Part shown: one piece after another, positions 1 through 64,000 of the stretch
Position numbering within the stretch: position 1 is the stretch's first letter
Layout of the letters: the number at the start of each line of letters is the position of its first letter
Assembly: GCF_947496075.1 (NCBI RefSeq)
Contig: NZ_CANMBJ010000001.1
Coordinates: forward strand, 248,001-312,000
Direction of reading: 5' to 3'
DNA: 64,000 nucleotides
Source: an uncultured Tateyamaria sp.
GTDB taxonomy: Bacteria; Pseudomonadota; Alphaproteobacteria; Rhodobacterales; Rhodobacteraceae
Program-made: the position numbers and the translations under genes
The notes under the pieces: model-generated
What the model was told of the DNA's origin: nothing
Databases searched by the model: none
The model's input: only the letters and a program-made list of their open reading frames with translations

Positions 1-2
1 GC

Positions 3-410
3 CAAATTCTTATGGAAACCCGGCAATTCGCAGCGGCAGCGAATGCGCACGGCCGTGCGGTACAGTTGCGCCCCAACGATGGGCTGCTACAGGCCGGGTA
101 TGGCCGTGCGCTTTTGGCCAGTGGAAATGTCAGCGCGGCCCTGCCAGCCCTTGAACGCGCCCGCCGCATTGATTTCCGGGATGGATCGATGTTGCGCGAT
201 CTCAGCGTGGCCTATGCGAAATCCGGCCAGCGCGGCATGGCGTCACTTATCACTGCCGAGCGCTACGCCCTGCGTGGTCGGCTCGAAGATGCCGGTATTC
301 ATGCAAAGCGGGCCACCGGCCTCCTGTCAGAAGGGTCTGGCCCTTGGCAACGGGCACAGGATGTGGTCCTTGCATCTGAACGCGCAGAAAAGCGCAAGAA
401 ACGGAGATAG
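3..410 (+). CDS. C-terminal part of M48-family periplasmic metalloprotease (TPR region), 5' truncated
   Basis: The frame is open to the left edge of the window, so this is only the last ~135 codons of a longer gene. What remains is helical and has the small-residue spacing of tetratricopeptide repeats (for example 'GRALLASGNVSAALPALERA' and 'DLSVAYAKSGQRGMA'), ending in a basic tail 'AEKRKKRR'. In roseobacters the gene just upstream of a DsbA-like gene and ispG is commonly an M48 metalloprotease with a C-terminal TPR (BepA-like outer-membrane quality control), and the piece fits that. The zinc-binding HExxH part lies outside the window, so the protease assignment is inferred from context. The stop is 3 nt before the next start, suggesting one operon. 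Confidence 0.6.
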   Translation, partial: QILMETRQFAAAANAHGRAVQLRPNDGLLQAGYGRALLASGNVSAALPALERARRIDFRDGSMLRDLSVAYAKSGQRGMASLITAERYALRGRLEDAGIHAKRATGLLSEGSGPWQRAQDVVLASERAEKRKKRR

Positions 411-413
411 AGC

Positions 414-1160
414 ATGTTCTTCCGCCCCCTCGCAGCAGCCTCTTTTGCCATGGCGCTCGCCTTACCCGCCCAAGCGCTTGATCTGAGCCAGATGACCGAC
501 GAAGAGCGGCAAATTTTCCGTGAAGAAGTACGCGCATACCTGATGGACAACCCACAGGTGATTATGGATGCGGTGCAGGTGCTGGAACAAAGGCAAGCTG
601 CAGCACAAGCTCAAGCCGACCTTTCACTTGTGTCCGACAACGCCGAAGACATTTTCAACGACGGCTTCAGCTTTGTCGGCGGCAACCCCGATGGGGACAT
701 CACCCTGGTCGAGTTCCTCGACTATCGCTGCGGGTTCTGCAAACGCGCCCATGGTGAGGTTGCCAAACTATTGGAAACGGATGGCAATATTCGCCTGATT
801 GTCAAAGAATTCCCGATCCTTGGAGAACAGTCGCTGCTTGCCTCGCGATTCACTATCGCAACCAAGCAAATCGCCGGTTCAGAGGCCTACAAGAACGTCA
901 GCGACGCTGTGATGGAAATGTCAGGCGATGTATCGATGCGCACGCTGCGGCGCATGGCATCGACCTTTGGCCTCGATGCCACCGCGATCGAAGCGCATAT
1001 GGAAAGTGAAGCGGTGACGGATGAAATCCGTCGCACCCGTGCTCTAGCCCAAAGATTGCAGATCACCGGCACGCCTACATTCGTCCTGCAAGACGAACTT
1101 GTGCGCGGCTTCCTGCCCTTTGATGAGATGCAGGCATTGGTCGACGAAAAGCGGGGATGA
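414..1160 (+). CDS. DsbA/Com1-like periplasmic thiol-disulfide oxidoreductase
   Basis: A 248-aa thioredoxin-fold protein. The first ~21 residues form a signal peptide ending 'LPAQA'. A charged helical stretch (residues ~25-70, 'MTDEERQIFREEVRAYLMDNPQVI') matches the N-terminal helix of Com1/ScsC-type proteins. The active site CGFC lies in 'LDYRCGFCKRAH' near residue 107, and the cis-Pro loop appears as 'ITGTPTFVL' near residue 220. It should oxidise or isomerise disulfides in exported proteins. GGAG precedes the ATG by 7 nt. It follows the M48-type gene by 3 nt, consistent with a shared role in envelope protein folding and quality control. Whether it acts as oxidase (DsbA-like) or isomerase (DsbC/ScsC-like) cannot be told from sequence. 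Confidence 0.88.
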   Translation: MFFRPLAAASFAMALALPAQALDLSQMTDEERQIFREEVRAYLMDNPQVIMDAVQVLEQRQAAAQAQADLSLVSDNAEDIFNDGFSFVGGNPDGDITLVEFLDYRCGFCKRAHGEVAKLLETDGNIRLIVKEFPILGEQSLLASRFTIATKQIAGSEAYKNVSDAVMEMSGDVSMRTLRRMASTFGLDATAIEAHMESEAVTDEIRRTRALAQRLQITGTPTFVLQDELVRGFLPFDEMQALVDEKRG

Positions 1161-1205
1161 CCTGCTGAGGTCTTCAGGACGCCCGACCGCCTCCAGAAGA
1201 ACTCG

Positions 1206-2339
1206 CTATTCTGCCGCTTGCGCCTCTGCTGCGCTTGCGGCGTCCAGTTCCGCGGCTTTCTTCTCTACCTCTTCGACGATGTGATCGACCATCTGGTCAT
1301 TGTCCATCCGGTGGCTTTGCTTGCCAGCCAGATACACCATGCCGTGGCCGGCCCCACCGCCGGTAAAGCCCACATCGGTCATGAGCGCTTCGCCCGGTCC
1401 GTTCACGACGCAGCCGATAATGGACAGGCTCATGGGCGTCTTGATATGCGCCAACCGGTCTTCCAGCACTTCGACAGTCTTGATCACATCAAAACCCTGC
1501 CGTGCGCAGGATGGACAGGAGATGATGTTCACACCGCGGTGCCGCAGACCAAGTGACTTGAGAATTTCGTAACCGACTTTGACCTCTTCCACGGGATCGG
1601 CAGACAAGGACACGCGGATCGTATCGCCAATGCCCATCCAAAGCAGGTTGCCAAGGCCAATCGCGGATTTGATGGTGCCGGACGTTAAGCCGCCCGCTTC
1701 GGTGATCCCAAGATGGATCGGCGCATCCGTGGCCTCGGCCAACTTCTGATACGCCGCGGCCGCCATGAACACATCAGACGCTTTGCAGCTGATCTTGAAC
1801 TCGTGAAAGTCGTTGTCCTGCAAGATCTTGATGTGGTCGAGGCCACTTTCCACCATCGCGTCGGGTGTGGGCTCACCATATTTCTCGAGCAGGTGCTTTT
1901 CGAGTGACCCAGCGTTCACGCCGATGCGGATGGAGCAGTTGTGGTCGCGCGCGGCCTTGATGACCTCTTTGATCCGGTCTTGCGACCCGATGTTGCCGGG
2001 ATTGATACGCAGACAGGCGGCACCTGCCTCGGCCGCTTCGATCCCGCGCTTGTAGTGGAAATGGATGTCAGCAACGATTGGCACCGGGCTGTCAGCGACG
2101 ATCTCTTTCAACGCCTTGGACGACGCCTGATCCGGGACCGAAATACGCACGATGTCCGCGCCCGCCTCTGCTGCCGCCTGCACCTGCGCCACCGTCGCCG
2201 CGACATCGGTGGTCAAGGTGTTGGTCATGGTCTGGACCGTGATCGGCGCATCGCCACCAACCGGCACCGATCCCACCATGATCTGACGGCTTTCCCGACG
2301 GTAGATGTTACGCCACGGACGGATATGGTTAAGCGACAT
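1206..2339 (-). CDS. ispG: 4-hydroxy-3-methylbut-2-en-1-yl diphosphate synthase (flavodoxin)
   Basis: A 377-aa protein matching IspG/GcpE across its length. It converts 2-C-methyl-D-erythritol 2,4-cyclodiphosphate to HMBPP in the cytosolic MEP isoprenoid pathway, using a [4Fe-4S] cluster. The TIM-barrel half begins '[19 protein letters not shown]'. The cluster Cys residues are in '[12 protein letters not shown]' (about residues 273-285) and '[10 protein letters not shown]' (about 310-320). The C-terminal ~25 residues are an Ala/Glu-rich extension beyond the usual family end. It is convergent with the DsbA-like gene and lies 76 nt downstream of the RodZ-like gene on the same strand, a pairing often seen in Proteobacteria. 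Confidence 0.96.
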
Positions 2340-2415
2340 GAAACACCCTGTTCAGCATCGGCAGTTGTCACGAAAGATAGACAGGTGAAGGCACACCGGC
2401 AATGGGGCGCGAAGA

Positions 2416-3621
2416 CTATTCGCTGATCGCTGTGGATGTTGCTTGTGCTTCGGCGTAGCGGGTCAGCCCCTCGTCGGTGCTAACATCAACAGGCAGATAC
2501 GTCTCTTTCAGACCTGCAATCTCCAGCGGCAAGTTGGATGTCACAGCGCCAGTCGGGCCAACCGGACCATAGAACTTGTTGTTCATTGCGAAGTAGATTG
2601 CACCACTCTCGCCAGTGCGCAACGTGGGCGCTTCTTCGGTCAGGGGCGCTTCCCATGTATCGCCTGCCTGCATCGTTGCTTCGTAGATCACGGTACCATC
2701 GGCGGCACGCACGCGAACCCAGGAGGGTCGCACGGCAACCATTGTCAGCGCAGGCGCAGTTTCCTCGACCACTTGCGGCACGGTGGGTGCAATCGCCTCT
2801 GCCAAGGCGCGATCGACCGCTCCGATCAGCGGTGTGGTGACTGCCGGTTCGGGCGCTGCAAAAGTCCCGATCTCGCGCGGGTCCAAAGTGGCGATTGGCG
2901 CATCGCGCGCAACCAGCACAGGGACATCCAGCGCTTGCGGCCGGTACAGGCGATCCAGCGCATCCGCACGTGGCGTATCAATCGTGGGACCCTGCTCGGC
3001 CAATGACAGGTTTGAGCTGCTCAATGGATCAAGATCGGACAGAACGACCGGCGTTTGATCCACGGGCGCGACCTGTACGCGTTGCACCTCTTGCAGCACG
3101 GAATAGCCGCCAAACCCGATGCCACCAATCAAGGCGAGCAACACAAGCGACGATCCGACGGCGCGTGGCTCAATCCGTGACCAGACGGCCTCGCCTGTTG
3201 GAACGAACGGGGTCGCAGGTGCTGCGAAGATATCGGCTCCGTGAGGTTTCTGCAGCCGATCTTCACGCGCGGCTTTCTTAACCACGGACGCTTCTGCTGA
3301 CATGCCATGGGCAACAGCAAAGCCGCTTTCTGCGCAGAATGTGTGGAAGGAACGATCAGGGTCCATGTTCAGGTAACGGGCATATGACCTAACGTAACCT
3401 GCGATGAAGCCCGGAGTGTCGAAGGCATCTGGGTCACAGGCTTCTATGGCGGCGATATAGCTTGCCTTGATCCGCAGCTCACGCTGCACATCCAACAAGG
3501 ACTTGCCCATCGTTGCACGCTCGCCGCGCATGATGTCGCCTAGGCGCAACTCGAAGTCGTCAAAGCCCTTTGGCTCGACGTCTTCTTGAACTTTTGCGAT
3601 GTCGGATTTCCGCCCGATCAT
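2416..3621 (-). CDS. RodZ-like membrane protein with HTH and DUF4115 domains
   Basis: Read from the ATG at 3621 ('MIGRKSDIAK') the protein is 401 aa; the ORF-track start at 3663 adds 14 residues that do not look coding. Layout: a Xre-type helix-turn-helix of the HTH_25 kind at residues ~28-95 ('MGKSLLDVQRELRIKASYIAA', then 'FIAGYVRSYARYLN'), a linker, one transmembrane helix 'SSLVLLALIGGIGFGGYSVL' near residues 158-178, a disordered periplasmic stretch, and a C-terminal DUF4115-like domain ('SWVRVRAADGTVIYEATMQ'). This is the RodZ architecture. RodZ links MreB to the cell-wall elongation machinery, but many alphaproteobacterial relatives are only annotated as DUF4115 proteins, so no symbol is given. 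It lies between hemA and ispG on the same strand. Confidence 0.8.
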   Translation of the reverse strand: MIGRKSDIAKVQEDVEPKGFDDFELRLGDIMRGERATMGKSLLDVQRELRIKASYIAAIEACDPDAFDTPGFIAGYVRSYARYLNMDPDRSFHTFCAESGFAVAHGMSAEASVVKKAAREDRLQKPHGADIFAAPATPFVPTGEAVWSRIEPRAVGSSLVLLALIGGIGFGGYSVLQEVQRVQVAPVDQTPVVLSDLDPLSSSNLSLAEQGPTIDTPRADALDRLYRPQALDVPVLVARDAPIATLDPREIGTFAAPEPAVTTPLIGAVDRALAEAIAPTVPQVVEETAPALTMVAVRPSWVRVRAADGTVIYEATMQAGDTWEAPLTEEAPTLRTGESGAIYFAMNNKFYGPVGPTGAVTSNLPLEIAGLKETYLPVDVSTDEGLTRYAEAQATSTAISE

Positions 3622-3733
3622 ACAGCTGCCCCGTTGTACCAAGTGATGACAAATCGATCCCACTCGATTCGCTTCACCTCTGTTGTTTAACAGACGGTAA
3701 CATATGGCAATGTTATTTGCGAATATTAGTGAA

Positions 3734-4969
3734 TTATCCTGCGCTCTCGGCGCGATTTAGCGCACAATGAGACCACAGTTTATCCATAGCTTTTACAAGG
3801 GCATCGATCTCTTCCGGGCCATGCACCGGCGATGGTGTAAATCGCAGCCGTTCGGTTCCGCGTGGCACAGTCGGGAAGTTGATCGGCTGAACATAAATAC
3901 CGTGCTCTTCCAACAGCATATCGCTGAGCATCTTGGTGTGAATAGGGTTACCGACCATGACAGGAACGATGTGACTGCCGTGATCGATAATGGGCAAGCC
4001 CATGCCTTTCAGTCGCAATTTCAACGCCTTGGCTTGTACCTGATGGTCCGCGCGCAGGTTTTCAGCTGTTTTCAAGAACGCAACCGATGCAGCCGCCCCG
4101 GCAGCGACGGCGGGTGGCAGCGACGTCGTAAAAATAAATCCAGGCGCATATGACCGGATCGCATCGCACATCTTGGCCGATGCGGCGATGTAGCCCCCCA
4201 TAACCCCATACGCCTTCGCCAGCGTGCCGTTGATGATGTCGATGCGGTGCATCACCCCGTCACGCTCAGCAACACCTGCACCACGCGGACCGTACATGCC
4301 CACGGCGTGCACCTCATCGATATATGTGAGCGCGCCGAATTCGTCGGCAAGATCACAAATCTCTTCGATTGGTCCAAAATCGCCATCCATCGAATAGATG
4401 GACTCGAATGCGATCAGTTTGGGCGCATCAGGATCGTCAGCCTCCAAAAGCTCCCGCAGATGCTCGACATCGTTGTGGCGGAAAACACGCTTCGCACCAC
4501 CGTTACGACGCACACCTTCGATCATCGACGCATGGTTCAATGCATCCGAATAAATAATAAGGCCCGGAAAGAGCTTAGGGAGCGTGCTTAATGTCGCGTC
4601 GTTGGCGATATACGCGCTCGTAAACAGCAACGCGGCATCTTTGCCGTGCAGATCGGCAAGCTCGGCCTCAAGCCGTTTATGGTACACCGTCGTGCCCGAA
4701 ATGTTGCGCGTCCCGCCCGAACCGGCACCGGTCGCATCAATCGCTTCATGCATGGCTTGCAGCACAATGGGGTTTTGACCCATGCCAAGATAGTCATTGC
4801 CGCACCACACGGTAATTGGTGCCTTGGTGCCATCAGGCCGCGTCCATTCCGCATGTGGGAACTGACCCTTTTGACGCTCGATGTCGATGAAGGTCCGGTA
4901 ACGGCCTTCGTCATGCAGGCGTTGCAGGGCTGTGTCCAATTTGGCGGTGTAGTCCACGCGAGGCTCCAT
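3734..4969 (-). CDS. hemA: 5-aminolevulinate synthase
   Basis: A 411-aa PLP enzyme that condenses glycine and succinyl-CoA to 5-aminolevulinate, the first step of haem, sirohaem and bacteriochlorophyll synthesis in alphaproteobacteria (C4 route). Visible motifs: glycine-rich '[12 protein letters not shown]' near residue 80, 'HASMIEG' near 140, '[13 protein letters not shown]' with the PLP-contacting Asp near 215, and the Schiff-base Lys in '[16 protein letters not shown]' near residue 248. Length is normal for the family. The C-terminal 'HCALNRAES' tail is ordinary. No FnrL or other regulatory box is evident in the 210-nt gap to the divergent dipeptidase gene. Confidence 0.96.
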
Positions 4970-5179
4970 TTTGGTCTTTGCGTCTTTGTCATTCCGCTGA
5001 CGCAGTATTTAGAATGAATATAGACAGCGAGATTGGGCTTCAATGCTAATCAAATGCGCGTCATGTCGCAGGTCTGGTATTCCCCACCCAGGCAACCTGC
5101 GCTTTGACCCAGATCAACCACTGGACACTGCCCCGCCGCATCGTAGTGTTGCCGCAGCAGTCAAACCAAAGGAAACCCC

Positions 5180-6550
5180 ATGACCCTCGACGCCGTTCTG
5201 TCCCGCATCGATGCTGATCTGCCCCAAGCAACCGAACGGTTGCTAGAGCTATTGCGCATCCAGTCGATCTCGACCGATCCGGCATTTGCGGATCATTGTC
5301 AGACAGCGGCGGACTGGTTGGTGAGGGATCTGCAAAGCATTGGCATCACAGCAGAAAAACGGGAAACACCGGGGCACCCTATGGTTGTGGGTCACGTAGA
5401 AGGCGACGGACCGCACCTTCTGTTCTACGGGCACTACGACGTACAACCTGTTGATCCGTTGGAACTTTGGGATCGCGACCCGTTCGATCCACAGATCGAA
5501 GAAACGGCCAAAGGGCAAGTCATCCGGGGGCGTGGATCATCTGATGACAAAGGTCAGCTCATGACCTTTGTTGAAGCATGTCGCGCCTGGAAGTCCGAGC
5601 ACGGCGCCCTGCCATGCCGCATTACCTTCTTCTTCGAAGGCGAAGAAGAATCAGGCTCTCCGTCCTTGGTCCCCTTCATGCAGGAGAACTCGGAAGAGCT
5701 GAAATCCGACCTCGCCCTGATCTGCGACACCGGCATGTTCGAGTCCCGCGTACCGTCCATCGTCACAATGCTGCGGGGATTGCTAGGCGAAGAGATCACG
5801 ATCACCGCCCCAGACAAAGACTTGCATTCGGGCATGTATGGTGGGGTCGCGATGAACCCGATCCGTGTACTTACCCACGTCCTTGCCTCACTGCATGACG
5901 ATCAGGGTCGCGTTACGGTCCCTGGGTTCTACGACGGCGTACACGAATTGCCGGATGACATTCGCAGCCAATGGCAAGGCCTCGCCTTTGACCATGGCAC
6001 GTTCCTCGGCGATGTGGGTTTGTCGGAACCAGCAGGCGAACAGGACCGTACCCCAATCGAAATGATCTGGTCCCGCCCGACCTGCGATGTGAATGGCATC
6101 TGGGGCGGTTACACAGGCGACGGCTTCAAGACTGTCCTACCGTCCAAGGCACACGCCAAAGTGTCTTTCCGCCTTGTCGGCGATCAGGACCCGCACAAGA
6201 TCCGCAACAGCTTCCGACAGATGGTGGAGGACGCCCTGCCCGCCGATTGCGAGGTTGAATTCTCAGGCCACGGAGCCAGCCAGGCATCGACGACAGAAAC
6301 AACCGATCCGGCCTTCGAAGCGGCGCGTGTTGCGCTCACGAATGAATGGAATGTCCCTGCCGCCTATGTCGGCTGCGGTGGCTCGATTCCGATCGCAGGT
6401 CATTTCCAAGACATTCTCGGCACCACCCCCATGCTCGTCGGCTTCGGCAAGGATGACGATCAGATCCACTCGCCCAACGAAAAATACGACATGGAGAGCT
6501 TTCACAAAGGTATCCGCAGCTGGGCTCGTATCCTCGACGCTCTGACATGA
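5180..6550 (+). CDS. M20-family dipeptidase (di-zinc metallopeptidase)
   Basis: A 456-aa cytosolic M20/M25/M40 peptidase. Metal and catalytic motifs are in family order: 'LLFYGHYDVQPVD' (His ligand and catalytic Asp, ~residues 75-88), 'GRGSSDDKGQ' (bridging Asp, ~115), 'FFFEGEEESGS' (catalytic Glu and Glu ligand, ~150), 'ICDTGMF' (~182), and a final His in 'DDQIHSPNE' (~430). A dimerisation-domain insert with 'DLHSGMYGG' is present. It probably cleaves dipeptides or N-acyl amino acids; substrate is not readable from sequence. AAAGGA precedes the start by 6 nt. Its stop overlaps the next gene's ATG (ATGA), so the two are translationally coupled. Confidence 0.92.
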   Translation: MTLDAVLSRIDADLPQATERLLELLRIQSISTDPAFADHCQTAADWLVRDLQSIGITAEKRETPGHPMVVGHVEGDGPHLLFYGHYDVQPVDPLELWDRDPFDPQIEETAKGQVIRGRGSSDDKGQLMTFVEACRAWKSEHGALPCRITFFFEGEEESGSPSLVPFMQENSEELKSDLALICDTGMFESRVPSIVTMLRGLLGEEITITAPDKDLHSGMYGGVAMNPIRVLTHVLASLHDDQGRVTVPGFYDGVHELPDDIRSQWQGLAFDHGTFLGDVGLSEPAGEQDRTPIEMIWSRPTCDVNGIWGGYTGDGFKTVLPSKAHAKVSFRLVGDQDPHKIRNSFRQMVEDALPADCEVEFSGHGASQASTTETTDPAFEAARVALTNEWNVPAAYVGCGGSIPIAGHFQDILGTTPMLVGFGKDDDQIHSPNEKYDMESFHKGIRSWARILDALT

Positions 6551-7401
6551 TGACGTTCACGACTGCCGAAGACGTTACCATCGCCCATGATATACAAGGC
6601 GATGGGCCTCCGGTTCTGCTTCTACACGGTTTTCCGCAAACCAGGGCCATGTGGCACGCCATTGCGCCACAACTGGCCCGGGACTTCACCGTCGTCACCG
6701 CCGATTTACGCGGCTACGGTGCCAGCACCAAACCAGCGCGGATGGAGGATATGAGCTTTCGCAACATGGCCACTGATCAACGGGCGCTGATGGAACATCT
6801 CGGCTTTGATCAATTCCACCTCGTCGGTCACGACCGCGGCGCGCGCACCGCACATCGCATGGCTTTGGATAGTGCCAACAGCGTCCTGTCCCTCACCTTG
6901 ATGGATATTGTACCGACCCATTTGCTGCTGAACGAGGTGACGCAGCAGTTTGCGCGCGCATACTATCACTGGTTCTTTCTGGCTCAACCTGCACCGTTTC
7001 CGGAAACGCTGATCGGCCATGATCCCGATGCCTATTTCGAAAGCTGCCTGGCCGGTTGGGGCGGTGGTACGGGCGGGTTCGACGCTGACGCGCTTGAGGC
7101 GTATCGCACTTCATGGCGCGATCCCGATTGCATCCGCACGATGTGCAACGACTACCGCGCCGGCATCGATGTTGATTTCGACCTCGACGCCTCGTATCTC
7201 GGGCGATCAGTCGATTGCCCTGCCCTTGTGCTTTATGGCGCAGACGGAGTCATGGGACGATCCTATGACGTGGCTGCCACCTGGGCGGATCGGCTGACAA
7301 ACATGCAAGCGAAGGGGCTGCCCGGCGGACATTTCTTCCCAGACACACACTCCGTGGAGACCGCAAAGGCCCTTACCGATTTCTTGAGTTCGCAAAAGTA
7401 A
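6547..7401 (+). CDS. Alpha/beta hydrolase of the haloacetate/fluoroacetate dehalogenase type
   Basis: A 284-aa alpha/beta hydrolase. The nucleophile elbow is 'GHDRGAR' (~residues 97-103), with Asp rather than Ser, as in fluoroacetate dehalogenases. The carboxylate-binding Arg pair of that elbow is present, the halide-binding His-Trp is present in 'YYHWFFLAQPAP' (~140-150), the Tyr equivalent in 'NDYRAG' (~205), and the catalytic His in 'GGHFFPD' (~265). The oxyanion strand is 'LLHGFPQTRAMW'. The set agrees with what I know of the Rhodopseudomonas palustris enzyme. Substrate could be a halo- or fluoroacetate, or another small ester or epoxide. The ATG overlaps the dipeptidase stop by 4 nt; an alternative ATG lies one codon downstream. 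Confidence 0.85.
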   Translation: MMTFTTAEDVTIAHDIQGDGPPVLLLHGFPQTRAMWHAIAPQLARDFTVVTADLRGYGASTKPARMEDMSFRNMATDQRALMEHLGFDQFHLVGHDRGARTAHRMALDSANSVLSLTLMDIVPTHLLLNEVTQQFARAYYHWFFLAQPAPFPETLIGHDPDAYFESCLAGWGGGTGGFDADALEAYRTSWRDPDCIRTMCNDYRAGIDVDFDLDASYLGRSVDCPALVLYGADGVMGRSYDVAATWADRLTNMQAKGLPGGHFFPDTHSVETAKALTDFLSSQK

Positions 7402-7428
7402 GGCGCAACTGCCGGTGCGCCCCGCACG

Positions 7429-8301
7429 TCAAATCACGCCCACAAACCTCTCGGGCAACACATACTGGGTAGCATAGTCCGGGCGGTCGAAATGATAATA
7501 TCCAGTATCGCCACGCGGTTTGAAACTGCGCTGCATCTTCCGACGCAACGGGCGCATGTCGAACTCATCGACCATTTCGAGCTTGGCGAAGTCTTCGAAA
7601 ACCTCTCGATCCTCCCCCCGCGCTTCTGCAAACCAGTGGCGACCTATCGAGGCTTCCTTGACCGATGCATTCACCTCATCGGTGACCGCATTGCGGTGAT
7701 CCATCACGCCGACATATGCGCCGAAATCACAGAACTTCAGATGCATGAGGTACAAATCGTCCGGTGTGAACAGCTTGTCGGCCTGCGTGAAATGCCCGCC
7801 CCGCGCGATCTTGACTGGGACAGAGATGATGCAAGGCTTGGAATAATGTGGTGCCGGACGCACATGACGGCGCGGACCAATGATGTGATCTGTGATCTCG
7901 TCCTGTTCGAGATCGATGCGATGGATCACCTCAAGACCAAGCGGCGTCAACACGCGACCATCAGGCGCATCTTCCAGAAAATCCAGCAACGTACCGCCCG
8001 CCTCCGGGTCACGCACGACCAGTTCATCCACGTCACCAACGATCACATGACGGTAGTAGCGCCGTAGTCCCCCAACGAGGTTGTTCAGTAGTCCCCAACG
8101 CTTGATGTCGAAATTCTTGTGCGGGTCCCCAGGAATGCCGACGATGTTGCACCCGGCGGCCAGCTCGGCCACTTCGGCACCACGACCATGATTGATGACA
8201 TAGCAATTCTCGCGCCCAAACATCTCACCGTAGTGGCGCAGCCACGCTTTCAAGAAAAACGCGTCATCGCGCACCATGGTCACGACGGCCACTGTCTGCA
8301 T
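7429..8301 (-). CDS. Glycosyltransferase family 2-like protein
   Basis: A 290-aa protein that starts 'MQTVAVVTMVRDDAFFLKAWLRHYG', the usual beginning of family 2-like (Glyco_tranf_2_4) transferases, where the first strand carries the nucleotide-sugar site. An acidic DxD-like motif appears in 'VIVGDVDELVVRD' near residue 95. There is no signal peptide or membrane helix, so it should act in the cytoplasm, probably on a cell-surface polysaccharide or lipid. It is divergent from the sulfotransferase-like gene by ~90 nt; a transferase beside a sulfotransferase hints at decoration of a surface glycan, but there is no larger polysaccharide cluster here. Donor and acceptor are unknown. Confidence 0.75.
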   Translation of the reverse strand: MQTVAVVTMVRDDAFFLKAWLRHYGEMFGRENCYVINHGRGAEVAELAAGCNIVGIPGDPHKNFDIKRWGLLNNLVGGLRRYYRHVIVGDVDELVVRDPEAGGTLLDFLEDAPDGRVLTPLGLEVIHRIDLEQDEITDHIIGPRRHVRPAPHYSKPCIISVPVKIARGGHFTQADKLFTPDDLYLMHLKFCDFGAYVGVMDHRNAVTDEVNASVKEASIGRHWFAEARGEDREVFEDFAKLEMVDEFDMRPLRRKMQRSFKPRGDTGYYHFDRPDYATQYVLPERFVGVI

Positions 8302-8391
8302 CTGCTAAGGTCCTGCTCAAAGGGTTATTTTTGCGCACCCTATCGCAAGGACCCGGCCAAGAGAATCGTTATTTTGCCCCAGAGGCTGCGC

Positions 8392-9144
8392 ATGACACTG
8401 CCCCCAGACTTTGCCCGAACCGGCCTGCATGTCAGGCGTGCGGGTGAAACGCCGATCACGGGCTATCAGATCATCGGAGAACGGTCATCGGGCACGAATT
8501 TCGTCAAGCGCTTGTTGGGCCGGAACACAAACCTAGTACCAACCGAAGCACTGGGCTGGAAACATGGCTTTCCCCACATGATGGCGATCCCGTCGGACTT
8601 GGCAGTGATCGTCGTTGTACGAAGGGCTGACACATGGGCGCGGTCCATGTTTTCGAAGCCATGGCACACGACACCCGCCATGCAGGCCATGCCTTTTTCA
8701 GAGTTCATTCGCGCACCATGGGACACGATCATTGACCGTCCCCGATACTTCGAAGGGCTGGTCCCGGAAGGCAGTGTCGGCCTGCCTTTGCAACATGACA
8801 GGCATCCGGCAACGGGCGCACCTTTTGAAACACTGTTTGCCCTGCGCACCGCAAAACTCAACGGGATGTTGTCGCTCCTGAACCGTGACTGCACTTGCGC
8901 CATTCTCCGTATGGAGGATACGCAAGAGCGACCACGGGCAACACTCGATGCTTTGACGTCCGGTCTTGGCTCTGCTCAACCGCATGCCGAATACCGCCCC
9001 GTCGTCAAACGGCTTGGCTCAAAATTCAAACCCGCCGTTGCAGATCGCCCCGCCCTGCCCGACCGCTGGAGCCCAGAGGACATGACGCACCTGCGCAGCT
9101 CTGTAGACACAGACCTCGAAGCGCAATTGGGCTACATCTACTGA
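8392..9144 (+). CDS. Sulfotransferase-like P-loop protein
   Basis: Read from the ATG at 8392 the protein is 250 aa; the ORF-track start at 8119 would run through the divergent glycosyltransferase and is unlikely. Near the N-terminus 'GYQIIGERSSGTNFVKRLL' looks like the 5'-phosphosulfate-binding loop of PAPS-dependent sulfotransferases, and 'LAVIVVVRRADTWARSMF' resembles the 3'-phosphate-binding strand with Arg and Ser. No signal peptide or membrane helix. I infer a soluble sulfotransferase, or a related nucleotide-binding protein, possibly acting with the neighbouring glycosyltransferase. Confidence in the fold is moderate and in the substrate nil. A hairpin repeat follows the stop by one base. 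Confidence 0.55.
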   Translation: MTLPPDFARTGLHVRRAGETPITGYQIIGERSSGTNFVKRLLGRNTNLVPTEALGWKHGFPHMMAIPSDLAVIVVVRRADTWARSMFSKPWHTTPAMQAMPFSEFIRAPWDTIIDRPRYFEGLVPEGSVGLPLQHDRHPATGAPFETLFALRTAKLNGMLSLLNRDCTCAILRMEDTQERPRATLDALTSGLGSAQPHAEYRPVVKRLGSKFKPAVADRPALPDRWSPEDMTHLRSSVDTDLEAQLGYIY

Positions 9145-9145
9145 T

Positions 9146-9198
9146 CCTCTTTCATCTTGCCAGGTAAACTTCGGGGAGCACGAGGGGCTGGCCCCTCG
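9146..9198. repeat. Interspersed hairpin repeat, copy A
   Basis: Begins 'TTCATCTTGCC', continues with 'TAAACTTCGGGG' and ends in a perfect 8-bp stem CGAGGGGC/GCCCCTCG with a TG loop. The same layout recurs at 52203 and, more weakly, at 32341; its leading part also occurs at the cysH start (44418). It lies directly after the sulfotransferase-like stop. No T-tract follows, so it is not a standard terminator. Confidence 0.6.
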
Positions 9199-9252
9199 TT
9201 ACACCGCAAGGCAATCACAGAGCAATCAGCATGGCTTGGAGGTTGGGAAAAG

Positions 9253-9329
9253 TGGCGCGGTTGACGGGGCTCGAACCCGCGACCCCCGGCGTGACAGGCC
9301 GGTACTCTAACCAACTGAGCTACAACCGC
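9253..9329 (-). tRNA. tRNA-Asp (GTC), copy 1
   Basis: The reverse complement folds as a full 77-nt tRNA with encoded CCA: acceptor GCGGTTG, D-arm 'GCTCAGTTGGTTAGAG', anticodon stem-loop with GTC, T-arm containing 'GGGTTCGAGCCC', discriminator G. Identical to the copy 49 nt upstream in transcription order. Confidence 0.97.
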
Positions 9330-9378
9330 GCATTTTGCCTTTCGGCGTGCCCATTCCTCCGGGACCAGAGAGCAGCAG

Positions 9379-9455
9379 TGGCGCGGTTGACGGGGCTCGA
9401 ACCCGCGACCCCCGGCGTGACAGGCCGGTACTCTAACCAACTGAGCTACAACCGC
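9379..9455 (-). tRNA. tRNA-Asp (GTC), copy 2
   Basis: Identical 77-nt sequence to the tRNA at 9253, again with GTC anticodon and encoded CCA. The 49-nt spacer differs from the flanks, so this is a tandem gene duplication within one likely transcript. Confidence 0.97.
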
Positions 9456-9495
9456 CCGCTGCGTTTGGCGGGTTTATGATCAGCCCCCCGCCCCG

Positions 9496-10029
9496 TCAAG
9501 CGTCTTTTCCCGCTTGGCAGTCGAAATCTGCTGCCAGAATGTCAAAGGCGGCACCAGACCAACGAAACGGCACCATGCGTACCGTCGCCCCAAGCAGTGT
9601 TTCGTCGTGGGGGGTGCCCTCTTGTCCTCCCATGCGGACATAGAAGCGGCGGGCACGCGCATTGTCGGCAATCACAACCAGACGCAAGGCGGTGGCGCCC
9701 TCTTCCACCAGACACGCAGACATCATCTTCAGCAGCCGCGCACCAACACCGCCGCTGCGCGCGTCCGGATCGACGTGCAGATTGTCCAGAAGCGGCACAT
9801 CCTGCCGCACCACGGCGGCGAACCCCAGCACGGCATCGCCGTCTTCGGCCAGCAAGATCAACCGGTCGGCAGGCCAGCTATCCCACCGCGCGCGCATATT
9901 GTCATCAAGCGGCGCACCCAGGACCTCTGCCGGAACATATGGCGCATAGGACGCCCGCCAGCTTCGCGCGTGCAAGGCCGCAAGCGCAGGTGCATCTTCT
10001 GGCTCCGCACGGCGCAAGCGTACCGTCAT
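9496..10029 (-). CDS. GNAT-family N-acetyltransferase
   Basis: A 177-aa single-domain GNAT enzyme. The acetyl-CoA-binding motif A is seen as 'LDNLHVDPDARSGGVGARLL' (about residues 80-100; the R/Q-x-x-G-x-G/A turn is 'ARSGGVG'), followed by 'LRLVVIADNARARRFYVRMGG', which is motif B with the usual Asn-x-x-Ala/Arg-x-x-Phe-Tyr. The N-terminus 'MTVRLRRAEPEDAPALAALH' is typical. Acceptor unknown. Its ATG overlaps the pirin stop (ATGA), so it is the second gene of a two-gene operon. Confidence 0.88.
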   Translation of the reverse strand: MTVRLRRAEPEDAPALAALHARSWRASYAPYVPAEVLGAPLDDNMRARWDSWPADRLILLAEDGDAVLGFAAVVRQDVPLLDNLHVDPDARSGGVGARLLKMMSACLVEEGATALRLVVIADNARARRFYVRMGGQEGTPHDETLLGATVRMVPFRWSGAAFDILAADFDCQAGKDA

Positions 10030-10964
10030 TTGTCCGGCAGTGGAATGAACTCGCTTTCATCCCCGGGCGGCAATTGAAACCGGCCATGCGCCCAATCGCC
10101 CGCGCGCCAAGCCTCCTTGGCCGCATCAATGCGGTCCTGTGATGACGCCACAAAGTTCCACCAAATGTACCGCGATCCCTCCAACGTCGCTCCACCAAGA
10201 AGCATCAGTCGCGCGCCCTGCTCACCTGCCGCCAGCGAAATGGCGTCTCCGGGACGAAAAACCATCATCTGCCCCGCGTTGTAGGCATCTCCGGCTACAG
10301 TCACCGACCCTTCGACGACGTAAACACCACGATCCTCATGGTTGTCGGGCAAAGGAATACGGGCGCCTGCCTCAAGAACAGCGTCCGCATAAAACATCTC
10401 GGAAAACGTCTGCACGGGCGCCGTCTCGCCCCACGCATCCCCGAGGATCAGGCGCACCTCTTTGCCTTCCCCCTCCAGAAACGGCAGCGTGTCCTTGGGC
10501 GCGTGCTGAAAATCGGCCGGATCATCCTCGGCGTCCTTGGGCAAAGCAACCCAAGTCTGAATGCCGAACAGGTTATGCGGTTTCTTGCGGATCTCGCCAT
10601 CCGTGCGTTCAGAGTGGGTAATCCCGTGGCCAGCCACCATCCAGTTCACCGCGCCCGGTTCGATCCACTGATCCGTGCCAAGGCTGTCCCTGTGATGTAT
10701 TTTACCTTTGTAGAGGTACGTGACAGTGGCCAACCCGATATGCGGGTGCGGACGGACATCAATGCCTTTTCCAGTCACGAACTCCGCCGGCCCCATCTGA
10801 TCAAAGAAGATGAACGGGCCCACCATCTGCCGCTTGGGCGCGGGCAAGGCGCGGCGCACCTCGAACCCACCCAGATCACGAGCACGCGGCACAATGACAG
10901 TTTCAATTGCGTCAACGGCATCCCCTTTGGGGCAATCGGGATCAAGGGCCGGGTTCCAGCTCAT
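10026..10964 (-). CDS. Pirin-family bicupin protein
   Basis: A 312-aa protein with the pirin signature 'DVRPHPHIGLATVTYLYKG' (metal-binding His pair, ~residues 72-90) followed by 'HHRDSLGTDQWIEPGAVNWM' and 'GHGITHSER' with the third His. The second cupin contains 'NHEDRGVYVVEGSVTV'. Bacterial pirins bind iron and some have quercetinase activity or modulate metabolic enzymes; which applies here is unknown. AAGGAG lies 8 nt before the ATG. The 238-nt gap upstream to the divergent gene at 11203 shows no recognised element. Confidence 0.93.
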   Translation of the reverse strand: MSWNPALDPDCPKGDAVDAIETVIVPRARDLGGFEVRRALPAPKRQMVGPFIFFDQMGPAEFVTGKGIDVRPHPHIGLATVTYLYKGKIHHRDSLGTDQWIEPGAVNWMVAGHGITHSERTDGEIRKKPHNLFGIQTWVALPKDAEDDPADFQHAPKDTLPFLEGEGKEVRLILGDAWGETAPVQTFSEMFYADAVLEAGARIPLPDNHEDRGVYVVEGSVTVAGDAYNAGQMMVFRPGDAISLAAGEQGARLMLLGGATLEGSRYIWWNFVASSQDRIDAAKEAWRAGDWAHGRFQLPPGDESEFIPLPDK

Positions 10965-11202
10965 GGCATGTCTCCTTACGCGTCATATGATCAAGATAGT
11001 TGGGGTATGCTGACCAACAAGCAATTGTCGTCCACGGCCCCTGTGCATCCAAGCACGATCGACGGCGGCCATGCCCGCATCACAACTCGAGATTGATTCA
11101 AAGCGCAACTTCTACGAGTAAACTCCTTTGTGATAGGATCAACCTCCCGTATAACGAGCGCAGGTACCCACAATTGCAGGTACCCAGAAAACAGAGGATA
11201 AC

Positions 11203-12699
11203 ATGAAGACTTTAGTATGTTTCACAGCGGCTTGCGCAGCCGTTGCAGGCCCGGTTTGGGCCGATAGTATCGTACCCACAGACATGGCCCCCACCTGTGT
11301 CGTGTCGTCAGACACGATAAACGGCTGGTTCGCCGGAGGGTCAGTTGCAGAAAACGCTGCCATCGACGCCCCGGACTCCGTCACATTTACATCGACGTAC
11401 AACGACGACCCTGACAGATGCGATTTCTACACTTGGGGTGCGCAGATGTTCCTCTGGCTGACGTCTACAGACGGCACCAAACTGGTACTGGACAGCCCAA
11501 ATTTCTTCACGATTGCCCCCGTCGACAGCAGCGGCAACCGCGTGTTTATTGAAAACACCGCATCCACCCCAACGGCTTTGCAGGTTCGCAGTGAAAAAGC
11601 TGACACACCTGCTGGCGACGACATTGGCGAAATCGGCCAGGCCGGATCATCCGGTGTCCTGATGTCGCAAGACAGTTCCTTGGTCTACTACGGGCTGGCG
11701 GCGAACGATGCCTATGCCTACTTCCTGACAGGACAGAAGGATCCGACCTCGAATCTCGCGTCCAAAACGACCTTTCCATACACGCAGGCAGATCTGACCG
11801 ACTTGCAGACCTACATGAGTGACAGCTGGAGCGGCACCACACTTCTGACTGGCAATCAGCTGGCAATGGAACTCAAGACGTCATGGGTTGAAGCCAGCAC
11901 GCTCTCGGACAGCGGCACCTACCTGACGATTGAGGGTACGATTCCAAACTTCGTCGCGAATGCCGACAACACGGCCATGTCCGTCGATGCAACAACCCCC
12001 ACCAAGACCGTGACACTCGCCCTCACCGGCATACACGTTGTGGGCACGGTCCAAGATCACCCGGAATTTGTCTGGGCGACGTTCGAACACTACAACAATG
12101 CGCCCGACGCGCCCTATTACTACTTGGCGGATGACGGCACGATCACCCTGAACGATTTTGACAGCAATCACGACTTTCTCTTCATGGCCGAAAGCGGCGC
12201 GCAGGACGGTGCCAACATCGAATGTATGAAGGCCAACAAAGATGGCACGATTGCAGTCAATGTCAGCGGTACCGGAGAGCCGGTCTGTGAAGGCGGAATC
12301 GTCCCGTCGAATACGGTGCGGGAATATCCCTGGGGCAGCCTTGCCAATGATCCGTCAAGTACAACGGTCACCAACAACACGCTGTTGCTGTCGATCAACA
12401 ATTCGGTGCGCAGCCAATTGGCGAAAGGTGACATTCGCGCGAATTATATCCAGACCGGCAGCGTCTGGACAACGACACCTCCGAGTGGCGGCGCCGCACC
12501 AATTCCCAACCAAACGGCGAACCAGGCCCTGAACCTGCGTGGTTCGACCACCATCGCGAACATGACGATGGAGACTTACACGCAAGGGACCAACTGCTTT
12601 AGCTGTCACAACCTGACAGAAGGCACGCCAAACAGCTTTGAAGAGTTCGGTCTGTCGCACGTCTATTCCGAGATTGAGCCGCTGAAACCGGCCCAATAA
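11203..12699 (+). CDS. Secreted protein of unknown function with one C-terminal haem c motif
   Basis: A 498-aa exported protein: signal peptide in the first ~20 residues ('CFTAACAAVAGPVWA'), then a Thr/Ser/Asp-rich, beta-strand-like body with few charged clusters. Close to the end 'GTNCFSCHNLT' is a CxxCH covalent haem-binding motif (about residues 466-470). Upstream, 'FYTWGAQMFLWLTS' is a distinctive Trp-rich segment. I do not recognise the family. A late single CxxCH suggests a periplasmic or surface redox protein or an electron-transfer tail fused to a beta domain. It stands alone between pirin and a small gene and is followed by a strong hairpin. Base composition matches its neighbours. 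Confidence 0.85.
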   Translation: MKTLVCFTAACAAVAGPVWADSIVPTDMAPTCVVSSDTINGWFAGGSVAENAAIDAPDSVTFTSTYNDDPDRCDFYTWGAQMFLWLTSTDGTKLVLDSPNFFTIAPVDSSGNRVFIENTASTPTALQVRSEKADTPAGDDIGEIGQAGSSGVLMSQDSSLVYYGLAANDAYAYFLTGQKDPTSNLASKTTFPYTQADLTDLQTYMSDSWSGTTLLTGNQLAMELKTSWVEASTLSDSGTYLTIEGTIPNFVANADNTAMSVDATTPTKTVTLALTGIHVVGTVQDHPEFVWATFEHYNNAPDAPYYYLADDGTITLNDFDSNHDFLFMAESGAQDGANIECMKANKDGTIAVNVSGTGEPVCEGGIVPSNTVREYPWGSLANDPSSTTVTNNTLLLSINNSVRSQLAKGDIRANYIQTGSVWTTTPPSGGAAPIPNQTANQALNLRGSTTIANMTMETYTQGTNCFSCHNLTEGTPNSFEEFGLSHVYSEIEPLKPAQ

Positions 12700-12705
12700 A
12701 ATACC

Positions 12706-12733
12706 GGACGCCGCGCACATATGCGCGGCGTCC
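12706..12733. terminator. Strong intergenic hairpin after the haem-motif gene
   Basis: A perfect 12-bp GC-rich stem GGACGCCGCGCA/TGCGCGGCGTCC with a 4-nt loop begins 7 nt after the stop. There is no T-tract, so it may stabilise the mRNA end or assist factor-dependent termination rather than act alone. Confidence 0.5.
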
Positions 12734-12783
12734 AATCGCGCCTCGTGGCACAGACGTCATCCGCTCCAATTGACAAGCATTGG

Positions 12784-13029
12784 TCAAGACAACGGCTTGC
12801 CCTGCAACTGCAACGCCGTCCGTTCCATATCCGCCGCCAAAACGATCAGCCGCGCCACTTGTCGGGCTTCGTCTGACTGAGCGACCTCGAATGCCGCATA
12901 TTCCAAAAGGTGTGCCGTGACGGCCAACACGGCACTGGTTCTGCCCTCCTGCGGCAGGTCATCCAGCTCACGCAACAAGCTTTGAACGTAGGTGCCCAGC
13001 GGCTGACTTTGACTCTCGGTTTCCAGCAT
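12784..13029 (-). CDS. Small helical protein of unknown function downstream of luxR-type gene
   Basis: Read from the ATG at 13029 ('MLETESQSQPLGTYVQ'), which has AAAGGG 9 nt upstream, this is an 81-aa acidic, wholly helical protein. The ORF-track start at 13083 is a TTG without a good ribosome site. The body 'LLRELDDLPQEGRTSAVLAVTAHLLEYAAFEVAQSDEARQVARLI' looks like a two- or three-helix bundle without membrane segments. It follows the LuxR-type regulator by 88 nt on the same strand, so it may be cotranscribed and act with it. I do not recognise the family. Confidence 0.6.
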   Translation of the reverse strand: MLETESQSQPLGTYVQSLLRELDDLPQEGRTSAVLAVTAHLLEYAAFEVAQSDEARQVARLIVLAADMERTALQLQGKPLS

Positions 13030-13117
13030 GTCCCGGGCCCTTTGAACACATGTTTGATGACTGTATTTTATGAGCGATACCAACAGCCTGTCATGTCACG
13101 CAGTTACGTGACAGCCA

Positions 13118-13828
13118 TCAAGGCAAAATAAGCCCTGCCCCGATCCCCTTGACCGCCGCGGTTGTTCGATCAGTCACCCCTAGCTTGGAAAAGATGCGGC
13201 GCACCAGAGTATCCACTGTATGAGGCGACAAAAGCAGAATGTCCGCAATACTGCTGTTAGACTTGCCACGTGCAATCCACCGCAGGATTTGGCGCTCGCG
13301 CGGGGACAGGTCAACGCCGGAAAAAGACGTCGGGTTCAACTCGCAATACCGGATATGCCCCGCTTGTGCGACAACCTGAAAATCCAAGACAAGCGCATCG
13401 CTTGGAAAATCACCAGCCGCATTCATGCCTAAACCAACATAGCCATTGCGCACCCCCGGGCCAAAAACCTGGAATGCAAGACCATCGCCCACTCCAGCAT
13501 CGCGCATGTCGTTCAGGTATCGCTTCTGATCCACGGTCAGGCGCACAAGATTGCGAATGTTCGACCATCGGAACGGTGCTGTCACGCTTTGCGCAAATTC
13601 AGTGATCGGGTCGATAGTATAGAGCTTCTGCTCGACATAATGACACACCCACTCCTCGGAAAAACCATCTGCATTCACGTTCACCGCATCCTGCGCGCGC
13701 ACGTCTCCGGAAAAATGGTGATAACTGACCTTGGTGATGCCCCGGTCGTGGAAATAGAGCAACAACAGCGCCCACAAGGCACCCGTATCCGTTTCAGCGC
13801 GAATGGCCTCCAATGCAGTATGTGTCAT
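13118..13828 (-). CDS. LuxR-family regulator with autoinducer-binding domain
   Basis: A 236-aa protein. Residues ~15-160 match the acyl-homoserine-lactone-binding domain: the residues equivalent to TraR W57, Y61, D70, P71, W85 and G113 can be seen in 'EEWVCHYVEQKLYTIDPI', 'FRWSN' and 'GLAFQVFGPG'. Residues ~170-236 are a GerE-type helix-turn-helix ('LSPRERQILRWIARGKSNSSIA', 'LLLSPHTVDTLVRRIFSKLGV'). It should bind a quorum-sensing ligand and regulate transcription. No luxI-type synthase is within the window, so it is a solo candidate here. AAGGG lies 8 nt before the ATG. Confidence 0.9.
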   Translation of the reverse strand: MTHTALEAIRAETDTGALWALLLLYFHDRGITKVSYHHFSGDVRAQDAVNVNADGFSEEWVCHYVEQKLYTIDPITEFAQSVTAPFRWSNIRNLVRLTVDQKRYLNDMRDAGVGDGLAFQVFGPGVRNGYVGLGMNAAGDFPSDALVLDFQVVAQAGHIRYCELNPTSFSGVDLSPRERQILRWIARGKSNSSIADILLLSPHTVDTLVRRIFSKLGVTDRTTAAVKGIGAGLILP

Positions 13829-14090
13829 TGCAATCCCTTAACTTGAAAACAGGCGAGCACGCCCAGGGCCAAGATCGCCGCCATCCCAGCTCAAATCAGA
13901 GATTTGATAACGCCACTGCACGCTTTCAATGCGAACAAGCCACTCAATGCCAAACGAATGTGAGTGAGGCGCAGACAGGCAACAGGAGTGCAGCACAACG
14001 AACCCAACACGATGGCTCTGCCCCAAAATTTTCTTGGCGCAACAGATCAGTATTCCTATGCTTGGTCCATTTTTAAAAAGGGAACTGATT

Positions 14091-15008
14091 ATGCTTCAAT
14101 ATTTTCGTGAAACCGCCACCGGGCACTCCATGACCAATGCCTATCTTCTGTCCGTTCTCAGTTTTTATGCATATCATCAACCATCCGTCGTCAACGGCAA
14201 ATGGTCGGATGTTATACGGGCGCAAGTGCGGGCACTAAGTGATCCGGACGACAAGGCCGAACTGGAAACGGTAGAGTCCAGCGGGTCAATTACCTCAATC
14301 TTCGACGTCGAAGTGGCAATTGTCGCCACCAGTCGGGTGATCTTTGTTGTCTTTCGCGGCAGCGAAAGCAACCCGCAGGACTGGATCAGCAATATCAACC
14401 ATCGCATGGTGGATGTTCCCACGCATTTAGGCGGGGTGACCAACGTGCGTGTCCATCGCGGTTTCTGGACGTCCCTCAATTCGCGCTATCCTGAGATCTT
14501 CGCCAAGGTGAAGTCACGCCGCAACAACAACCAAAAGGTGTTTCTGACTGGGCACAGTCTTGGTGGTGCGCTCGCAACCCTTTGCGCGTACCGATTTGCC
14601 CGAGCCGAACCATTACCGGTTGACGGCGTATACACGTTCGGCGCCCCTCGCGTCGGAAATCACAAGTTCCGCGATGCCTACGAACACCATGTCAAAGGCC
14701 CTACATTCCGCTGGGTGAACAACAAGGAATTCGCGGCCTATCTGCCCATATCCGACAACTTCGGTGTGGACGAAGTATACTACCATGTCGGTCAGCTGAA
14801 TTTCATTGAACCGGATCAGTCCGTGACACTGGATCGCGATGAACAGATCCTTGACGCCATCCCAAGCCTCTCAGTTATCAAGGACCACGAATTGCAAAGG
14901 ACCTGCCAGATTCTGCGCAAACATCTGAGTAAAAAGACGCGTGAAAGTCCCACGGACCCTACGCATCTTGTTTACAAGGATCCCGCGCGGGCCCTGTCGA
15001 TCGTGTAG
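14091..15008 (+). CDS. Class 3 (fungal-type) lipase family protein
   Basis: A 305-aa protein from the ATG at 14091, preceded by AAGGGA 8 nt upstream; the ORF-track start adds 19 unlikely residues. The lipase_3 pattern is clear: nucleophile elbow 'FLTGHSLGGALATLCAY' (Ser near residue 157), oxyanion-side strand 'VIFVVFRGSES' (~85-95), catalytic Asp region after 'YTFGAPRVGNHKFRDAY', and a candidate catalytic His in 'IKDHELQRT' near residue 268. There is no signal peptide, so it is either cytosolic or exported by another route. Substrate unknown, probably an acylglycerol or phospholipid. It is alone between the luxR-type gene and a tRNA. Confidence 0.82.
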   Translation: MLQYFRETATGHSMTNAYLLSVLSFYAYHQPSVVNGKWSDVIRAQVRALSDPDDKAELETVESSGSITSIFDVEVAIVATSRVIFVVFRGSESNPQDWISNINHRMVDVPTHLGGVTNVRVHRGFWTSLNSRYPEIFAKVKSRRNNNQKVFLTGHSLGGALATLCAYRFARAEPLPVDGVYTFGAPRVGNHKFRDAYEHHVKGPTFRWVNNKEFAAYLPISDNFGVDEVYYHVGQLNFIEPDQSVTLDRDEQILDAIPSLSVIKDHELQRTCQILRKHLSKKTRESPTDPTHLVYKDPARALSIV

Positions 15009-15164
15009 GCAGCGCCTCGGGTTTCAGTGCATTTTCGAGGCGAAGAACGTATTCAAAATCGCTGACAGCCATTGTTCGGGCGACGGTCTCGGTGGGCCAT
15101 CGGCACGGCTGTCACCACAGCCAAGTTTACTCGTTGTCGAAACACTGTAGAGGGACGGAGGATA

Positions 15165-15240
<76 letters not shown>

Positions 15241-15275
15241 GTTAGACGCCTCTTAGCGCAAGGTTGTCAGGACCT

Positions 15276-15857
15276 TCAACCCCCTTCTGCAAGACAGTTC
15301 TGTGACCCGTTCGACATGTGGTAGATCACACCCTGCCCACCCGGCAGATCGGCAAAGGCCGCAGGCTCAAGGCCCAGATAGTGACACCGCAGGATGCGCG
15401 ACGTAATCCCGTGCGTCACAATGACAGTGGGTGCGTTCAATTCTGACAGAAACGCACCGGTGCGGGCATAGATTCCTTCCAAACCCTCGCCGCCCGGGGC
15501 GTGGTCATACCACTCCATCCCATCACCTTGGTCGAACAGGTGCGGCACCTCAGCAGCGATCTCGGTCCGCATTTTTCCGGTCCAATCCCCCAACGTGATC
15601 TCGACCAGACGCGAATCCTCCTGGGCACCCTCGATCTTGCGGCCCAAGGCAATACGCGCCGTTTCACGACATCGCCCCAGCGGGCTGACGCGGTACCCCC
15701 ATCCGGTCAGGTCACGCTTGGCCAACAACCGTCCCTGCGCTTTGGCCTGCGTACGGCCAAGATCGGTCAGAGGGCTGTCTGCCGCGCCCTGCATACGCCC
15801 AATACGGTTCCACTCGGTTTCGCCGTGGCGCAGGATCAGAAGATCGGGATACCTCAT
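15276..15857 (-). CDS. Histidine phosphatase family protein
   Basis: A 193-aa phosphoglycerate-mutase-like phosphatase. The phospho-accepting His is in 'LILRHGETEWNRIGRMQG' (RHG motif, ~residues 8-12), the second Arg region in 'SPLGRCRETARIALG' (~60), the acid/base Glu in 'VEITLGDWTGK' and the C-terminal His in 'VIVTHGITSRILRC' (~145). It probably dephosphorylates a small metabolite rather than acting as a glycolytic mutase; relatives include cobalamin-5'-phosphate and sugar phosphatases. It is followed in transcription by nothing on the same strand except the tRNA-Val, and sits 9 nt after the LysR gene's stop, so the two may be cotranscribed. Confidence 0.88.
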   Translation of the reverse strand: MRYPDLLILRHGETEWNRIGRMQGAADSPLTDLGRTQAKAQGRLLAKRDLTGWGYRVSPLGRCRETARIALGRKIEGAQEDSRLVEITLGDWTGKMRTEIAAEVPHLFDQGDGMEWYDHAPGGEGLEGIYARTGAFLSELNAPTVIVTHGITSRILRCHYLGLEPAAFADLPGGQGVIYHMSNGSQNCLAEGG

Positions 15858-15866
15858 CCCACCCGG

Positions 15867-16673
15867 CTACCCCTGCAAACGGGTCTTCACAAGGGGCAAC
15901 ACCCCCTCGACAACCGCGCGGATCGCGGGCGCATGCCTGCTGCGCGGGTGCAGAATGCACCACAAGGGACGCACACGCCGTCTGGCATCGGTCACATGCA
16001 GACCTTCCGTCTTGCACAATGGCAACCACGCCTTGCCCAAACCCTGGCGCACAGCTGCATGTGCCGCATCCACATCCGAAATACGCAGACAGACAGCCCC
16101 GGGTTCAGCCTCTGACCATTGGGCTTGGGGCAAATGCGCCATCTCTTCCACATAACCCACCCAATCGCCGCAACCCGCGACCACAAACGGCACGTCACAG
16201 ATCTTGCGCGCGACAGCATCCCCCTCGTCACGCGGCTCGGCCATCCGCAATGCAATATCTGCTTCACCGTGCATCAGGCGAAGATTTGAGTGATCCGACA
16301 ACAGGGACAGCCGGATATTGGGGGCCTTTTCGGACCAGTGCCGCACAACTGGCAACACAGCGCTTTCAACGATCCACGGCACTGCAGTGATACAAACCGA
16401 ACCAGTCAGCCAACCCTGCCCAGACAGCGCATTGGCCGCCGCCGCCGCTTCGGCCTGCATCCGGTCGATATGAGACAACAACAGGGTCCCCTCTGCCGTT
16501 GAACCTGCGTCCGCACCGCGCCACAGAATTTGACCCGTTACCTGTTCCAGCCTGCGCACACGGCGCGCAACCGTGGTTTCATGCCGTCCCATTTCGTCGG
16601 CTGCCTTCGCAAAGCTGCCAGCGCGCGCAACAGCCTGAAGTGTTCGAAGATCGTCCCAGTCCCAATCCTGCAT
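15867..16673 (-). CDS. LysR-family transcriptional regulator
   Basis: A 268-aa regulator, slightly short for the family. The N-terminal winged helix-turn-helix spans residues ~6-65 ('LRTLQAVARAGSFAKAADEMGRHETTVARRVRRLEQ'). The rest is a periplasmic-binding-like effector domain ('GSVCITAVPWIVESAVLPVVRHW'). Ligand unknown. It diverges from the YciI gene with an 85-nt gap, the classic position for a LysR regulator of that gene, and is followed by the phosphatase on its own strand. Confidence 0.9.
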   Translation of the reverse strand: MQDWDWDDLRTLQAVARAGSFAKAADEMGRHETTVARRVRRLEQVTGQILWRGADAGSTAEGTLLLSHIDRMQAEAAAAANALSGQGWLTGSVCITAVPWIVESAVLPVVRHWSEKAPNIRLSLLSDHSNLRLMHGEADIALRMAEPRDEGDAVARKICDVPFVVAGCGDWVGYVEEMAHLPQAQWSEAEPGAVCLRISDVDAAHAAVRQGLGKAWLPLCKTEGLHVTDARRRVRPLWCILHPRSRHAPAIRAVVEGVLPLVKTRLQG

Positions 16674-16758
16674 TTTTGCAACCCATTACCTTGAAGATAT
16701 CCATTCACACAGGATTTTCGCAGGTCGATACAGGTACTGACAACAGTGGAGCCGGTAA

Positions 16759-17064
16759 ATGCCCTACCTGATCCTTTTCGAAGATGCGCCAGACCACGAT
16801 CACGTGCGGGCGCAGTACATGCCGGATCACTTGGCATTCCTGACAGCGCACGCAGATGCAATTCAATCTGCAGGCCCGTTATTTGATGGTGATATCGCAG
16901 CTGGCGGCGCATGGATTGTGAATGTCGGATCCATGGACAAAGCACGTGCACTGGTCGAAGCGGACCCATTCTGGCCGACCGGCTTGCGCAAATCTGTTCG
17001 CATCCTGCGGTGGAACCACGTGTTCGCCAACGGTGTGGCCATGCCGCCGAAGGCGGCAACATAG
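16759..17064 (+). CDS. YciI-family protein
   Basis: A 101-aa ferredoxin-like-fold protein beginning 'MPYLILFEDAPDHDHVRAQYM PDHL' and containing 'AGPLFDGD' and 'VGSMDKARALVEADPFW', all standard YciI/YCII motifs. The conserved His (in 'PDHLAFL', ~residue 24) and Asp (in 'VEADPF', ~residue 74) are the proposed catalytic or binding pair. Family members are related to muconolactone isomerase-like folds, but the reaction is generally unknown. It is likely controlled by the divergent LysR regulator. Confidence 0.88.
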   Translation: MPYLILFEDAPDHDHVRAQYMPDHLAFLTAHADAIQSAGPLFDGDIAAGGAWIVNVGSMDKARALVEADPFWPTGLRKSVRILRWNHVFANGVAMPPKAAT

Positions 17065-17136
17065 GCGGCCCATCCACCGCACTGCCTGCTCACTCACAAG
17101 ATGATGTAAGGCACATGGAAGCCAATAAAGGAGGGG

Positions 17137-17211
17137 TGGTGGGTGATAACAGATTCGAACTGCTGACATCTTCGATGTGAACGAAGCGCTCTACCACTGA
17201 GCTAATCACCC
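17137..17211 (-). tRNA. tRNA-Val (CAC)
   Basis: The reverse complement is a 75-nt tRNA with encoded CCA: acceptor GGGTGAT, D-arm 'GCTCAGTGGTAGAGC', anticodon loop TTCACAT giving CAC, T-arm 'GCAGTTCGAATCTGT', discriminator A. It is close in sequence to the TAC isoacceptor at 15165. Confidence 0.95.
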
Positions 17212-17270
17212 AAAGTCCGCGCGTCTTAGCCAACTGCACCAGACCATGCAAGGCCCCGGAGGGTAGAATT

Positions 17271-17771
17271 CTACTCGGCTGCGGCCTTGTCTGACGTATC
17301 GGTTGTCTTCGTGACTGTCGTGGTCTCGTCCGTTTGCGTGGCAGCCGGGGTGTCGTTCTGACGAATGCGCGCAACAAACATGCGGCCTGACGCCAACTTT
17401 TTCTCGCGATTGATCTTGACCTTGCCCATCGGATGCAGATTGAGCGCGCGCCCGTCTTGCAGAGCCTCGCCGAGAACTGCCAAAGTGGCTTCAACCGCCG
17501 GTTTGACATCTTTCTTTTTCATGCCGCTGCGCGCAACAACCGCATCAATCAACTCTTTCTTACGCATCATCGGTCCTGCCACCACCGGAGTCGGTGCATC
17601 CACAACAACGGGTGCCGCTGTGGCCGCCTTTGTTGTGGCTGTGGACGGCTTGACCGAGGTCTCGGGTTTTGTGGCCACTGCCTTGGACTTGGTCGTTATC
17701 GTCTTCGGCTTTGTTGCAGAGCTGCGCGTCGACGTAGTCTTGGTTGTGGTTTTTGTTGTGCGGGTTGCCAT
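17271..17771 (-). CDS. HU-family DNA-binding protein with long Lys/Thr-rich N-terminal tail
   Basis: A 166-aa protein of two parts. Residues 1-~65 are low complexity, mainly Thr, Lys, Ala and Val ('TKTTTKTTSTRSSATKPKT'), resembling a histone H1-type tail. Residues ~68-140 look like the HU/IHF fold: 'MMRKKELIDAVVARSGMKKKDVKPAVEATLAVLGEALQDG' gives the helical dimer part and 'LNLHPMGKVKINREKKLASG' the beta arms. An acidic Thr-rich tail follows. It should bind DNA as a nucleoid protein, with the basic tail adding non-specific affinity. The usual HU length is ~90 aa, so the tails nearly double it. It lies 3' of lon on the same strand. Confidence 0.75.
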   Translation of the reverse strand: MATRTTKTTTKTTSTRSSATKPKTITTKSKAVATKPETSVKPSTATTKAATAAPVVVDAPTPVVAGPMMRKKELIDAVVARSGMKKKDVKPAVEATLAVLGEALQDGRALNLHPMGKVKINREKKLASGRMFVARIRQNDTPAATQTDETTTVTKTTDTSDKAAAE

Positions 17772-17919
17772 TTTGGCCTCTTCCGTTCTGGACTGCTTGA
17801 TCCCTGCATAGCGCGGAACGGTGACTCAATCCATAAGTTAGCAACAAAACAATAAAAGGAACTTCGATTGTCGCGGTTTTGGCAACAGAATTGACCAAGC
17901 ACAACGGTTAGATAGGCAC

Positions 17920-17951
17920 AAAAAAGGCGCACAAACAAAAGCTTGCGCGCC
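17920..17951 (-). terminator. Rho-independent terminator after lon
   Basis: On the minus strand a stem GGCGCGCA/TGTGCGCC (one G-T pair) is followed by TTTTTT. It lies 20 nt after the lon stop and should end lon transcription before the HU gene. Confidence 0.8.
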
Positions 17952-17970
17952 GATCTTCATTCGAGACTGA

Positions 17971-20379
17971 TCAGTGGGCAGTTGCGCCCGCACCAGTATC
18001 GCGGGCAGCGGCGGCCGCGGCCGCGGCTGCTTCTTCGGCTGCCTCGTCCCATTCAATGGCGTCCGGTTTCGACACCAAGGCACGTTTCAACACCTCGGTC
18101 ACGTGGGTGACGGGAATGATCTCAAGCCCCTCTTTCACGTTGTCCGGAATGTCGGCCAGATCCTTCTCGTTCTCCTCAGGTATGAGAACGGTCTTGATCC
18201 CGCCCCGCAAGGCCGCCAGCAGCTTTTCTTTCAAGCCGCCGATAGGCATCGCATTGCCGCGCAGACTGACTTCGCCGGTCATTGCAATGTCCCTGCGCAC
18301 AGGAATACCGGTCAGAACGGACACGATCGAGGTCACCATCGCCAGACCCGCAGACGGGCCATCCTTGGGGGTCGCACCATCCGGCACGTGTACGTGGATG
18401 TCGGTCTTGTCGAACAGCGGCGGCTTCACCCCTATATCGGGGCTGATGGACCGCACATATGAACTTGCCGCGTCGATCGACTCCTTCATCACGTCACCGA
18501 GTTTACCGGTGGTCTTCATCCGACCTTTGCCCGGCAGCTTGAGCGCCTCAATGTGCAGCAGGTCGCCCCCCACCGACGTCCAGGCAAGCCCGGTGACAAC
18601 ACCGATCTGATCATCCTGTTCCGCCAGACCGTAACGATGCTTGCGCACGCCGAGGAAATCGTCGAGATTTTCAGAGGTTACAACAACCTCTTCAACCTCT
18701 TTCTTGACGATCTTGGTCAGCGATTTCCGCGCCACCTTGGCGATCTCGCGCTCCAGGTTCCGCACGCCCGCCTCGCGGGTGTAGTAACGGATGATGTCGC
18801 TCAGCGCCTCATCGGTCAGTTCAAACTCCTTGGTCTTCAGACCATGGTTCTTGATCTGCTTGGCGATCAGGTGTTGCTTGGCAATCTCGCGCTTTTCGTC
18901 CTCGGTGTAGCCGGCCAGCGGAATGATCTCCATCCGGTCCAGCAGCGGCCCAGGCATGTTGTAGCTGTTCGACGTGGTCAGGAACATCACGTTCGACAGG
19001 TCATATTCGACCTCAAGATAGTGGTCGACAAATGTGCTGTTCTGTTCCGGATCCAGTACCTCCAACATGGCCGACGCCGGGTCCCCACGGAAGTCCTGAC
19101 CCATCTTGTCGATTTCATCGAGCAGGATGAGCGGGTTCGTCGTCTTGGCCTTTTTCAGCGCCTGAATGATCTTGCCAGGCATCGAGCCGATGTAAGTCCG
19201 GCGGTGACCGCGAATTTCGCTCTCATCCCGCACGCCACCCAGCGAAATGCGGATGAATTCGCGCCCTGTCGCCTTGGCAACCGACTTACCAAGCGAGGTT
19301 TTACCCACGCCTGGTGGACCAACCAGACACATGATCGGGCCCTTCATCTTTTTCGAACGCTGCTGCACCGCCAGATACTCGACGATCCGTTCCTTGACCT
19401 TCTCCAGGCCATAGTGATCGGCGTCCAGAATGGCTTCGGCCTTGCCCAGATCCTTCTTCACGCGGGATTTCACGCCCCACGGGATCGACAGCATCCAGTC
19501 CAGATAGTTGCGCACAACCGTCGCCTCGGCGGACATGGGCGACATGTTCTTGAGCTTCTTCAGCTCAGCCTCGGCCTTGTCCTTGGCCTCTTTCGACAAT
19601 TTGGTCTCAGCGATTTTCTCTTCAAGTTCAGCAACTTCGTTCTTGCCGTCCTCGCCATCGCCCAGCTCTTGCTGGATCGCCTTCATCTGTTCGTTCAGAT
19701 AATACTCGCGCTGCGTCCGCTCCATCTGGGACTTCACGCGGGTCTTGATCTTTTTCTCGACCTGCAGAACAGACATCTCGCCCTGCATCAGGCCATAGAC
19801 CTTCTCAAGCCGCTCGCTCACCGCCAGCGTCTCAAGCAAGTCCTGCTTCTGGTCCACCTCAATGCCCAGATGCCCAGCCACCAGATCGGCCAGTTTCGCA
19901 GGCTCGGTCGTCTCCCCAACGGCGGCCAGTGCCTCTTCGGGAATGTTCTTTTTCACCTTGGCATAGCGCTCAAATTCATCGGCAACAGACCGCAGCAGCG
20001 CCTCGGTGGTGGCGATATCGCCCGGCATCTCGGTCAGATACTCGGCACGCGCTTCAAAGAAGTTGTCGTTGTCCAGGTATTCGGTGATGCGCACCCGCGC
20101 CTGCCCCTCAACCAACACCTTCACAGTGCCATCGGGCAGTTTCAGCAGTTGCAGCACATTCGCCAGCACCCCGGCTTTGTAGATGCCAGACGCTTCCGGG
20201 TCGTCCACGGACGGGTCAATCTGGCTCGACAGCAGAATCTGCTTGTCGTCAGCCATGACCTCTTCCAGCGCGCGGACCGACTTGTCGCGGCCGACAAACA
20301 GCGGCACGATCATGTGGGGGAAAACCACGATATCGCGCAGCGGCAGCACCGGGTAAGAGGCGTTCAAAGGCTCTTGCAT
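17971..20379 (-). CDS. lon: ATP-dependent protease La (Lon)
   Basis: An 802-aa cytosolic AAA+ protease of normal Lon length. The N-terminal substrate-binding domain starts 'YPVLPLRDIVVFPHMIVPLFVGR'. Walker A is 'GPPGVGKTSLGKS' (~residue 354), Walker B is 'NPLILLDEIDKMG' (~415). The proteolytic Ser-Lys dyad is seen in 'PKDGPSAGLAM' (Ser ~680) and 'GLKEKLLAALRGG' (Lys ~722). The C-terminus is an odd 'EEAAEEAAAAAAAAARD' run with a short tail, which may be flexible. Lon degrades misfolded and regulatory proteins. No clear heat-shock promoter was found upstream, but AAGGA precedes the start. Confidence 0.97.
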   Translation of the reverse strand: MQEPLNASYPVLPLRDIVVFPHMIVPLFVGRDKSVRALEEVMADDKQILLSSQIDPSVDDPEASGIYKAGVLANVLQLLKLPDGTVKVLVEGQARVRITEYLDNDNFFEARAEYLTEMPGDIATTEALLRSVADEFERYAKVKKNIPEEALAAVGETTEPAKLADLVAGHLGIEVDQKQDLLETLAVSERLEKVYGLMQGEMSVLQVEKKIKTRVKSQMERTQREYYLNEQMKAIQQELGDGEDGKNEVAELEEKIAETKLSKEAKDKAEAELKKLKNMSPMSAEATVVRNYLDWMLSIPWGVKSRVKKDLGKAEAILDADHYGLEKVKERIVEYLAVQQRSKKMKGPIMCLVGPPGVGKTSLGKSVAKATGREFIRISLGGVRDESEIRGHRRTYIGSMPGKIIQALKKAKTTNPLILLDEIDKMGQDFRGDPASAMLEVLDPEQNSTFVDHYLEVEYDLSNVMFLTTSNSYNMPGPLLDRMEIIPLAGYTEDEKREIAKQHLIAKQIKNHGLKTKEFELTDEALSDIIRYYTREAGVRNLEREIAKVARKSLTKIVKKEVEEVVVTSENLDDFLGVRKHRYGLAEQDDQIGVVTGLAWTSVGGDLLHIEALKLPGKGRMKTTGKLGDVMKESIDAASSYVRSISPDIGVKPPLFDKTDIHVHVPDGATPKDGPSAGLAMVTSIVSVLTGIPVRRDIAMTGEVSLRGNAMPIGGLKEKLLAALRGGIKTVLIPEENEKDLADIPDNVKEGLEIIPVTHVTEVLKRALVSKPDAIEWDEAAEEAAAAAAAAARDTGAGATAH

Positions 20380-20793
20380 GCTCTTTTCCTTATCATTGGC
20401 AAGACAGCGTGGCCCCGCTCTGCGGCAACCTTGTGCTGTCTCCGTGCTTCGGACTGTCTGATCTGTGATCCCAGCCCCTCGGTTTCAAGGTGTATCCTGA
20501 CGTGGCAACGACAAGGGTGCAATGGCCCCCGGCAAACTGTCCCCAGTTTTTTGACACAATTTGTCGTGGAAAAGCAGCTCCCACCCCCAAGATACGGCAT
20601 TCGCCCAGCGCTCTGCGGCACTCCGCACAAACACATTTGCTTGATCCTTGAGCACTCCGGCCTGTCCACCTCCTATTGTGAAGACCTTTGCGCATACACC
20701 ATCGCCCAAATCTTGGCCGTGCCTGAACATCGCCGGGGATGGTGGGCGGGGCGTCGTGGCGCGCCAAGCGACACGCGCGCCGTCTCTCATCAG

Positions 20794-20862
20794 TCACACC
20801 AGAGTCAGGACCGCCAAGACGGATACTGAGAACCAAACAAACGAAAACACAACAAATGGCAT
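20794..20862 (-). CDS. Possible 22-aa membrane peptide
   Basis: On the minus strand a GGAGGG lies 6-8 nt before an ATG that opens a 22-codon frame, 'MPFVVFSFVWFSVSVLAVLTLV', which is entirely hydrophobic and long enough for one membrane helix. A second ATG follows 3 nt after its stop in the same frame, opening a 101-codon frame that does not look coding. It could be a small membrane protein or a leader peptide upstream of lon, which is ~415 nt downstream. The strong ribosome site is the main argument; composition by chance is possible. Confidence 0.35.
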   Translation of the reverse strand: MPFVVFSFVWFSVSVLAVLTLV

Positions 20863-21032
20863 GGCGGTCCCTCCCCAGGGTGCGTGACTGCATTCAATAT
20901 AGGCCACGCATGCAGCCCGCACGATGGGGGAATTCCTGACCATCGGTCCCCGCTGCGACACCGAGATGGGCATTTACCTGTCACTCAGCGCCTCCCCCAC
21001 AGTCACGGCACAAGAAAACGACTCCCTTATTA

Positions 21033-21084
21033 CGGGAATCTGCTGCTACACTTTCACCCTGCGCGGTGATTCCCGCGTTTTTTT
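21033..21084 (+). terminator. Hairpin with T-tract just upstream of the 265-aa gene (attenuator-like)
   Basis: CGGGAATC (21033-21040) pairs with GATTCCCG (21068-21075) across a 27-nt loop, followed after two bases by TTTTTTT. It ends 23 nt before the start of the gene at 21108, so it may attenuate that gene or end a short upstream transcript. The long loop weakens the case. Confidence 0.5.
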
Positions 21085-21107
21085 GAAATTATTTTTAGGA
21101 GCAGATT

Positions 21108-21905
21108 ATGGGATTTCCGGCAGACTACGCGAAAGCGATGGAAAAACAGTTTGGATTTCAGGTCATGTGGCCGCCCAACAGGTTGGTGCAGATCGGGGAC
21201 TACGGCACCATCCACGGCGGCAAGGGCAAGGGCGGAGCATTCACCAAACTCGGTAACATTGCACGAGACTTCAACCTCGCGTTTGAAACCGAAACCAGCG
21301 CCCGGGTCGAAGTGGAGTCGCTGCAATCGGACGGTGTGTCGATCGTGAACGCCACCGCCGATGGCGGAGGCAAGGTCGACGGCGTGGATTTCGCCGTCCA
21401 ACTGTCTGTCCACTTCGAAAAGAAGAACAGCATGGTCTACAACGGCTCCGGCATGGTCCTCAGGTCTATGAAGGACATCGGGTCCATCGGAACCCAATTG
21501 GCAAGGAAACTGGCCTCCGGTGACTGGAAGAAGAACTATCTCGTCGTCACCGATGTACACGAGACGGAAGGCATGACCGTCTTGCTGTGCCAGACAAAAA
21601 ACACCCAGGTGACATTGGGTGGCTCGGCGTCGCTCACCACTGGCGACATCGGCAAGGCCTCCGCCAATGTCGAGGTGATCTCAAACCAGTCTTCGATTGC
21701 ACACTACATCGCGTCGACGCCGACCACACCACTTCTCAAGGCGCGTGCAGTTAACAAGAAGGGTCTGAAACTGCAGAACGATATGCTGACAAACGGGGCG
21801 CTGGCAGGCACCAACGCCATTCCGCTTGAGGATGGCGACACGTTCGAAGAGGTCCTTTTCGACTATTGCGATCTGGACCACTTGCCAAACGCCGACGGCG
21901 ATTGA
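21108..21905 (+). CDS. Orphan 265-aa protein of unknown function
   Basis: Not recognised with confidence. There is no signal peptide. It begins with a short helix 'PADYAKAMEKQFGF', then 'QVMWPPNRLVQIGDYGTI', then alternating strands ('LAFETETSARVEVESLQSDGVSIV'), a helix around residues ~120-140, and a second strand block 'NYLVVTDVHETEGMTVLLCQTKN' ending in 'TPLLKARAVNKKG' and an acidic tail. The order of a lipid-like first segment, a twisted strand block and a late 'TPL.KAR' strand recalls the gasdermin-type pore-forming fold, but this is a weak impression only, and the N-terminal Cys of known bacterial gasdermins is missing. TTTTTAGGAG lies 7 nt before the ATG, and a hairpin with T-tract precedes it. 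Confidence 0.7.
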   Translation: MGFPADYAKAMEKQFGFQVMWPPNRLVQIGDYGTIHGGKGKGGAFTKLGNIARDFNLAFETETSARVEVESLQSDGVSIVNATADGGGKVDGVDFAVQLSVHFEKKNSMVYNGSGMVLRSMKDIGSIGTQLARKLASGDWKKNYLVVTDVHETEGMTVLLCQTKNTQVTLGGSASLTTGDIGKASANVEVISNQSSIAHYIASTPTTPLLKARAVNKKGLKLQNDMLTNGALAGTNAIPLEDGDTFEEVLFDYCDLDHLPNADGD

Positions 21906-21908
21906 CAC

Positions 21909-21948
21909 AAAAACAGGTCAGAGCGGCGGGATATCACCTTCCGCTCTG
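21909..21948 (-). terminator. Terminator overlapping the tgt 3' end
   Basis: On the minus strand CAGAGCGG/CCGCTCTG forms an 8-bp stem with a 14-nt loop spanning the last codons and stop of tgt, followed by ACCTGTTTTT. It also separates tgt from the convergent gene at 21108. Confidence 0.55.
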
Positions 21949-23045
21949 CCCGCATGAAACGCGGCCTGCCACGCCTCGAACGTCCCCGCAGCAATTGCGC
22001 CGCGCATCCCTGCCATCAACTCCTGATAATAATGCAGGTTGTGCCATGTCAGCAGCATGCCCGAGATCATCTCCTGCGCCCGAAACACATGATGCAGATA
22101 CGCGCGGGAGTAGTTGGAACATGCGGGACAGGTACAATCCTCATCCAAAGGACGCGGATCATCGGCGTGACGCGCATTCTTGATGTTGACCACACCGCGG
22201 CGGGTGAAAACCTGCCCCGTCCGCCCCGACCGCGAGGGCAGTACGCAGTCCATCATGTCAATGCCACGCGCAACTGCGCCTACAATGTCATCCGGCTTGC
22301 CCACCCCCATCAGGTAACGGGGCTTGTCCTGCGGCAACTGCTCCGGCGCATAGTCCAGGCAACCAAACATCGCCTCCTGCCCCTCGCCAACGGCCAAACC
22401 ACCCACGGCATAGCCTTCGAACCCGATCTCCCTGAGGGCGTCGGCACTCTCGGCGCGCAAATCTTCCTCAAGCCCGCCCTGCTGAATGCCAAACAGAGCG
22501 TGGCCCGGACGGTCGCCAAAGGCGTCGCGGGACCGCTTCGCCCAGCGCATCGACAGACGCATACTCTCTGCAATCCGGTCGCGATCGGCGGGCAAAGCCG
22601 GGCACTCATCGAAACACATCACGATGTCCGACCCCAGCAGCCGCTGGATGTCCATGGACCGCTCGGGCGTCAAGGCATGCTTGGACCCATCAATATGCGA
22701 TTTGAAGGTCACCCCCTCCTCGGTCAGCTTGCGCAGGCCCGCCAGGCTCATCACCTGGAACCCACCACTGTCGGTGAGAATGGGGCGATCCCAGTTCATG
22801 AACTTGTGGAGCCCGCCCAGACGATCGATCCGCTCAGCCGTCGGGCGCAACATGAGGTGATAGGTGTTGCCCAGCAGGATATCGGCTCCGGTGGCGCGCA
22901 CACTCTCGGGCAGCATCGCCTTGACGGTGGCGGCCGTCCCTACGGGCATGAAGGCTGGCGTTCGGATCTCGCCCCGCGGCGTGGTGATGGTGCCGGTGCG
23001 GGCGCGGCCATCGGTGGCATGCAAATCAAATGAAAAACGGGTCAT
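21918..23045 (-). CDS. tgt: Queuine/preQ1 tRNA-guanine transglycosylase
   Basis: A 375-aa TIM-barrel enzyme that exchanges guanine-34 for preQ1 in tRNAs with GUN anticodons (Asp, Asn, His, Tyr), the key step to queuosine. Catalytic region: '[18 protein letters not shown]' (~residues 89-106), '[22 protein letters not shown]' with the base-binding Asp, nucleophile region '[33 protein letters not shown]'. The zinc site is '[16 protein letters not shown]' (CxC..C..H, ~307-325). Length is normal. The two tRNA-Asp(GTC) genes at 9.3 kb would be among its substrates. Confidence 0.97.
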
Positions 23046-23231
23046 GGCCCCTCATGCCGCGCAGATGCAGAAATGCCAAGACCCGCTGGGAAGACGCACA
23101 ATCACCACGCAATCGCCCAACCTGCGTACGATTTATGAACAAGTTAGGACAAATTGCTGCGATAGGCCTCCGGTTCAAACTCCGTTCCCACTGAGGGAAA
23201 TGACCTGTCAATCAAGACACAAGGCCTTGTC

Positions 23232-24143
23232 ATGCCCACCCCAGAAGAAGACTTCACGACCACGACGATCGAAGACGTCGACAACACCCAGGGTTGGACC
23301 AGTATCACCACCAGCGTGGACAGCTCTGGCCTTTTCATGATCAGAACCACGCTCATGGACAGCGGCAGCGCGGTGTTCGAGGCGTTTCTTGGGCCGCAAC
23401 GGCTGAGCCAAACGGTCACGGACACAGCAGCCAATGACGCCGATTGGGACAGTCGCTCGACCGAGTGGAACTGGTTGGGTCAAAAAACCGCCCGGACCAT
23501 CAACTATGACAATGGTGACCAACGGATCGAACGGTTCGATGAAACCACCGGCGCACGCACAGAGCGCATCGAGATAGACGGGAACGACGACAAGCCGTGG
23601 GCCTCGCTTACAACAAGCTATGATGCCGCGACCGGCGCACGCATCGGCTCGGAAAAGGTGCTGGACAACGGCCGCATCGAAACGCTGACGTTCGACGCAG
23701 ATACAGGCACCCGCACCAGCCGCACCATCACCGATGGCGGCGATGACAATCCCTGGCAGTCCAAGTCACTGACTTACGACGCGGACACAGGACGGCTGAC
23801 GACGCGTGAAATCGTTTATGACGACGGTCGCAGCGACACCATCACTTACCAGAATGGCAGAAAGACCTCTCAGGTGCTGACCGACGGGGACAATGACACT
23901 TTTGACTGGGTGACCCGCGAAACCACCTACGATGCCAACGGGCGCATCGCCCTGACCGAAGAGGTCCGCGACGATGGCGACCTGATCGTCGAATCCTATG
24001 CGGGCGGGCGGTTGACGGAACAAACCACTTACGACAACTCGGGCGACGAAGCCTGGCATGTCGAAGAGATCGCGTTCAATGCCGCCGGCGACATCGTCGA
24101 TACAACCTACTACGATGAGTCGGGCAATATCCTGATCTTCTGA
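23232..24143 (+). CDS. Repeat-rich acidic protein of unknown function (YD/RHS-like repeats)
   Basis: A 303-aa protein made almost wholly of degenerate repeats of about 35-45 residues, each with a pattern like 'W.S..TTYDA.TGR....E...D.GR..T.TY' (seen at about residues 125-165, 175-215, 220-262 and 270-303). Asp, Thr and Gly dominate and there is almost no Cys or Lys. The motifs resemble YD/RHS-type beta-strand repeats, which form long strands or shells, but no toxin or peptidase domain follows. No signal peptide is seen, so secretion would need another route. A rho-independent terminator follows the stop by ~45 nt. The gene stands alone and I cannot assign a function. Confidence 0.75.
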   Translation: MPTPEEDFTTTTIEDVDNTQGWTSITTSVDSSGLFMIRTTLMDSGSAVFEAFLGPQRLSQTVTDTAANDADWDSRSTEWNWLGQKTARTINYDNGDQRIERFDETTGARTERIEIDGNDDKPWASLTTSYDAATGARIGSEKVLDNGRIETLTFDADTGTRTSRTITDGGDDNPWQSKSLTYDADTGRLTTREIVYDDGRSDTITYQNGRKTSQVLTDGDNDTFDWVTRETTYDANGRIALTEEVRDDGDLIVESYAGGRLTEQTTYDNSGDEAWHVEEIAFNAAGDIVDTTYYDESGNILIF

Positions 24144-24188
24144 TCCCGCGCACTTGTCCGCCCCTAGGGACAACCACAAAGACCATGC

Positions 24189-24215
24189 GCCGCCCGATCA
24201 CAGGGCGGCTTTTTT
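24189..24215 (+). terminator. Rho-independent terminator after the repeat-rich gene
   Basis: GCCGCCC/GGGCGGC stem (7 bp) with a 7-nt loop GATCACA, followed directly by TTTTTT, 45 nt downstream of the stop. Confidence 0.9.
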
Positions 24216-24343
24216 GTGGGCCAAGCCATCCGACTTGCATTTTGCGTGGGCTTCATGTCTGCCCAAGCAAAGCCTGTCCGTTGTGAGCAGACCTCGCCCA
24301 CGCTACGGTGCTTAAAAATACTCAACAAAAAAATGGGGACAAC

Positions 24344-25720
24344 ATGGACACGTTGAACTTCGGCTGGGAAGAATGGATGTCACTGCCCGAACTGGGACTG
24401 CCCGCTCTCAAGGCAAAGATCGACACCGGCGCGCGCACATCCGCACTCCATGCCCACGACATCGAAGTGTTCGGCCCCGCCAAGCAACCCAAGGTCCGGT
24501 TCAACGTCCACCCCATCGCGGGCAAGGACCATGTGTCGATCACCTGCTCCGCGCCGATCCTCGACCGGCGCGAAGTCACGTCCTCCAATGGTGAGGCGGA
24601 ACTGCGCTACGTGATTGAAACCCGGCTGGACGTGGGCGGACAGTCTTGGCCCATCGAGGTCACGTTGACAGACCGCTCCTCCATGACCTCACGCATGCTC
24701 CTGGGGCGTCAGGCCTTGCAGGATCACATTACGATCACGGCCTCGGAAAAGCGGCTGCAACCCGAACTCAGCTATGACGTCTACCACTCTTCCGCGATGC
24801 GGAAAGTAGCCCCGGCCCGATCCCTGCGCATCGCCGTGCTGAGCCGCGAAAACAACTACTCGACGCGCCGATTGGTGGAAGTGGGCGAAGCGCGCGGCCA
24901 TACTGTCGAGGTGATTGACACCACCCGCTGCTACATGGCGATCAATGCCATGGCCCCAGAGGTGCATTATGACGGCAAGCGCCTGCCCCGCTACGACGCC
25001 GTGATCCCCCGCATCGGGGCGTCCATCACCGCCTATGGCACTGCCGTCATCCGACAATTCGAAACGACCGGCACCTATTGTGTGAACGGCAGCGCCGGGA
25101 TCACGGCCAGCCGGGACAAGCTGCACGCCCACCAAATCCTCGCATCAAAGAAGATTGGCATGCCCACCACGGCCTTTGCCGCCTCGCCCAAGGACACGGC
25201 CAACATCATGGGGCTCGTGGGCACCGCACCTGTGATCGTGAAACTGCTGGAAAGCACCCAAGGCAAAGGCGTTGTGCTGGCCGAAACCAAGAAGGCGGCG
25301 GAATCGGTGATCGACGCGTTCCGGGGACTGCGCGCCAACTTTCTTGTGCAGGACTTCGTCAAGGAAGCAGCGGGCGAAGACATCCGCTGCCTCGTCGTGG
25401 ACGGCAAGGTCGTGGCCTCGATGAAGCGCACCGGGGCCGAGGGTGACTTCCGCTCGAACCTGCACCGCGGCGGCAGCGCTACATCGGTGCGGATCAGCAA
25501 GGCAGAACGTGAAGCCGCCGTCCGGGCCGCCCGGGTATTCGGGCTGGGCAAGGCGGGCGTGGATCTCCTGCGGTCCGAAAGCGGCCCAAAGGTGCTGGAA
25601 GTAAATTCAAGCCCCGGCTTCGAAGGGATCGAAAACGCGACCGGCAAGGACATCGTGGGCAAGGTCTATGACATGATCGAAGCACGCGTGAAACCGCGCC
25701 CGGTGCGACGGCGCAGTTGA
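24344..25720 (+). CDS. RimK-type ATP-grasp ligase fused to an N-terminal RimB-like protease domain
   Basis: A 458-aa protein from the ATG at 24344; the ORF-track start is a GTG 36 nt upstream without a ribosome site. Residues ~5-140 are the retropepsin-like 'ATP-dependent zinc protease' (RimB) domain with '[16 protein letters not shown]' carrying the DTGA active-site motif. After a linker, residues ~165-450 are a RimK ATP-grasp ligase: '[21 protein letters not shown]', '[19 protein letters not shown]' (ATP-binding Lys and Gly loop), '[23 protein letters not shown]' and '[18 protein letters not shown]' (metal-binding Glu and Asn). RimK adds glutamates to the S6 C-terminus and RimB trims them; here both may sit in one chain. 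Confidence 0.85.
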
Positions 25721-25765
25721 TCCCCCCTTGCGCCAGGCCAGGATGCCGAAAAGCAGGGCTGATCA

Positions 25766-26236
25766 CTAACGTTTCAACTGATACGTGATCCAATTGCTCC
25801 TGTTCGCGTGCCGATCATAGACCGCCCGCGCGCGGTAGTTGGTATCGGACGTCATCCAGCGCACCACGTCCCACCCCTGCTCTTTCGCATAGGCGCCGAC
25901 GCCCTCGATCATCAGATCGACGACACCCTGCCCGCGTGCCGCAGGAGCCACGAACATATCGTCGATGTAGCCGCCGATAGCCGCGTCCATCGGGCGCTCG
26001 AAAGACCGGAAGTGAACAAAGCCGACCAACTGCCCATGCGCATCCGCAACAACAAAGCACCGCGTTTGCGCTGATGGGTCGTGTATCCAAGCCCAAACGC
26101 GATCACGCATCTCAGACGTTTGCCGCGCCCCGCCGAATGCGCAATAGGCTTCGAACAGCGTGTCCCATTGCGCACGATCACGCGCTTCTGCCCACCGCAG
26201 TGTCACTGCCACGCCAGCCTCCATTGCTTGGTGCAT
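25766..26236 (-). CDS. GNAT-family N-acetyltransferase
   Basis: From the ATG at 26236, which has GGAAG 9 nt upstream, the protein is 156 aa; another ATG at 26224 is also possible, and the ORF-track start at 26299 is less likely. Motif A of the GNAT fold is 'YIDDMFVAPAARGQGVVDLMIEGV' (R-G-Q-G-V acetyl-CoA loop, ~residues 90-110) and motif B is 'VVRWMTSDTNYRARAVYDRH' (~125-145). The final 'SNWITYQLKR' is a common end of such enzymes. Substrate unknown. It lies convergent to the rimK-type gene with a 45-nt gap. Confidence 0.85.
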   Translation of the reverse strand: MHQAMEAGVAVTLRWAEARDRAQWDTLFEAYCAFGGARQTSEMRDRVWAWIHDPSAQTRCFVVADAHGQLVGFVHFRSFERPMDAAIGGYIDDMFVAPAARGQGVVDLMIEGVGAYAKEQGWDVVRWMTSDTNYRARAVYDRHANRSNWITYQLKR

Positions 26237-26383
26237 TTCGCAACTTCCGACATTTGGTCGCCGGCAACAAGTGAATGACGCAACGAGCGGATGGGCCACA
26301 GCACGAATACATCAAGTCACACGCCCTTTACCGGCCACGCCCCGTTCCCTATATAAACACTCAGGAACAAGTCCGGGGATCCC

Positions 26384-26746
26384 ATGAACCAGCCCACCGA
26401 ACAGATGGAAGGCACGCCGCTGATCGCGCCCTCGTCAACCGACCACCCTTTGCATGAGGCCGTGGTCGAAGCCTGCCGCACTGTCTACGACCCCGAAATT
26501 CCGGTAAACATCTTTGAGCTTGGCCTGATCTACACGATCGACATCAATGCCGAGAACGAAGTGAAGGTGATCATGACGCTCACGGCACCCGGTTGCCCCG
26601 TCGCAGGCGAGATGCCGGGCTGGGTTGCAGACGCCATTGAACCGCTTCCCGGTATCAAACAGGTCGATGTGGAACTGACATGGGAGCCGCCTTGGGGTAT
26701 GGAAATGATGTCGGACGAAGCAAGGCTCGAACTCGGTTTCATGTAA
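26384..26746 (+). CDS. SufT-like MIP18 (DUF59) iron-sulfur assembly protein
   Basis: A 120-aa protein with a MIP18/DUF59 domain over residues ~25-118: 'VVEACRTVYDPEIPVNIFELGLIY' and the conserved 'MTLTAPGCPVAGEMPGW' with the functional Cys. Such proteins help load Fe-S clusters on target proteins; in many alphaproteobacteria the gene belongs to the suf operon, but here no sufBCD is adjacent. An IscA/SufA-type gene lies 2.5 kb downstream, so a relationship is possible. The Pho-box array starts 4 nt after its stop. Confidence 0.85.
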   Translation: MNQPTEQMEGTPLIAPSSTDHPLHEAVVEACRTVYDPEIPVNIFELGLIYTIDINAENEVKVIMTLTAPGCPVAGEMPGWVADAIEPLPGIKQVDVELTWEPPWGMEMMSDEARLELGFM

Positions 26747-26749
26747 GAA

Positions 26750-26789
26750 GCGTCACAAAACCATCACGAACGCATTGAGAAACCGTCAT
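26750..26789 (+). promoter_or_regulatory. Pho-box array (PhoB binding site), four tandem repeats
   Basis: Four 7-mers, GCGTCAC, CCATCAC, GCATTGA and CCGTCAT, start at exactly 11-nt steps (26750, 26761, 26772, 26783) with A-rich 4-nt spacers AAAA, GAAC and GAAA. This is the layout of a PhoB box (consensus CTGTCAT-N4 repeated). It lies 47 nt before the glycerophosphodiesterase start, whose phosphate-scavenging role fits. Confidence 0.75.
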
Positions 26790-26836
26790 ATCGGCGCTTC
26801 ATCCTGCATGGATAAACACCGTCGAAGGATTCTCAA

Positions 26837-28042
26837 ATGCGACTTGCTGCTGCCTGCATTCTGCTTACCACGACCCCTGCCACCATTATGGCCGAAACGG
26901 TCGCCATCGATTACGGACCCCGTCCTGCCTACCTGATCGATAAACTTCCCGAAGGCGATCTGAAGACAAAGCTGCAAAGTTGTCAGAGCCAGACACCCGC
27001 CAAGTCGGACTTTTCAATTGGCCACCGCGGCGCACCCATGATGTTTCCCGAACACACGGTGGAATCAAACGTCGCAGCTGCGCGGATGGGGGCCGGTATC
27101 CTCGAATGTGACGTGACCTTTACCAAGGATCACGAACTGGTCTGCCGCCACGCGCAAAACGACCTGCACACGACAACCAACATCCTTCTGACCGATCTGG
27201 CCAGCACATGCGCCACGCCCTTCTCGCCCGCCAGCGGCGATGAAGAGGCGACCGCCGAATGCCGCACATCCGAACTGACGCTGGCCGAGTTCCAAACGCT
27301 CACTCCCAAAATGGACAGCGCAAACAAGGCCGCGACGACAGCGGAAGAGTACCAAGGCGGCATCGCCGGCTGGCGCACCGACCTTTACACAGACGGCGCA
27401 CAACTGATGACACATGCCGAGTCCATCGCGCTGTTCAAGTCCCTCGGTGCCAAGTTCACGCCCGAACTGAAATCACCCTCGGTCGACATGCCGCATAACG
27501 GCTTCTCCCAAGCCGACTATGCGCAAAAAATGGTCGACGAATACAAGGCTGCAGGCATCCCCGCCTCGGATGTCTGGGTGCAAAGCTTCGACCTCAACGA
27601 CGTACTTTACTGGATTGAAAACGAACCGGAATTCGGCGGACAGGCTGTCTATCTCGATGACAGCTACAACGTTGATGGCTTCGACCACAACGATCCCGCC
27701 ACCTACCCGGACAGCATGACCAGCCTCTATGAACGCGGCGTGCGTTACATCGCACCGCCCATGTGGATGTTGGTCACAATGGAAAACGGGCAAATCGTGC
27801 CCTCAGCCTACACCAAGGAGGCCAAGGCTGCCGGTCTGAATATCATCACATGGACGCTCGAACGCTCAGGTCCTCTGGGCAATGGCGGCGGCTGGTACTT
27901 CCAGTCGATCAGCGACGCGACCACGCATGACGGTGTGTATTATGAACTGCTGGATGTGCTGGCACAGGATGTGGGCGTTGCCGGCGTCTTCTCCGACTGG
28001 CCCGCCACGGTGACGTATTACGCCAACTGCATGGGCCTGTAA
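26837..28042 (+). CDS. Secreted glycerophosphodiester phosphodiesterase
   Basis: A 401-aa protein with an N-terminal signal peptide ('[20 protein letters not shown]'). The GDPD catalytic motifs are in order: '[18 protein letters not shown]' (His-Arg-Gly and Glu, ~residue 58), '[24 protein letters not shown]' (Glu, Asp and catalytic His, ~90-112). A Cys-containing insert ('[20 protein letters not shown]') follows, probably disulfide-linked. The TIM barrel continues with '[14 protein letters not shown]' (metal Glu and Lys). It cleaves deacylated phospholipids to glycerol 3-phosphate and an alcohol in the periplasm. The upstream Pho-box array indicates induction under phosphate limitation. A terminator follows. 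Confidence 0.94.
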
Positions 28043-28088
28043 CCCGTACCCGGCGCCATCCCCCCGCGCGCTTCTACAGGTCTGCAAA

Positions 28089-28119
28089 GGGCCGCCGATC
28101 CCCCGGCGGCCCTTTTTTT
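28089..28119 (+). terminator. Rho-independent terminator after the phosphodiesterase gene
   Basis: GGGCCGCC/GGCGGCCC stem (8 bp), loop GATCCCCC, then TTTTTTT; 47 nt after the stop. Confidence 0.92.
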
Positions 28120-28126
28120 GCTGGTT

Positions 28127-28273
28127 TCACAAACGACGCAAAACCCACATCAGCACCCGGCGTCGGCGCTGACTGCGCTTGCGAATTCGCTCCTGCTCTT
28201 GCATTTTTGCAAACAGGTCCTGTTCTTTTGCGTAAAGGCTGTTCATTTCCATTGACTTATAAGGGTGCAGCAT
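28127..28273 (-). CDS. Small basic protein of unknown function (48 aa)
   Basis: From the ATG at 28273, which has a perfect AAAGGAG 6 nt upstream, the protein is 48 aa: 'MLHPYKSMEMNSLYAKEQDLF' then a helix, then a dense Arg/Lys block 'RIRKRSQRRRRVLMW'. The ORF-track start at 28315 adds residues without a ribosome site. The helix-then-Arg-cluster could bind RNA, DNA or membrane. It is shorter than the track usually reports as a gene but the ribosome site is among the best in the window. It lies divergent from the LysR gene with an 84-nt gap. Confidence 0.65.
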   Translation of the reverse strand: MLHPYKSMEMNSLYAKEQDLFAKMQEQERIRKRSQRRRRVLMWVLRRL

Positions 28274-28357
28274 AATCACTCCTTTCGTTGATAATGACCA
28301 TATGGCAGCAGCCATGCGGCATTGTCAGACCCCGGATTCGCACCTACATTTGCAATC

Positions 28358-29227
28358 ATGCAAATCACTGACTGGACAGACTACGGACTATTCGCCGCCG
28401 TCGCCCGCCACGGCTCGCTCGCGCGCGCAGCCCGGGAAACCGGGCTGAGCCAGGCCACCCTGTCACGGCGCATGACGGCGCTGGAACAACGCACAGGCCG
28501 CAGGCTTTTTGCCCACGGCGCTGCGGGCTACACCCCCACGACAGAAGGGCGCGCCCTTCTCGAACGGGCAAAGAAGATGGAGGCCGCCGCCCGTTGCATC
28601 GCTCACTGGTCCGCGGAACAATCCGGCGCCCCGCGCGTGCGCGTCTCTGCTGGCACCTGGACCACGCTCTACCTCAGCCGGAACCTGTCCAGCTACTGGA
28701 CCCGAAGCGATCGCTGGACGCCCGAATTTGTCTCCTGCAATCTCGACATGGATATCGAGCGGCGCGAGGTGGATATCGGCATCCGCAACCGCCGCCCCGA
28801 TCACGATTGGCTGGCCGGACGGCGCACAGGCCACGTCGAACACGCCGTCTACGCCGTGTCCGAAAACGTTGAAGGATGGATCGGCCCGAGCGACGATACA
28901 GCCACCCTGCCCTCCGAGGCATGGACAGTCGCCAATCACGGCTCTGAACTGGTTGCCGTCTCGAACGATCCACAAGTCCGCATGGCACTGGCGCAAAGCG
29001 GCGTGGGCCGGGTTGTCCTGCCCACCTTCGCGGCCGACACAGCCCCCGGTCTGACCCGCGTCTCAAGCATCATCGAGGCCCTCACATCAGAGGAATGGCT
29101 GGTCTGCCACCAGGACACCCGCCACGACCCAGCCATCCGCGCAGCACTCGACGCAATCGCCGGTATGCTGGCTCGTCCACGCCCCTTGCGGGACGACGCC
29201 GAAAGCCCTACCTTAAACGTCGGATAA
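28358..29227 (+). CDS. LysR-family transcriptional regulator
   Basis: From the ATG at 28358 the protein is 289 aa (the ORF-track start is a TTG 36 nt upstream). The winged helix-turn-helix is 'WTDYGLFAAVARHGSLARAARETGLSQATLSRRMTALEQRTGRRLF' (residues ~5-50). The effector-binding half contains 'RVRVSAGTWTTLYLSRNLSSYW' and 'RREVDIGIRNRRPDHDW'. It is possibly expressed with the IscA-type gene 14 nt downstream, which is unusual company for a LysR regulator. Target unknown. Confidence 0.9.
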   Translation: MQITDWTDYGLFAAVARHGSLARAARETGLSQATLSRRMTALEQRTGRRLFAHGAAGYTPTTEGRALLERAKKMEAAARCIAHWSAEQSGAPRVRVSAGTWTTLYLSRNLSSYWTRSDRWTPEFVSCNLDMDIERREVDIGIRNRRPDHDWLAGRRTGHVEHAVYAVSENVEGWIGPSDDTATLPSEAWTVANHGSELVAVSNDPQVRMALAQSGVGRVVLPTFAADTAPGLTRVSSIIEALTSEEWLVCHQDTRHDPAIRAALDAIAGMLARPRPLRDDAESPTLNVG

Positions 29228-29241
29228 GCAAAGAGGCGCCC

Positions 29242-29622
29242 ATGTTCTCGATCCCCGGCAAAAACGCCGTCAGCATTACCCCCCGCGCCGCCGCGCAAAT
29301 CTCCAAACTGATGGAGAAAGAGGGCCATTCGGGCCTGCGCATCGGCGTGAAAAAGGGCGGCTGCGCAGGCATGGAATACACCATGGAATACGTGGACGAA
29401 GCCGACCCAAACGACGAAACCGTCGAACAGGACGGCGCACGCGTCATGATCGCGCCCATGGCGCAGATGTTCCTCTTCGGCACCGAAATCGACTACGAAA
29501 CATCGCTTCTGGAATCCGGTTTCAAGTTCAACAACCCCAACGTGACCGACGCATGTGGCTGTGGCGAAAGCATTTCGTTCAAGGACGTGGACGCGCTCGC
29601 CGCCGAGCAAAACGCACAATAG
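29242..29622 (+). CDS. IscA/SufA-type iron-sulfur assembly protein
   Basis: The true start is the ATG at 29242 (AAAGAGG upstream), giving 126 aa; the ORF-track start 147 nt earlier lies inside the LysR gene. HesB/IscA features: 'ITPRAAAQISKLMEK' at the start and three conserved Cys, the first in 'VKKGGCAGMEY' (~residue 42) and the pair in 'DACGCGESISF' (~108-110). It should be an A-type carrier that delivers [2Fe-2S]/[4Fe-4S] clusters. I cannot distinguish IscA, SufA and ErpA by motif alone. The next gene starts one base after its stop. Confidence 0.92.
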   Translation: MFSIPGKNAVSITPRAAAQISKLMEKEGHSGLRIGVKKGGCAGMEYTMEYVDEADPNDETVEQDGARVMIAPMAQMFLFGTEIDYETSLLESGFKFNNPNVTDACGCGESISFKDVDALAAEQNAQ

Positions 29623-29623
29623 A

Positions 29624-29947
29624 ATGGCCGTCAGCGCCGAAGAGATCGACCACGCGCTCGACCTCTTCTCCGGCCTCGGCCCTCTCAGCACCCGCAAGAT
29701 GTTCGGCGGCCTGTCGATCTACTGTGACGGCATCATTTTTGCCATCCTGATGTCAGACGGGCGGCTCCTGCTCAAAGGTCAGGGCAAGATGCAGGACAGG
29801 TTTGAGGCCATGGGCCTCGACCGTTGGGACTACAAGCGCAAGGACGGCAGCGACACGCATATGCCGTATTGGTTCCTCCCTGACAGCGCCCAGGATGACG
29901 CCGACGAAGCAACAGACCTCGCCCGCGAAGCCCTGACGTATCTATAA
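29624..29947 (+). CDS. TfoX/Sxy N-terminal-domain protein
   Basis: The start at 29624 immediately follows the upstream stop (TAGA ATG), giving 107 aa; the ORF-track start at 29555 lies inside the IscA-type gene. The protein matches the TfoX_N domain: 'LFSGLGPLSTRKMFGGLSIYCDGIIFAIL', 'GRLLLKGQG', 'MPYWFLPDSAQDD'. In enterics TfoX/Sxy with a C-terminal domain controls competence; single-domain versions are common in alphaproteobacteria and have no known role. Cotranscription with the IscA-type gene is likely given the spacing. Confidence 0.88.
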   Translation: MAVSAEEIDHALDLFSGLGPLSTRKMFGGLSIYCDGIIFAILMSDGRLLLKGQGKMQDRFEAMGLDRWDYKRKDGSDTHMPYWFLPDSAQDDADEATDLAREALTYL

Positions 29948-29971
29948 AGGCGTGCGGGTTCACCGGGTACC

Positions 29972-30604
29972 CTACACACGCGCCTCCCGCGCCAGCGTTT
30001 CTTGAAAGACCCGCATGAACGCCACGCGCTCCGCCGCCATCCCGCGCGCCGGCGCTGTATTGAGCGTATCGGCCACGCCAAACAGTTTCACCCGGAAGTG
30101 GTCGAGGGCAAAGGCGGCATCGTCCAACGCCCGCGTCTCTGCCAAAGGATCATTCCCTTCCACCAATCCGGCTCCCATCTGACCAGCCACATTAAAACAG
30201 CGGGAAATGCCAATCGCGCCCAAGGCCTCCAACCGGTCCGCATCCTGCAAAACCTGCGCCTCCAGCGTCTCGCAAGGATGACCGGCTGAATAGCTATGCC
30301 CCAGAATGGCATGGGCAACTGCATCCTGCCGCGGCAATCCACGCGCCGCCATCCAGGCAACGGCATGGTCGGCAGAAAGCGCCGCAGCTTGCGTCCGGCG
30401 CGGGTCATCTTTGGGGACATTGACGATGTCGTGCAGATAGGCGGCAATCAAAAGCACCTGGCGATCTACCGGCGTGTCCAAGGCCTCTGCAATCCGCCGG
30501 CAATTCGCCCAAACCCGCCGCACATGCCAGATGTCATGCGCCCCGTCCGTCTGCTCTTTCCACTGCGCCGCAACCTCAGCTTCAAGTTCAGCCTGTAAAT
30601 TCAT
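29972..30604 (-). CDS. HD-domain phosphohydrolase
   Basis: A 210-aa HD-superfamily metal hydrolase. Metal ligands: 'GAHDIWHVRRVWANCRRIAEAL' (first His), 'IAAYLHDIVNVPKDDPRRT' (HD pair, ~residues 53-60), 'DAVAHAILGHSYSAGHP' (third His region, ~95-110) and 'VLQDADRLEALGAIG' (final Asp, ~122). Similar proteins hydrolyse nucleotides or act on small phosphorylated metabolites. Its ATG overlaps the stop of the oxygenase gene by 4 nt (ATGA), so the two are coupled. Confidence 0.88.
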   Translation of the reverse strand: MNLQAELEAEVAAQWKEQTDGAHDIWHVRRVWANCRRIAEALDTPVDRQVLLIAAYLHDIVNVPKDDPRRTQAAALSADHAVAWMAARGLPRQDAVAHAILGHSYSAGHPCETLEAQVLQDADRLEALGAIGISRCFNVAGQMGAGLVEGNDPLAETRALDDAAFALDHFRVKLFGVADTLNTAPARGMAAERVAFMRVFQETLAREARV

Positions 30605-31506
30605 GATTTTCCCTGAAGATGCACATAGGTCTCTTCAAACCGCGCGCTCAAATGATCGCCCGCCAACATCACCTCATCCGACCCTTCCGGGGCCACATTG
30701 GTGTCATAGGTCGGATTGAAAAACAGCGGGATGGAAATGCGCTCCGCCAGCCCACCGACAACCCGGTGCGGTGTCGCCTTGACCTTGCCCCCGGTCCAGA
30801 ATTCCAGCATCTCACCGAAGTTGATGATGAACTCACCCGGCGGCGCGCTGACAGGAATCCACCCGCCGCCCCGCTTGCGCACCTCCAACCCCGGCGATCC
30901 ATCCGTCGCCAGCAGGGTCAGACAGCCATAATCGGTATGGGTTGCAATCCCGAAATCCTTGGCGCCGGCCCAGTCGGGCCGCGCCGGATAGAAATTTCCA
31001 CGCAACAGGGCCATGGGTGTCTCGAACGCCCCTTCAAAATGGGTTGGATCTGCCCCGATGGACCGGGCAATGGCCGCCAGCAACCCCTTGGCCACTTTCA
31101 AAGCATCATCGTAATACTTTGAAATCACTTCTTTAAACACAGGATCATCCGGCCACAGGTTCGGCGCATAAAACCGCTTGTCCCCAAGGGGATGCCCCTC
31201 GGGCAACTGAAACCCCACATCAAAAAACTGCTTGTAGTCAGGGTTGGCATCAGGATCGACCTGCTCCGATCCGGGCGCTCCCCAGCCCCGGTTCGACCCG
31301 GTGCGGGCCATATCAACCGCCCGCTTCTGCGCCTCGGGCAAGTGAAAGAACGCACGATAGGTCTCGATTGCCTCCTCCACACGTGCCGCCGACAATTCGG
31401 TGTTGTGCACGGTGGCAAAGCCCACCCCGGTCGCTGCTTCGCCCAAAACCTTCAGGCTCTCTGCTTCGCCAGCAGCCAATGCCGCCGCATCCAAACGTGG
31501 GATCAT
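30601..31506 (-). CDS. 2-oxoglutarate/Fe(II) oxygenase of the isopenicillin-N-synthase family
   Basis: From the ATG at 31506 (GGAGG 8 nt upstream) it is 301 aa; the ORF-track start at 31605 would overlap tpiA. The double-stranded beta-helix iron ligands are 'GIATHTDYGCLTLLATDG' (HxD, ~residues 190-192) and 'VKATPHRVVGG' (His, ~247), and 'ERISIPLFFNP' carries the Arg-x-Ser that binds 2-oxoglutarate. The N-terminal DIOX_N domain shows 'YRAFFHLPEAQKRAVDMARTGSNRGWG'. Family members oxidise small molecules; the substrate is unknown. It is the first gene of a pair with the HD hydrolase. Confidence 0.9.
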   Translation of the reverse strand: MIPRLDAAALAAGEAESLKVLGEAATGVGFATVHNTELSAARVEEAIETYRAFFHLPEAQKRAVDMARTGSNRGWGAPGSEQVDPDANPDYKQFFDVGFQLPEGHPLGDKRFYAPNLWPDDPVFKEVISKYYDDALKVAKGLLAAIARSIGADPTHFEGAFETPMALLRGNFYPARPDWAGAKDFGIATHTDYGCLTLLATDGSPGLEVRKRGGGWIPVSAPPGEFIINFGEMLEFWTGGKVKATPHRVVGGLAERISIPLFFNPTYDTNVAPEGSDEVMLAGDHLSARFEETYVHLQGKS

Positions 31507-31592
31507 CTCATGCCCTCCATGCTGCGCGCGCAGCCCTAGCGCAGCCACACCCGCGATGCTAGGACCAAGGCAACAAAACCGGAGAGAGACAT

Positions 31593-32339
31593 ATGCGGCG
31601 CACATTGGCAGCAGGCAACTGGAAGATGAACGGCACCCCCGAGATGTTGGCAGACCTGGCCACGCTCACAGGTGGTGCGTCGGACAACGCACCACAGATC
31701 ATCATCTGCCCGCCCGCGCCCCTTCTCACCCGCGCCGCCGAGGCCACGGAAAACAGCCCCGTCGGAATCGGCGGCCAAGACTGCCACGCCAATGCCAAGG
31801 GCGCCCATACCGGCGATGTCGCCGCATCCATGCTCAAGGACGCAGGCGCCAGTGCCGTAATCGTCGGCCACTCCGAACGCCGCGCCGACCACCACGAGAC
31901 CAACGCGCAAGTCCGGGCCAAGGCAGAAGCAGCCTACGCAGCGGGCCTCACGGCCATCATCTGCATCGGCGAAAGCGAGGAAGAACGACTGGGCCCTGAC
32001 TGCCTCGACATCATCGCCGCGCAACTGGATGGCTCAACGCCGGACAGCGCCACGGCAGAGAACACAGTCATCGCCTACGAACCCATCTGGGCCATCGGCA
32101 CTGGGCGTGTGCCCACAATGGAACAGATCGTGGAAACCCACGACATGATCCGCGAAAAACTGACCGCGCGCTTCGGCAGCCAAGGCGAAAACATGCGTGT
32201 TCTCTACGGCGGCTCGGTCAAACCCACAAACGCAGCCGAAATCTTCCAGGCCGAAAACGTCGACGGTGCCCTTGTCGGCGGTGCCTCCCTTACGGCGTCC
32301 GACTTCCAGCCGATCATCGACGCACTGGCGGCCTCATAG
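31593..32339 (+). CDS. tpiA: Triose-phosphate isomerase
   Basis: A 248-aa TIM barrel interconverting dihydroxyacetone phosphate and glyceraldehyde 3-phosphate. Catalytic residues in order: Lys in 'AAGNWKMNG' (~residue 11), His in 'VIVGHSERRADHHETN' (~94), Glu in 'VIAYEPIWAIGTGRVP' (~163), and the phosphate loop 'LYGGSVKPTNAAEI' (~206). It is divergent from the oxygenase gene by 86 nt, and gap and tkt lie at the far end of the window rather than beside it. Confidence 0.97.
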   Translation: MRRTLAAGNWKMNGTPEMLADLATLTGGASDNAPQIIICPPAPLLTRAAEATENSPVGIGGQDCHANAKGAHTGDVAASMLKDAGASAVIVGHSERRADHHETNAQVRAKAEAAYAAGLTAIICIGESEEERLGPDCLDIIAAQLDGSTPDSATAENTVIAYEPIWAIGTGRVPTMEQIVETHDMIREKLTARFGSQGENMRVLYGGSVKPTNAAEIFQAENVDGALVGGASLTASDFQPIIDALAAS

Positions 32340-32340
32340 T

Positions 32341-32390
32341 CTTCTTCTGGCTACAAATACCTCGGGGGGTTTGGGGGGCAGAGCCCCCCA
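32341..32390. repeat. Interspersed hairpin repeat, copy C (diverged)
   Basis: Two nt after the tpiA stop: a 'CTTCTTCTGGCTACAAATACCTCGGGGGG' leader and a perfect stem TGGGGGGC/GCCCCCCA with an AGA loop. The layout matches the repeats at 9146 and 52203 with several base changes. No T-tract follows. Confidence 0.5.
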
Positions 32391-32442
32391 TCAGCACAAA
32401 TGAATCGCGTCGCCGCAAGGCGTCATTTGGATCAGCGCTCCG

Positions 32443-33981
32443 TCACTGCACGATAATCTCCGGCCCCATCATCAGGGTCGGCAACCAGATCGAAATGGCC
32501 GGAATATAGGTCACCATGATCAGGAAGACGAAGAGGACGGCCAGGAACGGCAGCGCCGCCCGGACGACCCGCATCATCGGCATCCCCGCCACGCCTGAAG
32601 TGACAAACAGGTTCAGCCCCACAGGCGGCGTGATCATCCCGATCTCCATGTTCACCACCATGATGATGCCCAGGTGAATGGGGTCGATGCCCAATTCAAT
32701 GGCGATGGGGAACACCAGCGGGGCCACGATGACCAACAGGCCCGATGGCTCCATGAACTGTCCGCCAATCAGCAGGATCACGTTCACGATGATCAGGAAC
32801 ACCACGGGGCCAAACCCAGCATCCAGCATCGCCCCGGCAATCTGCTGCGGGATCTGCTCGTCCGTTAGAACATGCTTCAGGATCAAGGCATTTGCGATGA
32901 TGAACATCAACGTAACGGTCAGCTTACCGGCTTCAAAAAAAGCGTGCTTCGTGTCGCGGTGCACCAGTGCCAACGGCATCCGGGCAAAGTCCGTCGCAAT
33001 CGAGACGGGGTTCAAATCCAACCCACGCACGATCCGCTCGGCCACCGCGCCCACGGCCGCCAGCGCAAAGCCAATCAGGACAGAGGTGGTCAGGTCGAGG
33101 CCGCCCGACACCAGCCAGATGACGATCCCAAGCGCCAACCCGCCCATCAGCGTGATGCCAGTGAAATTGCCCGCCCTTGGCGCCACCTTCGAAAATGGCC
33201 CCATGTCGCGGTAGATGAAACTGGCAATCAGGAAGGAATAAACGGCTGCTACGGCGGCGGCTTCGGTGGGCGTGAAGATACCACCATAAATCCCGCCCAG
33301 AATGATGATGATCAGGAACAGACCACCCGACGCGGCCCCGGCGGAGGAGGCAACCTCGCCCCAGCCGAGCCAATCCCCTTTGGGCAGGTTCTTGATCTTG
33401 GCGATGGCATAGATCGTGACCATCAGCATGGTGCCCGCCATGAGGCCCGGAATGACGCCCGCAAGGAACATCCGCCCCACAGAAACATCCGTGGCCGAGG
33501 CATAGACCACCATCACGATGGACGGCGGGATGAGGATGCCCAGCGTGCCCGCATTGGCGATGACGCCCGCCGCAAAGTCCTTGGAATAGCCCACCTGCCG
33601 CATACCCGCGATCACGATGGAGCCGATGGCTACAACCGTGGCCGGCGATGACCCGGACAGGGCCGCGAACATCATGCAGGCGAACACGCCCGCGATGGCC
33701 AGACCACCGGGGAAATGGCCCACGACCGCGATGGAAAACCGGATGATCCGTTTCGCCACCCCACCCGTCGACATGAAGGTCGAGGCGAGGATGAAGAACG
33801 GGATCGCCAGCAACGTGTAGTGCCCCGCCATCGCCTGGAACAGCGTCTGCGCAATTGAGGCGAGCGACGTGTCGCTCAGCACCAGCAGGAACACGATCGA
33901 CGACATGCCCAGAGCCACGGCAATCGGCACCCCGATCAGCATCATCCCCACGACGAGGGTAAAGAGAATTGCAACTTCCAT
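32443..33981 (-). CDS. dctM: TRAP transporter large permease (DctM)
   Basis: A 512-aa membrane protein with ~12-13 hydrophobic segments, beginning 'VAILFTLVVGMMLIGVPIAVALG' and containing the DctM signature 'ALSGSSPATVVAIGSIVIAGMRQVGY' (residues ~115-140) and 'GILIPPSIVMVVYA' (~150). A central hydrophilic insert (residues ~265-345) is longer than in the shortest family members. It carries the substrate across the inner membrane using the sodium or proton gradient, fed by DctP. It follows dctQ with a 4-nt gap. Confidence 0.95.
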   Translation of the reverse strand: MEVAILFTLVVGMMLIGVPIAVALGMSSIVFLLVLSDTSLASIAQTLFQAMAGHYTLLAIPFFILASTFMSTGGVAKRIIRFSIAVVGHFPGGLAIAGVFACMMFAALSGSSPATVVAIGSIVIAGMRQVGYSKDFAAGVIANAGTLGILIPPSIVMVVYASATDVSVGRMFLAGVIPGLMAGTMLMVTIYAIAKIKNLPKGDWLGWGEVASSAGAASGGLFLIIIILGGIYGGIFTPTEAAAVAAVYSFLIASFIYRDMGPFSKVAPRAGNFTGITLMGGLALGIVIWLVSGGLDLTTSVLIGFALAAVGAVAERIVRGLDLNPVSIATDFARMPLALVHRDTKHAFFEAGKLTVTLMFIIANALILKHVLTDEQIPQQIAGAMLDAGFGPVVFLIIVNVILLIGGQFMEPSGLLVIVAPLVFPIAIELGIDPIHLGIIMVVNMEIGMITPPVGLNLFVTSGVAGMPMMRVVRAALPFLAVLFVFLIMVTYIPAISIWLPTLMMGPEIIVQ

Positions 33982-33985
33982 GGTC

Positions 33986-34675
33986 TCAGTCGTCCCGGTT
34001 CAGGTGTTTGACGTCTTCGATGGCGTCTTCGGCCTCGTGGCTGACGATCAGGCTAGTGGTTTGTCCCCGCCAGACCCTCACAGTCGCCTGCACGAAACGG
34101 AACAGCAGCAGGCCCATGCCAAACGGCAGAATGGCGTAGGGAATGAAGCGCGGAATTTTCTCGTATGCTTCACCCTCATTCATCAGAGGTTCGATCCATT
34201 TCAGCCATGCGGGATGCGGAATATCGACCGTCTCGTACCACCCGCGATAGGACGAACGCTTCATCTCTTCGAACCCCGTGGGGAACCAGCGGCCCGTGGT
34301 CTGCGGCAGGTTGGCGAAGTTGGCCCAATAGTCCCACGCGCCCTTGAAGACGAGGAAGGCGTAGGCGATGCAGATGGCACCTGCGACCAATGCGATAACC
34401 CGGCGGACCGGAGCAGAGAACAGGTTGATGACCGCATCAACGCCAAGGTTAGCTGTGATCTTGACCGCATAGCTGACCCCGAAGAGGACCAGCCAGGCAA
34501 AGAGGAAGGTCACCATCTCGAGGCCCCAGATAAGGCCGGTGTTGTAGCCGTAGCGCAGCACCACGTTGATGAAGGTGATGAGTGTCATCAAGGCCAGCAG
34601 GATCGCGATGGCCGTTTCTTCGATTTCGTTGACCCAGCGGCCAAAGCCCGAGCTGGGATCATAAGCGCCTGCCAT
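33986..34675 (-). CDS. dctQ: TRAP transporter small permease (DctQ)
   Basis: A 229-aa protein with four predicted membrane helices (for example 'AIAILLALMTLITFINVVLRYG' and 'LVLFGVSYAVKITANLGVDAVINLF'), the DctQ pattern 'TGLIWGLEMVTFLFAWLVLFG' and a long central soluble loop ('NLPQTTGRWFPTGFEEMKRSSYRGWYE') not present in the shortest members. It pairs with DctM to form the TRAP membrane complex. The order dctP-dctQ-dctM is kept. Confidence 0.93.
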   Translation of the reverse strand: MAGAYDPSSGFGRWVNEIEETAIAILLALMTLITFINVVLRYGYNTGLIWGLEMVTFLFAWLVLFGVSYAVKITANLGVDAVINLFSAPVRRVIALVAGAICIAYAFLVFKGAWDYWANFANLPQTTGRWFPTGFEEMKRSSYRGWYETVDIPHPAWLKWIEPLMNEGEAYEKIPRFIPYAILPFGMGLLLFRFVQATVRVWRGQTTSLIVSHEAEDAIEDVKHLNRDD

Positions 34676-34752
34676 GGTCCTGCCCCCTTCCCCAAATTTT
34701 CAAGAAAAGATGGGCCCGGCGGATGTCCCCGCCGGGCCGCGTCGCGCGACCT

Positions 34753-35751
34753 TTAGTTGGTCGCGGCGTTGATGGCTTGCGCCGCGTCGATATTGTCCTG
34801 GCCTACGTCGTCCTTGAACTGGTCCCAAACGGGTTTCATCACGGACACCCAGGCTTCGCGCTGTGCGGCGTCCAGCTGGCGCACAGTACCACCGGCGTCG
34901 ATGATGGCCTGCTTGGCCTCTTCATTGACTTCGAAGGCTTGCGTGTTGCGGGTGGTGGTGACGTCTTCCACGATGGCCGCCAATTGGGTCCGCGCGTCGT
35001 CAGGCATGCTGTCCCAGAAGTCCGTGGATGTCACGACGAGGTAGTCGATGATGCCGTGGTTCGTCTCGGTGATCCCATCCTGCACTTCAAAGAACTTCTT
35101 GCCGTAGATGTTGGACCAGGTGTTTTCCTGACCGTCCACAACGCCGGTCTGCAGCGCGCCATAGACTTCGGAAAAGGCCATGGGCTGGGGCGAGCCACCG
35201 ATGGCCGCCATCTGCGCCTTGAGCACGTCGGAGTTCTGGACGCGGAACTTGAGGCCGTTGGCATCCGCAGGTGTCATCAGCGGCTTGTTGGCCGACATCT
35301 GCTTCATGCCGTTGTGCCAGAACGCCAGACCCAACAGGCCGCGGCGGGTCATCGATTCCTTCATCGCCTGACCGGTTTCGGACGCCTGGAAGGCGTCAAC
35401 CGCGTCGATGTCCTTGAACATGAACGGCAAGTCGAAGATGCGGAACTGCTTGGTGAACTGCTCGAACTTCGACAGCGACGGAGCGGCCATCTGAACGTCG
35501 CCCTGCAGCAGCGCTTCGAGCACCTGGTCGTCGTTGTAGAGGGTCGAGTTCGGGAACACTTCCATGCAGGCGGTGCCGTTCATTTCCTCGTTCACGCGCT
35601 CTTGCAGCAGCGAGGCGGCGATGCCCTTGGGGTGCTTGTCGGTGTTGGTGACGTGGCTGAACTTGATGACGATTTCGCCATCGTCACAGGCAGCGGCCAC
35701 GGCGCCTGCGCTGACGGTCAATGCCAGGGCGGCGGCGGTCAGGAATTTCAT
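34753..35751 (-). CDS. dctP: TRAP transporter substrate-binding protein (DctP)
   Basis: From the ATG at 35751 (GGAGG 9 nt upstream) the protein is 332 aa; the ORF-track start at 35841 is too long. Signal peptide: 'MKFLTAAALALTVSAGAVAA'. DctP motifs include 'VIKFSHVTNTDKHPKGIAA', 'VEVFPN'-like 'CMEVFPNSTLYND', 'LPFMFKDIDAVDAF' and the carboxylate-contacting Arg region 'GLKFRVQNSDVLKAQMAAIGG', where the conserved Arg binds the ligand. Ligands are typically C4-dicarboxylates or related organic acids. The 244-nt upstream gap carries two palindromes, the likely control region. Confidence 0.93.
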   Translation of the reverse strand: MKFLTAAALALTVSAGAVAAACDDGEIVIKFSHVTNTDKHPKGIAASLLQERVNEEMNGTACMEVFPNSTLYNDDQVLEALLQGDVQMAAPSLSKFEQFTKQFRIFDLPFMFKDIDAVDAFQASETGQAMKESMTRRGLLGLAFWHNGMKQMSANKPLMTPADANGLKFRVQNSDVLKAQMAAIGGSPQPMAFSEVYGALQTGVVDGQENTWSNIYGKKFFEVQDGITETNHGIIDYLVVTSTDFWDSMPDDARTQLAAIVEDVTTTRNTQAFEVNEEAKQAIIDAGGTVRQLDAAQREAWVSVMKPVWDQFKDDVGQDNIDAAQAINAATN

Positions 35752-35846
35752 TGTCTGTCTCCTCCCAGAGATCGTGTTTTTGGGACGTGTCCCCGCGGGG
35801 ACAGCGATTTGGATAAAAGCAGAGCGTACGGTGGGGTACATAGAAG

Positions 35847-35861
35847 GAAGTTTTTAACTTC
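35847..35861. promoter_or_regulatory. 15-bp palindrome upstream of dctP
   Basis: GAAGTT-TTT-AACTTC, about 96 nt before the dctP start. A 6-bp inverted repeat with 3-nt spacing is a plausible operator; no sigma-54 -24/-12 element was found nearby. Confidence 0.4.
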
Positions 35862-35969
35862 TCTCGCCACCGCCTTATCCATTATTTTTCAATATCTTAA
35901 AGAACACTTTGGAAGTTGCTCAGGTGTTGCGCGCTGCCTGTGTGTGCGGATTTTCGCACGACCCCATGC

Positions 35970-35997
35970 AACACTGTGTGGAAATCCACACAGTGTT
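35970..35997. promoter_or_regulatory. 28-bp near-perfect palindrome between dctD and dctP
   Basis: AACACTGTGTGGA-AA-TCCACACAGTGTT: 13-bp arms with a 2-nt centre, touching the dctD stop codon. No T-tract follows on the minus strand, so a protein-binding site or mRNA-end structure is more likely than a simple terminator. Confidence 0.5.
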
Positions 35998-37225
35998 AGC
36001 GCCGATAGTCCTCAGGCCGAATCCCGTATTTCTTGAGCTTGTCGTAGAAGGTTTTGCGCGGGAGCCTCAGCGCTTCGGCAGCCGCGCTGGCATGCCCGTT
36101 CTGTCGCCCCAGCGCCGCAACCAGCAATGAGCGCTCAACCCGCGCCATCTGCTCGGCCAAGCCGAGATCAACAGCCTTGGACGCATCCTCGGGCATGCCC
36201 AGTACAAAGCGCATGGCGGCACTCATCAACGATCGCGCGTTGCCGGGCCAGTCCTGCGCCATCAGGGCGGCCATATGATCCGGGGCCAGTTCAGGCGGGG
36301 TCAGGCCCGCCTGCTCTGCCGCCTGGGCGACATAGTGGCGGAACAGGATGGGGATGTCCTCGGGGCGTTCGCTCAGCGACGGAATGCGGATCGGGAACAT
36401 CTCGATTTTGTAGTAAAGATCGGCGTTCAAAGCGCCCTCTTCCACGGCTGTGCCAAGGTTGCGTGTGCTGCCAGCGATCAGTCGCGGGCCTTCGCCTGCC
36501 TCCAGCGCTTCGAGCAGGGCGAGTTGGCTGGCATGGGGCAGCCCGGTGACTTCATCCAGAAACAGGCTCCCCCCCTTGGCCTTGTCCATAGACTCGGCCA
36601 GTGCGCCCGGGCGCAGATCGGCGGCGGCGCGTTTGACAAAGGGCGCCTTGGACCGAAGGGAGCTGAGGTGAATGACCTCGGCCACCTTGGAAATGCCCGT
36701 GCCGGGCGCTCCGGTCACAAGCACCTCGGTCTCAAGCGGGGCCAGCAGCCGCACGCGGTCACGCAAGCCATTGGCAAGATCGCTTTCGCCAAAGAGCATA
36801 CGGGCGGCCGGATCACCGCTTTCCACCAGTTGCCGCAGGCGGCGGTTTTCAAGAACCAGGGCGCGGGTTTTCAATGCACGCTCAAGAACAGCCAGCAACT
36901 CATTGGGCGCACAGGGTTTTTCGAGGAAGCCAAATGCGCCGTCACGCATCGCCTGCACGGCCATCGGAATGTCACCTTCCCCCGTCAACAGGATCACCGG
37001 CAGGTCCGGATCGATCTTGCGCGTGTGGGCCAAGAGATGAAAGCCGTCGCGCCCCGGCATGCGGATATCAGACAAGATCACACCGTCAAAGTCGCGTGTG
37101 ATGTGATCTTTGGCGACCACGAAAGAGCCTGCCGGGATTGGCTCAAGATCTGCAAGCTCCAACGTTTGGGCCAGCGCGTCACGCACGGCGGCGTCATCAT
37201 CGACAAGCAGCACTTGGGTGGTCAC
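35996..37225 (-). CDS. DctD-like response regulator with degenerate AAA+ domain
   Basis: From the GTG at 37225, whose GTGA overlaps the dctB stop, the protein is 409 aa. The receiver is normal: 'LLVDDDAAVRDAL', phospho-Asp in 'GVILSDIRMPGRDG' (~residue 52), Thr in 'LLTGEG', Lys in 'LEKPCAP'. The sigma-54 ATPase domain is not: Walker A reads 'GAPGTGIS', with Ile in place of the catalytic Lys; the GAFTGA loop is gone, the stretch reading 'ADLRPGALAESMDKAKGG'; the arginine-finger segment reads 'NADLYYKI'. Walker B 'GSLFLDEV' survives. The C-terminal Fis-type helix-turn-helix 'ASAAAEALRLPRKTFYDKLKKYG' is intact. It should bind DNA in response to DctB but not activate sigma-54 in the usual way. 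Confidence 0.9.
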   Translation of the reverse strand: MTTQVLLVDDDAAVRDALAQTLELADLEPIPAGSFVVAKDHITRDFDGVILSDIRMPGRDGFHLLAHTRKIDPDLPVILLTGEGDIPMAVQAMRDGAFGFLEKPCAPNELLAVLERALKTRALVLENRRLRQLVESGDPAARMLFGESDLANGLRDRVRLLAPLETEVLVTGAPGTGISKVAEVIHLSSLRSKAPFVKRAAADLRPGALAESMDKAKGGSLFLDEVTGLPHASQLALLEALEAGEGPRLIAGSTRNLGTAVEEGALNADLYYKIEMFPIRIPSLSERPEDIPILFRHYVAQAAEQAGLTPPELAPDHMAALMAQDWPGNARSLMSAAMRFVLGMPEDASKAVDLGLAEQMARVERSLLVAALGRQNGHASAAAEALRLPRKTFYDKLKKYGIRPEDYRR

Positions 37226-38955
37226 GCGGCTACCTCTTGGGTCCAAGGTTGCAGATCGACCGTGAACACCGCGCCGTCCGGGCCATTGTCGCCGTGGATT
37301 TCACCGCCAAAGCTTTGCACGATGCCGTATGAGATCGAGAGGCCCAGCCCCATCCCTTCGGATGCGCCGACCTCTTTGGTGGAATAGAACGGGTCGAACA
37401 CGCGGTCTGGCGTTTCGATGCCCGGGCCGGTGTCGGAGATGATGACCGAGGTGTCATGAATTTCGATGGTCAGCGCGCGCCTGCCGCGCCCCGCCATGGC
37501 GTCGACCGCATTCGAGATCAGGTTGACGAAGACCTGCCCCAGCCGCACCTCACCCCCCGACACCCAAACGGGTGCGTCGGGCAGGTTGAGCGTGAGTGTC
37601 ACATCCTCGTTCCGCATACGCGGCGTGGTCAGTTCCACAGCACTTTGCACCACCTGGGCAAGGTCCACGCGCAGCGCCGGTTCGCTTTCCTGCCGGGCAA
37701 AGGCGCGCAGGTTCTTGATGATGCGCCCCATGCGGCGGGCCATGTCGGCGATGCGGCCCAGATTGTCTTCGGCCCGGTCGGGTTTGTCGCGCTGCAGGAA
37801 GGCCTGCGCATTGTCGGCATAGGTCTGGATCGCCATGAGTGGTTGATTGAGTTCATGGCTGAGCCCCGCGCTCATCTGTCCCAGTGCACTCAGTTTGCCC
37901 GCCTGGACAAGGGCGGCCTGCGCCTGTGCGAGGGCGGCTTGCGCCTCTTCCCGCTCCTCGGCCTCGCGCCGGAGCTGGGTGTTGGTGTCGGACAGGGCGG
38001 CGGTGCGTTCAGCCACGCGTTGTTCCAGTTGCGCGTTCGCTTCGGCCAATGTGCGGCGCCGTTCCGTGGCAAGGAACAGCAGCGCGCCGAAGGCAAGGCA
38101 CAGCCCTGCCACCGCTGCGGCCTGTAGCGTCGCAAGGCGGCGGGCCGGGGCGACATCCACAAGCGCCTCGCCCGTCATGCCGATCACCGGCAAGGGTCGT
38201 ACAAGGTGCAGGGCGTTTTGCGGCAGGTACGGCCCCCACCCCAATTGCCAGACCTCATGCCGCCCCAGTTCGTAGCTGTCGAAAGGCAACGCCGGGCCAG
38301 TGGCCGGTTTCAGGCCCGGCCCCTCGTCCGCGCGTTGCCAATAGACGATTTCGGATCGATTGGTGATGAACACCCGGTCCCGCGCGTCGGTGAAAAACAC
38401 CGCAGGGTTGGAGCCGACCCAATCCCATTCGATCCCGGCAAGGTCCGCCGTCACAACCACGATTCCGGTGATCCGCGACCGGGCATCAAAGACGGGTGCT
38501 GCGTAAGCAAAGACGCGTGTGCCCTGGGCCGTGCGCCCATTGCCCCAGCCCAGCGCCCCTTGCGCCGCACGCGCCACCAGCGGCGCAATATCAAGACCCG
38601 GTTGATCGGAGCGCGCAGCGGCTAGCACGAGCCCCTCTGCATTCGTCAGGCGGATGTCTTGCGCTGCCGTTTTGTCTGCAATTTCAAGGAACAGCGCTTC
38701 GGCTTGGCTGACATCTTCCCCTGCAAGTGCCGCACTGACACGGGGATGATCCGCCACCAGCACTGCGAGTTCACGGTAGCGCTGGAGCTGCCCTGTCAGG
38801 CGGTCCGAGGCAAGCGCAAGATCCGATTGCCCCTGCCGGGCCAGTTGATCAAGCGCCTGGAAGTACCCGTAGCGCCACACGCCGGCGGCTGCCGCCGCAA
38901 CCAGCGCAACAAAGCCCAGCACCACGCTGATCCGTCTGAGGTATCCGTTTCCCAT
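37222..38955 (-). CDS. DctB-like sensor histidine kinase
   Basis: From the ATG at 38955 the protein is 577 aa; the ORF-track start at 39273 adds 106 Pro/Arg-rich residues that look non-coding and overlap the P450 promoter. An N-terminal membrane helix 'RRISVVLGFVALVAAAAAGVW', a periplasmic sensor of dCache type (residues ~35-270), a second helix 'LQAAAVAGLCLAFGALLFLA' (~285-305), a coiled coil, then the kinase: H-box 'GLSHELNQPLMAIQTYAD' (~355), N-box 'QVFVNLISNAVDAM', G1 'ISDTGPGI', F/G2 'FDPFYSTKEVGASEGMGLGLS'. All catalytic motifs are intact, unlike its partner's ATPase. It should sense an extracellular organic acid and phosphorylate the DctD-like regulator. Confidence 0.9.
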   Translation of the reverse strand: MGNGYLRRISVVLGFVALVAAAAAGVWRYGYFQALDQLARQGQSDLALASDRLTGQLQRYRELAVLVADHPRVSAALAGEDVSQAEALFLEIADKTAAQDIRLTNAEGLVLAAARSDQPGLDIAPLVARAAQGALGWGNGRTAQGTRVFAYAAPVFDARSRITGIVVVTADLAGIEWDWVGSNPAVFFTDARDRVFITNRSEIVYWQRADEGPGLKPATGPALPFDSYELGRHEVWQLGWGPYLPQNALHLVRPLPVIGMTGEALVDVAPARRLATLQAAAVAGLCLAFGALLFLATERRRTLAEANAQLEQRVAERTAALSDTNTQLRREAEEREEAQAALAQAQAALVQAGKLSALGQMSAGLSHELNQPLMAIQTYADNAQAFLQRDKPDRAEDNLGRIADMARRMGRIIKNLRAFARQESEPALRVDLAQVVQSAVELTTPRMRNEDVTLTLNLPDAPVWVSGGEVRLGQVFVNLISNAVDAMAGRGRRALTIEIHDTSVIISDTGPGIETPDRVFDPFYSTKEVGASEGMGLGLSISYGIVQSFGGEIHGDNGPDGAVFTVDLQPWTQEVAA

Positions 38956-39020
38956 GGCGGCCACCCTATCCGCGTGCGCAAAGGCTTGCCAAGGCGCGTC
39001 CGGCCTGAGACATCTGCCCC

Positions 39021-40187
39021 ATGTTGATCCAGTCCCCGCATGAGCCCGCTTTTGTTCAAGATCCGTATGCATTTTACGACCGTGCGCGGGCCGACGGCCC
39101 GGTGCTGTTCTGGCAGGACTACGGGATGCACGCGGCCTTTGACCATGCCACCGTGCATGCGCTTTTGCGCGACCGGCGTTTGGGCCGTGCTGTGCCGGGG
39201 CGCGGAGCCGCACCGGCCCATCTGACCGATTTCGATGCGGTGGAGCGCTATTCGCTGCTGGAGCTGGAGCCACCCGAGCACACCCGCTTGCGCCGGTTGG
39301 TCCTGCACGCGTTCACCTCGCGCCGGATTGCAGGTCTTGAGGGCGATATTCGCGCCATCTGTGCCGATTTGTTGGCGAGTTTGTCTGCGGGTCCGTTTGA
39401 TGTGATCCCCGCCTATTGCCAGCTTGTGCCCGTGCGCGTGATTGCGCGCCTGCTGGGTGTGCCGGAGGAGATGGGCCCGGACCTGTTGCGCTGGTCGTCC
39501 GCGATGGTGGCGATGTATCAGGCGGGACGTGATCGGGCGATTGAGGATGCGGCGAATGCAGCTGCTGCGGAGTTCTCTGCCTTTCTGCGCGGCTATATCG
39601 AGGAGCGACGGGACGATCCCCGCGATGACCTGATCACCGAGTTGATCGCGGCAGAGGAAGACGGCCAGACGCTGAGCCACGACGAGATGATCGGAACGTG
39701 TATCCTGCTGCTGAACGCAGGGCACGAGGCGACGGTGCATAGCTTGGGCAACGCCGTGAAGGCGCTGGTCGAGACCGGACAGACCGATGCACTGGCCCCG
39801 GGCCGCGTGGACAGGACGGTGGAAGAGGTCATGCGCTTCGACCCGCCGCTGCATATGTTCACACGGCACGTCTATGAACCCATCGAAGTGGGTGGGCACA
39901 GCCTTGGCCCCGGCGACGAGATCGCCCTAATGCTGGGGGCAGCGGGCCGCGACCCAGCCGTGTTCGACGCGCCTGAGCAGTTCAACCCGGCGCGGGTCAA
40001 GAACACCCATGTCGCCTTTGGCGGCGGACTGCATTTCTGCGTGGGCGCCCCGCTGGCCCGGCTCGAGATGCAAATCGCCCTGCCCATGTTGTTCGAAACG
40101 ATGCCAAACCTGCGCATTATCGAAGCCCCGAAATACGCAGACAGCTACCACTTCCACAAGCTGGACCAGCTGATCGTCGCAGCGTGA
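39021..40187 (+). CDS. Cytochrome P450
   Basis: A 388-aa soluble bacterial P450. Visible landmarks: helix C 'LEPPEHTRLRRLVLHAFTSRR' (~residues 80-100), oxygen-activating I helix 'LLLNAGHEATVHSLGNA' (A/G-G-x-E/D-T variant, ~230), K-helix ExxR in 'TVEEVMRFDPPLH', and the haem-thiolate loop 'FGGGLHFCVGAPLARLEMQ' (Cys ~345). Substrate unknown; sequence style is that of the CYP group near fatty-acid or terpene hydroxylases but I cannot place it. No ferredoxin gene is adjacent. It is divergent from dctB by 65 nt and followed by a long inverted repeat. Confidence 0.93.
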   Translation: MLIQSPHEPAFVQDPYAFYDRARADGPVLFWQDYGMHAAFDHATVHALLRDRRLGRAVPGRGAAPAHLTDFDAVERYSLLELEPPEHTRLRRLVLHAFTSRRIAGLEGDIRAICADLLASLSAGPFDVIPAYCQLVPVRVIARLLGVPEEMGPDLLRWSSAMVAMYQAGRDRAIEDAANAAAAEFSAFLRGYIEERRDDPRDDLITELIAAEEDGQTLSHDEMIGTCILLLNAGHEATVHSLGNAVKALVETGQTDALAPGRVDRTVEEVMRFDPPLHMFTRHVYEPIEVGGHSLGPGDEIALMLGAAGRDPAVFDAPEQFNPARVKNTHVAFGGGLHFCVGAPLARLEMQIALPMLFETMPNLRIIEAPKYADSYHFHKLDQLIVAA

Positions 40188-40259
40188 GTCGGGACCGGGT
40201 CAAGGATGGCCGGAGGCCACCGCCAGAGGCGGCTTGTCCTTGACGCGGGCGCGACTCAC
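40184..40259. repeat. Nested inverted repeat after the P450 gene
   Basis: Outer arms GTGAGTCG (40184) and CGACTCAC (40252), inner arms GTCAAGGA (40199) and TCCTTGAC (40237), and smaller GC-rich pairs between. The whole 76 nt could fold as one long stem overlapping the P450 stop. No T-tract. Confidence 0.55.
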
Positions 40260-40433
40260 ATCACCCTTGATCAGGTCTGCTCAAGACGCAAAGCGCCTTA
40301 AGCGACCTCTCAGCAAAACTCCCAAACCTTTCAACCGCCACATCGCCGAAGGCAAAGCGTCGCGTCTCCACTGGCAGAATATGAAATGCGCGGTAGCGCA
40401 CATTTTTGAAGCACGCAGCGACGCGCGACTGGA

Positions 40434-40901
40434 TCACGTTTCCAAAGGGAGCATCGTGGTGGATTTGATCTCTTCCATTGACAAGAGCGCCGTGACGTTG
40501 TGCACCCGCACCTCGGAAATCAGCGCCTGATAAAACGCATCATAGGCACGTGCGTTTTTCACTCGCACCTTCAATATATAGTCGATGTCGCCCGCCAGCC
40601 GGTGTGCCTCCTGCACCTCCGGGCGCTCCTGAAGCGCGCGCAAGAACTTGGCTTGCCAGTCCGCCTCATGCTCGGACGTGCGGATCAGGACAAAAAAACA
40701 GGCCTCGAACCCCAGCGCCTCTGCATCCAGCACAACGGTCTGCTGACCGACCACGCCCGCATCGCGCAGCTTGCGAATCCGGTTCCAAACGGGGGTCTTC
40801 GAAGACCCCACGGCCTTGGCAATATCGTCCAGCGACTGGCTGGCATCACGCTGCAGCTCGGCCAGAATTTTGCGATCTACCTCATCGATGCGAACAGACA
40901 T
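40434..40901 (-). CDS. Lrp/AsnC-family transcriptional regulator
   Basis: From the ATG at 40901 the protein is 155 aa, normal for the family; the ORF-track start adds 19 residues. The helix-turn-helix is 'VDRKILAELQRDASQSLDDIAKAVGSSKTPVWNRIRKLRDAGVV' (~residues 7-50). The RAM ligand-binding domain shows 'ACFFVLIRTSEHEADWQAKFLRALQERPEVQEAHRLAGDIDYILKVRV'. It diverges from cysG by 140 nt, the usual position for a local regulator, so it probably controls the sulfite-reduction operon, perhaps with an amino acid such as cysteine or a precursor as signal. This regulation is inferred from position. Confidence 0.92.
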   Translation of the reverse strand: MSVRIDEVDRKILAELQRDASQSLDDIAKAVGSSKTPVWNRIRKLRDAGVVGQQTVVLDAEALGFEACFFVLIRTSEHEADWQAKFLRALQERPEVQEAHRLAGDIDYILKVRVKNARAYDAFYQALISEVRVHNVTALLSMEEIKSTTMLPLET

Positions 40902-41041
40902 TCCAAAGCGCTCCAAATCGGGAAACAGGTGTTCTGCACCTACACAGAGACAGAACAATCATCCTTATCTGCGCCGCTGTCTAGCAGAAAACCGGGATAA
41001 TTTCCTATATTGGGGGTCAGTTTTACGGGATCGAGGCCGAT

Positions 41042-42445
41042 ATGAACCATTTCCCCATCTTCCTGAACACCGCCGGACGGCGGATCGTGTTGTCAGGCGG
41101 CGGCGATGCGGCGCTGGCCAAGCTGCGGCTGCTGATGAAAACAGCGGCCCATATTACCGTCTTTGCACCAAACGCCGATAACCAGATCAAGGCATGGGCG
41201 ACGGATGACAAGCTGCGCCTGATCGACCGCGCCATGGAGCCCGGCGATGCGATGTGCGCCGCCCTCTTCTATGCCGCCGATGAAGATGAGGTGGAAGACA
41301 AGCGCACCGCGGCTATTGCCCACGCAGATGGCGCGCTGGTCAACATCGTTGATAACCTCGCCGACAGCCAGTTCATCACCCCTGCCATCGTGGACCGAGA
41401 TCCTGTCACAGTTGCCATCGGCACCGAAGGGGCCGCCCCCGTGCTCGCGCGTGCGATCAAGGCCGATCTGGAAGAACGCCTGCCCACGTCCCTCGGCACC
41501 CTTGCCCGTATCGGCAAGGCCTTCCGCAAGGCGGCAGACGCCCTGCCCTTTGGCCGTCCGCGTCGCGACTTCTGGCGCGACTATTACTTCAATGCCGGTC
41601 CCAAGGCGATGAGCGACGGCGAAGAGGCCATTCAACCGGCCCTCGATGGTCTTCTGGCGGATCATCTGATGCGCGACGCCCGCAAGGGTCACGTGGCCTT
41701 TGTTGGCGCAGGCCCGGGTGATCCGGAGTTGCTGACCCTAAAGGCCCGAAAAGCCTTGGATGAGGCAGACGTGGTGATCTACGACCGCCTAATTTCGAAG
41801 GAAATCCTGGAGCTTGCCCGCCGCGAGGCCACGATGATCGACGTGGGCAAAGAGGCCTTTGGCCCCTCGACCCCACAGGAGACCATCAACGATCTGATCG
41901 TGGAACATGGGCTGAAAGGTGCGCAGGTCGTGCGCCTGAAATCCGGTGACGCCACTGTCTTCGGTCGTCTGGATGAAGAGATCGAGGCGGTGACCGAGGC
42001 CGGTGTGGAGTATCACATCGTGCCGGGCATCACGGCGGCGTCCGCTGCTGTCGCCTCCATCGGTCAGTCGCTGACCCGCCGAGGCCGCAACTCCTCCGTC
42101 CGGTTCCTGACCGGCCACGACACCCGCGGCTTTGCCGATCACGATTGGAAGGCGTTGGCCCGCCCCGGTGAGGTAGCGGCCATCTACATGGGCAAGAAAT
42201 CGGCCCGTTTCATTCAAGGTCGCCTGATGATGCATGGCATTGATCCAGCCACGCCCGTGACCTTCGTGGAAAACGCGAGCCGCGCTGATCAGCAGGTCCT
42301 CTCCACCACGGTGGCCGAGATGGAACCGACCCTCACCGAGGCCGGTCTGGGTGGCCCTGCCCTGACCTTCATTGGCCTTGCCCCGCGTGCGGCCATCGCC
42401 GCCATTCCCGAGATCCCCATGCCCCACATGCAGGAGACGCACTGA
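41042..42445 (+). CDS. cysG: Sirohaem synthase (uroporphyrinogen-III methyltransferase / precorrin-2 dehydrogenase-ferrochelatase)
   Basis: A 467-aa bifunctional enzyme of the full CysG type. Residues ~1-150 are the NAD-binding precorrin-2 dehydrogenase and ferrochelatase part ('VLSGGGDAALAKLRLLMK', 'VNIVDNLADSQFITPAIVDRDPVTVAIGTEG'). Residues ~215-460 are the SAM-dependent methyltransferase ('VAFVGAGPGDPELLTLKARKALDEADVVIYDRLIS', 'VRLKSGDATVFGRLDEEIEAV', 'VPGITAASAAVASIG'). It makes sirohaem for the sulfite reductase encoded two genes downstream. Its stop overlaps the next start by one base. Confidence 0.95.
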   Translation: MNHFPIFLNTAGRRIVLSGGGDAALAKLRLLMKTAAHITVFAPNADNQIKAWATDDKLRLIDRAMEPGDAMCAALFYAADEDEVEDKRTAAIAHADGALVNIVDNLADSQFITPAIVDRDPVTVAIGTEGAAPVLARAIKADLEERLPTSLGTLARIGKAFRKAADALPFGRPRRDFWRDYYFNAGPKAMSDGEEAIQPALDGLLADHLMRDARKGHVAFVGAGPGDPELLTLKARKALDEADVVIYDRLISKEILELARREATMIDVGKEAFGPSTPQETINDLIVEHGLKGAQVVRLKSGDATVFGRLDEEIEAVTEAGVEYHIVPGITAASAAVASIGQSLTRRGRNSSVRFLTGHDTRGFADHDWKALARPGEVAAIYMGKKSARFIQGRLMMHGIDPATPVTFVENASRADQQVLSTTVAEMEPTLTEAGLGGPALTFIGLAPRAAIAAIPEIPMPHMQETH

Positions 42446-42744
42446 TGCCCAAAGCGTTCACCCCCAAAGTTGTCACCGCCAACCACCTGCTGGCAGGCGA
42501 CGTGATATACCAAACCGCTGATGGCTGGACCCGTAAGCTGGAAGAAGCCGAAGTGCTGACCGATGAGGCTGATGCCGATCTGCGCCTCATCGAAGCCAGC
42601 CAACAGGTGGACGAAGTTGTCGGCGCCTATCTGGCCGATGTGGCGGTTGAGGACGGCGTGCCTGTCCCCACCCATTTCCGCGAAACCTTCCGGGCCACCG
42701 GCCCCAGCAACTACGCCCATGGCAAGCAAGTGGAGCTGTCCTGA
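42445..42744 (+). CDS. DUF2849 protein of the sulfite-reduction operon
   Basis: A 99-aa protein, 'MPKAFTPKVVTANHLLAGDVIY', rich in Asp/Glu with no Cys or membrane segment. DUF2849 genes sit between cysG and cysI in many alphaproteobacteria, and here both neighbouring stop/start pairs overlap by one base, so translation is tightly coupled. The role is unknown; a chaperone or assembly factor for sulfite reductase, or a regulator, would fit the fixed location. Confidence 0.88.
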   Translation: MPKAFTPKVVTANHLLAGDVIYQTADGWTRKLEEAEVLTDEADADLRLIEASQQVDEVVGAYLADVAVEDGVPVPTHFRETFRATGPSNYAHGKQVELS

Positions 42745-44408
42745 TGTATAGCTATTCCGAGTTCGACACGGCCTTTCTGGCTGAACGAAACCGCCAGTTC
42801 CGCCAGCAGGTGGAGCGCCGCGTCTCGGGCGCACTGACCGAGGATGAGTTCAAGCCCCTGCGCCTGATGAACGGTCTGTACCTGCAGTTGCACGCCTACA
42901 TGCTGCGCGTTGCGATCCCCTATGGCACGCTCAACAGCGCCAAGATGCGCACGCTGGCCGAGATCGCGGAGCGCTGGGACAAGGGCTATGGCCACTTCAC
43001 CACCCGCCAGAACATCCAGTACAATTGGCCGGAGCTGAAGGACGTGCCCGATATGCTGGACGCGCTGGCCGAGGTGGGGATGCACGCCATCCAGACCTCC
43101 GGCAACACGATCCGCAACGTGACCGCTGACCACTTTGCCGGCGCCGCCGCGGACGAAATTGCCGACCCGCGCCCCGTGGCCGAGCTGATGCGTCAGTGGT
43201 CCACAGATCACCCTGAGTTCCAGTTCATGCCGCGCAAGTTCAAGATCGCGATCACCGGCAGCCCGAATGATCGCGCCGTGACCAAGGCCCATGACATCGG
43301 CATCCGCATGGTCGAGCGCGACGGCGCGCGCGGCTATGAGATCATTGTCGGTGGTGGCCTGGGCCGCACCCCGATGATCGGCAAGGTTATCAATGACTTC
43401 CTGCCCGAAGCGGACCTGCTGCCCTATCTTGAGGCCATCGTGTCCGTCTGGAACCAGATCGGCCGCCGCGACAACAAGTACAAGGCGCGGATCAAGATCA
43501 CCGTGCATGAACACGGTATTGATGAAATACGCCGCCTTGTGGACGAACGGTTCGAAGAGACACGTAAAACCTTCTCGGGCGTGGACGTGCAGATGCTGCG
43601 CGAGATCGAAGAACACTTCGCGGCCCCCGCCTTTATCACGAAGTCGGAGGCACCATTCAAAGACGCCTATCACAACGATCCCGTGTTCCGGTCATGGGCA
43701 GATACGAACCTGACGGCGCACAAGGCGGATGGGTACAAGATCGTGTCGATTTCGCTGAAGAAACATGGCGATACCCCCGGCGACGCCACGGCTGACCAAA
43801 TGCGCCTGATGGCGGACCTTGCCGAAGAGTTCGCCCATGACGAGCTGCGCATCAGCCACGAGCAAAACGTGATCCTGCCGCATGTGCATGTGTCCGACCT
43901 GCCCGCGATCCACGCGCGGCTGAAAGAAGCTGGCCTCGCCACGGCCAATATCGGTCTGATCAGCGACATCATCGCCTGCCCCGGTATGGATTATTGCGCG
44001 CTGGCCACCGCCCGCTCGATCCCGATTGCGCAAGAGATTGCGACCGCCTTTGACGATCTGAAACGCGAGCACGAGATCGGCGCGCTGAAAATCAAGATCT
44101 CGGGCTGCATCAACGCCTGTGGCCACCACCATGTGGGCCATATCGGCATTCTGGGTCTCGACCGTGCAGGTGTAGAGAACTACCAGATCACGCTGGGTGG
44201 CGATCATACCGAACAGGCCAAGGTTGGCGATCGCGTCGGCCCCGGTTTCTCGGCTGATGACGTTGTGCCAGCGGTTGAGCGGATCGTGGACACATATCTC
44301 GACCTGCGCACCGACGAGACCGAGGAGTTCATCGACACCTACCGTCGGACGGGCCTCGCCCCGTTCAAGGCGGCACTCTACCCCGAAACCAAGGTGGCTG
44401 CGGAGTAA
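42744..44408 (+). CDS. cysI: Assimilatory sulfite/nitrite reductase haemoprotein
   Basis: A 554-aa sirohaem [4Fe-4S] reductase with the two repeated sulfite-reductase halves. The cofactor ligands are 'CPGMDYCALATAR' and 'ISGCINACGHHHVGHIGILG' (Cys-x5-Cys...Cys-x3-Cys, ~residues 412-465). The first half shows 'RTTRQNIQY'-like 'HFTTRQNIQYNW', where Arg contacts the substrate. It reduces sulfite to sulfide with six electrons. The companion genes cysG, cysH and fpr support sulfite rather than nitrite as the main substrate. The electron donor is probably a ferredoxin fed by the FNR-type reductase 1.3 kb downstream. Confidence 0.94.
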   Translation: MYSYSEFDTAFLAERNRQFRQQVERRVSGALTEDEFKPLRLMNGLYLQLHAYMLRVAIPYGTLNSAKMRTLAEIAERWDKGYGHFTTRQNIQYNWPELKDVPDMLDALAEVGMHAIQTSGNTIRNVTADHFAGAAADEIADPRPVAELMRQWSTDHPEFQFMPRKFKIAITGSPNDRAVTKAHDIGIRMVERDGARGYEIIVGGGLGRTPMIGKVINDFLPEADLLPYLEAIVSVWNQIGRRDNKYKARIKITVHEHGIDEIRRLVDERFEETRKTFSGVDVQMLREIEEHFAAPAFITKSEAPFKDAYHNDPVFRSWADTNLTAHKADGYKIVSISLKKHGDTPGDATADQMRLMADLAEEFAHDELRISHEQNVILPHVHVSDLPAIHARLKEAGLATANIGLISDIIACPGMDYCALATARSIPIAQEIATAFDDLKREHEIGALKIKISGCINACGHHHVGHIGILGLDRAGVENYQITLGGDHTEQAKVGDRVGPGFSADDVVPAVERIVDTYLDLRTDETEEFIDTYRRTGLAPFKAALYPETKVAAE

Positions 44409-44414
44409 TATCCC

Positions 44415-45173
44415 ATGCTTCATCTTGCCCAGAAAACTTCCCCCGGAGGGCCGGTCCGCCCGGAAGCGCACGTGATGGTCAGCGCGCTCAATGCGCAACT
44501 GACCCATCACGGCGCCACGGATGTGCTGCGCGCGGCGTTCGAGGCGGTGCCTGACATCGCCTTGGTGTCCAGTTTCGGGGCGGAATCAGTTGTACTGCTG
44601 CACCTTGCGGCCATGGTGAAACGGGATGTGCCGGTGATTTTCATCGATACAGAGATGCTCTTTGTTGAAACACTGGTCTATCAACAGGACGTGGCGGAGC
44701 GGCTGCGATTGGAAAACGTAACCGTGATCCGGGCGGATAATATCGTTGCCCAGGACCCGGACGGAAACTTGCATCAGCGTGACACGGATGCGTGCTGTGC
44801 GTTACGCAAGACGGTGCCGCTGCAAAAAGCGCTCGCACCCTACAGCGGATGGATGACAGGCCGGAAACGGTATCAATCGGGAACGCGGGCGAAACTGGAG
44901 TTCTTTGAGGTCGAGGACGCTACGGGCCGGATCAAGGTGAATCCGCTGGCCCGCTGGGCACCCGAAGACGTGCGCGACTATATGGAAGAAAACCGCCTGC
45001 CCCGGCATCCGCTGGTGGCACAAGGATATCCCAGCATCGGTTGTGCGCCCTGCACGTCGCCGGTGGCAGAGGGCGAAGACCCGCGCGCAGGGCGTTGGCG
45101 GGATCAGGACAAGGACGAATGTGGCATCCATTTTGTCGATGGCAAACTGGTGCGCGTAGGAGAAAGCAAATGA
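44415..45173 (+). CDS. cysH: Adenylyl-sulfate (APS) / phosphoadenylyl-sulfate reductase
   Basis: A 252-aa PAPS/APS-reductase fold. The nucleotide loop is 'LVSSFGAESVVLLHL' (~residues 52-65). The cluster Cys are 'DACCALRK' and 'GCAPCTSPV', the pattern of the Fe-S type that accepts APS, and the catalytic Cys is in 'KDECGIHF' near the end. The first ~20 residues ('MLHLAQKTSPGGPVRPEA') have unusual composition and their DNA matches the leader of the window's interspersed hairpin repeat, so the start may really be the ATG at 44475. GGAG precedes the 44415 ATG by 10 nt. It supplies sulfite to CysI. Confidence 0.92.
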   Translation: MLHLAQKTSPGGPVRPEAHVMVSALNAQLTHHGATDVLRAAFEAVPDIALVSSFGAESVVLLHLAAMVKRDVPVIFIDTEMLFVETLVYQQDVAERLRLENVTVIRADNIVAQDPDGNLHQRDTDACCALRKTVPLQKALAPYSGWMTGRKRYQSGTRAKLEFFEVEDATGRIKVNPLARWAPEDVRDYMEENRLPRHPLVAQGYPSIGCAPCTSPVAEGEDPRAGRWRDQDKDECGIHFVDGKLVRVGESK

Positions 45174-45580
45174 CAATTGTTGTAACGGATCAGGGCTTTG
45201 GGCCGGACACTTGGGATGGCGGCTATGCTCCGCTTGGCGAGGCTGCGAATGATGCGGCAGCGCTCGACGTACCAAGCGATGCAGACCCAGATCAGATCCC
45301 GCTGAATGCGGATATCATCCGCGTGGATTTCCCCAGCTTTGCCGATGGCCGCGGTTTCACCATTGCCCGGATGCTGCGCCTGCGCGGGTATCAGGGCCGT
45401 CTGCGCGCCAAGGGCCACGTGATTTCGGACCAATACGCCATGGCCCGCCGGTCAGGTTTTGACGAGGTTGAGATCAGCCAGGCCCTAGCCGCGCGCCAAC
45501 CCGAGGATCAGTGGCAGTTCCGCAGCGAGTGGCAAGCCCATGATTATCAGGCACGGCTGCGCGGTGCGTCCAACCACTAA
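45170..45580 (+). CDS. DUF934 protein of the sulfite-reduction operon
   Basis: From the ATG at 45170, overlapping the cysH stop (ATGA), the protein is 136 aa; the ORF-track start at 45041 lies inside cysH. It matches the DUF934 pattern: 'IIRVDFPSFADGRGFTIARMLRLRGYQGRLRAKGHVISDQYAMARRSGFDEVEI'. DUF934 genes are nearly always beside cysH or cysI in proteobacteria and the protein is presumed to help sulfite reduction, but its activity is not established to my knowledge. Confidence 0.9.
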   Translation: MTIVVTDQGFGPDTWDGGYAPLGEAANDAAALDVPSDADPDQIPLNADIIRVDFPSFADGRGFTIARMLRLRGYQGRLRAKGHVISDQYAMARRSGFDEVEISQALAARQPEDQWQFRSEWQAHDYQARLRGASNH

Positions 45581-45661
45581 AGCCCCGTCATCTGACCCAG
45601 ATCAAGGCGCGCGACCTTTCGCGCACTTACCCAGCTACAAAATTCTTCCCAAATAGAGAGG

Positions 45662-45679
45662 CGCGGGTGTAAACCCGCG
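45662..45679. promoter_or_regulatory. Palindrome just upstream of fpr
   Basis: CGCGGGT-GTAA-ACCCGCG, arms 7 bp, ending 11 nt before the reductase ATG. It could be an operator or an mRNA hairpin close to the ribosome site; no T-tract. Confidence 0.4.
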
Positions 45680-45690
45680 TTGACATATAC

Positions 45691-46542
45691 ATGACCGAGC
45701 AAACACCCGTGAACGAGACAACCGCCGTCAAGGCCACCCCGACCCTGCCCGATGCCCAGACGGTGACGGAGATCGAACACTACACCGATCGCCTGTTCCG
45801 CTTCCGGTGTACGCGCCCCGCATCCTTGCGCTTTCGCTCGGGCGAGTTTGTGATGATCGGCCTGATGGGTGACCCGCACCCCGAGACCGGCAAACAGAAG
45901 CCGCTTTTGCGCGCCTATTCCATCGCCTCTCCATCATGGGACGAGGAACTGGAGTTCTACTCGATCAAGGTACAGGACGGCCCGCTGACCTCGAAGCTGC
46001 AGCACATCCAGCCGGGCGACGAAATCATTCTGCGCCCCAAGCCCGTCGGCACGTTGGTGCATGACGCGCTGCTGCCCGGTAAGCGCATCTGGTTCTTTGC
46101 CACTGGCACCGGCTTTGCGCCTTTCGCGAGCCTGCTGCGCGAGCCGCAGACCTATGAGGATTATGACGAGGTCATCATCACCCACACCTGCCGCGAAGTG
46201 GGCGAGCTGACCTATGGCCGCGACCTGATCGAGAGCCTGAAGCACGATGAGTTGCTGAACGAGGTCATTGGCGAGGGCTTCTGGAAGAAGATCAAGTACT
46301 ACCCCACCACCACCCGCGAAGAGAGCCCCAAGATGGGCCGCATCACCGACCTGATGAAATCCGGTGAAGCCTTCAAGGATCTGGACGTCGAGCCGCTGAA
46401 CCCCGAAAGCGACCGCGCGATGATCTGCGGCAATCTGGCCTTCAACCTCGAACTTAAAGAGATGTTCGAGGAGTACGGGCTGGAAGAAGGCGCCAATTCC
46501 AAGCCGGCGCATTACGTGGTGGAAAAAGCGTTCCTCGACTGA
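45691..46542 (+). CDS. fpr: Ferredoxin-NADP(+) reductase
   Basis: A 283-aa flavoprotein. FAD-binding: 'RAYSIASPSWDEELEFY' (RxYS, ~residues 75-80) and 'GPLTSKLQHIQPGDEI'. NADP-binding: 'WFFATGTGFAPFASLLRE' (~135-150) and 'MICGNLAFNLELKEMFEEYG' (~245). The C-terminus 'HYVVEKAFLD' places an aromatic and acidic end at the flavin as in the bacterial (Azotobacter-type) subgroup. It shuttles electrons between NADPH and ferredoxin or flavodoxin; the position behind the cys operon suggests a supply to sulfite reductase, inferred only. Confidence 0.93.
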   Translation: MTEQTPVNETTAVKATPTLPDAQTVTEIEHYTDRLFRFRCTRPASLRFRSGEFVMIGLMGDPHPETGKQKPLLRAYSIASPSWDEELEFYSIKVQDGPLTSKLQHIQPGDEIILRPKPVGTLVHDALLPGKRIWFFATGTGFAPFASLLREPQTYEDYDEVIITHTCREVGELTYGRDLIESLKHDELLNEVIGEGFWKKIKYYPTTTREESPKMGRITDLMKSGEAFKDLDVEPLNPESDRAMICGNLAFNLELKEMFEEYGLEEGANSKPAHYVVEKAFLD

Positions 46543-46561
46543 CGCAAGTGCACCCTTTGAA

Positions 46562-47410
46562 TCAGCTATCCTGATCCTGTGCAATCAGGGTCAGGAACGT
46601 ATCGATCAGCGTCATGTCTTTGGACACTGCGGGGCCGAACACGCCTTTGTGCGTCCAGCTGAGCGACAGGGCGCTGTAAGCAGCGGCCCATGACAGCAGG
46701 TGGGATTGCGAGACATTCAGCGCGGCGGACCACTGCACCGCCCGGCGCAGGATCACAGTTGGGTCAGAAAAAATCGCATCCGATCCAAGCGGGTTTCGGA
46801 ACGCGTTTGCGAGTTCGTATGTCGCCTCACCCAACACACCTTTGGCGTCAAAGGCCAGAAAGCCGCGGTCGCTGCCCCGCACGTTGTCGTGGTGCAAGTC
46901 ACCGTGCAACGGGCGGATATTCGTTTGATTGGCCAGCAGCGGCTGCGCCAGTTGGCGTGCGGCTTGTACCGTTGCCCGCACGCTAGACGGACAATCCGGG
47001 GTGAAGGTCGCTGCAAAGAGCGCCTCGAACCTATGCGGCAACGGATCAAGGCTGCGCGGCGGGTCTATCCGGCTTTGGTGCAATTGCTGTGCGACATCGC
47101 CGAGGATTTGGGTTGCCTGCTGATCGTCCCCCTGACGCACCATGTCGCCCAGCGACGGGCCGTCCAGCCATTCCATCAGAACGGCTGCGCCTGCCCTCTC
47201 GAATACGCGCGCCGCACCCTGCCCGTCCAAGGCGGTCAGCAAGTCGAACCCCGGGGCTTCGTCCCGCAAGTCATCATCTGTGTAGCATTTCAAGCAGGCT
47301 GTGGTGCCGTCCGCACGTTTGACCCGCCAGAGCGATGCAATGGGCGTATCCGTCAGGTGTTGAGCCTGTGTGATTTGGAAGGCGGTCAGTAAGCTGGTGT
47401 CAGGTTGCAT
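46562..47410 (-). CDS. Small-molecule phosphotransferase of the APH(6)/hydroxyurea kinase type
   Basis: From the ATG at 47410 the protein is 282 aa; the ORF-track start at 47446 is a TTG, and an ATG at 47440 is also in frame. Kinase features: 'RADGTTACLKCYTDDD' (ATP-binding Lys), 'VLMEWLDGPSLGDM', the catalytic loop 'IRPLHGDLHHDNV' (Asp as base, ~residue 185) and 'LAFDAKGVLGEATYELANAF' (metal Asp). The pattern is that of the APH_6_hur family, which includes streptomycin 6-kinases. In a marine chromosome the natural substrate is probably a metabolite rather than an antibiotic. It is convergent with fpr. Confidence 0.82.
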   Translation of the reverse strand: MQPDTSLLTAFQITQAQHLTDTPIASLWRVKRADGTTACLKCYTDDDLRDEAPGFDLLTALDGQGAARVFERAGAAVLMEWLDGPSLGDMVRQGDDQQATQILGDVAQQLHQSRIDPPRSLDPLPHRFEALFAATFTPDCPSSVRATVQAARQLAQPLLANQTNIRPLHGDLHHDNVRGSDRGFLAFDAKGVLGEATYELANAFRNPLGSDAIFSDPTVILRRAVQWSAALNVSQSHLLSWAAAYSALSLSWTHKGVFGPAVSKDMTLIDTFLTLIAQDQDS

Positions 47411-47466
47411 GTCGCATGGGTATTGTCCCTGCTTCGACATGTCCAATGCCCGATCAGGTGGGCCAG

Positions 47467-47500
47467 AAAAAGGCCGCGCCCCAAGGGTTGGGACGCGGCC
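47467..47500 (-). terminator. Rho-independent terminator after the Ala-rich gene
   Basis: On the minus strand GGCCGCG/CGCGGCC with an internal CCC/GGG extension and TTTTT after. It separates the Ala-rich gene from the kinase gene. Confidence 0.85.
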
Positions 47501-47526
47501 ATATCACCGTTTGCTGACAGCTTGGA

Positions 47527-48342
47527 TCAGAGACCCATCGCCTGTTTCAGCTGGTCCAGAAGGCCTTCGAGCACTTCGGGATTGTTTTGCGCCTGTTCGA
47601 TCCCGGCTTTGAGCGTTGTTTTCTGCACGACGCTCAACGCTTCGGAGTTGTCGATCATCTCGGCGACCTTGTCGAACTCGAAGCCGTCGACGGTCAGCAG
47701 GTCAGCGACACCGCCATCCGTTGCACTTTCAGTTGCTACGCTTGCGGTGTCGGTCGCTGCGTCAGTTGTTGCATCCGTCGCTTCGGTTGCTGCACCTTCC
47801 GCAGTGTCGGTCGCGGCATCTGCCGTATCGGTCACAGCATCTGTCGTCGCCTCTGCAGCGTCGGTTGCACCTTCGGCGGCATCTGTCGCTGTCTCGGTCG
47901 CTGCATCAACTGCTTCAGAGGCGGTTTCAGTTGCGGCATCCGCTGCATCCGTTGCCGTCTCTGTTGCTGCGTCAACCGCGTCTGCTGCAGCGTCGGCAGT
48001 GTCTTCGGCCAGGCTCTGCGCGCCTTCCACGGCATCCGAAGCCGCATCGGCGGCGCCTTCGGCTGCGTCTGTAGCGGTATCGGCCACGGCATCGGCAGCC
48101 GCTTCTGCGCCTTCAGCCACCGCTTCGCCCGCGTCCGTTGCCGCATCCACGGCTTCACCCACGGCGCTTTCGGTCGCTTCTGCCGCCTCGCCGACGGCAT
48201 CACTTGCGCTTTCCAGCGCTTCGGGTGCGTTCACGGCGTCCGCCGCTTGCGTCGCCACGTCTTGAGGGGTCTGACCCGAGTACAGCAGATACGCCCCCCC
48301 CGCGATCACGACCGCCACGATAATCCAAATGAGATTCTTCAT
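47527..48342 (-). CDS. Membrane-anchored Ala/Thr/Asp/Glu repeat protein
   Basis: From the ATG at 48342 (AAAGGAG 7 nt upstream) the protein is 271 aa. Residues ~3-22 are one membrane helix 'NLIWIIVAVVIAGGAYLLY', without a signal-peptidase site. Residues ~45-210 are a tandem low-complexity stretch with an approximate 7- to 11-residue period ('AADAATETATDAAD'), predicted to be a long amphipathic helix like group 3 LEA proteins or apolipoprotein-like coils. Residues ~213-271 form a separate charged helical end 'VDGFEFDKVAEMIDNSEAL...LDQLKQAMGL'. It is not part of an evident operon. A short palindrome CGGTCAC/GTGACCG lies 21 nt upstream of its start. Function unknown. Confidence 0.85.
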   Translation of the reverse strand: MKNLIWIIVAVVIAGGAYLLYSGQTPQDVATQAADAVNAPEALESASDAVGEAAEATESAVGEAVDAATDAGEAVAEGAEAAADAVADTATDAAEGAADAASDAVEGAQSLAEDTADAAADAVDAATETATDAADAATETASEAVDAATETATDAAEGATDAAEATTDAVTDTADAATDTAEGAATEATDATTDAATDTASVATESATDGGVADLLTVDGFEFDKVAEMIDNSEALSVVQKTTLKAGIEQAQNNPEVLEGLLDQLKQAMGL

Positions 48343-48543
48343 TGCCCACTCCTTTTGTCCAGCGGTCACCCCCTGTGACCGTGTCTTTACTCTCGGGTGT
48401 CAGATGCGCAGGCCTGTGAAAAGGTGCAAGGGGGAAATTTGTAGATTTCGGCGCAGGATGGCCGATTCAGAGGGTTGAAGAAAACCAGGGCAAAGAGTAG
48501 GTTTTGGCCTCATATTTTTCGGAACGATCAAAGGACGACCACC

Positions 48544-49092
48544 ATCGCTCGCAGACCCCACAACGCGCCGCCGCAACGCGACACCGGCCCGCGCGTCAAC
48601 GACAAGATCCGCGCCAACGAAATCCGCCTGATTGGCGCCGACGGCGAAAATGTCGGTGTCGTCACCCCCGCCCGCGCCATGGATATGGCAGACGATGCAG
48701 GCTTGGACCTGGTTGAAATCTCGCCCAACGCCAATCCACCCGTGTGCAAGATCATGGATTTCGGCAAGTTCAAGTACGAGACGCAAAAGCGCGAAGCCGA
48801 AGCCCGCAAGAAGCAGAAGATCATTGAGGTGAAGGAGGTGAAATTCCGCCCCAACACCGACACCAACGATTACGAAGTGAAGATGCGCAATGTCTTCAAG
48901 TTCCTCGAGAACGGGGACAAGGTGAAGGTGACCCTACGGTTCCGCGGGCGCGAGATGGCGCACCAGAATCTGGGGCGTGAGTTGCTGGAGCGCGTGGCCG
49001 AAGACACCAAGGAAATCGGCAAAGTCGAGAACTTCCCCAGGATGGAAGGCCGTCAGATGGTCATGATGATCGGGCCGCTGCCGCAGAAGTAA
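48544..49092 (+). CDS. infC: Translation initiation factor IF-3, apparent ATC start
   Basis: The family N-terminus '[18 protein letters not shown]' begins one residue after an ATC at 48544, which has AAAGGA 8 nt upstream; no ATG, GTG or TTG precedes it suitably (the ORF-track start is a TTG 69 nt earlier without a ribosome site). The product is then 182 aa, the normal IF-3 length. N-domain: '[54 protein letters not shown]'; linker helix '[12 protein letters not shown]'; C-domain '[27 protein letters not shown]'. IF-3 prevents 50S joining and rejects non-AUG starts, which gives feedback control of its own rare start codon, as known for the E. coli AUU. A terminator follows. Confidence 0.93.
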
Positions 49093-49117
49093 CGACCTGC
49101 TCTTATCCCAAATTCCA

Positions 49118-49145
49118 AGGGCGTCGCTTTCGCGGCGCCCTTTTT
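49118..49145 (+). terminator. Rho-independent terminator after infC
   Basis: AGGGCG...CGCCCT hairpin (18-26 nt) followed by TTTTT; 25 nt after the infC stop. rpmI and rplT do not follow, unlike in enterics. Confidence 0.85.
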
Positions 49146-49158
49146 GGTGTCAGACGGT

Positions 49159-49521
49159 CTAGACGTTCACGTTGTCTTTCGTATCGTCATCCTCGGATGG
49201 CTCGAACAGTTTGGAACTTAGTTCGATCATCTTGCCCGTTTCCGCCGTGTACTGATCAATCGCCTTCTGCAGAAAGGCCATTTGTACCTCCTGCACTTCG
49301 GTGGGCGTCTTGGCGTGTAGCAAAGAGTGCTGCAAGGCAACGTCCTCGCGCACCCGTTCAGCAACAAAGGTCATCCATTCGGCACCCATATCGCTCATTC
49401 GTTCGATGGAAGAGGCCCCAAACCAATTGAGCGCGCCGAGGCCAGCCGCTTGCCATTGTGACATGGTATCCGCCATGGTTGATTGGTCTGTATCCTTCGG
49501 GTGTTTGTCTGTGCGTTTCAT
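49159..49521 (-). CDS. Phasin-family protein
   Basis: From the ATG at 49521 (GGAGG ~9 nt upstream; the ORF-track start at 49530 is a TTG touching the ribosome site) the protein is 120 aa. It is a long amphipathic helix with phasin features: 'WQAAGLGALNWFGASSIERMSDMGAEWMTFVAERVREDVALQHSLLHAKTPTEVQEVQMAFLQKAIDQY'. Phasins coat polyhydroxyalkanoate granules. No phaC or phaZ is adjacent. The tail 'PSEDDDTKDNVNV' is acidic. Confidence 0.8.
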   Translation of the reverse strand: MKRTDKHPKDTDQSTMADTMSQWQAAGLGALNWFGASSIERMSDMGAEWMTFVAERVREDVALQHSLLHAKTPTEVQEVQMAFLQKAIDQYTAETGKMIELSSKLFEPSEDDDTKDNVNV

Positions 49522-49617
49522 CGTGCGCAATCCTCCCTGTGGCGGGATTATGCTAACACGAGTGGCGCCTGCGTACCTTGCGCACAGTCAAAATTGATGT
49601 GCGCACGCGGCCCCTTG

Positions 49618-49646
49618 CCGAAAAAAGAGGCCAACTTGCGTTGGCC
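49618..49646 (-). terminator. Rho-independent terminator of the frameshifted gene
   Basis: On the minus strand GGCCAAC-GCAA-GTTGGCC (7-bp stem, 4-nt loop) followed by TCTTTTTT; it begins 18 nt after the repaired-frame stop at 49664, which supports that frame as the real gene end. Confidence 0.85.
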
Positions 49647-49663
49647 CCTTGTCAGGACGAGTA

Positions 49664-49989
49664 TCAGGTCTGCGGATTTGCGGTCGTATCGGCCACAACC
49701 ACGGCTTGCACGAAGCCGCGAACGGATCGTCAATGTTGCCTGAGCCATCGCGCAGCAGGAAGTCAGCCGTCACAGTCACGGCATTGCCCGATATCCGGGT
49801 GATATCCAGGTCAACCTCTTGCTCCAGCACGTGGTGATCGCCGTTGTTGTACCGCTGGCGAAAGCCTTTGAGCATCGCTTCGGCCTTTTGCACTGTGGAT
49901 CCAAAGGTGACGGCCTGGGATTCCCGCCGTTTGCGCCCGCGGGTTGGATCGAAATGAATAGTCAGTTGGCGAAATTCGACAACCGTAAT
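49664..49989 (-). pseudogene. Gene of unknown function with apparent ATT start and a one-base frameshift
   Basis: On the minus strand AAGGAG lies 5 nt before an ATT at 49989; in that frame no ATG, GTG or TTG occurs between the upstream in-frame stop and residue ~34. The reading 'TVVEFRQLTIHFDPTRGRKRRESQAVTFGS...' is protein-like and continues to 'GSGNIDDPFA' near 49720, after which the frame degrades into 'SCKPWLWPIRPQIRR'. Moving to the next frame there gives 'FVQAVVVADTTANPQT' and a stop at 49664, followed by a terminator. The pair fits a 108-aa protein with one G lost from a G run at about 49715-49720. I do not recognise the family. The change may be a sequencing error or a recent mutation. 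Confidence 0.65.
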
Positions 49990-50117
49990 AGTAACTCCTT
50001 GAATAAATCAGTTTTTCAAATCACTGCTAAATATGCAGTGACACTATCATAACGCGAACCCCTCTTTTTTTACCCGTCCGGATCTGTGTCGCCCTACCGA
50101 ACTTGTGAATGTCTGCA

Positions 50118-50131
50118 TGTGAGCGCTCACA
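50118..50131. promoter_or_regulatory. Perfect 14-bp LacI-type operator palindrome
   Basis: TGTGAGC|GCTCACA, a perfect palindrome with the central CG typical of LacI/GalR-family sites and identical to the core of the idealised symmetric lac operator. It lies 66 nt before the dehydrogenase start. No lacI-type gene is in the window. Confidence 0.6.
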
Positions 50132-50196
50132 GACCCGGCCTTGACCTCACCCGGGGTGCATTCGACAAGGGGCCGTCATCAACGGAGCCAGAGATC

Positions 50197-50946
50197 ATGC
50201 CTGAATTTGCGCGCTACCCGAGCCTTGAAGGCGCACCTGTCCTTGTGAGCGGCGGTGCATCCGGCATTGGTCGGTTGACGGTTGAAGCCTTTGCCGAACA
50301 GGGGGCTAAGGTTGCGTTCCTGGATCGGGATGCGGACGGCGCGGCAGAAGTGACAGAGGTGACCGGTGCAACGCATGCATTGTGCGACTTGCGCGACATT
50401 GCAGCCACACGGGAAGCGATCGCGGACCTGGCCAAGCAGGTTGGCCCCTTCAAGGTTCTCGTCAACAACGCGGCCCGTGATGACCGGCACAACTGGCAAG
50501 ACGTGACCCCCGAGTATTGGGACGAACGGATGCAGACCAACCTGCGCCACATGTTCTTTGCCATCCAGGCTGTGGCGCCGGACATGATCAAGGCCGGAGG
50601 CGGCTCCATCATCAACATGGGCTCCAATTCCTGGTGGGAGGCTGGAGGTGGCTTTCCCGCATACACCACGGCCAAAGCTGCCGTACACGGCCTGACCCGC
50701 ACCATGGCGCGCGATCTGGGGGACCACCGCATTCGGGTAAACACGGTTGTGCCCGGCTGGATCATGACGGACCGCCAAAAGGAGCTGTGGGCCACGCCAG
50801 AGGCGCTGGAGGCGCACCGCGCACGGCAATGTCTGCCCGACCTGATCGATCCCGTTTATGTGGCGCGGATGGTGCTGTGGCTGGCCTCAGACGATGCTGC
50901 AATGTGTACGGCGAACAACTTCATGGTCGAAGCCGGCTCGATCTAG
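50197..50946 (+). CDS. Short-chain dehydrogenase/reductase
   Basis: From the ATG at 50197 (GGAG 9 nt upstream) the protein is 249 aa, a normal classical SDR; the ORF-track start adds 37 residues that run through the operator. Cofactor loop: 'VLVSGGASGIGRLTVE' (GxxxGxG, ~residue 14), 'AFLDRDADGA' with Asp favouring NAD(H), 'VLVNNAARDDRH' (~90), catalytic Ser region 'IINMGSNSWWEAGGGFPAYTTAKAAVHGL' with Tyr-x-x-x-Lys (~150). The style resembles sugar-acid or aldose dehydrogenases, which would fit the LacI-type palindrome upstream. Its stop overlaps the convergent gene's stop by 3 nt. Confidence 0.92.
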   Translation: MPEFARYPSLEGAPVLVSGGASGIGRLTVEAFAEQGAKVAFLDRDADGAAEVTEVTGATHALCDLRDIAATREAIADLAKQVGPFKVLVNNAARDDRHNWQDVTPEYWDERMQTNLRHMFFAIQAVAPDMIKAGGGSIINMGSNSWWEAGGGFPAYTTAKAAVHGLTRTMARDLGDHRIRVNTVVPGWIMTDRQKELWATPEALEAHRARQCLPDLIDPVYVARMVLWLASDDAAMCTANNFMVEAGSI

Positions 50947-51383
50947 GGCAGTGAGACACCTGCGGACCTTGCACCATCAAACAACTCCCGCAGATGACCG
51001 AATTCCGCCACAAGCATGCAGCGTGCAAGGTTCGTGTCCTCGCTGTAGCGGGCAATACACAGCGTGTTTGACGCTCCGCGCTGCACGGCCGCATCCAAAA
51101 GCGGCTCAAGCAGTTCCGCATAGCGCTGCATGACCATCGTCAGGTCGTTAAAACATGCTTGGGCCGGTCCGCTCTCCGACCCTTCGCATCTTGCGATTGC
51201 CAGAGAAAGGCAATGGGTTTGCATTGGCGCGCGCAGCGCATCTCCCAGACCATCAACAGCCTTGGCACACCCCACAATGTTGGCCCGTTGGAATTGTATG
51301 TCCTCCGCAAGCAAACTGCAGGGAAAAAGCAAAAGGGCCGCCAGCAGGCAGCCCTTCGATAGGTGAGTCCAAGCGCGGTTCAC
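50943..51383 (-). CDS. Exported Cys-rich protein at the end of the cox operon
   Basis: From the GTG at 51383, overlapping the coxM stop (GTGA), the protein is 146 aa; the ORF-track ATG at 51422 is inside coxM. The start 'VNRAWTHLSKGCLLAALLLFPCSLLA' is a signal peptide. The mature part has six Cys in 'VGCAKAV', 'THCLSL', 'ARCEGS', 'QACFND', 'NTLCIAR' and 'LARCMLV', spaced as for three disulfides. Overlap with coxM argues for a role linked to the enzyme or its substrate, but the family is not recognised; a DUF1311/LprI-like fold is possible. Confidence 0.72.
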   Translation of the reverse strand: MNRAWTHLSKGCLLAALLLFPCSLLAEDIQFQRANIVGCAKAVDGLGDALRAPMQTHCLSLAIARCEGSESGPAQACFNDLTMVMQRYAELLEPLLDAAVQRGASNTLCIARYSEDTNLARCMLVAEFGHLRELFDGARSAGVSLP

Positions 51384-52171
51384 GCGGCCGCTGTGACGGC
51401 CCGCTTGGTCATCACGGCGCAAAGATGCGCGCGGTAGTCACCCGTTCCATGCAGATCACTGATCATATTGTCGCCGGATAAGCTCAGGCCGACGATGGCA
51501 TCGGCCGAGAAATTCGACGACAGCGCGGCTTCGGCCTCGGTCCAGCGGAAGACACCGTCGTTGCTGGCACCAGTGATCGCGACGCGTACTCCATCGGCAT
51601 ATTTCGCCACGAACACACCGACGAGCGCAAAGCGCGATGCAGGTTGCACGAACTTCTGGTAATTCGCTTTGTCCGGCACCGGAAAGCGCACCTCGGTGAT
51701 GATCTCACCTTCGTCCAGCGCCGTGGCGAACATGCCCTGAAAGTAGTCGTCCGCCGCGATTTCGCGCGCGTTGGTCTTGATCGTGGCCCCCGATCCCAAG
51801 GCAGCCGCCGGATAACAGGCGGAGGGGTCGTTGTTGGCAAGGCTGCCACCGATGGTGCCACGATTGCGCACGGCCGGGTCACCTATATGCGCCGCTGTCG
51901 CCGCCAATGCGGGGTAGCCCCCAGCCTCTGCCGCGACCGTGGCGTGGTTGGTCGCTCCACCAACGCAGATTGATCCGTCTTCTCCTGTGCAAACACCGCG
52001 CATTTCGTCGATAGCTGACAGGCTCACCAGCTTGTCCGGGCTTGCAAGCCGCTGCTTCAGCGTGGGGATCAGGGTCTGACCGCCGCCAAGGGGCTGGCTT
52101 TCGGTACTGTCCGACAACTCCTTGACCGCATCTGCGATCCGGGTCGGTTTTACGACATCAAAGTTGTACAT
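51380..52171 (-). CDS. coxM: Molybdenum hydroxylase FAD-binding medium subunit
   Basis: A 263-aa subunit with the FAD sites of CoxM: 'LGGGQTLIPTLKQRLASPDKLVSLS' (~residues 30-55) and 'IGDPAVRNRGTIGGSLANNDPSACYPAAAL' (~97-125). It passes electrons from the Fe-S subunit to an acceptor. It lies downstream of coxL with a 93-nt gap that contains a hairpin repeat, which is unusually long for this operon. The order coxS-coxL-coxM differs from the coxM-coxS-coxL order of the carboxidotrophic form I cluster. Confidence 0.93.
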   Translation of the reverse strand: MYNFDVVKPTRIADAVKELSDSTESQPLGGGQTLIPTLKQRLASPDKLVSLSAIDEMRGVCTGEDGSICVGGATNHATVAAEAGGYPALAATAAHIGDPAVRNRGTIGGSLANNDPSACYPAAALGSGATIKTNAREIAADDYFQGMFATALDEGEIITEVRFPVPDKANYQKFVQPASRFALVGVFVAKYADGVRVAITGASNDGVFRWTEAEAALSSNFSADAIVGLSLSGDNMISDLHGTGDYRAHLCAVMTKRAVTAAA

Positions 52172-52202
52172 CTTTGGTCCTTTCTCTCGGCAGGATGCGC
52201 GT

Positions 52203-52251
52203 CTTCATCTTGCCAAATAAACTTCGGGGGTCCGGGGGCTGGCCCCCGGTC
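52203..52251. repeat. Interspersed hairpin repeat, copy B (inside the cox operon)
   Basis: 'CTTCATCTTGCCAAATAAAC' leader, 'TTCGGGGG', then a perfect 8-bp stem CCGGGGGC/GCCCCCGG with a TG loop. The same layout as the copy at 9146. It lies between the stop of coxL and the start of coxM, so it may be transcribed within the operon message. Confidence 0.65.
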
Positions 52252-52264
52252 CCACACTTTCCAT

Positions 52265-54628
<2,364 letters not shown>

Positions 54629-54682
54629 ATTGTTATTCCTCCCTGTTGGCGTGACGCGCCTCCCCGCGCGCCTGCTGACTGA

Positions 54683-54706
54683 CAGCCCGGAAGGATATCC
54701 GGGCTG
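54683..54706. repeat. Intercistronic hairpin between coxS and coxL
   Basis: CAGCCCGGA/TCCGGGCTG, a perfect 9-bp stem with a 6-nt loop, between the coxS stop and the coxL ribosome site. No T-tract, so it is probably an mRNA processing or stability element. Confidence 0.6.
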
Positions 54707-54718
54707 CGGAATTTGGTG

Positions 54719-55204
54719 CTATTCGGCGGCGATGGCCGACACATCTTGGCCGCTGGCAGCCATGATCGCCTTGACGATGTTGTGGTAGCCCGTGCAGCGG
54801 CAGATGTTGCCCTCAAGGTATTCCCGGACTTCCGTCTCGGTCGGCTTTGGGTTGTCCTTGAGCAGTGCTGCTGCCGACATCACCATGCCGGGTGTGCAGA
54901 AGCCGCATTGCAGTCCGTGATGGTCCTGAAAGGCCTGCTGGATCACGTTCAGCGATCCGTCCGCGTTGGCCTGACCTTCGATCGTGGCCACATCGGCCCC
55001 TTCGGCCTCAACAGCGAGCATCGTGCAGGATTTCACTGCCTGCCCATCCACATGCACAACGCAGGCGCCACATTGAGACGTGTCGCAGCCCACGTGGGTT
55101 CCTGTCAGCATCAGCTGGTCGCGCAGGAAAGACGACAGCAATGTGCGTCCCTCGACCTCGCCAGACGCAGCCTTTCCGTTCACGGTCATCGAGACCTGTG
55201 CCAT
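54719..55204 (-). CDS. coxS: Molybdenum hydroxylase [2Fe-2S] small subunit
   Basis: A 161-aa subunit with two clusters: the plant-ferredoxin-type cluster in '[24 protein letters not shown]' (~residues 39-62) and the helical-bundle cluster in '[14 protein letters not shown]' and '[16 protein letters not shown]' (~100-145). It relays electrons from the Mo site in CoxL to the FAD in CoxM. Length is normal. Confidence 0.94.
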
Positions 55205-55321
55205 GGCATCCTCCCTTTTGGCGTTCTTGTTGGGGTCAAGTTAAGCATGGGTCGTGGCACTTGAGAACAGAAAACTTCGCCGCATCCGCGAAATCGCAAG
55301 ATCGCGCAGTGCCTTAGCATA

Positions 55322-56314
55322 TCAGCTTTCTCTCGGTCGGGGCCGAGTCGGAATTTCCTTGAGCAAGCCGCCAACCCCCATCTGCGCGATGTCCTGCGGG
55401 GTCAGGTCCACACCACAGATCAACCGTTCAAGAACCCAGTCTGCGCCGTTGAGTGCTGGCGATCGCGCGCATCCGGGCAGGCCGATCACTGGCCTGTCCT
55501 GGTGTGTTCCGAAAAAGAGCAGATTGCCCGGATCAACTGGCATGCCATAGGCAGTGACGGTTCCACCTGCCTCACGCACCGCTGACGGTGCGACATCGTG
55601 CATGTCCGATGTGGCGGACGCCGTAAGGATGAAAACAAATTCGCCCTCTGCCTCTGCGACGGCTTGGGCCAGCGGGGCGTCGCGATGCGGCACCACCACC
55701 CGGGGCGTCAGCGACACATTCAGGCGGTCGAGCCGACCGGTCAGCGCGGCACGGCCCTTGGAGGACGGTTCGGCATTGCCAACCTGCGTTTCGATCAACG
55801 TCGCCGTTGAATATTGCGGGCTCAGGATACGGATTGCATGGGCAGCATCCTCTGTCGCCCTGTCCAACGCGTCCTGCGGCACGGCATAGGATATGATCTT
55901 GATCGTGGCGACCATGGTGCGTGCATCGACGCGATGGAATGGCGGCACAGTGGCAATGGTGATCATGGGATCAACCGCATTGATACGCGAGAGCCGATCC
56001 ACATCCAGCAGGGAGACTCCCGGGCCCATCGCGTAAAGGTTCACGCGCCCTGCCCCGGCCGCACTGATACGCAGCCCCTGTTTCTCGGGCGTTGGCACGA
56101 CGGCAGCGGCGAGAGCTTCGGCGGCACTGTTTTCTTCGATGTCGCCTGGGTCGAGCGCCGCGACCGTCAGCGTGTCGTGACCTGCCGCAGTCAGTTCTGC
56201 AATGTCGTCATCTGTCAGGACGGTTCCCTTGGACACGCGACGGGACTGACCCGCCAACGAATGGGCGAGCGTCGCGCCAAGCGCATCCGCTGCAGGCCTT
56301 GGGCCGAACTTCAT
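55322..56314 (-). CDS. MoeA/CinA-like molybdopterin-binding protein of the cox operon
   Basis: A 330-aa protein with a molybdopterin-binding (MoCF_biosynth) domain in its second half: 'EFVFILTASATSDMHDVAPSAVREAGGTVTAYGMPVDPGNLLFFGTHQDRPVIGLPGCARSPALNG'. The first half resembles the N-terminal part of MoeA-like proteins ('GRPAADALGATLAHSL'-type start). In related clusters this domain can be fused to a MobA-like nucleotidyltransferase, which is absent here. It probably handles or inserts the molybdenum cofactor. Its ATG overlaps the xdhC stop. Confidence 0.82.
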   Translation of the reverse strand: MKFGPRPAADALGATLAHSLAGQSRRVSKGTVLTDDDIAELTAAGHDTLTVAALDPGDIEENSAAEALAAAVVPTPEKQGLRISAAGAGRVNLYAMGPGVSLLDVDRLSRINAVDPMITIATVPPFHRVDARTMVATIKIISYAVPQDALDRATEDAAHAIRILSPQYSTATLIETQVGNAEPSSKGRAALTGRLDRLNVSLTPRVVVPHRDAPLAQAVAEAEGEFVFILTASATSDMHDVAPSAVREAGGTVTAYGMPVDPGNLLFFGTHQDRPVIGLPGCARSPALNGADWVLERLICGVDLTPQDIAQMGVGGLLKEIPTRPRPRES

Positions 56315-57279
56315 GCGCCTTGCCTGAGGGTTGCGACCATCTGGGCCAAGATGGACACCGCGATCTCTGACGGGCTTGCCGCACCAATATCGAGTCCAAT
56401 GGGCCCTTTAATCCGCGCGATCTGGTCTGCGGTGAACCCCGAGTCTTCCAGCCGGGCCACGCGTTTGGCATGGGTGCGCGTGGAGCCGAGCGCGCCGATA
56501 TAGAACGCCTCGGACTTCAACGCGATGTGGAGCGCCGGATCGTCCAGTTTCGGGTCGTGTGTCAGCAGGACCAGGGCGGTGCGGGCATCCACACCGATCT
56601 CGGCCAGCGCTTCGTCCGGCCAGTCATTGATCACGCGTTCACCTGGGAAGCGGGCCTCGGAGCCGAAGGCTTCTCGGGGGTCGATGATATAGGGGTCATA
56701 GCCAGCCAGTTTCGCCATGGGCACAAGCGCCTGGGCGATGTGCACACCGCCAACAATCGCCAGTCGCAGCGGCGGGTTGTGAATGGCGACAAAGGTCTTG
56801 CCATCCTCCTCCATCCCCGTGCGGTCCTTGGCAAAGCGTGCCGCATGGCCGTCGTAGTCCAGCCGCCTGTCCCAGCTTTCAGTGTCGACCACATAGGCTG
56901 CCTGTCGGCGCGTCGCGCGGGCCGTAACAAGCGCATCAAGCGTGTCTTCGGGCATCGCCGACCCCACCGGCTCAACGAGGATCTTGATCGTGCCGCCGCA
57001 GGCCAGCCCCACTGCAAAGGCGTCCCCATCGCTGACCCCGTATTCAAGCAGACGTGGGGCGCCGTTTTCGAGCGCTTCCATCGCCTCGACCACCACGGCG
57101 CCCTCGACGCAACCACCCGAGACGGAGCCCATCATGTCGCCGTCGCCCGAAACGACCATCTGCGCCCCGGCGCGGCGCGGGGCGCTGCCCCAGGTTTCGA
57201 TCACGGTGGCAAGGGCCGCGCCCTTGCCCGCTTTGATCCATTCGAGCGCTTGCTCCGGCGCGGTTTCAACCGACGACAT
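56311..57279 (-). CDS. XdhC/CoxI-family cofactor maturation protein
   Basis: A 322-aa protein of the XdhC family. N-terminal domain: 'AALATVIETWGSAPRRAGAQMVVS' and 'GSVSGGCVEGAVVVEAMEAL' with the conserved Cys (~residue 60). C-terminal Rossmann part: 'RLAIVGGVHIAQALVPMAKLAGYDPYIIDPREAF' and 'YIGALGSTRTHAKRVARL'. XdhC binds molybdenum cofactor and promotes its sulfuration and insertion into xanthine-dehydrogenase-type enzymes. It is the first gene of the minus-strand operon that ends at 50943. Confidence 0.93.
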   Translation of the reverse strand: MSSVETAPEQALEWIKAGKGAALATVIETWGSAPRRAGAQMVVSGDGDMMGSVSGGCVEGAVVVEAMEALENGAPRLLEYGVSDGDAFAVGLACGGTIKILVEPVGSAMPEDTLDALVTARATRRQAAYVVDTESWDRRLDYDGHAARFAKDRTGMEEDGKTFVAIHNPPLRLAIVGGVHIAQALVPMAKLAGYDPYIIDPREAFGSEARFPGERVINDWPDEALAEIGVDARTALVLLTHDPKLDDPALHIALKSEAFYIGALGSTRTHAKRVARLEDSGFTADQIARIKGPIGLDIGAASPSEIAVSILAQMVATLRQGA

Positions 57280-57441
57280 GCGATCCGTCCATTTTTGCTG
57301 GTTTCATCCGCGCAAAACGTAAGCGGTGACTTCCCGGGAACACAACCCTGACTTAAGCACAGGTTGTTGCGCGTGCTTATGCTTGCGCGTTCCCCGCCTG
57401 CGGCCTACATCCGTATGCAAGACCAGCCGGAGACCAGCCAG

Positions 57442-57681
57442 ATGCCAATGCAAGCCCAAGAGATCGAAGACCTGATCCGTGAGAGCTTTCCCGACGCCAA
57501 GATCACCATCACGGACCTGGCGGGTGACGGAAACCACTATTCGGCCGAGGTGATCGACGCATCGTTTGCCGGTATGAACCGTGTGCAACAACACCGGGCC
57601 GTCACCAAGGCGCTGAAGGGCAAGATGGATGGCAGTCATGGCGAGTTGCATGCGCTGGCCCTGACGACAAAAGCACCTTGA
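57442..57681 (+). CDS. BolA-family protein
   Basis: From the ATG at 57442 (GGAG 9 nt upstream) the protein is 79 aa; the ORF-track TTG start adds 26 unlikely residues. BolA features: 'IEDLIRESFPDAKITITDLAGDGNHYSAEVI', 'FAGMNRVQQHRAVTKAL' and the invariant His in 'MDGSHGELHALALTT'. It is the partner type of CGFS glutaredoxins in Fe-S cluster trafficking, and grxD is two genes downstream. The next start overlaps its stop (TGATG). Confidence 0.9.
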   Translation: MPMQAQEIEDLIRESFPDAKITITDLAGDGNHYSAEVIDASFAGMNRVQQHRAVTKALKGKMDGSHGELHALALTTKAP

Positions 57682-57998
57682 TGACTGCCTTGTGGCATAT
57701 GGTGACTATGCCGTTTCGACGGGCACCGCGGCGTCCATTGTTGGCGCGCCGTCCCGATCGTGACGAGATGGGTCAGACCCGGGTCGTACCGTTGGGTATG
57801 GAAGCGACTGATCTGACGCTTGTGAACAAGGTCAACCGACGCAATGACGCTTTGGAGCGTGTAAACCAGGTCAAAACGGATGGAACCGCGAAAAAGAGCG
57901 GCTACATGGCGGAAGCCAGCACGCATGTCCAAGCGATGCCCGAAGATGAAACCTATGCCGCGCGGTTTCACCGCGCTTTCCACAAGAAAGGCAAATAG
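57681..57998 (+). CDS. Small basic protein of unknown function between bolA and grxD
   Basis: From the ATG at 57681, overlapping the bolA stop by one base, the protein is 105 aa. It starts '[20 protein letters not shown]', has an Arg-rich segment '[15 protein letters not shown]', then '[20 protein letters not shown]' and ends '[10 protein letters not shown]'. No membrane segment, Cys pair or recognised domain. One base separates its stop from the grxD ATG. The fixed spacing suggests a role in the same Fe-S pathway, but nothing shows it directly. Confidence 0.75.
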
Positions 57999-57999
57999 A

Positions 58000-58362
58000 A
58001 TGAGCGACGCCGCAAGCCGGATCACCGAAACCAACACCGCCAACGACGTGGTCCTTTACATGAAAGGTACCAAGTCCATGCCCCAGTGTGGCTTTTCCAG
58101 CCGCGTGGCTGGCGTGCTGAACTATATGGGCGTCGATTTCGCCGATGTGAACGTTCTGGCTGATGAAGAATTGCGCCAAGGCATCAAGGACTTTTCGGAT
58201 TGGCCAACCATCCCGCAGCTTTATGTCAAAGGCGAATTCGTGGGCGGTTGTGACATCATTACCGAGATGACACTGTCCGGCGAATTGGACACGCTGTTTG
58301 ATGAAAACGGCGTAACCTATGACAAGGACGCGGCGGACAAGATCCGCGAAGCCAACGGCTAA
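58000..58362 (+). CDS. grxD: Monothiol glutaredoxin (Grx4 type)
   Basis: The real start is the ATG at 58000 (AAAGG 7 nt upstream), giving 120 aa; the ORF-track start lies inside the previous gene. The active site '[14 protein letters not shown]' is the CGFS motif (~residue 31), with the glutathione-binding '[24 protein letters not shown]' after it. CGFS glutaredoxins carry [2Fe-2S] clusters bound with glutathione, often as heterodimers with BolA proteins. It is the last of the three-gene row and a terminator follows. Confidence 0.95.
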
Positions 58363-58401
58363 GCAGCTGGGCGCACGACACGTGCGCCTTACGTTTCAAA
58401 G

Positions 58402-58436
58402 AAAGAAGGCGTGCCGGGTTGGCACGCCTTCTTTTG
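58402..58436. terminator. Bidirectional terminator between grxD and zapA
   Basis: GAAGGCGTGCC/GGCACGCCTTC with a GGGTT loop (11-bp stem) and TTTT after; the A-rich left flank gives a T-tract for the minus-strand zapA transcript too. Confidence 0.8.
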
Positions 58437-58465
58437 TTTCGCGGGAATGCGCAGCAAGCTGCGCT

Positions 58466-58858
58466 TTACGCTGTCTTCTCTTCCACTTCTGCGGCGAGTG
58501 CTTCGGCTCGGGCCGCCAACTCGGCCAGCGTGTCGGTCACCGCTTGCGGCACGACGGGCACCTCAATCCGTTCCGGCTCTGGCGCGCCCATGGTGCGCAG
58601 CCCTTCCAGTTCCGCCTCGCGTTCGGCCAGTTTGGCTTCGACCTCGGCCACGCGATCTTCGACGCTCGCCGTCTTGTCCGCCAGCATCAGACCCGCCATC
58701 AGCAGCATCCGCGCTTCCGGCATGCGCCCGGCCTGATCGGCCAGCACCTGCGCTTCGTCATCGAGCATCTTGGCTGCGGAGTGCAGATAGCTTTCTTCAC
58801 CCTCCTGGCAGGCAACCTGAAAAGGGCGTCCGCCGATGTTGATTGTGACCTCAGGCAT
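58466..58858 (-). CDS. zapA: ZapA-type cell division protein
   Basis: A 130-aa protein: globular head 'EVTINIGGRPFQVACQEGEESYLHSAAKMLDDEAQVLADQAG' (~residues 3-45) and long coiled coil ('ASVEDRVAEVEAKLAEREAELEGL'). ZapA bundles FtsZ filaments at midcell. Its first 8 bases overlap the 3' end of the coiled-coil gene upstream. Shorter C-tail is Ala/Glu rich. Confidence 0.9.
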   Translation of the reverse strand: MPEVTINIGGRPFQVACQEGEESYLHSAAKMLDDEAQVLADQAGRMPEARMLLMAGLMLADKTASVEDRVAEVEAKLAEREAELEGLRTMGAPEPERIEVPVVPQAVTDTLAELAARAEALAAEVEEKTA

Positions 58859-59342
58859 CTGCGTCCTCCTCTTCCGGGGCTTCGAGTTGGTCGAGCAGCG
58901 GGGTCAGCGCCCCGATTATGCTGTTGGCTTCGGCCACATCTGCAGCGCGGGCAGCCCGCAGACCTTCAAGCTCGGCCATCATGGATTTGTTGATCAGGTG
59001 CGCTTCCCCGACGCCTTCCTCGTTCGCTGTGCGCAAAGCGGCGTTCGACTCGCGTAACTGCTCGTTCGCCTTGCGCAGCCTTTGGAGTTCAAGGTCCAAT
59101 TCCTGCACCCGGGCTTGCGCCGCATCGGCATTGGCCTTGGCGTCGGAGGTGGCAGCTTCTTGCCGTTCGGACAGCTTGCGCACCCGCTCCGTCAGCTGCG
59201 CGTTCGCAACACGCTCATCATCCAAGGCTGTTTGCAAGGCCGCCGTGTCGTCGGCCCCTGCCGTGTCCAGCCCCTCAAGGCCGGTGGCGATCCTGTCCAT
59301 CGCGGCGGTCAGCCGCTGCTGCAATCCGTCGATATCGCTCAT
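58851..59342 (-). CDS. Coiled-coil protein upstream of zapA
   Basis: A 163-aa protein of nearly continuous heptads ('LQTALDDERVANAQLTERVRKLSERQEAA', 'ARVQELDLELQRLRKANEQLRESNAALRTANEEG'), no membrane segment, no Cys. It overlaps zapA by 8 nt, so the two are expressed together. By position and shape it could assist the division apparatus in the way ZapB or ZapC-like partners do, but I see no family signature. Confidence 0.82.
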   Translation of the reverse strand: MSDIDGLQQRLTAAMDRIATGLEGLDTAGADDTAALQTALDDERVANAQLTERVRKLSERQEAATSDAKANADAAQARVQELDLELQRLRKANEQLRESNAALRTANEEGVGEAHLINKSMMAELEGLRAARAADVAEANSIIGALTPLLDQLEAPEEEDADA

Positions 59343-59616
59343 TTCCTGTGCCTGTCCCCTTTTTCCTCGCGCATGGGCGCAATGGTTCCATCCGCCCGGA
59401 CTGTTCGAATCGATTTAGCGTCCGGTTGGGCTTGAGTTTAGCCAAAGAGGTATGGAAATGCGCCCCCCTTTGCGATCAACCACTTGCAGGGCGGCTTTGA
59501 TGTAGCAAAACGCCGCTTGCCGTTAGATGCCCCGATTTGCTTGGGCACAGCGCCTTGATCTTTGGTCTTTGCCTGATATGCAGCCTCAAACCAAATTCCA
59601 AAGGACGAGCAATTCC

Positions 59617-61632
59617 GTGGATCTGACAGCCCTTCGCACCGCCCATCCCGACCACTGGTCCAAGGCCACCGCCATCCGTGCCTTGACCCTTGATGCCGTG
59701 GCCGCCGCCAATTCCGGCCACTCAGGCATGCCCATGGGGATGGCCGATGTGGCCACCGTCCTGTTTGAAAAGCACCTGAAATTCGACGCCAAGGCACCGG
59801 ACTGGCCCGACCGCGACCGGTTCATTCTGTCTGCCGGTCACGGCTCAATGCTGCTTTATTCCCTGCTGCACCTGACCGGCTACGAGGATATGACCCTTGA
59901 GCAGGTCAAGAACTTCCGTCAGTGGGGCGCGATCACTGCAGGCCACCCGGAATATGGCCACGCCAAGGGAATCGAGACCACCACTGGTCCACTGGGCCAA
60001 GGCGTTTCGAACGCTGTGGGCTTTGCCATGGCCGAGGAAATCCTGCGCGCCCAATACGGCAAGAAGGTTGTCGATCACTATACCTATGCCATCGCAGGTG
60101 ATGGATGCCTGATGGAAGGTGTCAGCCAGGAAGCCATCACGCTTGCTGGCCGTCACCAACTGGGCAAGCTGATTGTCTTCTGGGACAACAACAACATCAC
60201 GATTGATGGGCCGGTATCGCTGGCAGACAACACCGACCAGCCGCAGCGCTTCAAGTCTGCGGGCTGGGCCGTGATCGAGATTGACGGCCACGATCCGGAG
60301 GCAATTGACGCCGCGATCACCAAGGCGAAGACACAGAAAAAGCCCACCATGATTGCCTGCAAGACGCATATTGCACTGGGTCATGCGGCACAGGATACGT
60401 CCAAAGGCCACGGCGCGTTGACCGACCAGACGCAGTTGCAGGACGCCAAGGCGGCATATGGCTGGACCACCGGACCGTTCGATGTGCCCGCCGATGTCAA
60501 AGCCGCGTGGGAGGCCATCGGCACCCGTGGGGCCGAAGCGCGCGCAGCCTGGGAAGAGCGGTTTGCCTCCATCTCAGGTTCAAAGCAGGCGCAGTTCAAC
60601 CGGACCCTCGCCCGTGAGGTGCCCAAGAAGCTGTCGGCTATCATCAAAGCGTTCAAAAAGCAGATGTCGGAAAGCGCGCCCAAGTTGGCGACGCGGGCGG
60701 CATCTGAAAAGGCACTTGAAGTCATCAACCCGGTGATGCCTGAAACCGTAGGCGGCTCGGCTGACTTGACCGGATCGAACAACACCAAGACGGGCGATCT
60801 GGGTGTGTTCGACACCGACAACCGTGGCGGTCGCTATGTGTACTGGGGTATCCGTGAGCACGGCATGGCCGCCGCAATGAACGGCATGGCCCTGCATGGT
60901 GGCATCCGTCCGTATGGCGGCACGTTCATGTGCTTCACTGACTATGCCCGCCCCGCCATGCGTCTGGCAGCCCTGATGAAGATCCCAACAGTGTTCGTTA
61001 TGACCCATGACAGCATCGGCCTGGGCGAAGATGGTCCGACTCACCAACCGGTCGAGCATCTGGCCATCAGCCGGGCCACGCCCAACACCATGGTGTTCCG
61101 CCCCGCCGATGCGGTGGAAACCGCTGAAAGCTGGGAACTTGCGCTGTCATCCACTGAAACGCCGTCGGTCCTGTCCCTGACCCGTCAGGGCCTGCCGACA
61201 GTACGCACAGAGCACAAGCTGAAGAACATGACGGCCCAGGGCGCTTATGTGCTGGCTGAGGCCGAAGGTAAGCGCCAGGTGATTCTGATTGCCTCGGGTT
61301 CAGAGGTCTCTATCGCACTCGAAGCCCGTGAAACCCTGCAAAGTGCCGGTATCGGTACTCGTGTCGTATCCATGCCCTGCATGGAGTTGTTTGCACAGCA
61401 GGATGAGAGCTATCGCCGCAAAGTCTTGCCTGCGGGAGCCGCTCGTATCGGCATCGAAGCAGCGGTGCGTCAGGGCTGGGATCGTTGGCTGCTGGGCGAA
61501 CGTGGCAAGGCCAACAAGGCCGATTTTGTGGGTATGGACGACTTTGGCGCATCCGCACCTGCCAGCGTCCTTTTCGAAAAATTCGGTATCACGGCGGAAA
61601 TAGTGGTCAAGAAGGCAAAGGCGCTTATATGA
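59617..61632 (+). CDS. tkt: Transketolase
   Basis: From the GTG at 59617 the protein is 671 aa, the normal bacterial length; an ATG at 59578 is the alternative. Thiamine-diphosphate site: '[28 protein letters not shown]' and '[14 protein letters not shown]...[10 protein letters not shown]' (GDG-x~28-NN motif, ~residues 155-190). The PP-domain His cluster is '[10 protein letters not shown]' (~33). The pyrimidine domain carries the catalytic Glu in '[17 protein letters not shown]' (~410). It exchanges C2 units between pentose and triose/tetrose phosphates and serves the Calvin or pentose-phosphate pathways. It stands divergent from the zapA pair and 1.6 kb before gap. Confidence 0.95.
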
Positions 61633-61720
61633 GCGAATGAGTGCCGTTAACGCCCCGGTTGAAATTTTGTGCTGTTCTTAGTGTCTCAGGTGTGGAAACT
61701 GGCACACACGTATTTGGAGA

Positions 61721-62002
61721 GTGAGCGCAAACAATAGGGCACGCGTGATTGGCATATTGATCATAGCCACGATTCTGGCCGCCGGTGGGGCAATAACAGC
61801 TTTGGCAATGGGTGCCAGTTGGTGGGTTGCTTTGCTTGTCTATTCGCTCGGCGGGGCGGCTTTGACCGTTGCCATGACGATGCTTGTTTCGCTTAGAAAA
61901 GATGCGTGTGATCCAGCCCTACCCATGTCTTCTGCGACAGAACCCCAGGATTCGATGGTAGACGCCAAGATCAGTCCCAAGCCGCACGCGGAAACGGTCT
62001 GA
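61721..62002 (+). CDS. Small two-helix membrane protein of unknown function
   Basis: A frame of up to 93 aa from the GTG at 61721. The GGAG there is only 1-2 nt away, so a later GTG at 61745 is also possible. Two hydrophobic helices ('VIGILIIATILAAGGAITALAMG' and 'WWVALLVYSLGGAALTVAMTMLVSL') are followed by a soluble tail of ~35 residues. The arrangement suggests a small inner-membrane protein. The family is not recognised. It lies between tkt and the convergent DUF808 gene. Confidence 0.55.
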   Translation: MSANNRARVIGILIIATILAAGGAITALAMGASWWVALLVYSLGGAALTVAMTMLVSLRKDACDPALPMSSATEPQDSMVDAKISPKPHAETV

Positions 62003-62045
62003 CATCAGATCGTCCGCGCCAGGAAAATTGTACTTAGCTTAAGGA

Positions 62046-63020
62046 TCAGGCGCGCGAAAGCGATGCAGATACACCGCGCCAGATCGGCGTGATGATCTTT
62101 TCCCCAACCGGGATGAGTACAAAGCCCATGGCAAGGCCCAAGATTCCATCAACACCAGCCTTGGTGATCCAAGACACGAAGCCCGACGCCCCCTCGACCA
62201 TGGCTCCCGCCGATTTGCCGAGGCCATAGATTATCTCTTCCGGTGTGTGCCAACCCATTTCTGCCAAGCCGTGCACAATGATGGACCCGCCAACCCAAAG
62301 CATGGCCGCCGTACCAACGATTGTCAGCAGTTTCATAAAGCCTGGCATCACCTTGACCAGCCCACGTCCCAGCGCCCGTGTAAGGCCAAGGCGACCATTG
62401 TTTGCCATGGCAAGGCCTGCGTCGTCCGCCTTCACGATCAATGCAACCGATCCATAGACCGCCACCGTGATCATAATGGCCACAGCCGCCAGCGTCGCGG
62501 CTTCCATCCAAAAGTTGCTTTCGGGGATTGCAGCCAGTGAGATCGTCATGATCTCCGCCGACAGGATAAAATCGGTCTTGATGGCACCTTGGGCCTTCTG
62601 CTCTTCCAGATGCGCCGGGTCTTGAACTTCAGTCTCTTTGCCTGGGTAATCATCGTGCCCATGGCCCCACCCCAGCACATGCGCCACCTTCTCCGCCCCT
62701 TCGAAACACAAATAGGCTCCGCCCAGCATCAGAAGCGGCGGAATGGCCCAAGGCGCAAAGTTGGCCAGCAGCAGACCGATGGGCAACAGGAACACGAGCT
62801 TGTTCTTGAACGACCCCTTGGCGATACGCCAGATGATTGGCAATTCGCGGTCAGCTGAAAAGCCCGCAACGTATTTCGGCGTCACCGCAGCGTCGTCGAT
62901 CACAGCGCCAGCCGCCTTCGCCCCGGCCTTGGCTGCCTGCCCAATCACATCATCCACTGATGCGGCCGCCACTTTGGCGATTCCCGCAACGTCGTCCAAA
63001 AGAGCCAAAAGTCCGCTCAT
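62046..63020 (-). CDS. DUF808 inner-membrane protein (YedI-like)
   Basis: A 324-aa membrane protein that begins 'MSGLLALLDDVAGIAKVAAASVDDVIGQAAKAGAKAAGAVIDDAAVTPKYVAGFSADRELPIIWRIAKGSFKNKL', the standard DUF808/YedI start, followed by about seven to eight membrane helices and ending 'GFVLIPVGEKIITPIWRGVSASL'. The function of the family is unknown. It is divergent from gap, with three related operator-like sites in the shared 205-nt region. Confidence 0.9.
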   Translation of the reverse strand: MSGLLALLDDVAGIAKVAAASVDDVIGQAAKAGAKAAGAVIDDAAVTPKYVAGFSADRELPIIWRIAKGSFKNKLVFLLPIGLLLANFAPWAIPPLLMLGGAYLCFEGAEKVAHVLGWGHGHDDYPGKETEVQDPAHLEEQKAQGAIKTDFILSAEIMTISLAAIPESNFWMEAATLAAVAIMITVAVYGSVALIVKADDAGLAMANNGRLGLTRALGRGLVKVMPGFMKLLTIVGTAAMLWVGGSIIVHGLAEMGWHTPEEIIYGLGKSAGAMVEGASGFVSWITKAGVDGILGLAMGFVLIPVGEKIITPIWRGVSASLSRA

Positions 63021-63048
63021 TTCGCCCGTTCCCTCGTTTTGTCCTTAC

Positions 63049-63126
63049 GTTAGCGCATAACACAGTGTGGCGGTTCCGCATACTGTTAGCGCGAACTGCA
63101 TACAATGGAACACGTTTATCGCTAAC
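63049..63126. promoter_or_regulatory. Three related operator-like repeats in the DUF808/gap divergent region
   Basis: GTTAGCGCATAAC (63049), GTTAGCGCGAAC (63085) and, inverted, GTTTATCGCTAAC (63114, reading GTTAGCGATAAAC on the other strand). They share GTTAGCG with an AAC end, the shape of a LacI- or GntR-type site. Placement between gap and a membrane-protein gene suggests carbon-source control of gap. Spacings are 36 and 29 nt. Confidence 0.55.
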
Positions 63127-63225
63127 ACTCTGATTAATATTCTCTTTTCCCCTTCTCTCATTGCGGCGCAGCGGCTATCACGCTCGCGACATTCAAGCTG
63201 CCCCAGCGGAAGGACGACCGGAAAC

Positions 63226-64000
63226 ATGACCATCAAAGTCGGAATTAACGGGTTTGGACGCATTGGGCGCTGCACCCTCAGCCATATTGCAACGTCGCTG
63301 CGCAACGACATCGATGTGGTGGCTGTGAACGCAACGGGGCCGTTGGAAACTGCCGCCCACCTGATCAAGTATGACAGCGTGCACGGTCGTTTCCCAAACG
63401 AGGTGAAACTGACCAACGATACGATAGATCTGGGCCGTGGACCGATCCGCATGATGTCCACCTACGACATGAATGATTTGGACTGGACCGGCGTGGACGT
63501 GGTGCTGGAGTGCACGGGCAAGTTCAACGACGGCGAAAAAGCCAGGGTCCACATGGACCGCGGCGCCAAGAAAGTGCTGCTGTCGGCCCCAGGCAAGAAC
63601 GTGGACAAGACGGTTGTCTTCGGCGTGAACGACGAACAGCTCGCCGCCAATGACCGGATGATTTCCAACGGGTCCTGCACCACCAATTGCCTTGCCCCGC
63701 TGGCCAAGGTTCTGGATCGCGCTTTTGGCATCGAACGCGGTGTGATGACCACGATCCACAGCTACACGGGCGATCAGCCGACACTGGACCGTCGCCACGA
63801 CGATTTATACCGGGCCCGCGCCGCGGCGATGGCAATGATCCCGACGTCAACCGGTGCCGCCAAGGCGTTGGGGGAAGTCCTTCCGAACCTCGCGGGCAAG
63901 TTGGATGGCACCGCCATGCGCGTGCCCACACCGAACGTGAGCGCCGTGGACCTAACATTCGAAGCGGGTCGCGACGTCACCGTCGAAGAAGTCAACGCCG
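63226..64000 (+). CDS. gap: Glyceraldehyde-3-phosphate dehydrogenase, type I (3' truncated)
   Basis: The frame from the ATG at 63226 is open to the right edge (258 codons of about 333); the ORF track omits it because there is no stop. NAD-binding 'VGINGFGRIGR' at the start, 'AVNATGPLETAAHLIKYDSVHGRF', the catalytic Cys in 'SNGSCTTNCLAPL' (~residue 150) and His in 'IHSYTGDQPTLDRRHDDLYRARA' (~177), then 'IPTSTGAAKALGEVLPNLAGKL'. It oxidises glyceraldehyde 3-phosphate in glycolysis or runs in reverse for the Calvin cycle or gluconeogenesis. Three operator-like sites lie in its promoter region. Confidence 0.96.
   Translation, partial: MTIKVGINGFGRIGRCTLSHIATSLRNDIDVVAVNATGPLETAAHLIKYDSVHGRFPNEVKLTNDTIDLGRGPIRMMSTYDMNDLDWTGVDVVLECTGKFNDGEKARVHMDRGAKKVLLSAPGKNVDKTVVFGVNDEQLAANDRMISNGSCTTNCLAPLAKVLDRAFGIERGVMTTIHSYTGDQPTLDRRHDDLYRARAAAMAMIPTSTGAAKALGEVLPNLAGKLDGTAMRVPTPNVSAVDLTFEAGRDVTVEEVNA

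Follow-up and report, generated by a model that had tools for sequence, protein, structure and literature searches.

The dctD gene of the window (the whole analysed stretch of 64,000 nucleotides from an uncultured Tateyamaria sp.) raises the question of how a protein with the build of a sigma-54 activator might control a TRAP transporter operon once its motor motifs have been lost. In rhizobia, DctD activates dctA through sigma-54 and hydrolyses ATP; the form described here resembles this protein in having a DctB partner, a receiver and C4-dicarboxylate transport as its target, but differs in lacking both motor and sigma-54 and in being directed at a TRAP operon. The genes dctB, dctD, dctP, dctQ and dctM follow one another in this order on the minus strand (Table 1), with the dctB stop overlapping the dctD start by 4 bp, and the dctD reading frame runs from a GTG at 37225 to a TAA at 35998-35996. 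The C4-dicarboxylate role of dctP is assigned by analogy with R. pomeroyi SPO2626-2628. The partner kinase DctB, which the sequence-only reading had taken to be complete, does look intact, as HisKA and HATPase_c both score above the Pfam cut-off.

Table 1. Features of the dct locus in the window, and positions of further regulators in the same genome (G000)
Feature	Position	Strand	Remarks
dctB, sensor kinase	37222..38955	-	Cache-like sensor, HisKA, HATPase_c; start coordinate approximate
dctD	35996..37225	-	409 aa; receiver, degenerate AAA+, Fis-type HTH
Upstream operator, TGTGTGGATTTCCACACA	35975..35992	-	10/12 consensus bases
Downstream operator, CGTGCGAAAATCCGCACA	35943..35960	-	11/12 consensus bases; 32 bp from the first
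IHF-like site, TAAGATATTGAAA	35887..35899	-	At the position of clade YAAN4TTGAWA; putative function
Equivalent of clade -35/-10	35818..35845	-	TTCTAT ... TCTGCT; poor match, weak
dctP, TRAP substrate-binding protein, predicted target	34753..35751	-	
dctQ, TRAP small membrane subunit	33986..34675	-	Named from position and size
dctM, TRAP large membrane subunit	32443..33981	-	Named from position and size
Other GAFTGA-less regulators retaining the Walker A Lys	C2:1072939 (L006/L008), C2:1076651 (L001), C8:53845 (L003), C2:1253835 (L004)		

The window protein retains the architecture of a group I sigma-54 enhancer-binding protein (receiver, AAA+ and Fis-type HTH), with Response_reg, the AAA+ core, the AAA lid and HTH_8 all above their Pfam cut-offs. 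The receiver and the DNA-binding domain are intact, as was originally proposed, Asp53 and Lys103 both being present. Walker A reads GAPGTGISK and aligns to GESGTGKE without a gap, which places Ile at 178 and Lys at 180 and confirms the reported substitution of the ATP-binding Lys (K178I). The notion that this Lys is displaced but intact was rejected, because a match free of gaps rules out Lys180 as the P-loop Lys. The stretch from the PFV strand to Walker B counts 25 residues, against 44 in the GAFTGA-bearing orthologues; hence the whole L1 loop is gone, in agreement with the earlier description of a deleted GAFTGA loop. The L2 segment is also shorter (27 versus 39 residues), and the arginine-finger segment reads LNADLYYKI, as first described, with both the switch Asn and arginine finger 1 missing. 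Walker B (LFLDEV) and the sensor-II motif (WPGNAR) are retained. An AlphaFold2 model of the protein (mean pLDDT 90, pTM 0.64), in which a helix begins at residue 178, has Brucella NtrX and NtrC1 as its best solved fold matches, with VpsR structures also among the matches; the best structures matching the receiver only are those of rhizobial DctD (PDB 1l5y and 1qkk).

These losses are not peculiar to the window protein. A search of 397 Rhodobacteraceae genomes found a DctD homologue in 250, with about 168 falling into the same high-scoring group, the motorless clade, members of which include Tateyamaria, Ruegeria, Phaeobacter, Sulfitobacter, Roseovarius and Shimia by name. The Walker A Lys, a 19-residue L1 segment, the switch Asn and arginine finger 1 are absent from all 120 clade copies that were aligned, and the segment that would hold L1 is 25 residues long in every one of them; residue 178 is never Lys (Ile in 59, Thr in 42, Val in 14 and others in 5). 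The losses in the window protein are not a matter of chance, because they are identical throughout these 120 sequences. Judged by the aligned copies, loss of the DctD motor dates back to an ancestor and has become fixed in many genera of a mostly marine family. By contrast with the motor motifs, the receiver Asp53, Lys180 (two residues after position 178), Glu183 and the sensor II Arg are each retained in 119 of the 120, the Walker B Asp in 114 and its Glu in 105. Conservation is best in the HTH, also high in the receiver, and lowest yet still constrained in the AAA core. Describing this domain as a relic ATPase is too strong: the AAA core does vary more than the other domains, but Walker B, sensor II, Glu183 and a new Lys at position 180 have been retained; the conserved Lys180 and largely preserved Walker B would leave room for nucleotide binding by DctD. 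One clade member (L087, genome G009) has an in-frame TAA in its whole-genome match.

Two palindromes with the consensus TGTGCG-N6-CGCACA, spaced 32-34 bp apart, are found between dctD and dctP. Over the 112 clade loci with dctP downstream, the pair scores at least 19 out of 24 in 111, as against none of 180 shuffles. The best pair is spaced 32-34 bp in all 112 when only spacings of 31-34 bp are scanned, and an unrestricted scan gives the same peak, at 32-33 bp. The upstream operator of the window sits at the centre of a longer perfect palindrome of 28 bp (35970-35997). The same pair adjoins the GAFTGA-bearing DctD genes of L146, L147 and L268, in which a -24/-12 promoter then follows. The possibility that the palindrome behind dctD is a terminator was discarded, since a scan for terminators detected none and nearly all loci have the palindrome twice, at a fixed distance. 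Conservation shows the tandem palindromes to be operators, which DctD presumably binds. That DctD regulates the TRAP operon, as had been suggested, is supported by the tandem pattern occurring just once in the whole 4.94 Mb genome, before dctP. No dct motif was found in the R. sphaeroides network paper.

The promoters that follow the operators differ between the two forms of the regulator. All six GAFTGA orthologues with a syntenic dctP downstream (L146, L147 and L268, also L267, L271 and L284) have a -24/-12 match of 9-10 out of 11 bases. Such a match was found before dctP at 1 of 112 clade loci, where 1.5 were expected by shuffling. The clade instead has a promoter resembling TTGAGC-N17-TTCACT at a fixed place, the -35 starting about 116 bp past the start of the second operator; in 96 of the 112 loci a TTG is located at +113-122 relative to the second operator, and among 40 named loci only 14 have TTGA where it is expected. 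The -24/-12 promoter has probably been replaced in the clade by one of sigma-70 type, presumably used by sigma-70 itself. A strict IHF-like pattern (YAAN4TTGAWA) is present between operators and promoter in only 34 of the 112 loci. In the window, the operators and the IHF-like site are clear and the core promoter is weak; a generic promoter scan detected no sigma-70 site. With dctP start sites taken at predicted positions, about 115-150 bp separate the operators from the predicted -35 downstream of them, and a subset of loci has the IHF-like site in this interval. The view of this protein as an ordinary DNA-binding regulator fits poorly, because such an arrangement has the geometry of an enhancer.

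The claimed loss of the sigma-54 machinery by DctD is matched by the window genome itself (4.94 Mb in 11 contigs, rated 100% complete), in which neither the DNA-binding nor the core-binding domain of sigma-54 was detected over the cut-off by a search that was positive in E. coli, B. subtilis and Caulobacter. Sigma-54 is absent from 131 of the 168 clade genomes and present in 37. The change in DctD is not simply due to losing rpoN, because those 37 genomes retain sigma-54, and none of the 25 clade loci examined from sigma-54-bearing genomes shows a -24/-12 promoter. The window genome also encodes a PAS-containing enhancer-binding protein (L002, G000 C7:87602-88099(-)) with a GAFSGA loop and an intact Walker A, despite having no detectable sigma-54.

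In a DctD tree built by a quick method, with SH-aLRT supports only, the GAFTGA proteins L237, L146 and L147 branch outside, followed by L138, L137 and L139, and then by the clade with its sister group. The window protein branches inside DctD, and shares dctB and dctP neighbours and operators with the intact orthologues; on this placement the clade is a DctD orthologue by descent. L137-L139 lack both GAFTGA and the -24/-12 promoter and keep the Walker A Lys, and are positioned between the intact and degenerate forms (SH-aLRT 99, 98); two of the three have a TTG near the clade position. Because these intermediates are already without a -24/-12 promoter, GAFTGA and the sigma-54 promoter appear to have been lost together first, with decay of the motor, including the Walker A Lys, coming afterwards. 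The sister group of the clade (L140, L142, L144 and L145) has lost Walker B and mostly kept Walker A (L140 has Arg for Lys); dctP was not found in the fetched flanks of these four. A further set of DctD-like proteins (L148-L153, L246, L254, L259, L262, L282 and L283) has the GAFTGA motif replaced by GAFPGA, GSFPGA or GAFAGA, and no -24/-12 promoter was seen in those of their loci with dctP downstream.

The direction of regulation can be approached through Ruegeria pomeroyi, in which SPO2630, annotated as the dct sensor, is next to dctMQP (PMC4809877). R. pomeroyi requires the corresponding transporter to grow on fumarate and is also aided by it on succinate and malate; loss of SPO2630 abolishes growth on fumarate, as does loss of dctM or dctP (PMC10130141). 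Since the sensor mutant fails in the same way as the transporter mutants, the dct system activates. SPO2629 is inferred to be a dctD of the clade form from gene numbering and order and from the Ruegeria relatives L161 and L166, which have the clade form of DctD, the operators, TTGAGC-N17-TTCACT and no sigma-54. Activation is presumed to hold in the window organism.

Clade DctD is thus probably a sigma-54-independent activator of dctPQM that operates from an upstream enhancer on a sigma-70-type promoter, does not hydrolyse ATP and arose stepwise. DctB would be expected to phosphorylate the intact DctD receiver when C4-dicarboxylates are present, and DctD dimers would bind the two tandem palindromes just downstream of dctD. 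From these upstream sites, about 140-175 bp before the predicted start, DctD would stimulate sigma-70 RNA polymerase at the -35/-10-type promoter of dctPQM, and in some genomes bending of the DNA at the IHF-like site would assist. ATP hydrolysis should not be needed by a protein that has lost L1, the Walker A Lys, the switch Asn and arginine finger 1, and the AAA+ domain may persist as an assembly scaffold. GAFTGA and the -24/-12 promoter would have been lost together, and then the Walker A Lys. A broader version is more tentative: a former AAA+ motor, ancestral operators, a DNA bend and a sigma-70 promoter might make up an ATP-free enhancer system throughout the family, with the intermediates recording a swap in place.

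A different account of the nucleotide pocket is unlikely, though it deserves consideration: DctD, activating at sigma-70, could bind ATP without hydrolysing it through Lys180 in a remodelled pocket, so gating oligomerisation. The near-invariance of Lys180, Glu183 and the sensor II Arg and the frequent retention of the Walker B Asp and Glu would suit such a role, as would the requirement of R. capsulatus NtrC for ATP binding rather than hydrolysis (cited in PMC10274813). Position 178 is, however, mostly Ile, Thr or Val, no copy retains the switch Asn or arginine finger 1, and a helix that begins at residue 178 in the model should leave residue 180 facing another way.

It is very unlikely that DctD is mainly a repressor, or a silent DNA-binding protein, at dctP. 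Some GAFTGA-less regulators do also repress, such as Caulobacter NtrC (PMC12421884), but the distance of the operators from the predicted -35 is ill suited to steric repression, and the R. pomeroyi sensor mutant loses growth on fumarate (PMC10130141). That sigma-54 is present but was missed, with a second regulator having an intact motor working in a mixed oligomer, is highly improbable; the GAFSGA protein on contig C7 could be such a partner, yet no sigma-54 domain was detected in a genome rated complete, most sampled clade genomes are also without one, and -24/-12 sites upstream of dctP do not exceed chance. Scarcely credible at all is that DctD is the functionless product of a decaying pseudogene, as the loss of motor motifs and the low conservation of the AAA core might suggest, given that in many genera the reading frame has stayed open and synteny, the operators and the key residues have been preserved.

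Activation by clade DctD without ATP hydrolysis, as preferred here, has partial precedents. Rhodobacter capsulatus NtrC keeps its Walker A Lys, and HupR of the same species acts from upstream sites with IHF. HupR is listed as having lost its interaction with sigma-54 (PMC3162934) and differs from clade DctD in controlling hydrogenase. Regulators without GAFTGA that have left sigma-54 are already known, namely R. capsulatus NtrC, HupR, VpsR and Caulobacter NtrC (PMC10274813, PMC3162934, PMC12421884). The sequence-only reading was justified in pointing to R. capsulatus NtrC, which, with the GAFTGA-less NtrC of other Rhodobacterales and Caulobacter, resembles clade DctD in its deleted L1, and acts with a phosphorylated receiver on sigma-70 promoters, as clade DctD probably does (PMC10274813). 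R. capsulatus NtrC needs ATP binding, whereas the clade belongs to the DctD lineage and has lost the Walker A Lys. Vibrio cholerae VpsR is also an NtrC-type protein without GAFTGA; it uses sigma-70 promoters and has no need of ATP (cited in PMC10274813), and because of this last property it is a closer precedent on the ATP side than R. capsulatus NtrC. VpsR differs in being controlled by c-di-GMP and acting on biofilm genes, while clade DctD still has a cognate kinase, together with the operators and operon of the ancestral DctD. No description of a DctD with a lost Walker A Lys, a coupled promoter swap and living intermediates was found in the literature searched, which lay mostly outside subscription journals.

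A change of promoter class without loss of control is rarely visible, and clade DctD appears to display one. With operators and operon held the same, the intact motor with -24/-12, the intermediates, and the motorless form with -35/-10 provide a series for testing the role of a motorless AAA+ domain. Annotation of clade DctD as sigma-54-dependent would be wrong, and carriers of the motorless form include members of Ruegeria, the genus of the model marine bacterium R. pomeroyi.

The window genome contains other regulators without GAFTGA. A second kinase/DctD-like pair (L005, G000 C1:83354-83812(-)) has a regulator whose Walker A is preserved (GETGTGKT) and whose Walker B is altered (LVLEDI); the tree places this regulator with L154 and L155, as an independent loss. 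NtrC, NtrX and two more NtrC-type regulators also lack GAFTGA and keep the Walker A Lys (Table 1), and one of the regulators listed, L003, adjoins a gene resembling pqqB.
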